Source: a virus. Taken from it: 34,188 nucleotides of DNA. The position numbers and the translations under genes were made by a program. The DNA is taken from positions 1-34,188 of the IMG/VR virus record IMGVR_UViG_3300037189_007193. One strand, given 5' to 3'. Positions 1 through 34,188 of the stretch are shown piece after piece (position 1 is the stretch's first letter; each line of letters starts with the position of its first letter). The notes beneath the pieces were generated by a model. It did no database searches and had not been told where the DNA came from. It saw only the letters and a program-made list of their open reading frames with translations.

Positions 1-19
1 GACCCGAAAGGATAAAGCA

Positions 20-277
20 GTGACAATCAAAGAAGCAATAGCAAGCCTGACCAGAATGGTTGAGAGTGGCGGATTCCGCGAGGATGACGACCTCTACATT
101 ACTTGGTGGTCTTACGAAGATGTCCAACTCGTAGCAGACGAGGAGATGGACAACGACAAAGCACGAGCAATCTGGGCGAAAGTCTATGACACTATCGAGT
201 GCTGGGATGATGTAGATAACTACCTCGTTCAGCAGGAAATCTATTCCGTTCTCGAAGCAAAGGAAGAGGCAGAGTAA
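20..277 (+). CDS. Small acidic phage protein, unknown function (85 aa)
   Basis: GTG start preceded by GAAAGGA at bases 6-12, a leader that recurs before other genes in this block. The product is acidic (runs such as EDDD and DEEMDND) and rich in Trp and Tyr, with no Cys and no membrane segment. The stop codon shares one base with the next ATG (TAATG), so the two genes are probably translationally coupled. I do not recognise the family. Its position at the head of a run of tiny plus-strand genes suggests an early accessory or host-interaction role, but that is inference from context only. Confidence 0.75.
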   Translation: MTIKEAIASLTRMVESGGFREDDDLYITWWSYEDVQLVADEEMDNDKARAIWAKVYDTIECWDDVDNYLVQQEIYSVLEAKEEAE

Positions 278-432
278 TGGCTACATACAAAGTGGTCGTA
301 CACCACGAGTTCTGGGTTACGACAGACGACATTGACAAGGTACAGGACAACATTGAGTTCACCGAGTTCCTTTACGCTGACGAGGTGGAGTTCATTGAGG
401 GTTCGATTGATTGGGAAGAGGTAGCAGAGTAA
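277..432 (+). CDS. Small acidic protein, unknown (51 aa)
   Basis: The ORF begins at the ATG of a TAATG overlap with the preceding stop and ends in another TAATG with the following gene. The product starts MATYKVVVHHEFWV and is strongly acidic in its second half (DEVEFIEGSIDWEE). It has no Cys and no transmembrane segment. The opening pattern, a short basic beta-strand-like start then acidic residues, resembles the next gene (MADYKYRLIRKEV), so the two may be distant paralogues. Function unknown. Confidence 0.7.
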   Translation: MATYKVVVHHEFWVTTDDIDKVQDNIEFTEFLYADEVEFIEGSIDWEEVAE

Positions 433-599
433 TGGCTGATTACAAGTATCGCCTCATTCGCAAAGAGGTAGTCGAATCAAATGAAGTCACGGCAACCTCG
501 CGTGACGAGGCTTTGGGCTACATCTACGATGGAATCTACGAAGATGTCGCTGACAATGTTTCTTACGAAGTCCAATGGATAAATGGAGAGGAAGACTAA
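432..599 (+). CDS. Small acidic protein, unknown (55 aa)
   Basis: Starts at the ATG of a TAATG junction (432-434), not at an in-frame start further upstream inside the previous gene, and ends in a TAATG junction. The product is MADYKYRLIRKEVVE... with an acidic C-terminus (WINGEED). Pattern: beta-strand, then a helix (SRDEALGYIYDGIYEDV), then a strand. No motif is recognised. Coupled translation with both neighbours is likely because of the one-base overlaps. Confidence 0.7.
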   Translation: MADYKYRLIRKEVVESNEVTATSRDEALGYIYDGIYEDVADNVSYEVQWINGEED

Positions 600-715
600 T
601 GGATTGGGAAGAATTATTCCGCGACCTGCTCGATGCGATTGAGCAATGTCCGCATCCGATGGCAGAAGAAATCTGGCAAGACTATCACAAGGTATTAGAG
701 GAAGAGGAAGACTAA
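599..715 (+). CDS. Very small acidic protein (38 aa)
   Basis: ATG at 599-601 overlaps the upstream TAA by one base, and the TAA at 713-715 overlaps the next ATG. The product MDWEELFRDLLDAIEQ... looks like a single amphipathic helix pair with a strongly acidic tail (LEEEED). One Cys only. Its position in an unbroken chain of TAATG-linked genes is the main reason to call it real. Function unknown. Confidence 0.6.
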   Translation: MDWEELFRDLLDAIEQCPHPMAEEIWQDYHKVLEEEED

Positions 716-867
716 TGGAACAACAAGAATGTAGCCATTCCAATATCGAATGGGTATCGGGTGAGGTAGGAGTAGTTATTTCACTCAACGGAGATGTATT
801 CGCAATCTGTAAAGATTGTGGAGCAGAGGCTCGTTCATCCGAACAGCCAGAAGAAGAAGGAGAATAA
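715..867 (+). CDS. Small putative zinc-binding protein (50 aa)
   Basis: Starts at the ATG of a TAATG junction. The product has Cys6, His8, Cys32 and Cys35 (CSH near the N-terminus, then CKDCG), a possible CxH...CxxC zinc ribbon, followed by an acidic tail rich in Glu. It is one of about seven Cys-rich tiny proteins in the first 4.6 kb. Function unknown; zinc binding is inferred from residue spacing. Confidence 0.65.
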   Translation: MEQQECSHSNIEWVSGEVGVVISLNGDVFAICKDCGAEARSSEQPEEEGE

Positions 868-868
868 A

Positions 869-1057
869 GTGGGCAAGAGAGTAACCGTAACCCTATCATT
901 CGAGGCAGACAGCGAAACCTATGCTGACCTGTTGGATGGAATGACCGAACAACAAATCATCGAGGAATTGACACAGGTGGCGTATGCGAATCTCGTAGAG
1001 TACGCAACCGACCTGCCCTCATTCCACGATGTCGAAACGAAAGTAGAGGAAATCTAA
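869..1057 (+). CDS. Small unknown protein (62 aa)
   Basis: The probable start is GTG at 869, one base after the upstream stop, with GAAGAAGGAGAA just ahead as SD. This fits better than in-frame starts inside the previous gene. The product MGKRVTVTLSFEAD... begins with a beta-strand, then a predicted helical part (EQQIIEELTQVAYANLVEY) and an acidic end. The stop overlaps the following ATG in a TAATG. No family recognised. Confidence 0.7.
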   Translation: MGKRVTVTLSFEADSETYADLLDGMTEQQIIEELTQVAYANLVEYATDLPSFHDVETKVEEI

Positions 1058-1542
1058 TGGGACTGGATATGTATCTCAACGCAAAGCGATATGTGTCGCG
1101 TAGCCTGTGGGACAACGCCAACCAAACACGCGAGGAAAATCCAAAATGGACAGAGATAGCAGAGGCTAGTGGACTGGCTGGTTATGTAGGTGACGACTGG
1201 ACTGGAATCTATGTAAACGCTACGGCTGTCTATTGGCGCAAAGCCAACGCAATCCACAATTGGTTTGTCCTGAATGTTCAGGGTGGCGAGGACAACTGTA
1301 CGCCTCACTGGGTAGCACTGGAACAGTTAGTCGAATTGCGTGACCTCATACGGCAGGTGAACGCAGACCACAGCCTTGCGGAAGACCTGTTGCCGCCGAC
1401 TGAGGGGTTCTTCTTCGGTACTACTGAGTTAGACGAGTGGTACTGGAACGATTTGGAAACCACTGAGAAAGACCTTGACAGGGTTATCGCAATGGCGGAA
1501 GAAGACAAGATGATTGAGTTTGAGTATCATTCATCGTGGTAA
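1057..1542 (+). CDS. Conserved phage-type protein beginning MGLDMYL (161 aa)
   Basis: The ATG overlaps the upstream stop (TAATG). The N-terminus MGLDMYLNAKRYV is a pattern I associate with a widespread phage and bacterial hypothetical family that starts MGLDMYL. No enzyme motif is visible. The protein is Trp-rich with several WxxN/WY patches and an acidic C-terminal helix (ETTEKDLDRVIAMAEED). It is the longest gene of the first coupled cluster, and a stem-loop follows directly after its stop. Biochemical role unknown. Confidence 0.85.
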   Translation: MGLDMYLNAKRYVSRSLWDNANQTREENPKWTEIAEASGLAGYVGDDWTGIYVNATAVYWRKANAIHNWFVLNVQGGEDNCTPHWVALEQLVELRDLIRQVNADHSLAEDLLPPTEGFFFGTTELDEWYWNDLETTEKDLDRVIAMAEEDKMIEFEYHSSW

Positions 1543-1549
1543 ATCTGGT

Positions 1550-1571
1550 GGTGGGGGAACAAGCCCCCACC
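1550..1571 (+). promoter_or_regulatory. Intergenic GC stem-loop without U-tract
   Basis: GGTGGGGG (1550-1557) can pair with CCCCCACC (1564-1571) across a 6-base loop. It begins 7 bases after a stop codon and ends about 10 bases before the GAAAGGA SD of the next gene. No T-run follows, so a classic Rho-independent terminator is unlikely. An RNA-processing, stability or partial-attenuation element is possible. Confidence 0.6.
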
Positions 1572-1595
1572 CCACAACAGAAAGGAAATAGCCAA

Positions 1596-1796
1596 GTGAC
1601 TTATTCATTTGGAAAACTTATCGAATTGGTAAGCACAGCGTACCCTGATGCGGAGCAGTATCAAGACCGCGACAAGGCGCAAGCGTTCCTCGCTGGGATG
1701 TTCTACACCCTCGCAACAGAGGAAACCATCAAGCGAATCGGTGACTACCTCGCTATCGAGGTTCACGAGATTCACACGTTAGAACCAACTGCCTAA
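1596..1796 (+). CDS. Small unknown protein (66 aa)
   Basis: GTG at 1596 is chosen because GAAAGGAA lies just upstream at 1581-1588; an upstream in-frame start would run through the stem-loop and overlap the previous gene. The product (MTYSFGKLIELVSTAYPDAE) looks helical, with no Cys and no membrane segment. After a proline-containing turn it reads as helix-turn-helix in shape (DKAQAFLAGMFYTLATEETI), but this is not a recognised HTH. Unknown. Confidence 0.7.
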   Translation: MTYSFGKLIELVSTAYPDAEQYQDRDKAQAFLAGMFYTLATEETIKRIGDYLAIEVHEIHTLEPTA

Positions 1797-1821
1797 CACA
1801 ATGAACCGTTACCAAACCGTT

Positions 1822-1854
1822 ACCCAATCTGGTGAGTGGCACACCAGATTGGGT
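1822..1854 (+). promoter_or_regulatory. Perfect 13-bp intergenic stem-loop
   Basis: ACCCAATCTGGTG (1822-1834) and CACCAGATTGGGT (1842-1854) are exact reverse complements separated by a 7-base loop. The element lies between a stop at 1796 and the GAAAGGAA SD at about 1886. No T-run follows. It may punctuate the polycistronic mRNA or separate independently translated segments. Confidence 0.75.
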
Positions 1855-1902
1855 GTAGGTTGGAATTATCAACAAAAGCAATACCGAAAGGAAACAACAC
1901 AA

Positions 1903-1989
1903 ATGTTCACCTGTAAAGATGACAAGCACCACCACTACCTCGACATAATGGGCGACCTCAAAGTTCATTGCTCTGAATGTGAGGCGTAA
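1903..1989 (+). CDS. Tiny Cys/His-rich protein (28 aa)
   Basis: ATG at 1903 follows GAAAGGAAACAACACAA, the same SD context as other genes here. The product is MFTCKDDKHHHYLD... ending CSECEA, with Cys4, a HHH cluster and a C-terminal CxxC, so it could bind a metal. An upstream in-frame ATG at 1801 would run through the 13-bp stem-loop and lacks an SD. Its small size leaves doubt, but SD quality and chain position support it. Confidence 0.5.
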   Translation: MFTCKDDKHHHYLDIMGDLKVHCSECEA

Positions 1990-1992
1990 CAA

Positions 1993-2412
1993 ATGGCTAA
2001 TTACTACGGCAAGGCACGGAGCAATTACTTCGCTGTCAAAGACGAACAATCATTCCGCGAGGACATTGCGAAATGTAATGTTCACCTGTTGGAGCGAACA
2101 ACCGAAGAGGGGCAAATCCTCTTTGGAATGATGGACAACAATGATGACGGATATCCAATGGATACTTGGATGGCGTGGTCGGCGGATGATGACACAGACG
2201 AGCCAGAGGTAACTTGGGGAGAATTCTTCCAGAAGCACCTCGCTGACGGTTGGGTAGTTATCCTGATGGAGATTGGTTCTGAGAAGCACCGATTCCTCAC
2301 TGGCACTGCCTCTGCTATCAACAACAAGGGCGAGGAGCGTTTCATTGACCTCTCCGATATCGTCAATCTCGGAAAAGAAATTGGGGAGTATGTCACTTCC
2401 CCGACTTACTAA
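1993..2412 (+). CDS. Conserved actinobacterial/phage hypothetical protein (139 aa)
   Basis: ATG start 3 bases after the previous stop. The opening ANYYGKARSNYFAVKD and the central DGWVVILMEIGSEK resemble a family of uncharacterised proteins I recall from actinobacteria and their phages, with the usual layout: N-terminal strand, acidic middle, then a strand near the end (ERFIDLSDI). No catalytic motif is evident and no membrane segment is seen. The family link is from memory; the function is unknown. Confidence 0.8.
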   Translation: MANYYGKARSNYFAVKDEQSFREDIAKCNVHLLERTTEEGQILFGMMDNNDDGYPMDTWMAWSADDDTDEPEVTWGEFFQKHLADGWVVILMEIGSEKHRFLTGTASAINNKGEERFIDLSDIVNLGKEIGEYVTSPTY

Positions 2413-2423
2413 GGAGTAGCCAG

Positions 2424-2552
2424 ATGTGTAACCACGACAAGATAGAGTGCCCTGAACACGAGGGTAACTTCGACTGTAACCCGTTCTGCCGTCTGTGTGA
2501 GGGCGAGCAGGAGTATTGCCCGACCTGTGAACAACAAGGAGAAGAACAATGA
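2424..2552 (+). CDS. Small Cys-rich putative zinc-binding protein (42 aa)
   Basis: ATG at 2424 with TAAGGAG about 10 bases upstream. The product has Cys2, His4, Cys9, His12, Cys18, Cys22, Cys25, Cys32 and Cys35, enough for two metal sites (FCRLCEG and YCPTCE are CxxC knuckles). It overlaps the next gene by 4 bases (ATGA). Too short for the usual ORF length cut-off, but the density of paired cysteines and the clean SD make it credible. Function unknown. Confidence 0.65.
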   Translation: MCNHDKIECPEHEGNFDCNPFCRLCEGEQEYCPTCEQQGEEQ

Positions 2553-2701
2553 AAGACAACCGATTCCAACGACACAACTTTCACGCTGTCGAGATAGTCA
2601 CTTACAAGAGTGGCAAATGGTCGCTCGAATGTACGGACTGTAATGAAGTAATCATTGACGAAGTAGCGTGGGAAATGATGAACGAAAAGGAAGTGAACTA
2701 A
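2549..2701 (+). CDS. Small basic/acidic protein with one CxxC (50 aa)
   Basis: Starts in the ATGA overlap at 2549 with AAGGAGAAGAAC upstream, and its stop forms a TAATG with the next gene. The product MKDNRFQRHNFHAVEIV... has a CTDC knuckle (Cys28, Cys31) and an acidic helical end. Probably a half zinc-ribbon or part of a dimeric metal site. Function unknown. Confidence 0.65.
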   Translation: MKDNRFQRHNFHAVEIVTYKSGKWSLECTDCNEVIIDEVAWEMMNEKEVN

Positions 2702-3108
2702 TGGAAGTAACTATTACACAAACGCTTAGTGGTGACGAGGCTGTGAATTACCTCGTATCCAAGTACGACTGGAACATCTATGTTCCTGACTACAACAAAC
2801 TCAATGTGATTGCGTATCGCCAAAAGTATGAGGATGGTTATCTCGTCTGTGACTACGATTCGAGTGTCAGCATCTCAATCGAGATGAACCTGACTAACTT
2901 CGATATCATCGCCACGCTCCTCTCAAATGACGAGAACGGCAAAGACTGGACTAACCACACTTGGATTGAGTATGACGACTGGACTGGTACATATGCCAAC
3001 GATAAAAACATCATCTTGGATGCGTACAAGACCAATGACAAATTCCGTGAATGGTTTGAGCAGAACATTGTGGACTACCCACTAGAAGAGGTGAACACCA
3101 GTGAGTAA
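2701..3108 (+). CDS. Unknown acidic protein (135 aa)
   Basis: The start is the ATG of a TAATG junction at 2701 rather than an in-frame start 11 codons earlier, which would overlap the previous gene. The product is Asp/Asn/Tyr/Trp-rich (DDWTGTYANDKN) and soluble. The segment IEYDDWTGTYAN resembles VGDDWTGIYVN of the 1057-1542 product, which could mean distant relationship or convergence. It overlaps the next gene by 8 bases. No family recognised. Confidence 0.8.
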   Translation: MEVTITQTLSGDEAVNYLVSKYDWNIYVPDYNKLNVIAYRQKYEDGYLVCDYDSSVSISIEMNLTNFDIIATLLSNDENGKDWTNHTWIEYDDWTGTYANDKNIILDAYKTNDKFREWFEQNIVDYPLEEVNTSE

Positions 3109-3505
3109 GGATATGACACTCGAAGAATGGGCTGACACTTACAAGCCTATGAAGAACGACATCGAGCCTGAGCGTGGCTGGAACGAAACTCTCCACGAAA
3201 CCTACGGCAAGGAACTCGACAAGGTACGCCTGTACGAACCTCTCAACCGAGTCTGGACTTGGGTGGATGGTGACAACGGCACTTACCTCGTTTCAGGTAT
3301 GAGTTTCGTAAATCGTATTGGTTACTTCATTACCGAAGAACCGTACGAAGACATTCTCAGGGATTTCAGTAACTACCTGTGTATCACGGTCGAGTCGTGG
3401 AACATCTGCGCTGAGTGTGACGGCGATGCTGTCATCCCCGACACAGACGACCCCTGCCCTGCGTGTGACGGCTTGGGTACGACAGACCACGAGTGGAACG
3501 ATTAG
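3101..3505 (+). CDS. Unknown protein with C-terminal DnaJ-like zinc knuckles (134 aa)
   Basis: GTG start at 3101, overlapping the preceding gene by 8 bases. Residues 103-106 (CAEC, followed by DG) and 119-122 (CPAC... then DGLG) form a pair of CxxC(D)G motifs like one zinc site of the DnaJ cysteine-rich domain. No J domain is present. The N-terminal 100 residues are acidic with no recognised motif. A protein-binding or nucleic-acid-binding zinc module is inferred. Confidence 0.8.
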   Translation: MSKDMTLEEWADTYKPMKNDIEPERGWNETLHETYGKELDKVRLYEPLNRVWTWVDGDNGTYLVSGMSFVNRIGYFITEEPYEDILRDFSNYLCITVESWNICAECDGDAVIPDTDDPCPACDGLGTTDHEWND

Positions 3506-3506
3506 G

Positions 3507-3532
3507 CGACTTACCCGACTTGTGGTAAGTTG
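3507..3532 (+). promoter_or_regulatory. Intergenic stem-loop before glycosylase gene
   Basis: CGACTTACC (3507-3515) pairs with GGTAAGTTG (3524-3532), one pair being G-U, around an 8-base loop. It immediately follows the TAG/TTA-rich end of the previous gene and lies 14 bases ahead of a strong AAAGGAGG SD. A candidate TTG start at 3530 would be buried in this stem. No T-run follows. Confidence 0.6.
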
Positions 3533-3556
3533 GAAGTAACAACAAAGGAGGACACC

Positions 3557-4048
3557 ATCCAAACATTCTTGCCTTACGCTGACCTCGAATTCGAGCGCAC
3601 AGCACAAGCGTTAGACAACCAACGCCTCAACAAGCAAGCCTTAGAGGGTTGGCAAATAATGATGACCCTGTTCGAACTCGACCCACAGGGCAACCACCGC
3701 ACACCAAAGGGCTGGGTCAATCACCCTGCTGTAAAGATGTGGCGAAATGCTGAACTGGGGCTGCTCGAATACATCAACGATATGGTCGTGGAATGGAAAC
3801 GGCGTGGTTATCGCTCGACCATCTTTGACAAGGCTCTTGCTACTTACGAGTCTGCTGAGGCTATGGGTCGCACACAGGACAACGACAAGCGACCTGCGTT
3901 TATGTACGAGGACTCGACATTCGAACAAGTAGCCGAATCACACCGCAAGGCTCTCCTTGTCAAGAACTACGGCTGGTATCACCAGTTTGGATGGGTCGAA
4001 GACACAGGAATAGAACCCACTTCATACGAGTATGTATGGATTGGCTAA
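3557..4048 (+). CDS. Pyrimidine dimer DNA glycosylase-like protein, probable ATC start (163 aa)
   Basis: The product from codon 3557 reads (M)QTFLPYADLEFERTAQALD, then QRLNKQ, NHPAVKMW and KNYGWY. These match the conserved blocks of the pyrimidine-dimer glycosylase/MSMEG_6728-like family (relatives of T4 endonuclease V), whose members begin MQTFLPY. Such enzymes excise UV-induced pyrimidine dimers. The codon aligned with the family's Met is ATC, placed 5 bases after a near-perfect SD (AAAGGAGG, 3544-3551). The only upstream alternative, TTG at 3530, would add nine residues, lies inside a stem-loop and has no SD. I therefore infer non-canonical ATC initiation. It stands between stem-loop and SD, so expression is probably independent of the previous gene. 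Confidence 0.8.
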   Translation: MQTFLPYADLEFERTAQALDNQRLNKQALEGWQIMMTLFELDPQGNHRTPKGWVNHPAVKMWRNAELGLLEYINDMVVEWKRRGYRSTIFDKALATYESAEAMGRTQDNDKRPAFMYEDSTFEQVAESHRKALLVKNYGWYHQFGWVEDTGIEPTSYEYVWIG

Positions 4049-4061
4049 CTGAAAGGAAACA

Positions 4062-4226
4062 ATGGAAGAGAATATCGACCTTTGCCCCACCTGCGGAACT
4101 ATCCGCGAGGGAGGCGTGTGTGAGAATCGGGACACACATCCTCGTAACCACGAGGAGCGAATCGAAATGAATATGAAGAACTGGATTAGCCAGTATTACG
4201 CCCAAAAGGAGAACAACAGTGAGTAG
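4062..4226 (+). CDS. Small putative zinc-binding protein (54 aa)
   Basis: ATG at 4062 follows CTGAAAGGAAACA, the same SD context as several genes here. Cys8 and Cys11 (CPTCG), Cys20 and His26/His30 could make one zinc site. The rest is a basic/acidic helix (MNMKNWISQYYAQKE). It overlaps the next gene by 8 bases through GTGAGTAG. Function unknown. Confidence 0.65.
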   Translation: MEENIDLCPTCGTIREGGVCENRDTHPRNHEERIEMNMKNWISQYYAQKENNSE

Positions 4227-4470
4227 ACAGTATCACTATGTCGTAGTGTGGGATATCGAACAAAGCAAGTTTGTCATCGACTTTGACGTAATGGAAAGTA
4301 ACTTCCCCAACGGCGAAGTTTGGAACAAAGACGCGCAAAAATGGGAAAGCCGTTACGAGATTGACGGAATGAACGATGCGTACCTCGACATTGAGGATGT
4401 TCTTGCTCGTGCGTTGAGCGATGTAAACGATATGCTCGAAGACTTGTCCACTGAGGCAGACAAAGAGTGA
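4219..4470 (+). CDS. Unknown acidic protein (83 aa)
   Basis: GTG start at 4219 overlaps the previous gene by 8 bases with AAAAGGAGAACAAC as SD. The product begins with beta-strands (QYHYVVVWDIEQSKFVIDFD) and ends in an acidic helix (DVNDMLEDLSTEADKE). No cysteine and no recognised motif. It overlaps the following gene by 4 bases. Confidence 0.75.
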   Translation: MSRQYHYVVVWDIEQSKFVIDFDVMESNFPNGEVWNKDAQKWESRYEIDGMNDAYLDIEDVLARALSDVNDMLEDLSTEADKE

Positions 4471-4607
4471 GTGAAAACACGCAGGTCTTGTTGGGCTGGT
4501 GTATCGCCAACCAACACGACATATGTCCTCTCACAGTGCCACTGAGCGACCGAAACGAAACGGCAGAGTGTAACTGTTCCTGCCACAAGGAGAGCAACAA
4601 TGAATAA
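4467..4607 (+). CDS. Small CxCxCH protein, family also at 16392-16523 (46 aa)
   Basis: GTG start in the GTGA overlap at 4467; it is missed by a 60-aa ORF cut-off. The product has GWCIANQHDICP (Cys12, His17, Cys20) and ends ECNCSCHK (Cys35, Cys37, Cys39, His40), matching in order and spacing the minus-strand protein at 16392-16523. The pattern GWC...H...CP...CxCxCH recalls small proteins in other actinophages. Metal binding is likely; function unknown. Confidence 0.75.
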   Translation: MSENTQVLLGWCIANQHDICPLTVPLSDRNETAECNCSCHKESNNE

Positions 4608-4791
4608 AGAGATAGTCAAACTAATGCGTAAGGCTAAGAAACAGGGCTGGCGCGTAGAAGTGACACGAAAGAACCACATCAAATTCCTGTCGCCGTTTGG
4701 AGGCATTGTAGTAGCCTCTGGAACACCCTCCGAGAATCGGGGATTCCTGAATCTCAAATCACGACTGAAATCAAAAGGACTTGTAGAGTGA
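4600..4791 (+). CDS. HicA-like mRNA interferase-fold protein (63 aa)
   Basis: ATG at 4600, SD AAGGAGAGCAAC. The sequence MNKEIVKLMRKAKKQGWRV then KNHIKFLSPFGG and ASGTPSENRGFLNLKSRLK follows the HicA/YcfA double-stranded-RNA-binding-like fold, with His26 in the position of the usual catalytic His. HicA toxins cleave mRNA and are normally paired with HicB. No HicB-like protein is adjacent; the next gene is a WhiB protein overlapping by 4 bases. It could be an orphan RNA-binding or host-shutoff factor. Family assignment is fairly safe, toxicity is not shown. Confidence 0.8.
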   Translation: MNKEIVKLMRKAKKQGWRVEVTRKNHIKFLSPFGGIVVASGTPSENRGFLNLKSRLKSKGLVE

Positions 4792-5063
4792 GCAACGAAG
4801 TTGATTGGACAGAGGGACTCTGTACGCAGACCGACCCAGACATCTTCTTTCCAGAACTGGGAGATGGGGACTCTTCTTACGCTGCCAAAAGCGTGTGCGC
4901 CTCGTGTGCGTTGGTTACGCCCTGCTTGATGGGCGCGATTGAGCGTAACGAACAGTTTGGAATCTGGGGCGGGGCTAATTACAAGACTCGTCGCAGAATC
5001 ATACGAGGTGAAATAACAATACAGTTTCACATCAAGGATTTATCAAAACACAAGAAAGGGTAA
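4788..5063 (+). CDS. WhiB-family Fe-S transcription factor (91 aa)
   Basis: GTG start overlapping the HicA-like stop by 4 bases. Cys12, Cys37, Cys40 and Cys46 give the classical C...CxxCx5C [4Fe-4S] ligand set, followed by GIWGG (58-62) and a basic tail (YKTRRRIIRG; KDLSKHKKG) for DNA contact. WhiB proteins are restricted to actinobacteria and their phages and act with sigma factor region 4. Phage copies can repress host whiB genes or block superinfection. This is strong evidence for an actinobacterial host. Confidence 0.92.
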   Translation: MSNEVDWTEGLCTQTDPDIFFPELGDGDSSYAAKSVCASCALVTPCLMGAIERNEQFGIWGGANYKTRRRIIRGEITIQFHIKDLSKHKKG

Positions 5064-5066
5064 ACA

Positions 5067-5255
5067 ATGGAGTACCTGACAGCAAAGCAGGTTTCCAATG
5101 TAACTGGGTACAAGTATCGACATCTTTGGTCATACATAAAGCGAGGTACTTTCCCTCAACCAGATATCAACATTGGAAACAAACCACTTTGGAAAGAAGA
5201 AACAATCGATGGAGTAGAATTTGCTCCCAAAAGAAAGAGAGAAATAAATGATTGA
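5067..5255 (+). CDS. Small AlpA/excisionase-like HTH DNA-binding protein (62 aa)
   Basis: ATG at 5067 with AGAAAGGGTAAACA ahead. The N-terminus YLTAKQVSNVTGYKYRHLWS resembles a helix-turn-helix of the MerR/AlpA/Xis superfamily, followed by IKRGTFPQPDINIG (wing) and a basic tail KRKREIND. Without an integrase in the window an excisionase role is unlikely; a small transcription regulator of the early region is more probable. The next gene overlaps by 8 bases. Confidence 0.75.
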   Translation: MEYLTAKQVSNVTGYKYRHLWSYIKRGTFPQPDINIGNKPLWKEETIDGVEFAPKRKREIND

Positions 5256-5529
5256 CAACGAAAACAAAGGAATACTGGACAGCCAGCCCTACGCTCGATT
5301 CCACACTGGTCGTACCGTGATTATGGGTCAGGAAGATTGGGGCGTGTTCATCCACATCAGCAATGGGCGTGACACAGCAGTTGGAGCGTTCTCAGTAGAA
5401 GAAGCAGAAACCGTTATCGGATTCTTACAGGAAGTAGTAGCAGAAGCAAAGTCTTCTGAACCACCGTTTACTGAACAGGAATTGGTCGAAGAAGAATTGG
5501 ATTACACTGCTTTCGATGATGTTGAGTAA
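5248..5529 (+). CDS. Unknown acidic protein (93 aa), last gene of plus-strand block
   Basis: ATG at 5248, SD AAGAGAGAAATAA. The product has a strand-rich centre (GRTVIMGQEDWGVFIHIS), a helix (SVEEAETVIGFLQEVVAEA) and a very acidic C-terminus. No recognised motif. It ends 80 bases before the convergent minus-strand operon end. Confidence 0.75.
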   Translation: MIDNENKGILDSQPYARFHTGRTVIMGQEDWGVFIHISNGRDTAVGAFSVEEAETVIGFLQEVVAEAKSSEPPFTEQELVEEELDYTAFDDVE

Positions 5530-5534
5530 CTAGA

Positions 5535-5566
5535 AATAAAATCTAAAAGCGCGAGAAATCTGCGCC
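5535..5566 (-). terminator. Probable Rho-independent terminator of the minus-strand operon
   Basis: Read on the minus strand, a GCGC (5565-5562) and GCGC (5552-5549) stem, extendable by two pairs with one bulge, is followed by TTTTAGATTTTATTT. It lies about 45 bases after the stop of the DpdA-like gene, in the convergent gap 5530-5609. The stem is short, so efficiency is uncertain. I see no comparable terminator reading plus-strand. Confidence 0.45.
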
Positions 5567-5609
5567 CGATACTTTCCAAGTAAATAGAGAAACTGTTATC
5601 TACTAATAA

Positions 5610-7085
5610 TTATTCGATAGCATCACGAATAATGTGCGTTGTCTGTGCCTCAGAGATGTTGATTTCTTCATCTCTGAGGACAGATGCGCGGTCGCCAAAG
5701 ATAGCAGATAGCACACCGCCAGCCTGAGCGCGTTGAGCCGTAATTTGGATAAACTCTTTAGACTCGTCGAGTTCCTTTACAGACTTCACAAGTTTCATCA
5801 AACGGTCAATTTCCTGAGAGGTGTTGGGGTCGGCGTAGCCACCGTTCATTTCTTCGGAAAACCGCATAAACGCTACTCTCTGCCCCTGCATCTCAATGAT
5901 TGAGGTCAGCAAACCTTGTAGTTGTTCTTTGGTTTTGACCTCTACTGGAAGAGAGAAAGCACAAGTAGAACCAAGAGTAAAAGCAGGGCAGTTGGCTGCG
6001 ACAAAACAAGTGTCACATTGACGCAATGTACCTGCCTGTGATTGCACAACAGGTACTTGTCTAAGGACATCGTGCCCACTGTCATCTTGGTCTACGATGG
6101 TCTTCATTTGATAGCCAAAAATAGGTAGCGGAACAATCTCCGCAGGGTCTCTTTGAGTTACTTTGTTGGCTGTTTTTTTCCGCTCCTCTACCCCACTGTT
6201 AGTAGAACCCCCCACCCCTGTTTCCATCAAACCCGTGTATAGGGTGTCATCACTGTTATCAGATAACTGGTTACTAGAGTTGCCGTTATTCTTCATGCTT
6301 GCCTCTAACTGTTTGTAAGACCACACCGCAACGCGAGTGCTTTCGAGCGTGTCATCATCAATGAACTTCTGGAAGTCAAGTCCTGCGCGTTCTACGATTG
6401 CTTTATAGCGAGGTCGAGCCTGTGCTTTCATCCTCTTTTGGTATCGAACAATTTTGTTTCCATCCCAGATGATAGTTTCACCTCTACGCATTGGCGATAG
6501 CCAAGACAGGGTAGAAGTAGTAGCGAAAGGAATCTGTCGTAGGTTATCTGGTTTAGCCAAAGCAAGAGCGTGGAATTGGACATCGTGGTTATGTAGCAAA
6601 GACCGAGTTACCATAGCCAGATTAGTAGTCGATTCAACAGTGGAACTGGGGATAGCGATGTTCCTGTATTCATCTGCCCATTCTTGTAGAACAGGGATGC
6701 CGTACCTGTCGTGCCAAACCACCCAAAGTTTGGGGTCGTTTTCGTATACCGCACGATTTTGGATAATGGCAGGTAGCCCAATTACTTGACTATCAAACTC
6801 TGTAAACCCTTCAATGCGGTCGTAATTGATAGCAATGAACTCTTCGTAATCGGCGGCGTATTCTTCCATCTCACGGCTTGATAGGTTAGCCTTATCAGCC
6901 TGGACAGCCCCAGAGTCTACCCAAACTTTCATTTCAGGCAAGAAGTGTTCACCGATTAGGTAAGCCTTAGTTTTAGGCAACCCGCGTTTACGCAAACCCC
7001 AGTAATTGAGCATAACGTTAGTTACTCCACTGCGCTCAAGCAGAGTACGATTGCTGGGTATCTCTACCCCACCAAAAATAATCAT
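5610..7085 (-). CDS. DpdA/TGT-like TIM-barrel protein with C-terminal Cys cluster (491 aa)
   Basis: Residues about 20-215 follow the pattern of phage queuine tRNA-ribosyltransferase/DpdA-like proteins: VWVDSGA (54-60, like the TGT DSGG loop), TEFDSQ (95-100), VVWHDRYG (122-129) and ATTSTLSWLSPMRRG (188-202). TGT exchanges guanine for a 7-deazaguanine in tRNA; DpdA does so in DNA. A low-complexity linker (about 265-310) joins a second part with CDTC (357-360), Cys366, Cys375, then PVEVKTKEQLQG and a helical tail. That cysteine region recalls other actinophage proteins of unknown role. I cannot place a clear nucleophilic Asp. No preQ0 synthesis genes are in the window. ATG overlaps the upstream stop (ATGA). 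Confidence 0.6.
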   Translation of the reverse strand: MIIFGGVEIPSNRTLLERSGVTNVMLNYWGLRKRGLPKTKAYLIGEHFLPEMKVWVDSGAVQADKANLSSREMEEYAADYEEFIAINYDRIEGFTEFDSQVIGLPAIIQNRAVYENDPKLWVVWHDRYGIPVLQEWADEYRNIAIPSSTVESTTNLAMVTRSLLHNHDVQFHALALAKPDNLRQIPFATTSTLSWLSPMRRGETIIWDGNKIVRYQKRMKAQARPRYKAIVERAGLDFQKFIDDDTLESTRVAVWSYKQLEASMKNNGNSSNQLSDNSDDTLYTGLMETGVGGSTNSGVEERKKTANKVTQRDPAEIVPLPIFGYQMKTIVDQDDSGHDVLRQVPVVQSQAGTLRQCDTCFVAANCPAFTLGSTCAFSLPVEVKTKEQLQGLLTSIIEMQGQRVAFMRFSEEMNGGYADPNTSQEIDRLMKLVKSVKELDESKEFIQITAQRAQAGGVLSAIFGDRASVLRDEEINISEAQTTHIIRDAIE

Positions 7086-7573
7086 CCGTCGAATCTCGCT
7101 CCCTCGTCTTCACGGTTGAACCGTGCGTCTTGGGTACGAACAATGTTTTCTTTTCGTATAGCCTCTTCAATGTCATTCCAAGCACGAACACGAGAAGGAG
7201 CGTCAGGGCGAAATTCAACACGAGTGTACGAAGGTTGCCCAAACATAACACAAGGAATACCCAACTCAAAAGCGTAAGCCCAGTGAGAAGGATTGTTAGT
7301 AATGAATAACTCCACTGCGCCGCGTGAGCGAGCGTGAGTGATTTGTCGATGTGCTAAAGGTTCGGAAGCCAGACCAACAGAAGAATCAATGATGTCGTCA
7401 ATATCGACAATTTTGTGAGAGTCCAACCAATAGCGGATATCTTCATCACTATCGGGAGCCATTATAGCAAGGCGATTGTAAACGGTAAGAGTGCCAACCA
7501 TTCTAACGCCAACAGGAATTGGAGAGTGGTCTTGACTTCTTAGTACACCGTCTATTTCTACGAGTATATTCAT
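7082..7573 (-). CDS. HAD-like phosphatase-fold protein with altered active-site residues (163 aa)
   Basis: The N-terminus ILVEIDGVLRS resembles HAD motif I (hhhDxDGxLR), but the nucleophile position is Glu6 in place of Asp. The segment FITNNPSHWAYAFELGIP (90-107) occupies the motif IV position, where related phage proteins have an acidic pair; here Asn93 and Asn94. The following PSYTRVEFRPDAP block supports the family match. HAD proteins hydrolyse phosphate esters; these substitutions suggest loss of catalysis and possibly a binding or structural role. The stop overlaps the DpdA-like start by 4 bases. Confidence 0.65.
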   Translation of the reverse strand: MNILVEIDGVLRSQDHSPIPVGVRMVGTLTVYNRLAIMAPDSDEDIRYWLDSHKIVDIDDIIDSSVGLASEPLAHRQITHARSRGAVELFITNNPSHWAYAFELGIPCVMFGQPSYTRVEFRPDAPSRVRAWNDIEEAIRKENIVRTQDARFNREDEGARFDG

Positions 7574-7583
7574 AGGCTAAAGT

Positions 7584-8336
7584 CTATTTATTTTCTGGGT
7601 TATCTTCTGCCCAAAACGGTCTGAACTCTTCACCTTGAGATTCAAGAATAGGACCTTGACGACCTTCGTCATTCATGTGGCTACCAACAACCCGCGCAGC
7701 GCGGTCATCTGCTTCCACCCACGCGCCTTGAATTGGGTCAAATCTACGAATAGATTGAACGTAATGTGGCTGTGCAATAATCAGTGCGTTTTGTTCAGGA
7801 GCAACAGCAGCGGGGAACCCCATAGCACCAATAGCGTTAGCAACAGTAGCGCGGTGACCTGTACGAAGTCGAACGATGTTTCGCTCGTGTTTTGCGTTGG
7901 CTTCGTTAATGTCTGCACGAGACCTATTTTGCGCAACCATAAGCGAAAGTTTGGTGTTATGACGCTCAATCATTCCTTGTTCTGCTTTACGCAAAAACTC
8001 GGCTGAAGTAACCACACCAGGAATTAAAACCCCTTCGTTTCCTTGAGACAATCGCCATTCTGGAATAGGGTCATTTTCAAAGTTGCGGAAAGTAACCCCT
8101 ACTGCACGAGCAAAACGCTTTTCGGGTACTTTTCGTTCTGCAACAGCCTCCGCCTGTTCTCTTACAGGACTGAAAAGAGCAAGCCTGTCTTTGCCAGCGA
8201 TAGATGTAACGGGGTTGATACTACTACCAAGAGCAACGCCCGTGTAGTTTAGTAGTTCTCCCGAAGAGGGCGTGAACGCCATTCTGCGCGAACGAAGAGC
8301 CTCAGATAACTTGGAAACGGCATTAGGGTCGGTCAC
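7584..8336 (-). CDS. Unknown basic protein, possibly virion-associated (250 aa)
   Basis: GTG start in a GTGA overlap with the NTase-like gene upstream. No membrane segment or Cys. A helical centre (about 115-160) rich in Arg, Asn and Ala contains ADINEANAKHERN, which resembles HINEANKKQAK in the 12650-13699 product, hinting at a shared module. The C-terminus is acidic and ends FWAEDNPENK. Its neighbourhood of unknown, mostly small proteins may be structural. Function not known. Confidence 0.8.
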   Translation of the reverse strand: MTDPNAVSKLSEALRSRRMAFTPSSGELLNYTGVALGSSINPVTSIAGKDRLALFSPVREQAEAVAERKVPEKRFARAVGVTFRNFENDPIPEWRLSQGNEGVLIPGVVTSAEFLRKAEQGMIERHNTKLSLMVAQNRSRADINEANAKHERNIVRLRTGHRATVANAIGAMGFPAAVAPEQNALIIAQPHYVQSIRRFDPIQGAWVEADDRAARVVGSHMNDEGRQGPILESQGEEFRPFWAEDNPENK

Positions 8337-9235
8337 AATGTGTTCCTATAAGTTGCGGCTCTCCGTATTAAAGTTTGTGTAGTAGGCAACTCAACGCCGT
8401 ACTGTTTTAACGCCTGTGCGCTATGTGAGTCGATGGCATAGTCACGAATCTTTTTCAAGGAATTGATAAATCCATCGCGTTTTGAGGCTTGCCAGCGGTA
8501 GTTGTGGTAATCTCCGTAACCTTCTCCTGAGGTGGAGAAAGCGAGACGGCGTCCCATATGAATATCCTCATACATATTGACACCCTGAGACATTGCTGCC
8601 TCTAGACGGGTTTCCGCATTACGACGTGAGGCGTTATCGCGAGCGTTTTGCACGTCATCGAAAGCAGTAGTAAATCGAGTAGCAATAGTTTCCGACATTT
8701 TCCTGTCGTTAGAAATAGCGGTTTCCCACGAAGGAGGAGCAGAAGGAGCAGCCAAAGGGCTTGGCGTAACTGTCCATTCGTCATACTTTAAGTCATATGC
8801 GGCATACGGCTTGATGGAGCGTATGTCCGTAGCGCCTGGATTGACGTAAAAAGTAAGTTCGTAGCCATTCCAATTCGATGTTGTAGGTTGAAGTTCTCCA
8901 TAAAACTGTTCGTTTATCATGCTGCTTACTTCAGAGTCAGTAAGACCTGCGTACTCAGGATTGGCTTTACGAAACTGAACGTAATCCACACCAACAAGAC
9001 AGTCAAGGTCGCCAGGCTGACGAGAGGCTTCCCATTGATAAGACACCCCAGAACCCGCGAGCCAGGCGTGTGCCCAGATTTCAGCGTGGCGGTATCTTTG
9101 CCCTAAGAAGTTGTTTAGAAGAGAAACTATTCCAATACGAATTTGACTGCGAAGATTTTTTCCTTCAAATAAAGTTGGGTCAAGCGTTGTCGAGGGCGTA
9201 CTAAAGTACGACGTGGGGTACGCATATCCAACCAT
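8333..9235 (-). CDS. Nucleotidyltransferase-like protein (300 aa)
   Basis: Residues 60-63 (AGSG) and 75-79 (GDLDC), spaced by 12 residues and followed by LVGVDY, resemble the GS...DxD signature of the polymerase-beta/MNT nucleotidyltransferase superfamily; YELTFYVNP (125-133) may supply the third strand. Such enzymes move nucleotides to proteins, RNA or small molecules. The second half has a helical Arg/Asn-rich part, then MYEDIHMGRRLAFS and YGDYHNYRWQASKR, conserved-looking and possibly a substrate domain. ATG start; the only nearby upstream gene ends 33 bases away. Substrate unknown. Confidence 0.6.
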   Translation of the reverse strand: MVGYAYPTSYFSTPSTTLDPTLFEGKNLRSQIRIGIVSLLNNFLGQRYRHAEIWAHAWLAGSGVSYQWEASRQPGDLDCLVGVDYVQFRKANPEYAGLTDSEVSSMINEQFYGELQPTTSNWNGYELTFYVNPGATDIRSIKPYAAYDLKYDEWTVTPSPLAAPSAPPSWETAISNDRKMSETIATRFTTAFDDVQNARDNASRRNAETRLEAAMSQGVNMYEDIHMGRRLAFSTSGEGYGDYHNYRWQASKRDGFINSLKKIRDYAIDSHSAQALKQYGVELPTTQTLIRRAATYRNTL

Positions 9236-9268
9236 GCTTACAGTTTACACTGTTTACTCGAAAAAGTT

Positions 9269-9526
9269 CTATGATTCTTTCTTGCGGTTATCAAGAGCAG
9301 ACCGAACTTTCTTTGAGACACTTTCTTGTTCTGGACTCATCTTTTCTGCAATAAACTCAGCCATTCGTTTACTTTGCAAATCGAAAGATACTCTATTAAC
9401 GATGTATTCAATTTCGCTTTTTGTGTACGGCTTTGCGGGTTCGTCAAACTCATCGGGCATCTTATTAACAATAATGAACTCTCCCGAAGGAGTTTTCATG
9501 ATAGCCAGTACAAAATCGTCTTTCAT
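9269..9526 (-). CDS. Unknown small protein (85 aa)
   Basis: Start chosen at the ATG overlapping the upstream TAA (TAATG). The N-terminus DDFVLAIMKTPSGEFIIVN looks like two beta-strands, followed by a charged helical C-terminal half (KRMAEFIAEKMSPEQESVSKK). No motif recognised. A 33-base AT-rich gap with a short imperfect dyad follows before the NTase-like gene. Confidence 0.75.
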   Translation of the reverse strand: MKDDFVLAIMKTPSGEFIIVNKMPDEFDEPAKPYTKSEIEYIVNRVSFDLQSKRMAEFIAEKMSPEQESVSKKVRSALDNRKKES

Positions 9527-10080
9527 TAATAACCGCCTGATTTGAACCGTTGGGTTTCGACCACCCGTTGTTGATACGGGCAAAATTGACAAAGGTAAAC
9601 TTTAAGCGCACTTTCTGCTGCGGAAGGCAATCCCATATCTTTACGTTCTTTTGCAGTGTCGGGAAGAAGCCGTTTGGATTCGTCTTGGTAATCTGCGCAA
9701 CCGATTGACTTGTCCCCTGGACGACCGTGAGATTCCCAACACTTCAGCGCGTTTTCATGGAAAGTCATCTTTGTGTCGTAATAATTGGGGTCAAGGTCAG
9801 CAAGACCGCCAGCACCCCCACCCTTGAGTTGCTCAATGATGGCTTTCTTTTGTTTAGCATCTGACCACGTTTTGACGGGAAGAATAAAGAGTTTGCCCTT
9901 GTGTGGCTCTCCAGAAGGAAACTTGTGCCGTTCAACAGAGATTTCCAGGAGAACATCGGTCTCGACTGGTCCGTGATGCATAGGAAGTTCTTCGATTGTG
10001 CTACAAACAAGGCAATACAAAAGGCGAATAACAGGACCATCTTCGAGGTCCCGTTTGCCAACGAGTGGAATGTCTGTCAT
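9526..10080 (-). CDS. Conserved actinophage protein with CxxC pairs (184 aa)
   Basis: ATG with AAGGAGCATTAC upstream. Residues 22-32 (YCLVCSTIEEL) and 42-51 (DVLLEISVER) resemble a protein family I recall from actinophages, uncharacterised. Cys23/Cys26, Cys114/Cys128 and Cys164/Cys167 (CQFC) could form zinc sites; a GGGAGG linker is near residue 87. No enzyme motif. It follows a 54-base gap and so is probably translated from its own SD. Function unknown. Confidence 0.8.
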   Translation of the reverse strand: MTDIPLVGKRDLEDGPVIRLLYCLVCSTIEELPMHHGPVETDVLLEISVERHKFPSGEPHKGKLFILPVKTWSDAKQKKAIIEQLKGGGAGGLADLDPNYYDTKMTFHENALKCWESHGRPGDKSIGCADYQDESKRLLPDTAKERKDMGLPSAAESALKVYLCQFCPYQQRVVETQRFKSGGY

Positions 10081-10134
10081 GTAATGCTCCTTGTTAATGC
10101 TCGGTTAGTTTATCACAAATAAATTTAGAGGGGC

Positions 10135-10293
10135 TTAATTCCGTTTTTCTGTTGGCGAGAGAACTGTCCAGGCGGGGTCTACGGGAGACTCGTCATCGTC
10201 ATTGTGTGCGTGGTAATGCGGGAGGTGTTCTTCTTCGTCGCGACGGTCTCTCACGTTTTCTTCAATAAACCGCATTGCATCGTTTATGCTCAT
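10135..10293 (-). CDS. Small acidic His-containing protein (52 aa)
   Basis: Found by reading the minus strand; shorter than 60 codons. ATG at 10293 overlaps the upstream stop by 4 bases (ATGA). The product MSINDAMRFIEENVRDRRDE... has a His-rich turn (HLPHYHAHN) and an acidic DDDE stretch. It fills an otherwise empty stretch of the operon. The gap to 10080 carries only the SD of the next gene. Function unknown. Confidence 0.7.
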   Translation of the reverse strand: MSINDAMRFIEENVRDRRDEEEHLPHYHAHNDDDESPVDPAWTVLSPTEKRN

Positions 10294-10496
10294 CGTACTG
10301 GCTGCTCCTGTTGTGCTTTACGGTGCTGGTATTGCTGAATGGCTTCGTGCATACCGTAATGCGCGGCTCCTCGACTGGCTGCACCAGCAATTGCTTGTCC
10401 TGCCTCTCCTGCGCCCAAACGCGCGGCGACACCTGCGCCAGCACGAGCAGCAAGGGGTCCAATAACGCGCCCCGCAGCAATGAGTAACGGAAACAT
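10290..10496 (-). CDS. Ala/Gly-rich hydrophobic small protein (68 aa)
   Basis: Starts MFPLLIAAGRVIGPLAARAGAG, with a long Ala/Gly stretch to about residue 45, then a polar tail with YQHRKAQQEQ. The N-terminus might be membrane-seeking or an amphipathic helix. The start overlaps the upstream stop by one base and its stop overlaps the next gene. Could be a minor virion or membrane-interacting protein; this is a guess from composition. Confidence 0.7.
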   Translation of the reverse strand: MFPLLIAAGRVIGPLAARAGAGVAARLGAGEAGQAIAGAASRGAAHYGMHEAIQQYQHRKAQQEQPVR

Positions 10497-10750
10497 TACT
10501 TTTTCCTTTTAGTGCTGGGCGGGTTACTCCGAGCGCTCATGCCCGCAGCGTTGATGACTGGTTTTCCGTCAATGTTGCTGGTGTGGGTGCTGTAGTGGTT
10601 TCCGTCACCGTGTGCTGTTCCAGGAATACGGATGTCTTTTTCGCAAAGTGCGCAGGGAAAGGGTTCGTAATTAGGGCTTCCTGGAGTAAATTTTGTTCGC
10701 CTGTCAGTAGTGTTACTGGCGATAAACCTCGCCGCGTCTTGTTCGGACAC
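10496..10750 (-). CDS. Small putative zinc-binding protein (84 aa)
   Basis: GTG start. CALC (Cys33, Cys36) followed by AHGDGNHYSTH with several His could form a CCHH-type site. The C-terminus is basic (STKRKK). No known domain. It sits in a train of small overlapping genes of possible virion role. Confidence 0.7.
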   Translation of the reverse strand: MSEQDAARFIASNTTDRRTKFTPGSPNYEPFPCALCEKDIRIPGTAHGDGNHYSTHTSNIDGKPVINAAGMSARSNPPSTKRKK

Positions 10751-10752
10751 GA

Positions 10753-10965
10753 TTACTTACCAGGATTGACTTTGGCGGCGTCGGGGTATTCCGACGTAGC
10801 AAATCCGTAGCCGAAGAACGGGTGCAGAGTTTGCTTGTTGTCGAGAGTCAGTTCGTGACCGCTAATGTCGCCTACTTCAGTGTTTGGGCGAATTTTGCGG
10901 TATTTACCGTCGGTAGAACCTTCTTTGAGGCTCTGAGTCATCGAACGGGAAGTGTTTACAGCCAT
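10753..10965 (-). CDS. Unknown small protein (70 aa)
   Basis: The start is the ATG at 10965: the AAAGGAG SD lies 9 bases upstream, and the in-frame ATG at 10983 would place that SD inside the coding sequence. The product MAVNTSRSMTQSLKEGS... is polar and Gly/Asp-rich, ends KVNPGK. No motif. A 70-base AT-rich gap lies upstream, making this a possible site for a separate promoter, though I find no convincing -35/-10 pair. Confidence 0.7.
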   Translation of the reverse strand: MAVNTSRSMTQSLKEGSTDGKYRKIRPNTEVGDISGHELTLDNKQTLHPFFGYGFATSEYPDAAKVNPGK

Positions 10966-11035
10966 GTGTATGGCTCCTTTCAAATCTACTTACTTATAGG
11001 TTATCTTTGTTGTAGATATTTATCAGTAGAAACTG

Positions 11036-11224
11036 TTACGTTCCCTTTCGCACTGACATCAACGAGTTTTTAACTGCAACTTTAGGGTTTTTCTTTTTGC
11101 CCCAAAAACTGTGCCCGTATCCAGGGTAATCGGGTTTAAACCCAAACTTGTTGGCACTTGTGGGGTAGTCTCCGCCACGTGCTTTCCCATTCATGTCGGG
11201 GACAGGCTCGAATGGACCAGGCAT
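11036..11224 (-). CDS. Small basic Gly/Pro-rich protein (62 aa)
   Basis: The product MPGPFEPVPDMNGKARGG... is rich in Gly, Pro, Tyr and Lys (FKPDYPGYGHSFWGKKKN) and probably disordered or a DNA- or capsid-binding peptide. The start shares one base with the upstream stop. No recognised family. Confidence 0.7.
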   Translation of the reverse strand: MPGPFEPVPDMNGKARGGDYPTSANKFGFKPDYPGYGHSFWGKKKNPKVAVKNSLMSVRKGT

Positions 11225-11415
11225 TAGACAATCCGATTCTTTATGCGGGAACTGCGTCGGTTGTTATCGCATGATTGGCAAAGACCCAGACTGTACATAA
11301 ACTCGACGGGGTTCATGATTACTGCACATTGAGGGCAGGGGGCAGAACCTCGCATACTATCTGAAATCTTTTTTGCTTGAAGTTCAAGCGTAAACGCGCC
11401 GTCGCCATCATCCAT
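11224..11415 (-). CDS. Small putative zinc-ribbon protein (63 aa)
   Basis: CPQC (27-30) and CQSC (46-49) are two CxxC knuckles with the 15-residue spacing of a zinc ribbon, followed by a basic tail (RRSSRIKNRIV). The start overlaps the preceding gene by 8 bases. A nucleic-acid-binding role is plausible from the basic tail but not shown. Confidence 0.75.
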   Translation of the reverse strand: MDDGDGAFTLELQAKKISDSMRGSAPCPQCAVIMNPVEFMYSLGLCQSCDNNRRSSRIKNRIV

Positions 11416-11875
11416 CGGTTGTCTCCTTCATTTTGTCTCTCCAGGTGGGTTTTGCTTCAAACGGGTCAGAGCCAAGAATTGCGGCATCTTCTTGCCAATT
11501 TTTGTGGCGTTCTATCATTTCTTGCGGTGCGTTTGTCATTTGAAGGTATCTCATGCCCGCGTTCATGACCAACGCCTTGTCTCGATTGTCCATCATCATG
11601 TGCTTTGCGGCTTCTCTAAAATGAAGCAAACTAGAGTCGATAGACATTTGTGCCCTGGCTTGATGCCGCGAACTTTCGTGGCTTGCGGCAGACAGCACTG
11701 CGTTAGAGGCTTTGTTTAAGTGATGAGCAATAAGAGGATTTTTAAGATTTGCTCTTTTGTTTAAGTGACCAGGTCTATTTAAAAGACTAACCGCGTAGGA
11801 AATTCCCTCGTTCATATGCGAAACGGGAGCCTTTGCCAAACTGACCTTTTCAGACCGACTGTATTTGTAGTTCAT
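11408..11875 (-). CDS. Helical His/Ala/Met-rich protein, unknown (155 aa)
   Basis: The product is strongly helical with many His, Met and Ala (HHLNKASNAVLSAASHESSR; AAKHMMMDNRDKALVMNAGM). No Cys, no signal peptide, no membrane segment. ATG overlaps the upstream stop by 4 bases (ATGA). Possibly a scaffolding or internal virion protein in view of the helical composition; not recognised. Confidence 0.75.
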   Translation of the reverse strand: MNYKYSRSEKVSLAKAPVSHMNEGISYAVSLLNRPGHLNKRANLKNPLIAHHLNKASNAVLSAASHESSRHQARAQMSIDSSLLHFREAAKHMMMDNRDKALVMNAGMRYLQMTNAPQEMIERHKNWQEDAAILGSDPFEAKPTWRDKMKETTDG

Positions 11876-12051
11876 TCTTCACCCTTACTTTTCTTAATGG
11901 CTTCTGAGGTAGACGCTTGTCTCGTTCGCAATCGTTTAGTTCTTTTATCTTTATGGGTTCCCGCAGCACCGCTGCTTCTGAAACCGAGCATGGCTTTGTA
12001 AAGGTCGATGTTGCCGACCTTTCTGAACTGTTTTTCGTTTAAATCTGCCAT
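11872..12051 (-). CDS. Small very basic protein (59 aa)
   Basis: Found by direct reading; just under 60 aa. ATG in a TAATG junction, stop in an ATGA junction. The product MADLNEKQFRKVGN... has a Lys/Arg-rich central stretch (THKDKRTKRLRTRQAS). Probably binds nucleic acid or a virion component. Function unknown. Confidence 0.75.
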   Translation of the reverse strand: MADLNEKQFRKVGNIDLYKAMLGFRSSGAAGTHKDKRTKRLRTRQASTSEAIKKSKGEE

Positions 12052-12413
12052 TAGATGTCCTGAAGACTGTTACGACTTGAACCTGTGTAACCAGCCACTC
12101 CTCCAGAGTACCACGAGACACGAGGCTCCATGTACACGCGGTCTGCGGATACTACATCTTCAATGCCAGGGGGACGGCGGTCGCCGTAACCAAATCGGGC
12201 AGGAAACAGTTGAATTTGAGGAAGGGGAGGACGCACCAACGCGGCAATTTCCGCGCCAGGAATGGTGGCTACCGCTAACGCCTGTTGAGTAAGGCGCTCT
12301 TCATTTGACGCCCAGGGTCCTGCATAAGTCCAGCGTTTTTGCACAACATCAGACGGCTCCCCACCGCGCCAGGGCTTGGTGTAGTCGTATACTCCGTCAA
12401 CTGATTGCGGCAT
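12051..12413 (-). CDS. Unknown Pro/Trp/Tyr-rich protein (120 aa)
   Basis: ATG with CAGGA five bases upstream. The product is rich in Pro, Gly, Trp and Tyr (VYDYTKPWRGGEPS; RVSWYSGGVAGYTGS), typical of a compact virion or tail-associated protein, but I know no family. It is transcribed away from the lone plus-strand gene at 12436; the 22-base gap between the two starts must hold both translation signals. Confidence 0.75.
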   Translation of the reverse strand: MPQSVDGVYDYTKPWRGGEPSDVVQKRWTYAGPWASNEERLTQQALAVATIPGAEIAALVRPPLPQIQLFPARFGYGDRRPPGIEDVVSADRVYMEPRVSWYSGGVAGYTGSSRNSLQDI

Positions 12414-12423
12414 TAAAATCCTG

Positions 12424-12435
12424 TATAGTAAATGT
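12424..12435 (+). promoter_or_regulatory. Candidate -10 element for a leaderless transcript
   Basis: TATAGT at 12424-12429 preceded by TG lies 6 bases before the ATG at 12436, the spacing expected if transcription starts at the A of the ATG. No -35 close to TTGACA is evident at 16-18 bases upstream and no SD is present. Leaderless starts of this kind are common in actinobacteria. Confidence 0.5.
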
Positions 12436-12705
12436 ATGCCCTCAAACTTAATTATCCCAGCACATATCGCTAAAAATCTTGCTCAAGTCATTAGGACCTA
12501 CTTCACTAACGCAGATAGCGAGGCTGTAGAGCGCCTTGAGATTCTTGAGGCGGTGGAACGAACCATGCACGATGTTCTGGTTGCCTCTGGCTCGGAGAAA
12601 CTGGTTCAGGAATACGAGTGGCTCGACGGCAACCCCTATTACGTTCCGTTTAAAATGGACGAAGACCCGTTTGAGTCGGAGACAAATGAGGGTTCTGTTC
12701 AGTAA
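12436..12705 (+). CDS. Lone plus-strand gene, unknown acidic protein (89 aa)
   Basis: The only plus-strand gene inside the roughly 28-kb minus-strand region. The product has regular protein-like composition: MPSNLIIPAHIAKNLAQVI, a long helix (DSEAVERLEILEAVERTMHDVL), then GNPYYVPFKMDEDPFESE. It fills exactly the 236-base space between minus-strand genes ending at 12650 and starting at 12413, and its last 56 bases overlap the 3' end of the convergent gene 12650-13699. It has its own -10-like box and no SD, suggesting leaderless expression. Function unknown; likely a separately regulated insertion (moron-like). Confidence 0.7.
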   Translation: MPSNLIIPAHIAKNLAQVIRTYFTNADSEAVERLEILEAVERTMHDVLVASGSEKLVQEYEWLDGNPYYVPFKMDEDPFESETNEGSVQ

Positions 12706-13699
12706 AGGCGCTTAGTAATCCGCCTGTAACTTCTTGAATCTTTTGGGCTTCAACCCTTGCTCCTGACGTTCCAAACCCAGAACGAGCGGCGTTGAGTTTC
12801 GCATTGCGCTGGTCAAGCCACATTGCGCCCAAGAAATCGCTCAATTTATCTAGGTTTTCGGGCAACCCACCGCGTCCTTTTAGTCGCTCGTAGGGGGTGT
12901 AGGCTACCGCCTGGAGGTGTCGGTAACGCCCTGTATCGGTAATTCCACGGGGTTCTGAGTAAGGAATATCGTGTTTCCCCACTACCAGGTCATAAACGTC
13001 GGCATCTGCGGGGTACGCTTCGTGCCTACCACCAGTAAAAATTTGTTGGGCTAGGTCAGCCGTTCTAAGTGAACCCGTAAATCTAATGGGGTTTTCTGGG
13101 TTTCCTTGAACTCTGGATTTACCAACGTTTTCTAACGGGTCAGTTCCTCTTCCCAGCATAAGTTGGACCGCCGTGCTGATGTGGTGCATCGGAATTAGTC
13201 CCAATGGCGTACCGTCAAATCCTGCGCGGCTTCGGTGCTGTTCAATTTGCGTTTGCAACCCCGCAATTTCTTCTGCGTGTGGAATCTTGCCCGCGCCTCT
13301 GGGACCAAGAAGTCCGTTAATCTTGGCTTGTTTCTTGTTGGCTTCGTTTATGTGCCACCGAGCGCGAGTATCGTCCATTACGTTTAACAATTGCAACGCC
13401 ATTGCTCTGCCCATCGAGGGGTCTGTGCGTTGGGTACTTAAGTCAACGCCAGGGTAAGACATCGGTGACGTTGCAAACGAGGCAAGAACAGAGGTGGCTG
13501 CTTTTGTATCAGGTAATCCTGCTTTTTCTGTTAGAAACTGAGCCGTTTCTGTCTGTGCAGGAATAATGTTAGAACCCTCAGTAATAAGCGACGGTTGTTC
13601 TTTAGATAGCGCGTTATACCCACGAACAATACGGTTTGAAATAGAATCGTACTGTACCCCAGACGTCATTAAGAGGCGCTGTGTCTCTGATGCGGGCAC
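12650..13699 (-). CDS. Unknown protein, possible DUF7178-like phage family (349 aa)
   Basis: GTG start with GGAGGTAACT ahead. No Cys and no membrane segment. A helical part with ARWHINEANKKQAK (about 112-125) resembles ADINEANAKHERN in the 7584-8336 product. Residues about 190-320 (ENVGKSRVQG, ADADVYDLVVG, RYRHLQAVAY, GAMWLDQRNAK) follow an order loosely like phage DUF7178 proteins, a helix-hairpin-helix-type family; that assignment is weak and from memory. The 3' end overlaps the convergent plus-strand gene by 56 bases. Confidence 0.75.
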   Translation of the reverse strand: MPASETQRLLMTSGVQYDSISNRIVRGYNALSKEQPSLITEGSNIIPAQTETAQFLTEKAGLPDTKAATSVLASFATSPMSYPGVDLSTQRTDPSMGRAMALQLLNVMDDTRARWHINEANKKQAKINGLLGPRGAGKIPHAEEIAGLQTQIEQHRSRAGFDGTPLGLIPMHHISTAVQLMLGRGTDPLENVGKSRVQGNPENPIRFTGSLRTADLAQQIFTGGRHEAYPADADVYDLVVGKHDIPYSEPRGITDTGRYRHLQAVAYTPYERLKGRGGLPENLDKLSDFLGAMWLDQRNAKLNAARSGFGTSGARVEAQKIQEVTGGLLSAFTEQNPHLSPTQTGLRPF

Positions 13700-13701
13700 A
13701 G

Positions 13702-14223
13702 TTACCTCCAGACAGGCTTCAGGTAAGCCATTCTGTCGGCTCGGTTACGGTCCAGCGTTACAGGTTCGTTAGCGGTAGTGTTTGCCTTACCGTCGTTAAC
13801 CAAGTGAGGAGCGGGCATCAAATCAAGGCGTGGTGCGGCACGTGGAATCAAGAACTGCATTACGCCGTTGATATTGACGTACTGTGCCTTTTCTTGACGA
13901 CGAATACCTGTCTGGTCCCCGAAACTGGGAGACCAAAAATAGGCGGAAGCATCAATGCGCTCACCCTTGTGTACGCCACGTTGGTAAGATTTCTGATTGA
14001 CGCGGTTTTTAATACTGTCGAGAAGACGGTCATCACGACGTGAACGAATAGTTCCTAAATAGCCATCGGGGTATTCCGCCGAAGGAACTCGTCCACTTCC
14101 AATTCGAATTGAATCAAGTTCGGAACGGGCAATCGGGACGCCGACGCCGCCCTGGTTGTTGTATCCGTTAAACCCGTTACCACCAAGAGACTGCCAGTTT
14201 TGTGCAGGACTCATGCCAGACAT
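13702..14223 (-). CDS. Unknown Gly/Asn/Arg-rich protein (173 aa)
   Basis: ATG overlapping the upstream stop by one base. The N-terminus is Gly/Asn-rich (NWQSLGGNGFNGYNNQGG), then a charged helical region (RRDDRLLDSIKNRVNQKSYQ) and a basic Pro-rich end. Composition is like a virion-associated protein. No family recognised. Confidence 0.75.
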   Translation of the reverse strand: MSGMSPAQNWQSLGGNGFNGYNNQGGVGVPIARSELDSIRIGSGRVPSAEYPDGYLGTIRSRRDDRLLDSIKNRVNQKSYQRGVHKGERIDASAYFWSPSFGDQTGIRRQEKAQYVNINGVMQFLIPRAAPRLDLMPAPHLVNDGKANTTANEPVTLDRNRADRMAYLKPVWR

Positions 14224-14543
14224 TAGTACTGTCCCTCTGCTTGGGTTCCAATCAGGCTTGAACCAGTGCTAGAACCGCGAACCGTGCCCATCTGTCCCTT
14301 AGCCCACGGCTGGGGAATGGCGGTGCCGCGAGGGTTAGTGTGCCAAATCATGGCACGAGAACTTGTTGACGAACTAAACGAACCGTAAGGGTCTGTGCCA
14401 CCTGATTCGTTAGCGCCCTTAACCGTGTCGGGAATCATTGAAGAAACGGGCATTTCTGGCGTACCAAATTTAAGGGATTGTTCTGCCCGCTCTCGCATGG
14501 CTCTAAACCCCTTGGTTACGCCTCCACTAAGGACGTCTCCCAT
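14223..14543 (-). CDS. Unknown Ser/Gly/Thr-rich protein (106 aa)
   Basis: The product MGDVLSGGVTKGFRAMRERAE... is low in complexity in its second half (SFSSSTSSRAM; RGSSTGSSLIG), suggesting a largely disordered virion-associated protein. It shares one base with the next gene. Function unknown. Confidence 0.75.
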   Translation of the reverse strand: MGDVLSGGVTKGFRAMRERAEQSLKFGTPEMPVSSMIPDTVKGANESGGTDPYGSFSSSTSSRAMIWHTNPRGTAIPQPWAKGQMGTVRGSSTGSSLIGTQAEGQY

Positions 14544-14552
14544 GATTACCCC

Positions 14553-15041
14553 TTAAATGTAGGAGTACTGTTCGCCACTCTGGAAGTTAGGGTTCTGACG
14601 ACCTGCAACCGAAGGAACGATAGCACCGTTTGCTTGAGTGGGTCCAACCGATGGGTCGATAACCGCACCGTACTGTGCGTCAACGCGGTACTGTGCGCCC
14701 ATACGCTCGTAGACGTTGACGCGGTTCTGCTTCGAACCAGGGTACGTCGGGTCGCCAGCCTGAGTGTTGTGGCGCGGCATCATCATTCCAGAGAACTGGT
14801 TTGTACCAAGTTCATCGGTCGAGTTACTGCACTGGCAAGGCGCTGAACCGCACATTCCGCACGGAGCATAAGCGTCCATGCCCATTGGAACTCGTGCGCT
14901 GTCCATCTGTCCAGCCATTTCGTGTGCCTCGTCTGAGGTAATGTGTGAACGGTTCATTCCTGCTCCTGCTGCTTCAAGGTGATTGGAAGGCAGTCCTGCA
15001 CGTCGACGCGCATTGTGACCTTTACTTGCCCAACTTGCCAT
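14553..15041 (-). CDS. Unknown protein with CGMCG...CQC cluster (162 aa)
   Basis: ATG at 15041 with TTAGGAGTTCCC upstream. Cys61, Cys64, Cys69 and Cys71 (APCGMCGSAPCQC) form a tight four-Cys cluster that could bind zinc or iron-sulfur. The remainder is Gly/Ala/Met/Asn-rich and polar. A weak 5-bp hairpin lies in the 39-base leader (15054-15071). Family not recognised; neighbours suggest a virion-associated role. Confidence 0.75.
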   Translation of the reverse strand: MASWASKGHNARRRAGLPSNHLEAAGAGMNRSHITSDEAHEMAGQMDSARVPMGMDAYAPCGMCGSAPCQCSNSTDELGTNQFSGMMMPRHNTQAGDPTYPGSKQNRVNVYERMGAQYRVDAQYGAVIDPSVGPTQANGAIVPSVAGRQNPNFQSGEQYSYI

Positions 15042-15080
15042 TGGGAACTCCTAACTCTATACTTCTAGAGTACGCGGTTT

Positions 15081-15368
15081 TTAACTGGTTGTCACCACAA
15101 ACACCATTGCACTAATGTCACCTTCACGCGAATCGATTGTTGTGAAAGCGGGTACGCAACTTAGGTCAAACCCGCGAGGGGCTACATATCCACGTGCGAT
15201 TGCAATGGCTTTTACTGCTTGATTTACGGCTCCTGCGCCAACTGCACGGAGTGTTGCCGTATTCTTTTCATAAACCGCGTGTGCGATTGCGGATGCTACG
15301 GATTGGGGGTTAGAACTGCCGCTGACACGCAGCAAAGTTTCTTCTGATGGTATTTCGGGGGTAGTCAC
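15081..15368 (-). CDS. spoVS: SpoVS-family protein (95 aa)
   Basis: The sequence LLRVSGSSNPQSVASAIAHA, then LRAVGAGAVNQAVKAIAIAR and VAPRGFDL, matches stage V sporulation protein S almost block by block: alternation of strand-helix, the GAGAxNQAVKAxAIARG core, and the DL...PAF strand. SpoVS is an Alba-like small fold of about 86-95 aa that affects spore coat and septation timing in Bacillus and is widespread in non-sporulating bacteria; biochemical activity, perhaps nucleic-acid binding, is unclear. GTG start, SD AAGGAA 9 bases ahead. It is a monocistronic-looking gene with gaps on both sides. Confidence 0.88.
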   Translation of the reverse strand: MTTPEIPSEETLLRVSGSSNPQSVASAIAHAVYEKNTATLRAVGAGAVNQAVKAIAIARGYVAPRGFDLSCVPAFTTIDSREGDISAMVFVVTTS

Positions 15369-15414
15369 GAGATGTATTCCTTATTATTGTAGGCTGCCCA
15401 CCTCACTAACAATG

Positions 15415-15987
15415 TTACAGATACATTACTATGTTGTCTCGATATTTCTCGTCTTCTAACTGAACTAAAATAGCCTCTTCAATTGAGTTAATTGCGACTT
15501 TACCCGCGATTCTTCCGAGACCATATGCGTCGGCGGCGTTGTCATCGTTGAACTCCATGCCGTATCTTTTGTAAATTTGCAATAACATTTCTTGTTTTTT
15601 TGAATTTCCCTTGCCCGATGCGAACTTCTTTAGGGTCATTGGAGGAACCTGTAGCGGGGCAAGATTGAACTCCGTGTACAAACACAACTTGACAGTGGCG
15701 CTAAGTTCCCCAAGAACTAGCGCAGACTGGCTTGCTAGGACGGTTCCTTCCATTGCCACGTCTTGAACTTCGTACAGTTCTAAAAACACTTTGAGTGCAA
15801 GGTAAATGTCGTGTAAACGAACCACTCCTCGAAAAGCGCTCTTAAATACCACCGTGTGATGTTGCGTAGGGTCTTCGGTACTAACGGCGGACATCGCAAA
15901 CCCAGTTAGAGATTGGTCTATTCCAATACCTACTTTAGTTTGATTCGGCAATAGATTCCCAAACGTCTTCATCGTGCTTGCGGGCAT
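15415..15987 (-). CDS. RuvC-like Holliday junction resolvase (190 aa)
   Basis: RNase H-fold motifs: [12 protein letters not shown] with Asp24, [10 protein letters not shown] with Glu80, [15 protein letters not shown] (lysine-rich strand to helix, from about 120) and [11 protein letters not shown] with Asp148/149 and Asp153. These correspond to the four acidic catalytic residues of RuvC, which cuts four-way junctions. Length is near the usual 170-190. ATG at 15987 with AGGAGAG five bases ahead; it lies 53 bases inside the upstream HNH gene. Likely resolves replication or recombination intermediates before packaging. Confidence 0.85.
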
Positions 15988-16408
15988 TGAACTCTCCTGT
16001 CTGTAAATCTAATTTACCTGAGGCAACCATTGGTCCAACGTCATTCATAATTTCTAATGCATAATGCCAAAGGTCGATTACTCGTTGTCCCGATGGTTGG
16101 GAAGTGTTCCAGAGTTCTAGGTTTTCAATCCTGTTATCTGTTTTGTTTCCGTTTTTATGATGAACGTTTTCATACGGCTGTAAGGGACGACCAAGAAATT
16201 CTTCCAAAACTACGCGGTGTTGCTTTTCTTGCTTGCCCATTCTAGTGCGAACTAAATACCCGCGTGTGCTAACCGACCATTCACCGTAATTATAGGTTCG
16301 AAGAGGGTGCATTTCCTGACCTAAACGGTGCTGTCGGTAGTGGCTTTCGCAGTATTCCTTTACCTTAGACGGGTTGGAACACCCTTCAAATTTACAGGGG
16401 AATATCAT
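15935..16408 (-). CDS. HNH endonuclease with N-terminal zinc finger (157 aa)
   Basis: N-terminus: Cys5, Cys10, Cys20 and His23 as a small zinc finger, common in phage HNH proteins. HNH_3-type core: [13 protein letters not shown] then [18 protein letters not shown] (82-99), with His83/His84 and Asn92/Asn96. A helical C-terminus follows. Such enzymes nick double-stranded DNA, often as homing endonucleases, and can also act in packaging. The 3' end overlaps the RuvC-like gene by 53 bases, a large overlap that might reflect insertion. ATG start. Confidence 0.85.
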
Positions 16409-16523
16409 GACAATCGCAGAAACACACGTCTACGGCTCCAAGAACAACGGTTGAGTGGTATTCGTATGGGCAATCTTCACAATGACGTTTACCCATACAC
16501 CAACCAAGTGGGTACTTGGACAC
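16392..16523 (-). CDS. Small CxCxCH protein, paralogue of 4467-4607 (43 aa)
   Basis: Found by direct reading. GTG start at 16523 shortly after the upstream stop (16525). Product has [13 protein letters not shown] (Cys9, His14, Cys15, Cys18) and ends CFCDCHD (Cys34, Cys36, Cys38, His39), matching the 46-aa plus-strand protein at 4467-4607. The 3' end overlaps the HNH gene start by 17 bases. Metal binding likely. Function unknown. Confidence 0.75.
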
Positions 16524-16524
16524 T

Positions 16525-16989
16525 TTAGAATCCGTAATCTTTTCTCACCGCCCGTTGGTCGTTAGTGCGACGAGTAATCTCTCGGCTAACCAACGACAAG
16601 TCGCGTTCATGGTTACTCAATAACATTTCAACAAGTTTACGATATTGGTACTTTTCTTCCAAAACTTGCGCCAGTTCCTGCACCTTAGGGTCAATCGTAA
16701 CTTGTGCTTTAACCAAAGTAATGCGTTCTCCACGAGCGGCGTTACCCATTTTTTGAACTAATAGGGTATTTTCTACTACGTCTAATTGACGAGTTGCTGT
16801 GCGTTCTTCGACCTGGGCAAGGGCAAGTTGAGACGCAATGTAATCTGCCCAGGCGGTTAATTGAGAAAACTTTTCTGCCAACTGTTCGGACGACAACAGG
16901 GTAATGTCAGCGGGCATAACAACTTGGTCTAAGTCTGGCTTGTTAAACGAAAGTCCAAACTGGGAAAACTTTTCAAGAACGGCTGTCAT
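16525..16989 (-). CDS. Coiled-coil protein of the recombination cluster (154 aa)
   Basis: The start is ATG at 16989 with AAGGAAGAAG ahead, overlapping the nuclease gene by 17 bases; in-frame starts further upstream would lie deep inside it. The product has a long helical part (LAEKFSQLTAWADYIASQLA; ERTATRQLDVVENTLLVQK) and a charged end (NHERDLSLVSREITRR). I do not recognise the family. The position directly after a Cas4/RecB-like nuclease and in a RecA cluster suggests a recombination accessory role, for example a UvsY-like mediator; this is context only. Confidence 0.8.
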   Translation of the reverse strand: MTAVLEKFSQFGLSFNKPDLDQVVMPADITLLSSEQLAEKFSQLTAWADYIASQLALAQVEERTATRQLDVVENTLLVQKMGNAARGERITLVKAQVTIDPKVQELAQVLEEKYQYRKLVEMLLSNHERDLSLVSREITRRTNDQRAVRKDYGF

Positions 16990-17845
16990 TATCTTCTTCC
17001 TTGTATTTGGAACAAGACGGGCAACTTCCCGACTTGCTGTTGCTACACGCAACTTCTTCTCCTGTTTCAATCGCTTTTACGATACGTTCTGCGTTATCAA
17101 AAATGTGACGGACGAGTTCGAAATCTGCTTGGACAGTGAACTCTTTCATCGACTGGTCTGCTTTAAGTTCGTAAATAAACACAATCTCGTCAACAGGATT
17201 ACCCATTCGTTTCATAAGTTCGAGGTAAATCTGTCCTTGCAAAATGTGCGGTGAGAAGGGTGTTTTTACTAACTGGAACGCCTTCATAAAGTCCCCGTCT
17301 GCTTCGCGCATAAGGTGACCTGCTTCGAATCGAATGGTTCCAGGACCGATTGTCTTGATTTCAATAAGGCAGTCTTTATCGATGCCTTTAATCCAACCAT
17401 CGGTGTGACCCTTGATACGAAGTTCGTCATCGTGCAAAGTCACTTCGTCGTACACAAGTTTGTACGCAGGGGCAGAACAATGCTCACACGCTTCAGGAGA
17501 AGTCCCAAACGTGGTTTTATCACACGCAAGGCACTTGAACTTTCCGTGAAGAACTCCCATGTCCTGGAAATACTTCTGCCACTTTGCGTGTACCGCGTGT
17601 CCCGTATCAAAAATTGACTGAAGTTTAAAGGTAGGTTTGGTTTGTTTTTTGGTAAACCCTCGAAGAAGAAACCAAGATTCCCGAAGACACCAGTCAAACT
17701 TTGTCATCTCAGAGGGGTGCAGTACCGTTGTGCTGCGGTCTCCCACGGGCTGCGCCAACAAGTGCCGCTCTATGTCTCCAAGAAGACGTGAGGGCTTGTT
17801 TTTAGCGCTCAGGTATCGTTGAAGTTCTGACTTTTCCGTTGCCAT
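16973..17845 (-). CDS. Cas4/RecB-like PD-(D/E)XK nuclease with zinc insertion (290 aa)
   Basis: Motifs: DTGHAVH (80-86), GHTDG with Asp149, IEIKT with Glu162/Lys164, and HILQGQIYLEL with Gln203, the PD-(D/E)XK exonuclease set of RecB/Cas4. Cys53 and the C-terminal CSNSKSGSCPSC (Cys267, 275, 278) fit the one-plus-three Fe-S cysteines of Cas4 and AddB. An extra CLAC...CEHC (105-123) looks like an inserted zinc ribbon. Probably resects DNA ends for recombination. ATG with GGAGGGTAAGT, 44 bases inside the WhiB gene. Confidence 0.85.
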   Translation of the reverse strand: MATEKSELQRYLSAKNKPSRLLGDIERHLLAQPVGDRSTTVLHPSEMTKFDWCLRESWFLLRGFTKKQTKPTFKLQSIFDTGHAVHAKWQKYFQDMGVLHGKFKCLACDKTTFGTSPEACEHCSAPAYKLVYDEVTLHDDELRIKGHTDGWIKGIDKDCLIEIKTIGPGTIRFEAGHLMREADGDFMKAFQLVKTPFSPHILQGQIYLELMKRMGNPVDEIVFIYELKADQSMKEFTVQADFELVRHIFDNAERIVKAIETGEEVACSNSKSGSCPSCSKYKEEDNDSRS

Positions 17846-18182
17846 ACTTACCCTCCGTTAGTGACAAAATGTACTCTTCGAGACTCATTTTATGTTTAAA
17901 ATCTCTTTGCCATTTTCTTACTCTGGCGTTACGTTCTCTGTGACTTAGACCGCCCCAGATTCCATGTTCTTGTTCAAATTCTACTGCATACCACAGGCAC
18001 TTGTTACGGACGGGGCAAGCGGGTGTGTCGTCTGTCCCAAAACAATACTCTCGCGCTCTGTCTGCTATTTTGTTATACATCTCTTTATCCCTAGGAGGGA
18101 AAAACAAATCGGTATTTGGACCAAACTCAGTTAGGTTGGAGTTTTTGCAAGCGGCGTCTTCTCGCCAACCATCATTTAGCAT
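17802..18182 (-). CDS. WhiB-family protein with widened Cys spacing (126 aa)
   Basis: Cys12, Cys47, Cys56 and Cys62 with PVRNKCLWYAVEFEQEHGIWGG following. The spacing is C-x8-C-x5-C, in contrast to the usual CxxCx5C, because of an insert FGTDDTPA. GIWGG and the basic RERNARVRKWQRDFKHK support the family. WhiB proteins bind [4Fe-4S] and sigma A in actinobacteria. This is the second WhiB here, embedded in the recombination block. It overlaps the preceding gene by 11 bases; the start lacks a clear SD. Confidence 0.88.
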   Translation of the reverse strand: MLNDGWREDAACKNSNLTEFGPNTDLFFPPRDKEMYNKIADRAREYCFGTDDTPACPVRNKCLWYAVEFEQEHGIWGGLSHRERNARVRKWQRDFKHKMSLEEYILSLTEGKYGNGKVRTSTIPER

Positions 18183-18486
18183 CGTTGCGCCACATCTCTA
18201 AGAAATCAGTTTCAAGAAGAATAACGTAATCAACTCCATCAAGATGAATACCAAATACAGGGAGGCGACCGTCCATAATCGCTTCGTTAGTGATTTTTTT
18301 GAGTTCAGCAGAACTGATGGTCTTAGTTTTTTTGCCTGTCCACTTATGTTCAATAAGAAGGTCTTCATTGCGGACATCCCCCTTTCTAGACCAGAATGCT
18401 CCAGAGGCGGCAGTTGTTGAACCGCCTACTTCTTTTGCCAATCGTTTTTCATGTTTTTGGGATTGTTTCTGTCCCTCAGTCTTCAA
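18172..18486 (-). CDS. Hjc-like PD-(D/E)XK Holliday junction resolvase/nuclease (about 104 aa)
   Basis: From the TTG at 18486: KHEKRLAKEVGGSTTAASGA, then RKGDVRNEDLLIEHKWTG. Glu13, Asp37, Glu46 and Lys48 form the E...D-(x8)-ExK set, and the SGAFWSRKGDVR block matches phage proteins related to archaeal Hjc. C-terminal strands PVFGIHLDGVDYVILL complete the fold. The start is uncertain: TTG at 18486 preceded by GAGGG, or TTG at 18540, which overlaps the upstream gene far more. It overlaps the upstream gene by 11 bases. Cuts four-way junctions or acts as an endonuclease. Confidence 0.75.
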   Translation of the reverse strand: MKTEGQKQSQKHEKRLAKEVGGSTTAASGAFWSRKGDVRNEDLLIEHKWTGKKTKTISSAELKKITNEAIMDGRLPVFGIHLDGVDYVILLETDFLEMWRNDAK

Positions 18487-18721
18487 GGGAAATCTTTCCC
18501 TCTTTGTATCCTCGTATGATGTACGGTGCGAGAAAAACAATTGTTTCTCTCATGTGGCAGGTGTTGCACCCACAGAACGGCTCACCAGAAAGGGTTTCGC
18601 CCGTTTCTTCGCCTTCTTCATCATCTAAAATGCTGAACAGAACATCTTGGTATTCATCAAATTTTTCTTCGATGGTTTCCATCCATTCTGCATCGTTAAG
18701 AATGAGACCATTAATCGACAT
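18476..18721 (-). CDS. Unknown acidic protein with CGCxxCH motif (81 aa)
   Basis: ATG overlapping the recA stop by 11 bases. Acidic N-terminal helix (NDAEWMETIEEKFDEYQDVL), then Cys50, Cys52, Cys55, His56 (FCGCNTCHMRE), another compact Cys/His motif, and a hydrophobic segment (IVFLAPYIIRGY). Metal binding is likely; function unknown. It is placed between recA and the Hjc-like gene. Confidence 0.75.
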   Translation of the reverse strand: MSINGLILNDAEWMETIEEKFDEYQDVLFSILDDEEGEETGETLSGEPFCGCNTCHMRETIVFLAPYIIRGYKEGKISLED

Positions 18722-19763
18722 TTGCTACCTCTTCCAAAATTGAACGACCTGCTTCGAGCACTTTGTCCCGAAGTTCTTCGAATAAATCAAACTCTTCACG
18801 GATAGTTTGCGTAAACGCTTCGTTTCCATTCCACTTTCGTTCTCCGTGGTAAATCCAGCCTCCACGTCGTTCGACAATGTCCTGAATAATGGACATGGCG
18901 GCAACTTCTTTTGCTATGTCGTAATCTCCAGAATCGTAAATGCTGTGCGCCTTGAAATAAAAGTCTACATACGCAACTTGCTGAGGCGGTGCAGTCTTAT
19001 TCTTGATGGTACGAATTTTGATGCGCTGTCCTACTCGCGCCTTGCTCGTTCCTGTGCCCGCTTCAATCCACTCGTCACGGCGGACTTCACAGCGAGTAAA
19101 GAACGCATAGTTCTTTCCTTCTCCGCCAGGAGTGGTACGGGGGTCTCCGTGCATTACGCCAATTTTCATGCGGTACTGGTTAATGACAATACCAAGAATG
19201 GGTCGTTCGTCCTCCGTGAGGGAACGTTTCATCGCCATTCCTGCCTTGCGGAAAAACTTATTGGTCAACATTGCTCCGCGACCAACGGTCAATTCGTCCA
19301 TTGCTTTTTCATTCTCAGGACCAGGAACCAACGCGGGAAGGGAGTCAATAACTATTGCGTCAACTTGTTTGGTTTCTGCAAATTCAATGACCGCCTGGTA
19401 TGCTTCCTCCATGATGTTGGTTTCAACTACGATGACACGCGACGAATCAACGCCGCACATCTCTGCGTATTCGGGAACCCACTGTTCCGCAGCAACCCAG
19501 ACGGTCAAAAAGTCGGGATTCTTTGCTTGGTTAGCCGCGATGCACTTGAGCGCAACGGCGGTCTTACCGTGCGATGCTTCCCCAATAAGTTCGTTCCATT
19601 GGTTGGCGGGGAACCCTCCGCCAAGAACATAATCAAAGGTGGTTGAACCAGTTGTAAAATGAGAAACCAATCCTTCGCGGATGTCTTCGCCCATTACAAC
19701 GGCGTCATATCCCATTTTTTTATTAAGTTTTGTGATAAGTGTCTTAAGTTCAGCGGTGAGCAC
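18711..19763 (-). CDS. recA: RecA recombinase (350 aa)
   Basis: Start GTG at 19763 is chosen because AAAAAGGAACGCC precedes it; a longer in-frame start would cover the small upstream gene. Walker A is GEASHGKTA (61-69), differing from the bacterial GPESSGKTT; Walker B is DAIVIDS (135-141). VINQYRMKIGVMHGDPRT (193-210) and PGGEGKNYA (212-220) form loop L2 and the strand after it. RecA coats ssDNA and drives strand exchange in repair and recombination-dependent replication. It overlaps a 42-aa gene upstream by 14 bases and the next gene by 11. Confidence 0.92.
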   Translation of the reverse strand: MLTAELKTLITKLNKKMGYDAVVMGEDIREGLVSHFTTGSTTFDYVLGGGFPANQWNELIGEASHGKTAVALKCIAANQAKNPDFLTVWVAAEQWVPEYAEMCGVDSSRVIVVETNIMEEAYQAVIEFAETKQVDAIVIDSLPALVPGPENEKAMDELTVGRGAMLTNKFFRKAGMAMKRSLTEDERPILGIVINQYRMKIGVMHGDPRTTPGGEGKNYAFFTRCEVRRDEWIEAGTGTSKARVGQRIKIRTIKNKTAPPQQVAYVDFYFKAHSIYDSGDYDIAKEVAAMSIIQDIVERRGGWIYHGERKWNGNEAFTQTIREEFDLFEELRDKVLEAGRSILEEVANVD

Positions 19764-19878
19764 GGCGTTCCTTTTTGTCCATCCATTCGCGGGCTTCCAC
19801 AACCATAGGGTGGGTGCACTCGTCGTCAAGAATGTCCATCAAAGCCTGTGCGTATCCTTCTGCGTATTCGGTGTTCAC
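19750..19878 (-). CDS. Very small unknown protein (42 aa)
   Basis: Found by direct reading. GTG start in a TAGTG overlap with the upstream stop, stop overlapping the recA start by 14 bases. The product MNTEYAEGYAQALMDILDDE... carries one Cys-x2-His pair and ends in a basic WMDKKERRAHR. It contains the recA SD within its last codons, so it could control recA translation. Function unknown. Confidence 0.7.
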   Translation of the reverse strand: MNTEYAEGYAQALMDILDDECTHPMVVEAREWMDKKERRAHR

Positions 19879-20261
19879 TATTGAATCCTTCCGATGATTC
19901 CTTGTGGGTTGTAATTGTTTGCGGTGTTGTTCCCTTGAGCCTGAGTAGTACCGCCCTCTACTGTTGCTACAGAAAGACTACCATACTTACTCCCTGACTG
20001 AGAAACGGGGTACCCACAGTTGTAACAGCGTGGCGCAGAGTTTTGAAATGCAAAGAAATTTTCTGAACCACAATCTGGGCATAGTTGATTCTCGCGGGAT
20101 GATTGCGCCTTTGCGGATGGGTCAGCAGACTGTTGAAAAATTGGGAGTTCCGCCATAGGTTGCTGCGATGGGGGCATGGTGGGAGTTGGGTCAGGACGAA
20201 CTTGGGAAACAGGGGCGTTATTGCCCATTTTCTTAGCAAACCAATCGGCAGAGTTAGTCAT
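19878..20261 (-). CDS. Gln/Pro-rich protein with zinc ribbon (127 aa)
   Basis: A disordered Pro/Gln-rich N-terminal half is followed by a ribbon CPDC (61-64)...CYNC (79-82), with GYP after it, and an Asn/Gln/Gly-rich tail ending GIIGRIQ. This layout is common to uncharacterised phage proteins. It overlaps the upstream gene by 4 bases (ATGA). A DNA-metabolism accessory role is suggested by position only. Confidence 0.75.
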   Translation of the reverse strand: MTNSADWFAKKMGNNAPVSQVRPDPTPTMPPSQQPMAELPIFQQSADPSAKAQSSRENQLCPDCGSENFFAFQNSAPRCYNCGYPVSQSGSKYGSLSVATVEGGTTQAQGNNTANNYNPQGIIGRIQ

Positions 20262-20497
20262 TTTTTTCTCCCAAAAGCAAAATACAGTCCCACAAGTACA
20301 AAGAAGGTTTGGATAACAATCCCAACAAGATATCCGACAATGATGAAACTAACGTACATTGCAGCAGACCCGCCAATTGCAATAATTAACGTTTCTAAAA
20401 CATTTCTGCCAAACGTAACCCCAAGTGTTGTCCCAACAATCAGTGAAACAAAAGCAAGAAATGCGATAACAACTTTACCCCGCGTCTTCGGTTCCAT
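20258..20497 (-). CDS. Small multi-pass membrane protein (79 aa)
   Basis: Hydrophobic segments at about residues 8-28 (KVVIAFLAFVSLIVGTTLG), 36-56 and 57-74, with basic ends (MEPKTRGK; GRKK), suggest three transmembrane helices. A holin is possible by size and topology, but there is no lysis gene near; it may be another inner-membrane protein. AGGAGG lies 11 bases before the ATG. It overlaps the upstream gene by 23 bases. Confidence 0.75.
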   Translation of the reverse strand: MEPKTRGKVVIAFLAFVSLIVGTTLGVTFGRNVLETLIIAIGGSAAMYVSFIIVGYLVGIVIQTFFVLVGLYFAFGRKK

Positions 20498-20657
20498 AAA
20501 TATTCACGCCTCCTAATGTGTCGGTGATAATCCAGTAAATGGCGGATGCCATTGCAGCCTCGCCCCGTTCAAAGTCGTCCATGTCTAATCGATTGCACGG
20601 CTCTTCAATATAGTCGACTACTTTAGACAGTGCCTCTGCCAATAAGTTGTTGTCCAT
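20475..20657 (-). CDS. Small unknown protein (60 aa)
   Basis: ATG in a TAATG overlap with the upstream gene. The product begins with a helical acidic segment (MDNNLLAEALSKVVDYIEEP) and includes ERGEAAMASAIYWIITDT. One Cys, soluble. Its last codons contain the SD of the following membrane protein gene. Function unknown. Confidence 0.7.
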   Translation of the reverse strand: MDNNLLAEALSKVVDYIEEPCNRLDMDDFERGEAAMASAIYWIITDTLGGVNIYGTEDAG

Positions 20658-21061
20658 TATTTAAACCCCTTAACATTAATCGAAATCAAGTCGAGGTTGT
20701 TTAACTGCGACAAGACACCTGTGGTGGCGGCGAGTGAAACAGACATTGCAAACTTGTTTATTACCAAAGCAACCTGCTCCCGTTGTTCTTCGGGAACAGC
20801 CAAGTCATCCATTACAGAATCTGTTGCAGCGTCTTTCAAAAGAGAGCAGTAGGTGTACACCAAAGGAAGAATGGGAGAAATAGCGTTAATTCGCAACTCG
20901 CTGTCTTCATATTCTCGTTCCAGCACATCATCTGATGCGGCGTGAATGCCTAACTTTTCATCAAAGAAATTGACGTTGGGGATACCCGCATCGAGGAGCA
21001 ATCCGCGTACTGACAAACCGAGGTCCACCGTTTTTATTTTGGTGCGTCTTTTACCCCACAT
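20657..21061 (-). CDS. Unknown helical protein (134 aa)
   Basis: The ATG at 21061 is taken as start since it forms a TAATG with the upstream stop; an ATG six codons earlier has no SD. Starts MWGKRRTKIKTVDLG, then an acidic helical centre (DDVLEREYEDSELR) and a hydrophobic helical C-terminal half (EQVALVINKFAMSVSLAATT). No family recognised. It lies in the polA-recA operon. Confidence 0.75.
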   Translation of the reverse strand: MWGKRRTKIKTVDLGLSVRGLLLDAGIPNVNFFDEKLGIHAASDDVLEREYEDSELRINAISPILPLVYTYCSLLKDAATDSVMDDLAVPEEQREQVALVINKFAMSVSLAATTGVLSQLNNLDLISINVKGFK

Positions 21062-21345
21062 TAGTAAAGGTCTCGCCATTCGTTTTTACTCTTTGCTTTA
21101 TTCTGTCCCTGGTAAAGTTTCCAGTTAGTCATGGTGTGAGGCTTAGGCTCTACCGCGCTTTTGGGTGCTGGAGGATACTTCTTGTAATCTTGTTTTTGTG
21201 CAGGGGTGTCCTCGGCACGTTTCTCTTCTGGAGCACTAAACAATCCATCCAAAAGGGCGTTGATAAGCGAGAACAAACGATTGCGCTCAAACTCTCTTCC
21301 TGCTTTAAACGCTTCTTCAATAGAATTGAAATTTTTGTCTGTCAT
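21061..21345 (-). CDS. Unknown Lys/Pro-rich small protein (94 aa)
   Basis: ATG in an ATGA overlap with the end of polA. The N-terminal helix (FNSIEEAFKAGREFERNRLF) is followed by a disordered Lys/Pro/Gln-rich segment (KQDYKKYPPAPKSAV) and a basic end (NKAKSKNEWRDLY). An interaction peptide for polymerase or clamp is possible but no motif is recognised. Confidence 0.7.
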   Translation of the reverse strand: MTDKNFNSIEEAFKAGREFERNRLFSLINALLDGLFSAPEEKRAEDTPAQKQDYKKYPPAPKSAVEPKPHTMTNWKLYQGQNKAKSKNEWRDLY

Positions 21346-23381
21346 TTGGCTTCTCCCCACTTGTTGACGACATTTATATCTGCTACTAATGGTATTGTAA
21401 TCTCTTTCAGGCGAATTCCCTCCATCGACACGCGAATAGCCTCTACTGTTTCTTCTACACGGTCTTCGGGGCAAACAGTCACAAGTTCGTCGTGTACCGT
21501 GAGAAGAACGTTGATGTCGGGTTCGTCGATGAAACACGAGTGAGCGCGGATGATGGCAAGTTTCATAATGTCGGCAGCACTGCCCTGAATCATAGTGTTA
21601 AACGCCTGTCGTTCTGCGCGAGAAATAAGTCCCATGTTTGTAGAACCATCAGGGCTTTTCCTAAACTGAAGTTTCAAATCAGGAAGGTAACGACGACGAC
21701 CCATCAGGGTTTCGACATACGGAACGGGATTGATTGACCGTGCCTGGCGAATAACCTTTGCTTTATACTTTGAGATTGACTTAAACCGTTCCTCAAAATT
21801 AGTAAGCAAATCTTTGGCTTCTTGGACAGAGCAACCAATGCTTGACGCAATCTTGTCGGGACCAACGCCATACGAAATGGCAAGAACCAAAACCTTACCC
21901 GCCTTGCGGTCGACCCCCATCGTGTTGCCAATAGTTGTGTAGATGTCCCCGCCCGTGTTGTAATTCTCGACCATAACAGGGTCGTTGCTCAATGCTGCGA
22001 TAACGCGAGGCTCAATCTGTGAGTAGTCGGCAACCACCAACTTTTGTCCTGGAGGGGCAACAAACAGATTACGAATTAACTTGCCGTAATCACCTGATGA
22101 CGGGATGTTCTGCAAGTTTGGCTCACTTGAAGAGAACCGACCAGTCTCCGCGCCATGCGACTTAAAGTTTGTGTGAACTTTTCCACGAATAAGAAGACTC
22201 TCACGGTTAACAACCTTTTCCTTGCCGTTAGTTACGCGCTTAACATCTCCGCCCTTGTATGGCGTTACGTAGGTGGTCATCAACTTGTTGAGGTCTTGGT
22301 ACTCCAAGAGTGCGTCAACAAGGTCGTCGGTTCCACGGTAATACTCTAACGCTTCTGCTCCACACGAAAAGAACGTGTGGTCTGCGGGCTGACCGTCACG
22401 ATACTTCTGAAGACCGCCCGTTGTAAATACATTAGGGTATTTTTTGTTTGGCTTTAGTCGGGGCTGGGCGTTGTTCAAAGGGGAAAACAGCAAGAGTTGT
22501 TTTTCTTTGACCGAGTTAATTGGGAATGCCTTCCCTGCAATGCGATAGACATTTGCCTCAGCCTGAATCTTGTCCTCTTCAATCTGCTCGGCAATAATGT
22601 CTAACTGAGTGGTGTCAATGGTTGCCCCTGCCAACTCCATGTCACACAGCGCAAGGAGAACATCCATTTCCAATTTCCATACTTTCTGGAGGTTGCCGAC
22701 AATCCTAGGTTTGTACGTTTTGTACATTTTCCAGGTGTACTCGGCATCAAGACCTGAGTACTTGGCAACATCAGAGAAAGAGTGTTCTGCAATGTTCTTG
22801 CCCACATCTTTTTCCATCTTGATTCGGAACTCTCGCTCAACGCAATCCTTCATACCTACTTGACGACCGATGCGGTTGTCTGTGATAAACGCAGCCATCA
22901 TCGTGTCAAAATACGGGGGAACAGGTACGCGCTTGCGATAATACTTGGCTACAGATTTGAGGTCAAACTTAATGTTGTGACCAATCTTTAACTTATCGCT
23001 GAACATGAGCGGCTCGATGGCATCAAATACCTGACGAGGAGTAAGTTGTTCGGGAGCCTCTCCCCACTTAGCCTTCCACTTACGTTGGTCTTTGGAGTAG
23101 TGTGCCTCGGTAATAGGCTTGCCCTCTGCCAAGCGACGTTGACCAGGAAGAAGCAGTGGTTTTTCCCAGTCTTCAAAGTCGCCGTTAGGGTGACCCATTG
23201 GAATGACGTCCACACGAATCTCGTTGTTCAATTCAGTGGCAAACGAAATCCAGCACACGTCGTTAATAATGGAATTGATGCGGTGCTCTCCGATAGTCTC
23301 TACGTCAAATGCGAAGGCATCAGCCTTCATGTATGCGGAGACAAATTCGTCAAGTTGTTGTTGCGTTTTAATGATGTTCAT
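21342..23381 (-). CDS. polA: Family A DNA polymerase with 3'-5' exonuclease (679 aa)
   Basis: Exonuclease motifs: FDVET with Asp26/Glu28, KIGHNIKFD with Asp140, and YSGLDAEYT with Asp212. Polymerase motifs: A, VVADYSQIEPR with Asp452; B, DRKAGKVLVLAISYG (491-505); C, LTVHDEL with His630/Asp631. There is no 5'-3' exonuclease domain, as expected for a replicative phage PolA. In motif B the residue aligned with E. coli Phe762 is Leu500, a state linked in viral surveys to slower or temperate lifestyles. SD GGGGGTAACT precedes the ATG, with a strong stem-loop just upstream. Copies the phage genome. Confidence 0.93.
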   Translation of the reverse strand: MNIIKTQQQLDEFVSAYMKADAFAFDVETIGEHRINSIINDVCWISFATELNNEIRVDVIPMGHPNGDFEDWEKPLLLPGQRRLAEGKPITEAHYSKDQRKWKAKWGEAPEQLTPRQVFDAIEPLMFSDKLKIGHNIKFDLKSVAKYYRKRVPVPPYFDTMMAAFITDNRIGRQVGMKDCVEREFRIKMEKDVGKNIAEHSFSDVAKYSGLDAEYTWKMYKTYKPRIVGNLQKVWKLEMDVLLALCDMELAGATIDTTQLDIIAEQIEEDKIQAEANVYRIAGKAFPINSVKEKQLLLFSPLNNAQPRLKPNKKYPNVFTTGGLQKYRDGQPADHTFFSCGAEALEYYRGTDDLVDALLEYQDLNKLMTTYVTPYKGGDVKRVTNGKEKVVNRESLLIRGKVHTNFKSHGAETGRFSSSEPNLQNIPSSGDYGKLIRNLFVAPPGQKLVVADYSQIEPRVIAALSNDPVMVENYNTGGDIYTTIGNTMGVDRKAGKVLVLAISYGVGPDKIASSIGCSVQEAKDLLTNFEERFKSISKYKAKVIRQARSINPVPYVETLMGRRRYLPDLKLQFRKSPDGSTNMGLISRAERQAFNTMIQGSAADIMKLAIIRAHSCFIDEPDINVLLTVHDELVTVCPEDRVEETVEAIRVSMEGIRLKEITIPLVADINVVNKWGEAK

Positions 23382-23403
23382 AGTTACCCCCTATAGATGT
23401 TTA

Positions 23404-23434
23404 GGGGGCTGAGACTTGCGCAGTCCCAGCCCCC
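23404..23434 (-). promoter_or_regulatory. Intercistronic 13-bp stem-loop between ssb-like gene and polA
   Basis: GGGGGCTGAGACT (23404-23416) pairs with AGTCCCAGCCCCC (23422-23434) round a 5-base loop; in minus-strand RNA the single mismatch becomes a G-U pair. It begins 12 bases after the ssb-like stop and ends about 23 bases before the polA ATG. No T-run follows. It could reduce read-through or protect the upstream mRNA from decay. Confidence 0.7.
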
Positions 23435-23445
23435 GTGTGGAGACC

Positions 23446-24105
23446 TTAGTCGGTCATCCGAGCGGCGATTTCACGCGCAACCTCTACGTGCTCTTCACGA
23501 GAAGCAACATAAATGCTGCTTGCATCGTAGCACACTGCCGAGGTAGCGGCTTCCTCCGCCACAGCGGGGTCAAAGCCCCACTCGCTGGCAAGGTCTTCCG
23601 ACTTGACACGTTCGAGGGTATAAAGCGTGTCCTTACCAGTTCCTGAGCGAGAAATAGCCCAGTAGTACTTTGTGAGCGGTCCGCGACGTGGGTCGTTGTT
23701 CGCTTCACGCAACTGACGCATGAGCGTCGGGGGCGCGGTGAGAACTTCCACCGTGGGCGTCTCTGCCGAAAGGTTGAGAACGTTGAAGGCAAAGCGAGGG
23801 CGCGGAATGCTCTTCGCAATAGTAGTCAACGGGTCATCCTCGCCAAGCGAGACGAACGAACGCTTGCCCGACTCACGAGTCAGCCAGTGGAGTTCGTAGG
23901 TGTGGAAGGGACCATCCTCAAGGAAGCGAACCAACTGTGCGGTCTCGCTCGGCTTAAAGTCGTCGCCGTACTTCTTTTTGCTCGTAAGCAACTTGTCGGC
24001 GGCGTCCCATCCAGACTGCACGGAGGTTCCGTGCTTGGGGGTGGCAACTGCGGAGTCTTCTTGCAACTCGTAGTCACCGCTATCAACGGTCGGCATATTG
24101 ACCAT
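23446..24105 (-). CDS. Probable ssDNA-binding protein (219 aa)
   Basis: Start ATG at 24105 is chosen for the AAGGAG eight bases ahead; an in-frame ATG 12 codons earlier lacks an SD. The segment KPSETAQLVRFLEDGPFHTY, then HWLTRESGKRSFVSLG and RFAFNVLNL, follows the pattern of actinophage single-strand DNA-binding proteins with a T4 gp32-like OB fold. The acidic C-terminal tail that many SSBs use for partner contact is not obvious: it ends EIAARMTD. The family is known to me from memory. It lies between polA and a regulator, upstream of polA in the operon. Confidence 0.65.
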   Translation of the reverse strand: MVNMPTVDSGDYELQEDSAVATPKHGTSVQSGWDAADKLLTSKKKYGDDFKPSETAQLVRFLEDGPFHTYELHWLTRESGKRSFVSLGEDDPLTTIAKSIPRPRFAFNVLNLSAETPTVEVLTAPPTLMRQLREANNDPRRGPLTKYYWAISRSGTGKDTLYTLERVKSEDLASEWGFDPAVAEEAATSAVCYDASSIYVASREEHVEVAREIAARMTD

Positions 24106-24118
24106 CTTGTTTCTCCTT

Positions 24119-24169
24119 GTTAGGTAATGAGGCATCAGCACTCGTTAGGGTTTGAGGCACTAGGCACTC
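24119..24169. repeat. Imperfect tandem repeat in leader of the ssDNA-binding gene
   Basis: Two adjacent copies: GTTAGGTAATGAGGCATCAG... (24119-24143) and GTTAGGGTTTGAGGCACTAG... (24144-24169), both ending GCACTC. They fill nearly all the gap between the MerR-like gene and the SD of the ssDNA-binding gene; the second copy runs into the last codons of the MerR-like gene. Possible operator or translational control site. Confidence 0.7.
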
Positions 24170-24642
24170 GGTTCGGTGGATTCCTTCCATCGGCTAAAGA
24201 TAGCCTTTTTCAGGTCTCCGTTCCTGTTCCACTCTACACGAGCGGAGCCAAGAAGTCCTCGATTTTCAAACTCTTCGATAGCAATTTCAATAAGTTCCCG
24301 TGTGTATACGCGGTTGCCATTTACTTTCTTTCCTTGAAGAGTCTTAGAACGAAGTCTATAGGGAGCGGTGGGGATGTACCCCTTTTTCTCCCAGTGTCGA
24401 ATTGTGACTACTTGTTTTTCCAGAGCCAGTGCTAACGCACCAATGCTGAAAAGTTCGGTCTCCACACCCTTCACTATTTTCACAATGGGATTTGCATCCC
24501 ATCCGTTTGTGTCGCCTTTAAGTCTAGCATTTTTCTTTGCAATCTTAGAAGGCTCGTCAATTCTGGCGTGTCGTGACCCTGGTCGGGTATTGAGGTTTTC
24601 GAACGCCTTAAGAATCTCCTTTTCGGAGCGCAACCCTACCAC
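24160..24642 (-). CDS. MerR-like helix-turn-helix DNA-binding protein (160 aa)
   Basis: GTG start three bases after the upstream stop. Centre: ELFSIGALALALEKQVVTIR, then HWEKKGYIPTAPYRLRSKT, VNGNRVYTRELIEIAI, the HTH plus wing of the MerR/excisionase-like superfamily. Flanks are basic (SKIAKKNARLKGD). Likely binds phage DNA, as a replication or transcription regulator. Its 3' end runs into the tandem repeat at 24119-24169, a natural candidate target. No metal or effector Cys residues are evident. Confidence 0.75.
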   Translation of the reverse strand: MVGLRSEKEILKAFENLNTRPGSRHARIDEPSKIAKKNARLKGDTNGWDANPIVKIVKGVETELFSIGALALALEKQVVTIRHWEKKGYIPTAPYRLRSKTLQGKKVNGNRVYTRELIEIAIEEFENRGLLGSARVEWNRNGDLKKAIFSRWKESTEPSA

Positions 24643-24645
24643 GGG

Positions 24646-25086
24646 TTACTTCTTGGTGTTCAAAGCCCACGTAACCGTAACGGGGAACATCTGGTCGAGT
24701 TCGTCTTCGGTAAGAGTCTCGTCAAAACGCATGGCAAGAAGCGCATCTTCATCAATGACGCGGATGGTTTTGTATGCCTGTTCTTCGATGCCGTGGTCAG
24801 CAATGATTTCTTCGGCGCGTGTCTCGTCAAGTTTACGCGAAGTGCGTCGAGTTTTGATAAACCGAACAACTCCGTCCAAGGGCTTTTCGAGGTCTAAAAC
24901 AACATTTCCCGATTCGTCTTCTTGACCGTGCGCCTCTACATGGGCAATGATGTTGTCGCGCAGTTCTTTTGAGCGGGTCTCCATGTGAGACATGCTTTCC
25001 TTAAGCCGAACGTATTCGCGCATCATTGAGTCGGGAGAATTTGGGTCGTAAAATTCTCGAACTTCTTCTTCAATAATTCTAGGCAT
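24646..25086 (-). CDS. Coiled-coil/acidic protein of replication cluster (146 aa)
   Basis: ATG with GGAGGGTGCA ahead; the SD overlaps the stop of the helicase gene. A long N-terminal helix (YVRLKESMSHMETRSKELRD) is followed by Asp/Glu-rich strands, IKTRRTSRKLDETRAEEII and a C-terminal EDELDQMFPVTVTWALNTKK. I recall comparable proteins in actinophage replication blocks; some resemble Gam-like coiled coils. Function not known. Confidence 0.75.
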   Translation of the reverse strand: MPRIIEEEVREFYDPNSPDSMMREYVRLKESMSHMETRSKELRDNIIAHVEAHGQEDESGNVVLDLEKPLDGVVRFIKTRRTSRKLDETRAEEIIADHGIEEQAYKTIRVIDEDALLAMRFDETLTEDELDQMFPVTVTWALNTKK

Positions 25087-25095
25087 TGCACCCTC

Positions 25096-26667
25096 CTAAA
25101 TTCGTGGCGTTAGAAAGTCGATTAGGCTTCCTATAGTGAGGTCTACCCCACCCTTTGAGTTTATACCATTGCCGTCAAGAACGGCGTTGGCTATGGCTAT
25201 TTTTTGCCTGAGCGTGTCGTACTGCCGCTCTTCAATGGAGTCCTTAACCAAGATGTCTTGAATCGTAATGGTCTCCCATTCAGAAGAGGCTCTGTTAATG
25301 CGCCCATTGCGTTGCATTGCCATACCGCTTGACCAGGGTTGGTCGTAATTGACCAACAAGTTTCCTTCGGGAAGGTCGACACCATAGCCACCAGCATCAG
25401 AACTAACCAAGACGCGGGTATTTGGGTCTGCCTTAAATACTGTCTTGTTAATTTCTTTTTCTCGTGCATTCATTTCTCCCGTGTAAGCAATGGCGTGAAT
25501 TCCCTTGTTGTGTAGTCGTGCGACAATTTCGTCAACAGAACCTAAATAGGAAGAGAACACCACAGCCTTGTACGACGAGTCAATGTCTAAGTGTTCCATT
25601 AGATATCCGATTGTCGCGTCTAATTTTGGGGTTTTATCTAAACCGTCTAGAAGTCCTTGTTCTCCCATTTCATGAACAAACGCGCTTCCCTTACCCTCCA
25701 TTTTTGCAAAGTTTTCATAACTATCTTTGAGAAGTTTTGGGTTTGAGCAGAGCATTCGCAACGCAGTAATGCGCGACATGATTTTGCCTCGCATTTCATT
25801 GGCAGGGTCATTTTGCTGTTGCGCTTGACCGTAGTGTGCTTGAATACTGAAGTTGCTCCCGAACAAACTGGACGCTTGCGTTAGGAGGTCTAATAAATCG
25901 GTAGCGATATAGTTGTAAACTTTTTTTGTTTTTGCATCTGCAGTGACAAGCAAGGGTTCTCGGTACACAGCGTCGGGAAGGTACGGCTTAACGTCTTCAT
26001 CTGTTTGTGCCTTGCGGACAGAGTGGTCGGATAAAGTTTTGTGCAAAGTTGGCAAGTTTCGGTAACGGTCAACCCCACCAAAGTAGTTGCGAACAATAAA
26101 CGTTTGGTCAAATAAATCAAACCTGCCTAGAACCGCAGGATTGACAAACTGCATGATTGAATAAATTTCTTCGGGTCTGCCGTTCTCAATTGGCGTACCT
26201 GTTAGGGCAAACCTAATAGGAATCTTGCGCGAAAGTTCTTTGACTTTCTTTGCCCGCTTTGCACGGAAGCCCTTGATAGCGGTTGCTTCGTCGCAAATAA
26301 CGGCATCAAAGGTTTTGTCTTTTAAATGGTCCCAGTCTCGCAATACTTGTTCATAGTTCATTATGACGTAGTGATATTGGTGCAACTGTGAATACTGGTC
26401 GGCACGTTGTTTGGGAGTACCGTCAATTACTAGAGAACGATAGTCGGTAAACTTTTCTATTTCCTTTTGCCACTGGTACTTCAGTGAGGCTAGGCAGATG
26501 ACTAGGACAGTTTCTTTAACTTCCCTTTGGGAGCGCAGTTCTTCGATAGCCGCAATGGTCATAGGTGTTTTGCCCAAACCCATTTGATACGCGACAAGAA
26601 TCTTTTTCTTATCCACCATCTTTGCGACGGCATCGATTTGATACGGTTTTAGTGTTCCTTTAAACAT
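25096..26667 (-). CDS. SNF2/DEAD-type DNA helicase (523 aa)
   Basis: Start ATG at 26667 gives MFKGTLKPYQIDAV, the usual beginning of this family (Q-motif-like KPYQ), overlapping the primase gene by 8 bases. Motif I YQMGLGKT (27-34); II ICDEAT (124-129); III LTGTP (155-159); V SSDAGGYGVDLPE (422-434); VI MQRNGRINR (451-459). Superfamily 2 SNF2-like translocases of phages function in replication restart or remodelling at forks, like T4 UvsW. Two RecA-like lobes are complete. Confidence 0.9.
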   Translation of the reverse strand: MFKGTLKPYQIDAVAKMVDKKKILVAYQMGLGKTPMTIAAIEELRSQREVKETVLVICLASLKYQWQKEIEKFTDYRSLVIDGTPKQRADQYSQLHQYHYVIMNYEQVLRDWDHLKDKTFDAVICDEATAIKGFRAKRAKKVKELSRKIPIRFALTGTPIENGRPEEIYSIMQFVNPAVLGRFDLFDQTFIVRNYFGGVDRYRNLPTLHKTLSDHSVRKAQTDEDVKPYLPDAVYREPLLVTADAKTKKVYNYIATDLLDLLTQASSLFGSNFSIQAHYGQAQQQNDPANEMRGKIMSRITALRMLCSNPKLLKDSYENFAKMEGKGSAFVHEMGEQGLLDGLDKTPKLDATIGYLMEHLDIDSSYKAVVFSSYLGSVDEIVARLHNKGIHAIAYTGEMNAREKEINKTVFKADPNTRVLVSSDAGGYGVDLPEGNLLVNYDQPWSSGMAMQRNGRINRASSEWETITIQDILVKDSIEERQYDTLRQKIAIANAVLDGNGINSKGGVDLTIGSLIDFLTPRI

Positions 26668-27637
26668 ACGCTTTCTCACCGAGTAATGACGATTGTGCGG
26701 TGGAAATTCCCCACTCAATCTCACTATCGGTGAGGTCGCCAGGGTCTTTCTTCCCTGTATCACCATAGTTGAAAAACACTAAATTTACACCGTATTTATT
26801 AGCCAGTTTCGAAAGGCTGTCCGAAGCGGATTTACCTGCTTTATCAACCTTGGGGTTGTCAAACGCCGCGATGATTCGGTCAGCACTACGGATTAACTTA
26901 AACTGATTCTCGCTAATGTTTGAGCCGCAGATGGCGAGCACATTGCGAATACCTGCGGTGTACATGCGGGCGCAGTCAAGCGGCGACTCGACCAACACAA
27001 CCTCGCCGTCTTGCAGGTTGCGGATTCCAAACAAAGTTGAAGACATCTTCAGCCCCGCTGGATGGTTGCGAAAAGTTCGATTGATTGTTCCCTTTTCCTG
27101 CCACCCAAGGAGTTCTCCCGTGAGGGCTTCGCGGACGGGGAGAATCCACTCCGACTTATTGCCATCCCACACAATCCCGTAATGAGTTGCTGCTTCCGAA
27201 CTGATGTTGCGTTTGCGGAGTTCGTCCACGGGCGGCTCAATGAACACCGCCAACCGTGCTTCCGACATGGGAACTGGTTTAGGAAGGGCGTCCACCCGTG
27301 TGCGAATGGTGCTGAACATCTCCATGAGTTTGTCGGGGGTTACCTCGTAAATCTTTGCAAGCCATGCCTTGGCTTCTGCGTAGTCGTACTCGATTACACC
27401 GCCCCAACCCCGTGATTTAAACGGAACAACATCACAGACAAGTTGGAGGAGGCTCCCCTTGTAGTGGCACGAGAAACAGATATGTGCGCCTGTCTCGGTG
27501 TTTATCCACCAAGATGGGGAGTGGTCTTCCTTGCCAGTACGCTCCCTGTGCATGGGGCAAATGGCGTTAGCCTCTACGCCACGGACCTCGTACTCTATGC
27601 CCAGCGTGTCAAGAACATCTTCTATGGCTACGTTCAC
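26660..27637 (-). CDS. DNA primase, zinc-binding and TOPRIM domains (325 aa)
   Basis: N-terminal zinc module: CPMH (27-30) and CFSC (54-57), the CHC2-like site that reads template trinucleotides. TOPRIM region: VVLVESPLD with Glu217, CGSN, AFDNPKVDKAG with Asp260 and Asp265. Length matches a DnaG-like core without a helicase-binding domain. GTG start overlaps the helicase stop by 4 bases, so helicase and primase are translationally coupled and probably act together as in T7 gp4 but as separate proteins. Confidence 0.88.
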   Translation of the reverse strand: MNVAIEDVLDTLGIEYEVRGVEANAICPMHRERTGKEDHSPSWWINTETGAHICFSCHYKGSLLQLVCDVVPFKSRGWGGVIEYDYAEAKAWLAKIYEVTPDKLMEMFSTIRTRVDALPKPVPMSEARLAVFIEPPVDELRKRNISSEAATHYGIVWDGNKSEWILPVREALTGELLGWQEKGTINRTFRNHPAGLKMSSTLFGIRNLQDGEVVLVESPLDCARMYTAGIRNVLAICGSNISENQFKLIRSADRIIAAFDNPKVDKAGKSASDSLSKLANKYGVNLVFFNYGDTGKKDPGDLTDSEIEWGISTAQSSLLGEKAYV

Positions 27638-28884
27638 GAGGGTGTCCAGGTCGCGCAGAACTTACACGTAGGCTGCTTGGACTCGTCATGGAAACACCCC
27701 GTATCCCATCCCCAAGTGATTGAAGTCTCGGAAGGGGGACAGTTACGGGACTGCACAACCTTGAGAATACGAATGTTTTCGTCATCGTCTACGGGTTCAA
27801 GCCCAAGGATTACATCAGAGTCCTGAAAGAACGAGGACGAGTAACCGATTGAATCTGCCGACACTTTGTTGCCACGCATCTTCCACAAAAGGGTTTGCGT
27901 GGTGATTACTACGGGGATATTCAATCGCTGGGCTACGCGCTTCAACGCCCTAGTTATATTAGTCAGTGCTTGAGGGGTGTTCGCTTCTCCAGTAACTGAA
28001 TCCATCATCAAGTATACGCCGTCTACAAAGAGGATATCGGGGTTAAGTTGCTCTGCTTTGGCAACCAAAGAATCGACCGTCAGTCCGTTGATTGCATCCA
28101 CCAAATGGAAGGGCTGCTTGCCCTCGGAGTCCGCCAGCATGTCGTGGTAGCGGGTCTCTTCGCTCTCAAACAACTTGCCTCGACGAAGTCGACCGTGAGA
28201 GATGTGTGCCCGCATGGAGTCGTGTCGCTGGAGTTGTTCGTGGTTGTTCATCTCAAAGGACTGGAACATGGGTACTTTCCCATCTTCGTGGACGTTGATA
28301 GCCATCTGCAGTGCAATCTGTGACTTACCAGTTTTTGGGGGAGCAATGACGGTAATCAACTGTCCGCCCTGAAGTCCTGCGGTTGCTTCGTCAATCTTCT
28401 CGAACCCCGTGCCGATTCCGAGAAGGACCGAGTTCTGTACGTTCTCGTAATCCTTGAAACGTGATGTTGGGTCGGCGTTGACATCAATGTGGGTCGTTCC
28501 CTGGATGCCCTGCGCGTTGACCAACGTAACCGTATTGGACATCTCAAGGATGGCGGACTCATGGTCGTTTCCCTGAAGTTTTTCGATGACCGTGCTTGCG
28601 CCCTGAAGCGCAATCGTCTTGCGACGAAACGCAATCGTCTGGTCAATTAAGTAGTCAATTGTGTCTTCGACTTTGAGCGCGGTGAAGTTTGGGTAGTTGT
28701 CCTTGACCGTGGTGTAAGTCGGAACCTCGCTGTACGTGCCGTAGTGTTCGCGGACAAACTTCCAGACACGACGCAGGTCATCGTCGACAATCCAGTCGTC
28801 TTTTACTCCCGCCTCAATGACGGGAATGATGTTACGGTCAGTAATGACTTTACTGACCAAACGATATTCATTATCGTGTGCCAT
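27634..28884 (-). CDS. Replicative DnaB-type helicase (416 aa)
   Basis: ATG with TGGAGGGTAAAGC ahead. An N-terminal helical domain (1-125) precedes a RecA-like ATPase: Walker A APPKTGKS (181-188), FQSFEMNN (motif 1a) and Walker B ILFVDGV (284-290), with QSRN and arginine-finger-like residues further on. The end has Cys-x..Cys-x2-Cys (CFHDESKQPTCKFC), an unusual Cys cluster in a DnaB protein that might bind zinc. It unwinds the fork 5' to 3' and recruits the primase encoded immediately downstream. Confidence 0.9.
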   Translation of the reverse strand: MAHDNEYRLVSKVITDRNIIPVIEAGVKDDWIVDDDLRRVWKFVREHYGTYSEVPTYTTVKDNYPNFTALKVEDTIDYLIDQTIAFRRKTIALQGASTVIEKLQGNDHESAILEMSNTVTLVNAQGIQGTTHIDVNADPTSRFKDYENVQNSVLLGIGTGFEKIDEATAGLQGGQLITVIAPPKTGKSQIALQMAINVHEDGKVPMFQSFEMNNHEQLQRHDSMRAHISHGRLRRGKLFESEETRYHDMLADSEGKQPFHLVDAINGLTVDSLVAKAEQLNPDILFVDGVYLMMDSVTGEANTPQALTNITRALKRVAQRLNIPVVITTQTLLWKMRGNKVSADSIGYSSSFFQDSDVILGLEPVDDDENIRILKVVQSRNCPPSETSITWGWDTGCFHDESKQPTCKFCATWTPS

Positions 28885-28904
28885 GCTTTACCCTCCAGTA
28901 AAAA

Positions 28905-29315
28905 CTATAAATTATTGAGTTCGACACCCCAGGAGCCGAATCGCGCAACGCCCCCCTGGGTGTCTACTATACCCTTCAAATTTGGTCGGTACGGTAGGTC
29001 GTCCCGAAGTTCTTTCCAATCATCGTACAGATTAGCGTAAGCAAAGGGGTTCCCGCCTCTGTTGTCCAACTTCTCCATCAGCGTGTCGAGTTCGGTTTGA
29101 GTCCAGCCGTCCTCGGCAAACCCAGCAAGTTCGACAACCAGCCCGTAATTAAATTGTATGTTCCACAGGTGACTAAGTTGTTCTTTCTTAAACTTAATCT
29201 TTCTCTCTGTTTTTTTGAGAAACCTTCCTGTGTCTTCCGAGTAAACGTCGCAAACCACTTCCGAGGTTACGATAATTCTTGGTGGAGAGTCGTTTGAAAT
29301 GTCGCCGTTTATCAC
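28905..29315 (-). CDS. Unknown protein of replication cluster (136 aa)
   Basis: GTG start in a GTGA overlap with the SWIM gene. N-terminal strands (PRIIVTSEVVCDVYSE), then a basic helix (KKTERKIKFKKEQLSHLW), and acidic/aromatic second half with PFAYANLYDDWKELRDDL. No recognised motif. Between a SWIM protein and the DnaB-type helicase, so probably accessory to replication. Confidence 0.75.
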   Translation of the reverse strand: MINGDISNDSPPRIIVTSEVVCDVYSEDTGRFLKKTERKIKFKKEQLSHLWNIQFNYGLVVELAGFAEDGWTQTELDTLMEKLDNRGGNPFAYANLYDDWKELRDDLPYRPNLKGIVDTQGGVARFGSWGVELNNL

Positions 29316-29620
29316 TCGACAAATCCGATTTTGCCGTACCGAAGAATGAAATCGCGGAATGATTCGGCGGTATCTCCCATCGCCAGTATTTCTTCCTCTT
29401 CAACTTCATCGGGAACTTTAAGTGACCAAGTGCCGTCGTTGGTGCGGAGTTCTTTCTTTACCTTTGCAACGTGAGAGCATCGGCTGGAAGACGCAAACTT
29501 GGGGCACGAACAGCGCATGATGCGCCAGTTTACGCTGTCTGCCTCGACCTCAAACACTCCTTCTTCGGACAAGAAGAACTGGATGGTGCGCCAATCTGCT
29601 TCCATTTTTGCTTCTCTCAT
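29312..29620 (-). CDS. SWIM zinc-finger protein (102 aa)
   Basis: Cys37, Cys39, Cys48 and His50 (RCSCPKFASSSRCSHVAKV) form the CxCx8CxH SWIM signature, known in SNF2-type ATPases, recombination mediators (Shu/Sws1) and transposases for DNA or protein binding. Upstream are strands (IQFFLSEEGVFEVEAD) and downstream an acidic helix. It overlaps the loader gene by one base and the next gene by 4. In a replication operon it might be an adaptor for recombination or loading. Confidence 0.75.
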   Translation of the reverse strand: MREAKMEADWRTIQFFLSEEGVFEVEADSVNWRIMRCSCPKFASSSRCSHVAKVKKELRTNDGTWSLKVPDEVEEEEILAMGDTAESFRDFILRYGKIGFVE

Positions 29621-30342
29621 TACGCTCTCCGAAGGTCCTCTCCGTCTATTGTAACGCGACGGAACGCCTCATACGCGAATGAACCCATTGCCTCTGAATA
29701 TTTCTGCGCCCAGTTTTCGCGCTTGGTATTTGTGGTAATGATGGTGGGAAGTCCTCGGTCATACCGAGAACGGAGAATCTCGTCGAAAGAGAAGTCGTCG
29801 TACTTGGAACCGTATTCCTTGCCCAAGTCATCCAGCACGAGGATGCGAACATTAAATCGGTCATCCCTTGCGCGACCGTGGAACCCTTCCATCTCCGCGA
29901 TAAGGGAACGCTTCTCTTCGGGGTCAGCCTCAAAAGTTGCTTTCTTCTTCCAAAGCATGTCGGTCATGGTCAGGTAATGGATGGGGCGACACTTCAGTCC
30001 GAAGTCTTCCGCCGAGTAGTGGAGCAACTTGCGGGTATCGGTTTCGTTCTCTGGCAAGTTGCGGACAACCTCCATCAGTGTGGTTACCGCGTGGGTTGTC
30101 TTTCCCATTCCAGGCTTGCCGTCAAACAAAAGTCCAACGCCCGTGATGCCAAGACCGCCGTTGTTCATGACCACCAAGCCTTCGCTCAAGTCACGAATCC
30201 AGTCATTGATTTCCTCAGGAAACCGACCCTTGTCTCGAACAATGTCGGATGGTTCAAATCCCCAAAACCGCGACGGGATGTTTGAAGTCTTGACCATCCA
30301 GTGTCGCTTGATAGGTGAAAGTTTAGAAACGTCATACGTCAT
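29620..30342 (-). CDS. DnaC-like AAA+ helicase loader (240 aa)
   Basis: Start ATG at 30342, overlapping the initiator-like gene by 11 bases; an upstream in-frame start would extend deep into it. Walker A FDGKPGMGKT (73-82); Walker B ILVLDDLG (167-174); sensor-like TIITTNTKRENW (200-211), then an arginine near the C-terminus (FRRV). It fits the DnaC/IstB group that loads DnaB-type helicase onto DNA. The acidic DDFSFDEILRSRYD between is typical of the family. Confidence 0.85.
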   Translation of the reverse strand: MTYDVSKLSPIKRHWMVKTSNIPSRFWGFEPSDIVRDKGRFPEEINDWIRDLSEGLVVMNNGGLGITGVGLLFDGKPGMGKTTHAVTTLMEVVRNLPENETDTRKLLHYSAEDFGLKCRPIHYLTMTDMLWKKKATFEADPEEKRSLIAEMEGFHGRARDDRFNVRILVLDDLGKEYGSKYDDFSFDEILRSRYDRGLPTIITTNTKRENWAQKYSEAMGSFAYEAFRRVTIDGEDLRRA

Positions 30343-31264
30343 TTTGCGCAGCCCTCTCTTCGTGCCGTTGCATAGATTTGCGACCAGCAATCGAGTTATC
30401 GAACTGCCGTCCATCCGAAGCATACACGAACTCGTCAATGTCAGAAACCTCCGACACACTCACCTGGCTCAAGTCGGTCTTAAACGTATTCAGAAATCGC
30501 CCGATAATCGCGCCTGAGTTCTCCAACGCATCGCGGTAGTTATACGGGTCCTCAAAGAACTGTCGCACCAGCGCGAGTTCAATTACCGCTGTCGTGTAGC
30601 CCTTGGCGCGATACCCGCGCAACGCACCTGCAAGTTTGTTTGCATTAACCAAGCCTGGTGTCATCGGGTTCTTTTTTGCCAGCATCCGCGTGAACTCATA
30701 CGCCACATCGGTTGGGGTCCATTCTTCTTCCGACCGCCATAATCTTGTGTTCGGGTCTTTCTTTGAAACTGGTCGACCTTTGGGCTTTGCCACTTCCTCC
30801 TCGAACAAACCAAAGCCACCGATGTTGTCATCGCCGCTCGTGTCCTCGCCCCGTGTGTAATGCATTTTTCCTCCCGTTTTTGCAAAAGAATACGAAGTAT
30901 TCTTTTTTACCACTGTTAAGTAGTTCACACTATCAATAGTTAAGCAGTCAACTGTTGATGCCTCTTTTTCGAGGCATTGCTCCTCTTCTGCCAATGCCTC
31001 GTTTTCGAGGTGTTCTCCGATGAAATATCGGTTGTACGACTTGTAACCCAAGTTGCGTTTCCGTCTCTCGGTTCGCAAAATCTCATGACCTTCGAGTCCC
31101 CTGATGGCACGACGAAGCGCCTCTCGTTTGAGGTCGGTCAGCAATCCCAGTTCATCCAAAGAAATATCCGCGACGGAATGACGCGACACATGAAGGAGAG
31201 TCGCTAAGACTCTAAACTCAGTACTTGTTAATTGCTTAGTGAAAAAGTATTCAGGAAGGTTCAC
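30332..31264 (-). CDS. Winged-HTH replication-initiator-like protein (310 aa)
   Basis: N-terminal winged helix: STEFRVLATLLHVSRHSVAD, then ISLDELGLLTDLKREALRRA and RTERRKRNLGYKSY, as in phage replisome organiser/DnaD-like proteins. A linker (about 95-180) is acidic and Ser/Thr-rich, the C-terminal part (EEWTPTDVAYEFTRMLA) is helical and resembles a helicase- or loader-binding domain. It is the first gene of the leftward replication cluster, next to the loader, as initiators usually are. GTG start. An origin would be expected nearby or inside the gene, but I cannot point to iterons. Confidence 0.7.
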   Translation of the reverse strand: MNLPEYFFTKQLTSTEFRVLATLLHVSRHSVADISLDELGLLTDLKREALRRAIRGLEGHEILRTERRKRNLGYKSYNRYFIGEHLENEALAEEEQCLEKEASTVDCLTIDSVNYLTVVKKNTSYSFAKTGGKMHYTRGEDTSGDDNIGGFGLFEEEVAKPKGRPVSKKDPNTRLWRSEEEWTPTDVAYEFTRMLAKKNPMTPGLVNANKLAGALRGYRAKGYTTAVIELALVRQFFEDPYNYRDALENSGAIIGRFLNTFKTDLSQVSVSEVSDIDEFVYASDGRQFDNSIAGRKSMQRHEERAAQNDV

Positions 31265-31388
31265 TTGGCTCCTCGTCGATGGCTAATGCTGCCACCACGA
31301 AGAGTTCTGCCAACTTGGTGACTTCTTCACCGTTGGCATTAGGAAACCACGCCTCAATCATTTTGCGTACTTCTTTAGTGCTAACCAC
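31251..31388 (-). CDS. Very small unknown protein (45 aa)
   Basis: Found by direct reading. GTG at 31388, overlapping the membrane protein stop by 8 bases, and overlapping the initiator-like start by 14. The product MVSTKEVRKMIEAWFPNANG... then a helical hydrophobic/acidic end (LFVVAALAIDEEPSEPS). No family recognised. Chain position supports it. Confidence 0.65.
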   Translation of the reverse strand: MVSTKEVRKMIEAWFPNANGEEVTKLAELFVVAALAIDEEPSEPS

Positions 31389-31656
31389 GTCGCCCTCTTC
31401 TAATTTCGGTTACTCCAGTATCAATGTTCGTAACCAATACAACAACTGTCAATGAGATGAACGCCGAAGCAAGCCCACCTATAAACATCATGCCGCCACT
31501 GGTGCCGAGTACCCAATGATATATGAAGACCAAAGGAATTGTTGCCCAACTCTTAATCGTCCGCGTGTCGAACGGCGTAAAGTTCAGGCTCCCGATGAAT
31601 TCCGTAGAAAACGCGGTGGCTAATCCAACAATAAGTATGACGATTAAAGTGTCCAT
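31381..31656 (-). CDS. Multi-pass membrane protein (91 aa)
   Basis: Hydrophobic stretches at about 3-23 (TLIVILIVGLATAFSTEF), 38-54 and 56-78, with a basic C-terminal tail (EIRRGRRG), suggest three transmembrane helices. A holin is conceivable by size, but there is no endolysin nearby and the gene sits between tail and replication genes. It starts 9 bases after the tail gene's stop. Function unknown. Confidence 0.75.
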   Translation of the reverse strand: MDTLIVILIVGLATAFSTEFIGSLNFTPFDTRTIKSWATIPLVFIYHWVLGTSGGMMFIGGLASAFISLTVVVLVTNIDTGVTEIRRGRRG

Positions 31657-31665
31657 GAGAGAATC

Positions 31666-34098
31666 TTACTCTGCAAACCCCAAACATGTGGAGTCAAAAA
31701 TGGTGCCTAATTCAGAAACCACGTAATATGGTGCGCCACTAGGAAGTTGGTTAGGTAAGTTTTGAATCAACGCAGGAAGTTTGTAGTTCTTTGCCGCGTA
31801 TCCAATTGACTTGGAGTTGTTTACGGTACCTGTCCACAGTGCGTCGAGGTTTGAGCCGTCAAAATAATCAGAAGCAAAGTAACGCGGCTCCAACTGCACG
31901 GCGTCTAAATAAAGCGAACCAGTAAACGACGCACTTGTGATAGAAATATCAAGTTGGGGGGTTGACACACTTTGGGGGATAAAGATGGTCGAAGTAACCC
32001 GAACCCAATCCGTTCCTACCGATGTCACGCCAGTAACGTCGGTGACTCCAGTAATGCCGCCAATAGTGGTAGTTACGTTGACTGTTGTGGAAGCCTTTAC
32101 GTAGTAGGACAGCGTCCAGTAACTATTATTAGTAATGGCAATGTTGGCAATAGCCGCCGAGACCGCAGAAGAAGAACCAGTTAATTTTAAAGATTGTGTT
32201 CCTGTAATTACGCCCACTGGTGTGTCCGTGTCCGTAGTTGCCGTTCCAGTAGTCGTCCAACCCGTTCCTGGTGTACCGTGCTCAAACGATGGGTTAGGAA
32301 TAAAATTTTGTTTTGTAGAGTTTAGTTTCAGCAAAAGACCACGAGGCTCGTAGTAATCGCTTGCCGAACTATTCTTTTCAAACTGGACCATATCTACATA
32401 ACGAGTCCCGCTGGTTCCAAAAGCAATATTTAACGAAGCGTATGCCGCCCCAGTGGGAGCCACTTCGGTTTCGGCACCCCTTCCCCACGTTGTGGTTGCG
32501 CTATACGTACTTGAGGTTGTTGACAAAGAAGTACCGAATTGGTTATACCAAGTGACAGATAGGGTGTCAGTTGATGTGCTAGACGCGGTTTTTAAATACG
32601 CACTGAACGTGTAGGTTTGTCCAGCCACAACAGGAATTCCCTTTGTGGTAGGAGCAGACGCGCCATTGGTAATAGAATCAGCGTTTGCGTTAACAATTAC
32701 TTTTCCAGAATAAGTAGTATCAATTGCCAGCGCTTGCGCGGTAGGAACCGCCGTTGCCGTTTCCGTAGCAATTGTTGAGGAGTTGCTGGCAATCCAGTTT
32801 CCAACACCCTTGTAAAAGGTTGCGTCTTGAACAGTCAACATCATGTTGCCCTTACCACCGTAAACGACAGCGTCATTTGCCGTTGTGTTTAGGTCTGCAG
32901 TGCTGCGCACAGTGGGTGCATATCCCGTGAGGTCTTCGGCAAATATCCCCATTGAATCTGATGTTCCCTTGCCAGAAACAATCTTTCGGGCATCCCGCGC
33001 CAATTTTCGACGGCTTTGGCTAAATTCAATGTTGTCACCAGGAAGACCGTAATCCAACAGAGTGAGGTTAACAAGCGGTGGAAGTTGACGTTGCCCAGCA
33101 GGGTCGGGAAGCAACGCATCCAAGGCGGTGTACATTTCATCAACCGTAAACGAAACGCCATACATGAACTTATATATGTCAGTGGTCGGAGAAATTTCGC
33201 CTAACGAATCGTTTTCTCCCGACGTAATGACGCGAGGAAGAAAATGCATCACTTTATCGTGCGTGTTTCTAGAACGGTTGTCTCCGCCAAGAACTTCATT
33301 GTGTTGGTCAGGAACAACCACAGTTACCGCGTCAATGCGTTTCCAGAAAAAACGAGAGTTATTAGAAACCGTCGTGTCCTCAAGCAAAACCCAAACCGAG
33401 TAGTGACAAGCACGACCCTCTACAATAGGCGTAGTGCCTGTTTGTTCTGGATAGTCAACATACGGTCCAGTAGTGGGGCTGCTATAAGTGGGAGTTTCTC
33501 CATCGCTGAGTTTAGTTTTATTTGTAATGACGGCGTCAACAAGGACGACCCCATCCTCAGCAGTCTCTGAGATTCCCTGTTGGTTGCGAAGAAGGCGAAA
33601 TCTAACAATAGGTTCCGTTGGAGTTCCGATGGGTCGCCCACTCCAAGAAAGTTTTACCTTTCCGTAATCCAACACGGTTGCTTCAAATGGAGCAATGCTA
33701 GGAGAAGCCTCAGCCGTTCCACCGTAGAGAAACCATCCTAAAAGACCAACACGACCGTAGTTTTCCACGGCGGTGGGCAAGGTCAGTCCCGAACCAGACG
33801 GTGCTGTTCCAAGCGCAACAGTAAACGTGTTTGACGTCATCGGTGTCGTAACGGTAAATTTTCCGTCAAATTCTTCGCGAGCGGCGGTAGTGGTGGTAGC
33901 CGTGTTTGAAACCGTGCCGATGATTTCAATTTTATCGCCAATTACAAAATTGTGGTTGAATAAAGCACCGTTGGCATTGACCCCGTCGTAATAGTCAATT
34001 CCTGTAGTGTAAGTTACGTTGAGACCAGCAACGGATACCGCACGAATTTTAAACGTTTGATAGTAAAGGTTTACATTGCCACTGTCATATCTGACCAT
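31666..34098 (-). CDS. Minor tail/baseplate protein with tail-protein-I-like and sugar-binding-like domains (810 aa)
   Basis: N-terminal strands (1-130), then a fibronectin-like region (135-260: ATVLDYGKVKLSWSGRP). Residues about 280-400 (HFLPRVITSG, FTVDEMYTALDALLPD, RRKLARDARKIVSGKGTS) follow the phage tail protein I/TIGR02242 pattern of baseplate proteins. Two jelly-roll CBM-like modules follow: about 425-585 (YTFSAYLKTASST...VQFEKNSSASDYYEP) and 598-748 (IPNPSFEHGTPGTGW...VQLEPRYFASDYFDG). These likely contact host surface glycans. Short C-terminal domain ends DSTCLGFAE. ATG with TTAGGAAAATTAA ahead. Confidence 0.85.
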   Translation of the reverse strand: MVRYDSGNVNLYYQTFKIRAVSVAGLNVTYTTGIDYYDGVNANGALFNHNFVIGDKIEIIGTVSNTATTTTAAREEFDGKFTVTTPMTSNTFTVALGTAPSGSGLTLPTAVENYGRVGLLGWFLYGGTAEASPSIAPFEATVLDYGKVKLSWSGRPIGTPTEPIVRFRLLRNQQGISETAEDGVVLVDAVITNKTKLSDGETPTYSSPTTGPYVDYPEQTGTTPIVEGRACHYSVWVLLEDTTVSNNSRFFWKRIDAVTVVVPDQHNEVLGGDNRSRNTHDKVMHFLPRVITSGENDSLGEISPTTDIYKFMYGVSFTVDEMYTALDALLPDPAGQRQLPPLVNLTLLDYGLPGDNIEFSQSRRKLARDARKIVSGKGTSDSMGIFAEDLTGYAPTVRSTADLNTTANDAVVYGGKGNMMLTVQDATFYKGVGNWIASNSSTIATETATAVPTAQALAIDTTYSGKVIVNANADSITNGASAPTTKGIPVVAGQTYTFSAYLKTASSTSTDTLSVTWYNQFGTSLSTTSSTYSATTTWGRGAETEVAPTGAAYASLNIAFGTSGTRYVDMVQFEKNSSASDYYEPRGLLLKLNSTKQNFIPNPSFEHGTPGTGWTTTGTATTDTDTPVGVITGTQSLKLTGSSSAVSAAIANIAITNNSYWTLSYYVKASTTVNVTTTIGGITGVTDVTGVTSVGTDWVRVTSTIFIPQSVSTPQLDISITSASFTGSLYLDAVQLEPRYFASDYFDGSNLDALWTGTVNNSKSIGYAAKNYKLPALIQNLPNQLPSGAPYYVVSELGTIFDSTCLGFAE

Positions 34099-34107
34099 TT
34101 AATTTTC

Positions 34108-34188
34108 CTAAAAAGCAGAACCACCATCGATAGAGGGGAGCGTTATTGCGCCCGCACTCCCGACGGCAAAGTAAGTTTGGCTGTTTGC
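34108..34188 (-). CDS. Partial tail gene, C-terminal end only (at least 26 aa)
   Basis: The frame runs off the right edge of the window and ends AVGSAGAITLPSIDGGSAF followed by TAG. This terminal motif is typical of phage structural/tail proteins and the next gene is a tail protein. Only the last part is seen, so the call is about its class only. The stop is followed by the SD of the 31666-34098 gene. Confidence 0.6.
   Translation of the reverse strand, partial: ANSQTYFAVGSAGAITLPSIDGGSAF

Follow-up and report, generated by a model that had tools for sequence, protein, structure and literature searches.

A probable ATC start codon behind a strong Shine-Dalgarno sequence in a phage pyrimidine dimer glycosylase gene, and the recurrence of such starts in its family

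The metagenomic virus record IMGVR_UViG_3300037189_007193 (34,188 bases, analysed over its whole length and called the window here) carries, in a forward block of small genes, a gene that codes for a pyrimidine dimer glycosylase, an enzyme repairing sunlight damage to DNA, and that very probably starts at an ATC codon, as judged from its alignment with relatives and from the sequence in front of it. The favoured explanation, given a probability of about 0.8, is that this ATC would be translated under a strong Shine-Dalgarno (SD) sequence, that the weak codon would limit the dose of the enzyme, and that the arrangement is recurrent in the family, where ATT, ATC or ATA (together ATH) can stand in place of the usual codon. 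The features concerned are the following.

3101 to 3505, plus strand: upstream gene, function unassigned, in the same frame as the glycosylase gene, with its TAG end 51 bases before the ATC.
3509 to 3530, plus strand: leader element without assigned role, a perfect inverted repeat of the form ACTTACC-N8-GGTAAGT.
3530 to 3532, plus strand: TTG, the one canonical codon in frame ahead of the ATC, rejected as a start (weak SD; paired; absent in relatives).
3544 to 3551, plus strand: SD sequence AAAGGAGG, unique in the contig and the strongest among the 62 listed starts.
3557 to 3559, plus strand: probable ATC start codon, aligned with the family initiator Met.
3557 to 4048, plus strand: coding sequence of the T4 endonuclease V-like pyrimidine dimer glycosylase (Pyr_excise), 163 residues plus stop; Pfam PF03013, fold match 2end.

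The reading frame is open from the ATC to a TAA at 4046-4048, and its product matches PF03013 with an E value of 3.4e-16 and 59.8 bits, against a curated cut-off of 23. By this sequence match the protein is a member of the Pyr_excise family, with a predicted glycosylase/AP-lyase activity. An earlier note on this DNA had given the gene as 3544-4048; the end is correct, and 3544 is the first base of the SD, the coding part beginning at 3557. Since the window contains a WhiB gene and the best cultured homologue of the protein belongs to an isolated actinobacterial phage, the host is likely to be actinobacterial.

In the alignment with about 95 relatives, which were collected by way of internal motifs, the ATC falls precisely on their initiator Met; the Gln, Thr and Phe behind it (Q2, T3 and F4) show no variation across 70 sequences. 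The AAAGGAGG octamer lies five nucleotides before the codon and occurs once in the 34-kb contig, on either strand. Its predicted SD energy of -11.6 kcal/mol is the strongest of the 62 listed gene starts (one of which, at 2698, has a wrong coordinate and is not meaningful), none of the others being ATH, and only 0.5% of shuffles of the 51 bases upstream of the ATC attain it. Both the placing of the ATC at the family's initiator codon and the near-ideal SD five bases ahead of it, as proposed in the earlier note, are thus upheld. RNA structure local to the start does not exceed that of shuffled sequences. Pairing between the SD and the ATC region (3547-3560), as GGAGG-ACA-CCAUCC, is possible in the local fold predicted; it is probably due to chance, though a further lowering of initiation could result.

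Upstream of the ATC the frame is closed by the TAG at 3503-3505, and after that stop the TTG at 3530, 27 bases before the ATC, is the only canonical codon. A start there, which would place nine extra residues before an internal Ile, is very unlikely. Nearly all of the TTG is taken up by base pairs in the predicted fold, and the SD energy before it is no better than -2.1 kcal/mol; initiation there would, besides, make no use of the strongest SD among the listed starts. The extension is not conserved either: none of the about 95 aligned homologues has an N-terminal extension matching a TTG start, one of the findings that the earlier note had named as speaking against the ATC, and in many a stop closes the frame shortly before the start codon. 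The inverted repeat that ends on the first base of the TTG could be an operator or an RNA hairpin. At up to three mismatches its pattern has six matches in the window against 1.1 expected, and a copy with two mismatches lies at 3281-3302, within the upstream gene.

The enzymology of the family bears on the same question. The amine of residue 2 of T4 endonuclease V forms a Schiff base (PMC3285167). An AlphaFold model of the 3557 protein, built on a 70-row alignment from which rows of annotated records were left out, has a pLDDT of 95, and VIA-align superposes it on T4 endonuclease V (2end) over 109 residues with an rmsd of 3.2 and a Z of 8.7, the next row having 4.2; helical folds can reach middling Z values by chance, and the fold match is supportive rather than proof. 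Residue 1 of the model falls on residue 2 of 2end, each at the end of the aligned range. A Foldseek search with the model gave no match at E <= 0.001, and a PDB sequence search with the family alignment gave none. Glu23 is the catalytic glutamate of T4 endonuclease V, and E30 of the glycosylase is invariant in the 70 sequences. The earlier argument from the N-terminus is supported by the fold, in which the chain starts at the T4 catalytic site, and needs correction in its detail: the T4 amine is that of Thr2 after removal of Met, whereas here residue 1 itself would occupy that place and, with Gln as the second residue, the Met should stay on the chain. With residue 1 at the position of the catalytic amine, any N-terminal extension would be expected to impair the enzyme, and this speaks against all starts further upstream; from the TTG, the residue aligned with the T4 catalytic one would be buried.

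The closest homologue (L002, 65% identity, on a 56-kb contig from another metagenome) has ATT at the aligned codon. A TAG stands three codons before this ATT with no ATG, GTG or TTG between them, so that a TTG-type extension is impossible there, and the leader alignment has ACACC-ATY in common with the window. The window's gene at 4219 has a relative close to L002 on that contig, and on this ground the two phages are related. Among the relatives fetched by internal motifs, that is independently of their start, the aligned codon is ATG in 93, GTG in one and ATT in one. The comparison of homologues that had been suggested earlier thus gives mostly ATG, yet the closest relative has ATT without a canonical alternative, and many others have ATT, ATC or ATA. 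All of the cultured-phage homologues examined start with ATG, and none with ATH. The internal-motif search of genome contigs gave no match, and in open-access papers (subscription journals lying outside the scope) no report on ATH starts in the Pyr_excise family was found.

The wider occurrence of these codons was assessed with scans whose ATH counts are lower bounds from sampling and not a rate of ATH use in the family. A start-anchored scan for ATH-QTF-x-PYA, made with no SD criterion, returned 17 stretches, 12 of them genuine family contigs with ATT, ATC or ATA. The same scan with NTG returned at least 120 stretches, and among the matches listed 119 belong to the family (99 ATG, 20 GTG and no TTG). 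An SD-anchored scan added further lineages among the matches listed, and both scans together yield at least 30 distinct ATH proteins in the family, cellular ones included. Of the first 16 ATH loci checked, 10 lack any NTG in the interval from the in-frame stop to the ATH. Four WhiB-like matches of the SD scan (L376, L394, L401 and L413) were rejected as ATH starts, as the codon lies within a larger ORF that has an ATG further upstream; in these viral contigs a helix-turn-helix and a WhiB-like domain are apparently fused in one ORF.

That the window holds a sequencing error for a true ATG, or a dead gene, is extremely unlikely. The window is a single metagenomic contig, but ATH is found at the same codon in independent contigs from many metagenomes, the frame is intact, all the family-invariant residues are kept and the gene is under purifying selection. 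Errors or decay should also give AAG, ACG and AGG, equally one base from ATG, as commonly as ATH, and a control scan for these codons found one family member against the 12 ATH contigs. That member, L295, has ACG behind a good SD (AAGGAG) on the minus strand, at 7813 in reverse-complement coordinates; its close relatives L158 and L251 have ATG and GTG.

If the upstream gene, which is in the same frame and ends in TAG, were read through into the glycosylase gene, the Ile would be an internal residue of a fusion. Besides the window, L002, L137, L139 and L146 have the upstream gene in frame; it is in another frame in L132, L141 and L142, and the fusion was rejected on these reading frames. There is also an SD between stop and ATH, and the catalytic N-terminus would be buried in a fusion, which is scarcely credible.

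On a tree built without the start residue, 18 start-codon changes are needed, of which at least seven are forced by well-supported branches (nine and four, respectively, on a preceding tree that had a smaller set of ATH rows), which suggests that ATH starts arose repeatedly in this phage enzyme family. In fetched viral loci totalling 1.95 Mb, a set selected in part for the family gene and thus not giving a rate, SD-placed ATH codons with no NTG alternative belong to five genes of the family and to four others that are doubtful, a tally about equal to the chance expectation. Near-cognate codons also stand at the start position of some cellular homologues. Among 68 from Nocardioidaceae, sampled regardless of first codon, 41 have GTG, 23 ATG, three ATC and one GTC. 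The three ATC cases and the GTC case are similar sequences, and the ATC cases come from metagenome-assembled genomes with less certain starts (L272 and L289 have an upstream NTG). The GTC of L307 is the codon of Streptomyces sigR, and a GTG lies nine bases upstream of it.

It may be that the ATC is the real start and serves no function, the ATG having been lost by drift while a strong SD merely kept expression adequate. This is a real possibility, clearly short of even odds. Most relatives fare well with ATG or GTG, and in general a switch of start codon tends to go along with a stronger SD (PMC5622118). On the side of the favoured explanation, the SD is stronger in the ATH genes of the start-anchored scan plus the window (median -7.8, n=10) than in ATG/GTG genes (-5.2, n=176), with a p of 9e-5 that is optimistic because the rows are not phylogenetically independent. 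Against drift stand the repeated independent occurrence of ATH on the tree and its persistence over dS of about 1 and more. Pairs of ATH genes have dN/dS of about 0.06-0.2 at dS 0.1-2.6, by which the genes are, on these sequence comparisons, under purifying selection with the ATH codon kept. In one clade of five the codons are ATC, ATT, ATT, ATA and ATT, changing among T, C and A with no return to ATG. In annotated bacterial genomes, moreover, AUG-to-AUU switches number 1 in 61,358 (PMC5622118), a baseline that is underestimated because annotation pipelines rarely call such starts. As for individual leaders, L393 and L424 (ATC) have theirs in common with L415 (ATT), and L137 and L221, at 79% identity, both have the leader CTAACAGGAG, with ATT as start codon in the former and ATG in the latter.

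Translation from the ATC under its strong SD would proceed as follows. The initiator fMet-tRNA would read the ATC with a third-position mismatch, and the near-perfect SD would keep initiation at the correct place. The product would begin Met-Gln-Thr-Phe, with the amino group of residue 1 at the position of the catalytic amine of T4 endonuclease V. By analogy, the weak codon would give a low enzyme dose and sensitivity to initiation factor IF3. The reason for a low dose is guesswork: a surplus of glycosylase/lyase might nick DNA, the phage's own included. Low, IF3-sensitive expression is the best mechanism proposed for the ATC, at about even odds. The recurrence of ATH in distant phages points to a throttling of the enzyme by phages by means of its start codon; most family members, including all the cultured-phage homologues examined, use ATG, so weak starts are not required. 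The broadest version, put slightly below even odds, is that convergent ATH codons with strong SDs constitute a family-wide, IF3-sensitive dose control, during infection, of a potentially harmful DNA-nicking enzyme, and that gene callers restricted to ATG, GTG and TTG miscall all of their N-termini. In L002 such a caller would place the start at a GTG inside the gene, 17 codons from its beginning, and the catalytic N-terminus would be lost.

Well-characterised bacterial ATH starts are a handful, nearly all in single genes. Where they recur in one family, nature has supplied replicates, and the ATG sister genes can serve as controls; what favours a weak start, and whether IF3 is of importance in infection, can be asked with such a set. 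The gene for IF3 itself, infC, has an ATH start as the window gene does (ATT in E. coli, ATC in Streptomyces), the near-cognate codon being repressed by IF3 (PMC5472188); it differs in being a cellular, autoregulated housekeeping gene, whereas the window gene is a phage DNA-repair gene with no known feedback loop. Streptomyces sigR likewise combines a non-canonical start, a GTC repressed by IF3, with a very strong RBS, AGGAGGTG; across 34 Streptomyces genomes its codon varies between GTC and GTT and is never canonical, and a change to a canonical codon leads to overproduction of the protein (PMC5472188). However, sigR encodes a sigma factor, its codon is not ATC, and its conservation is within one genus, in contrast to the recurrence in different phages seen here. 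The AUU/AUA starts of S. aureus cvfC1, ccpN and citZ and the AUU of E. coli pcnB share with the window gene an ATH codon and an extended SD, a combination that lowers yield (PMC13009471), but these are bacterial genes and single cases. T4 endonuclease V (DenV, PF03013) resembles the window protein in fold and N-terminal position, and its gene starts with ATG. DenV exposes Thr2 by Met removal (PMC3285167), while the window protein would have residue 1 at that place, followed by the invariant Gln-Thr-Phe. Non-ATG starts with strong SDs are known from infC, pcnB and sigR; no instance of their repeated use within one phage enzyme family was found in the open-access papers searched.
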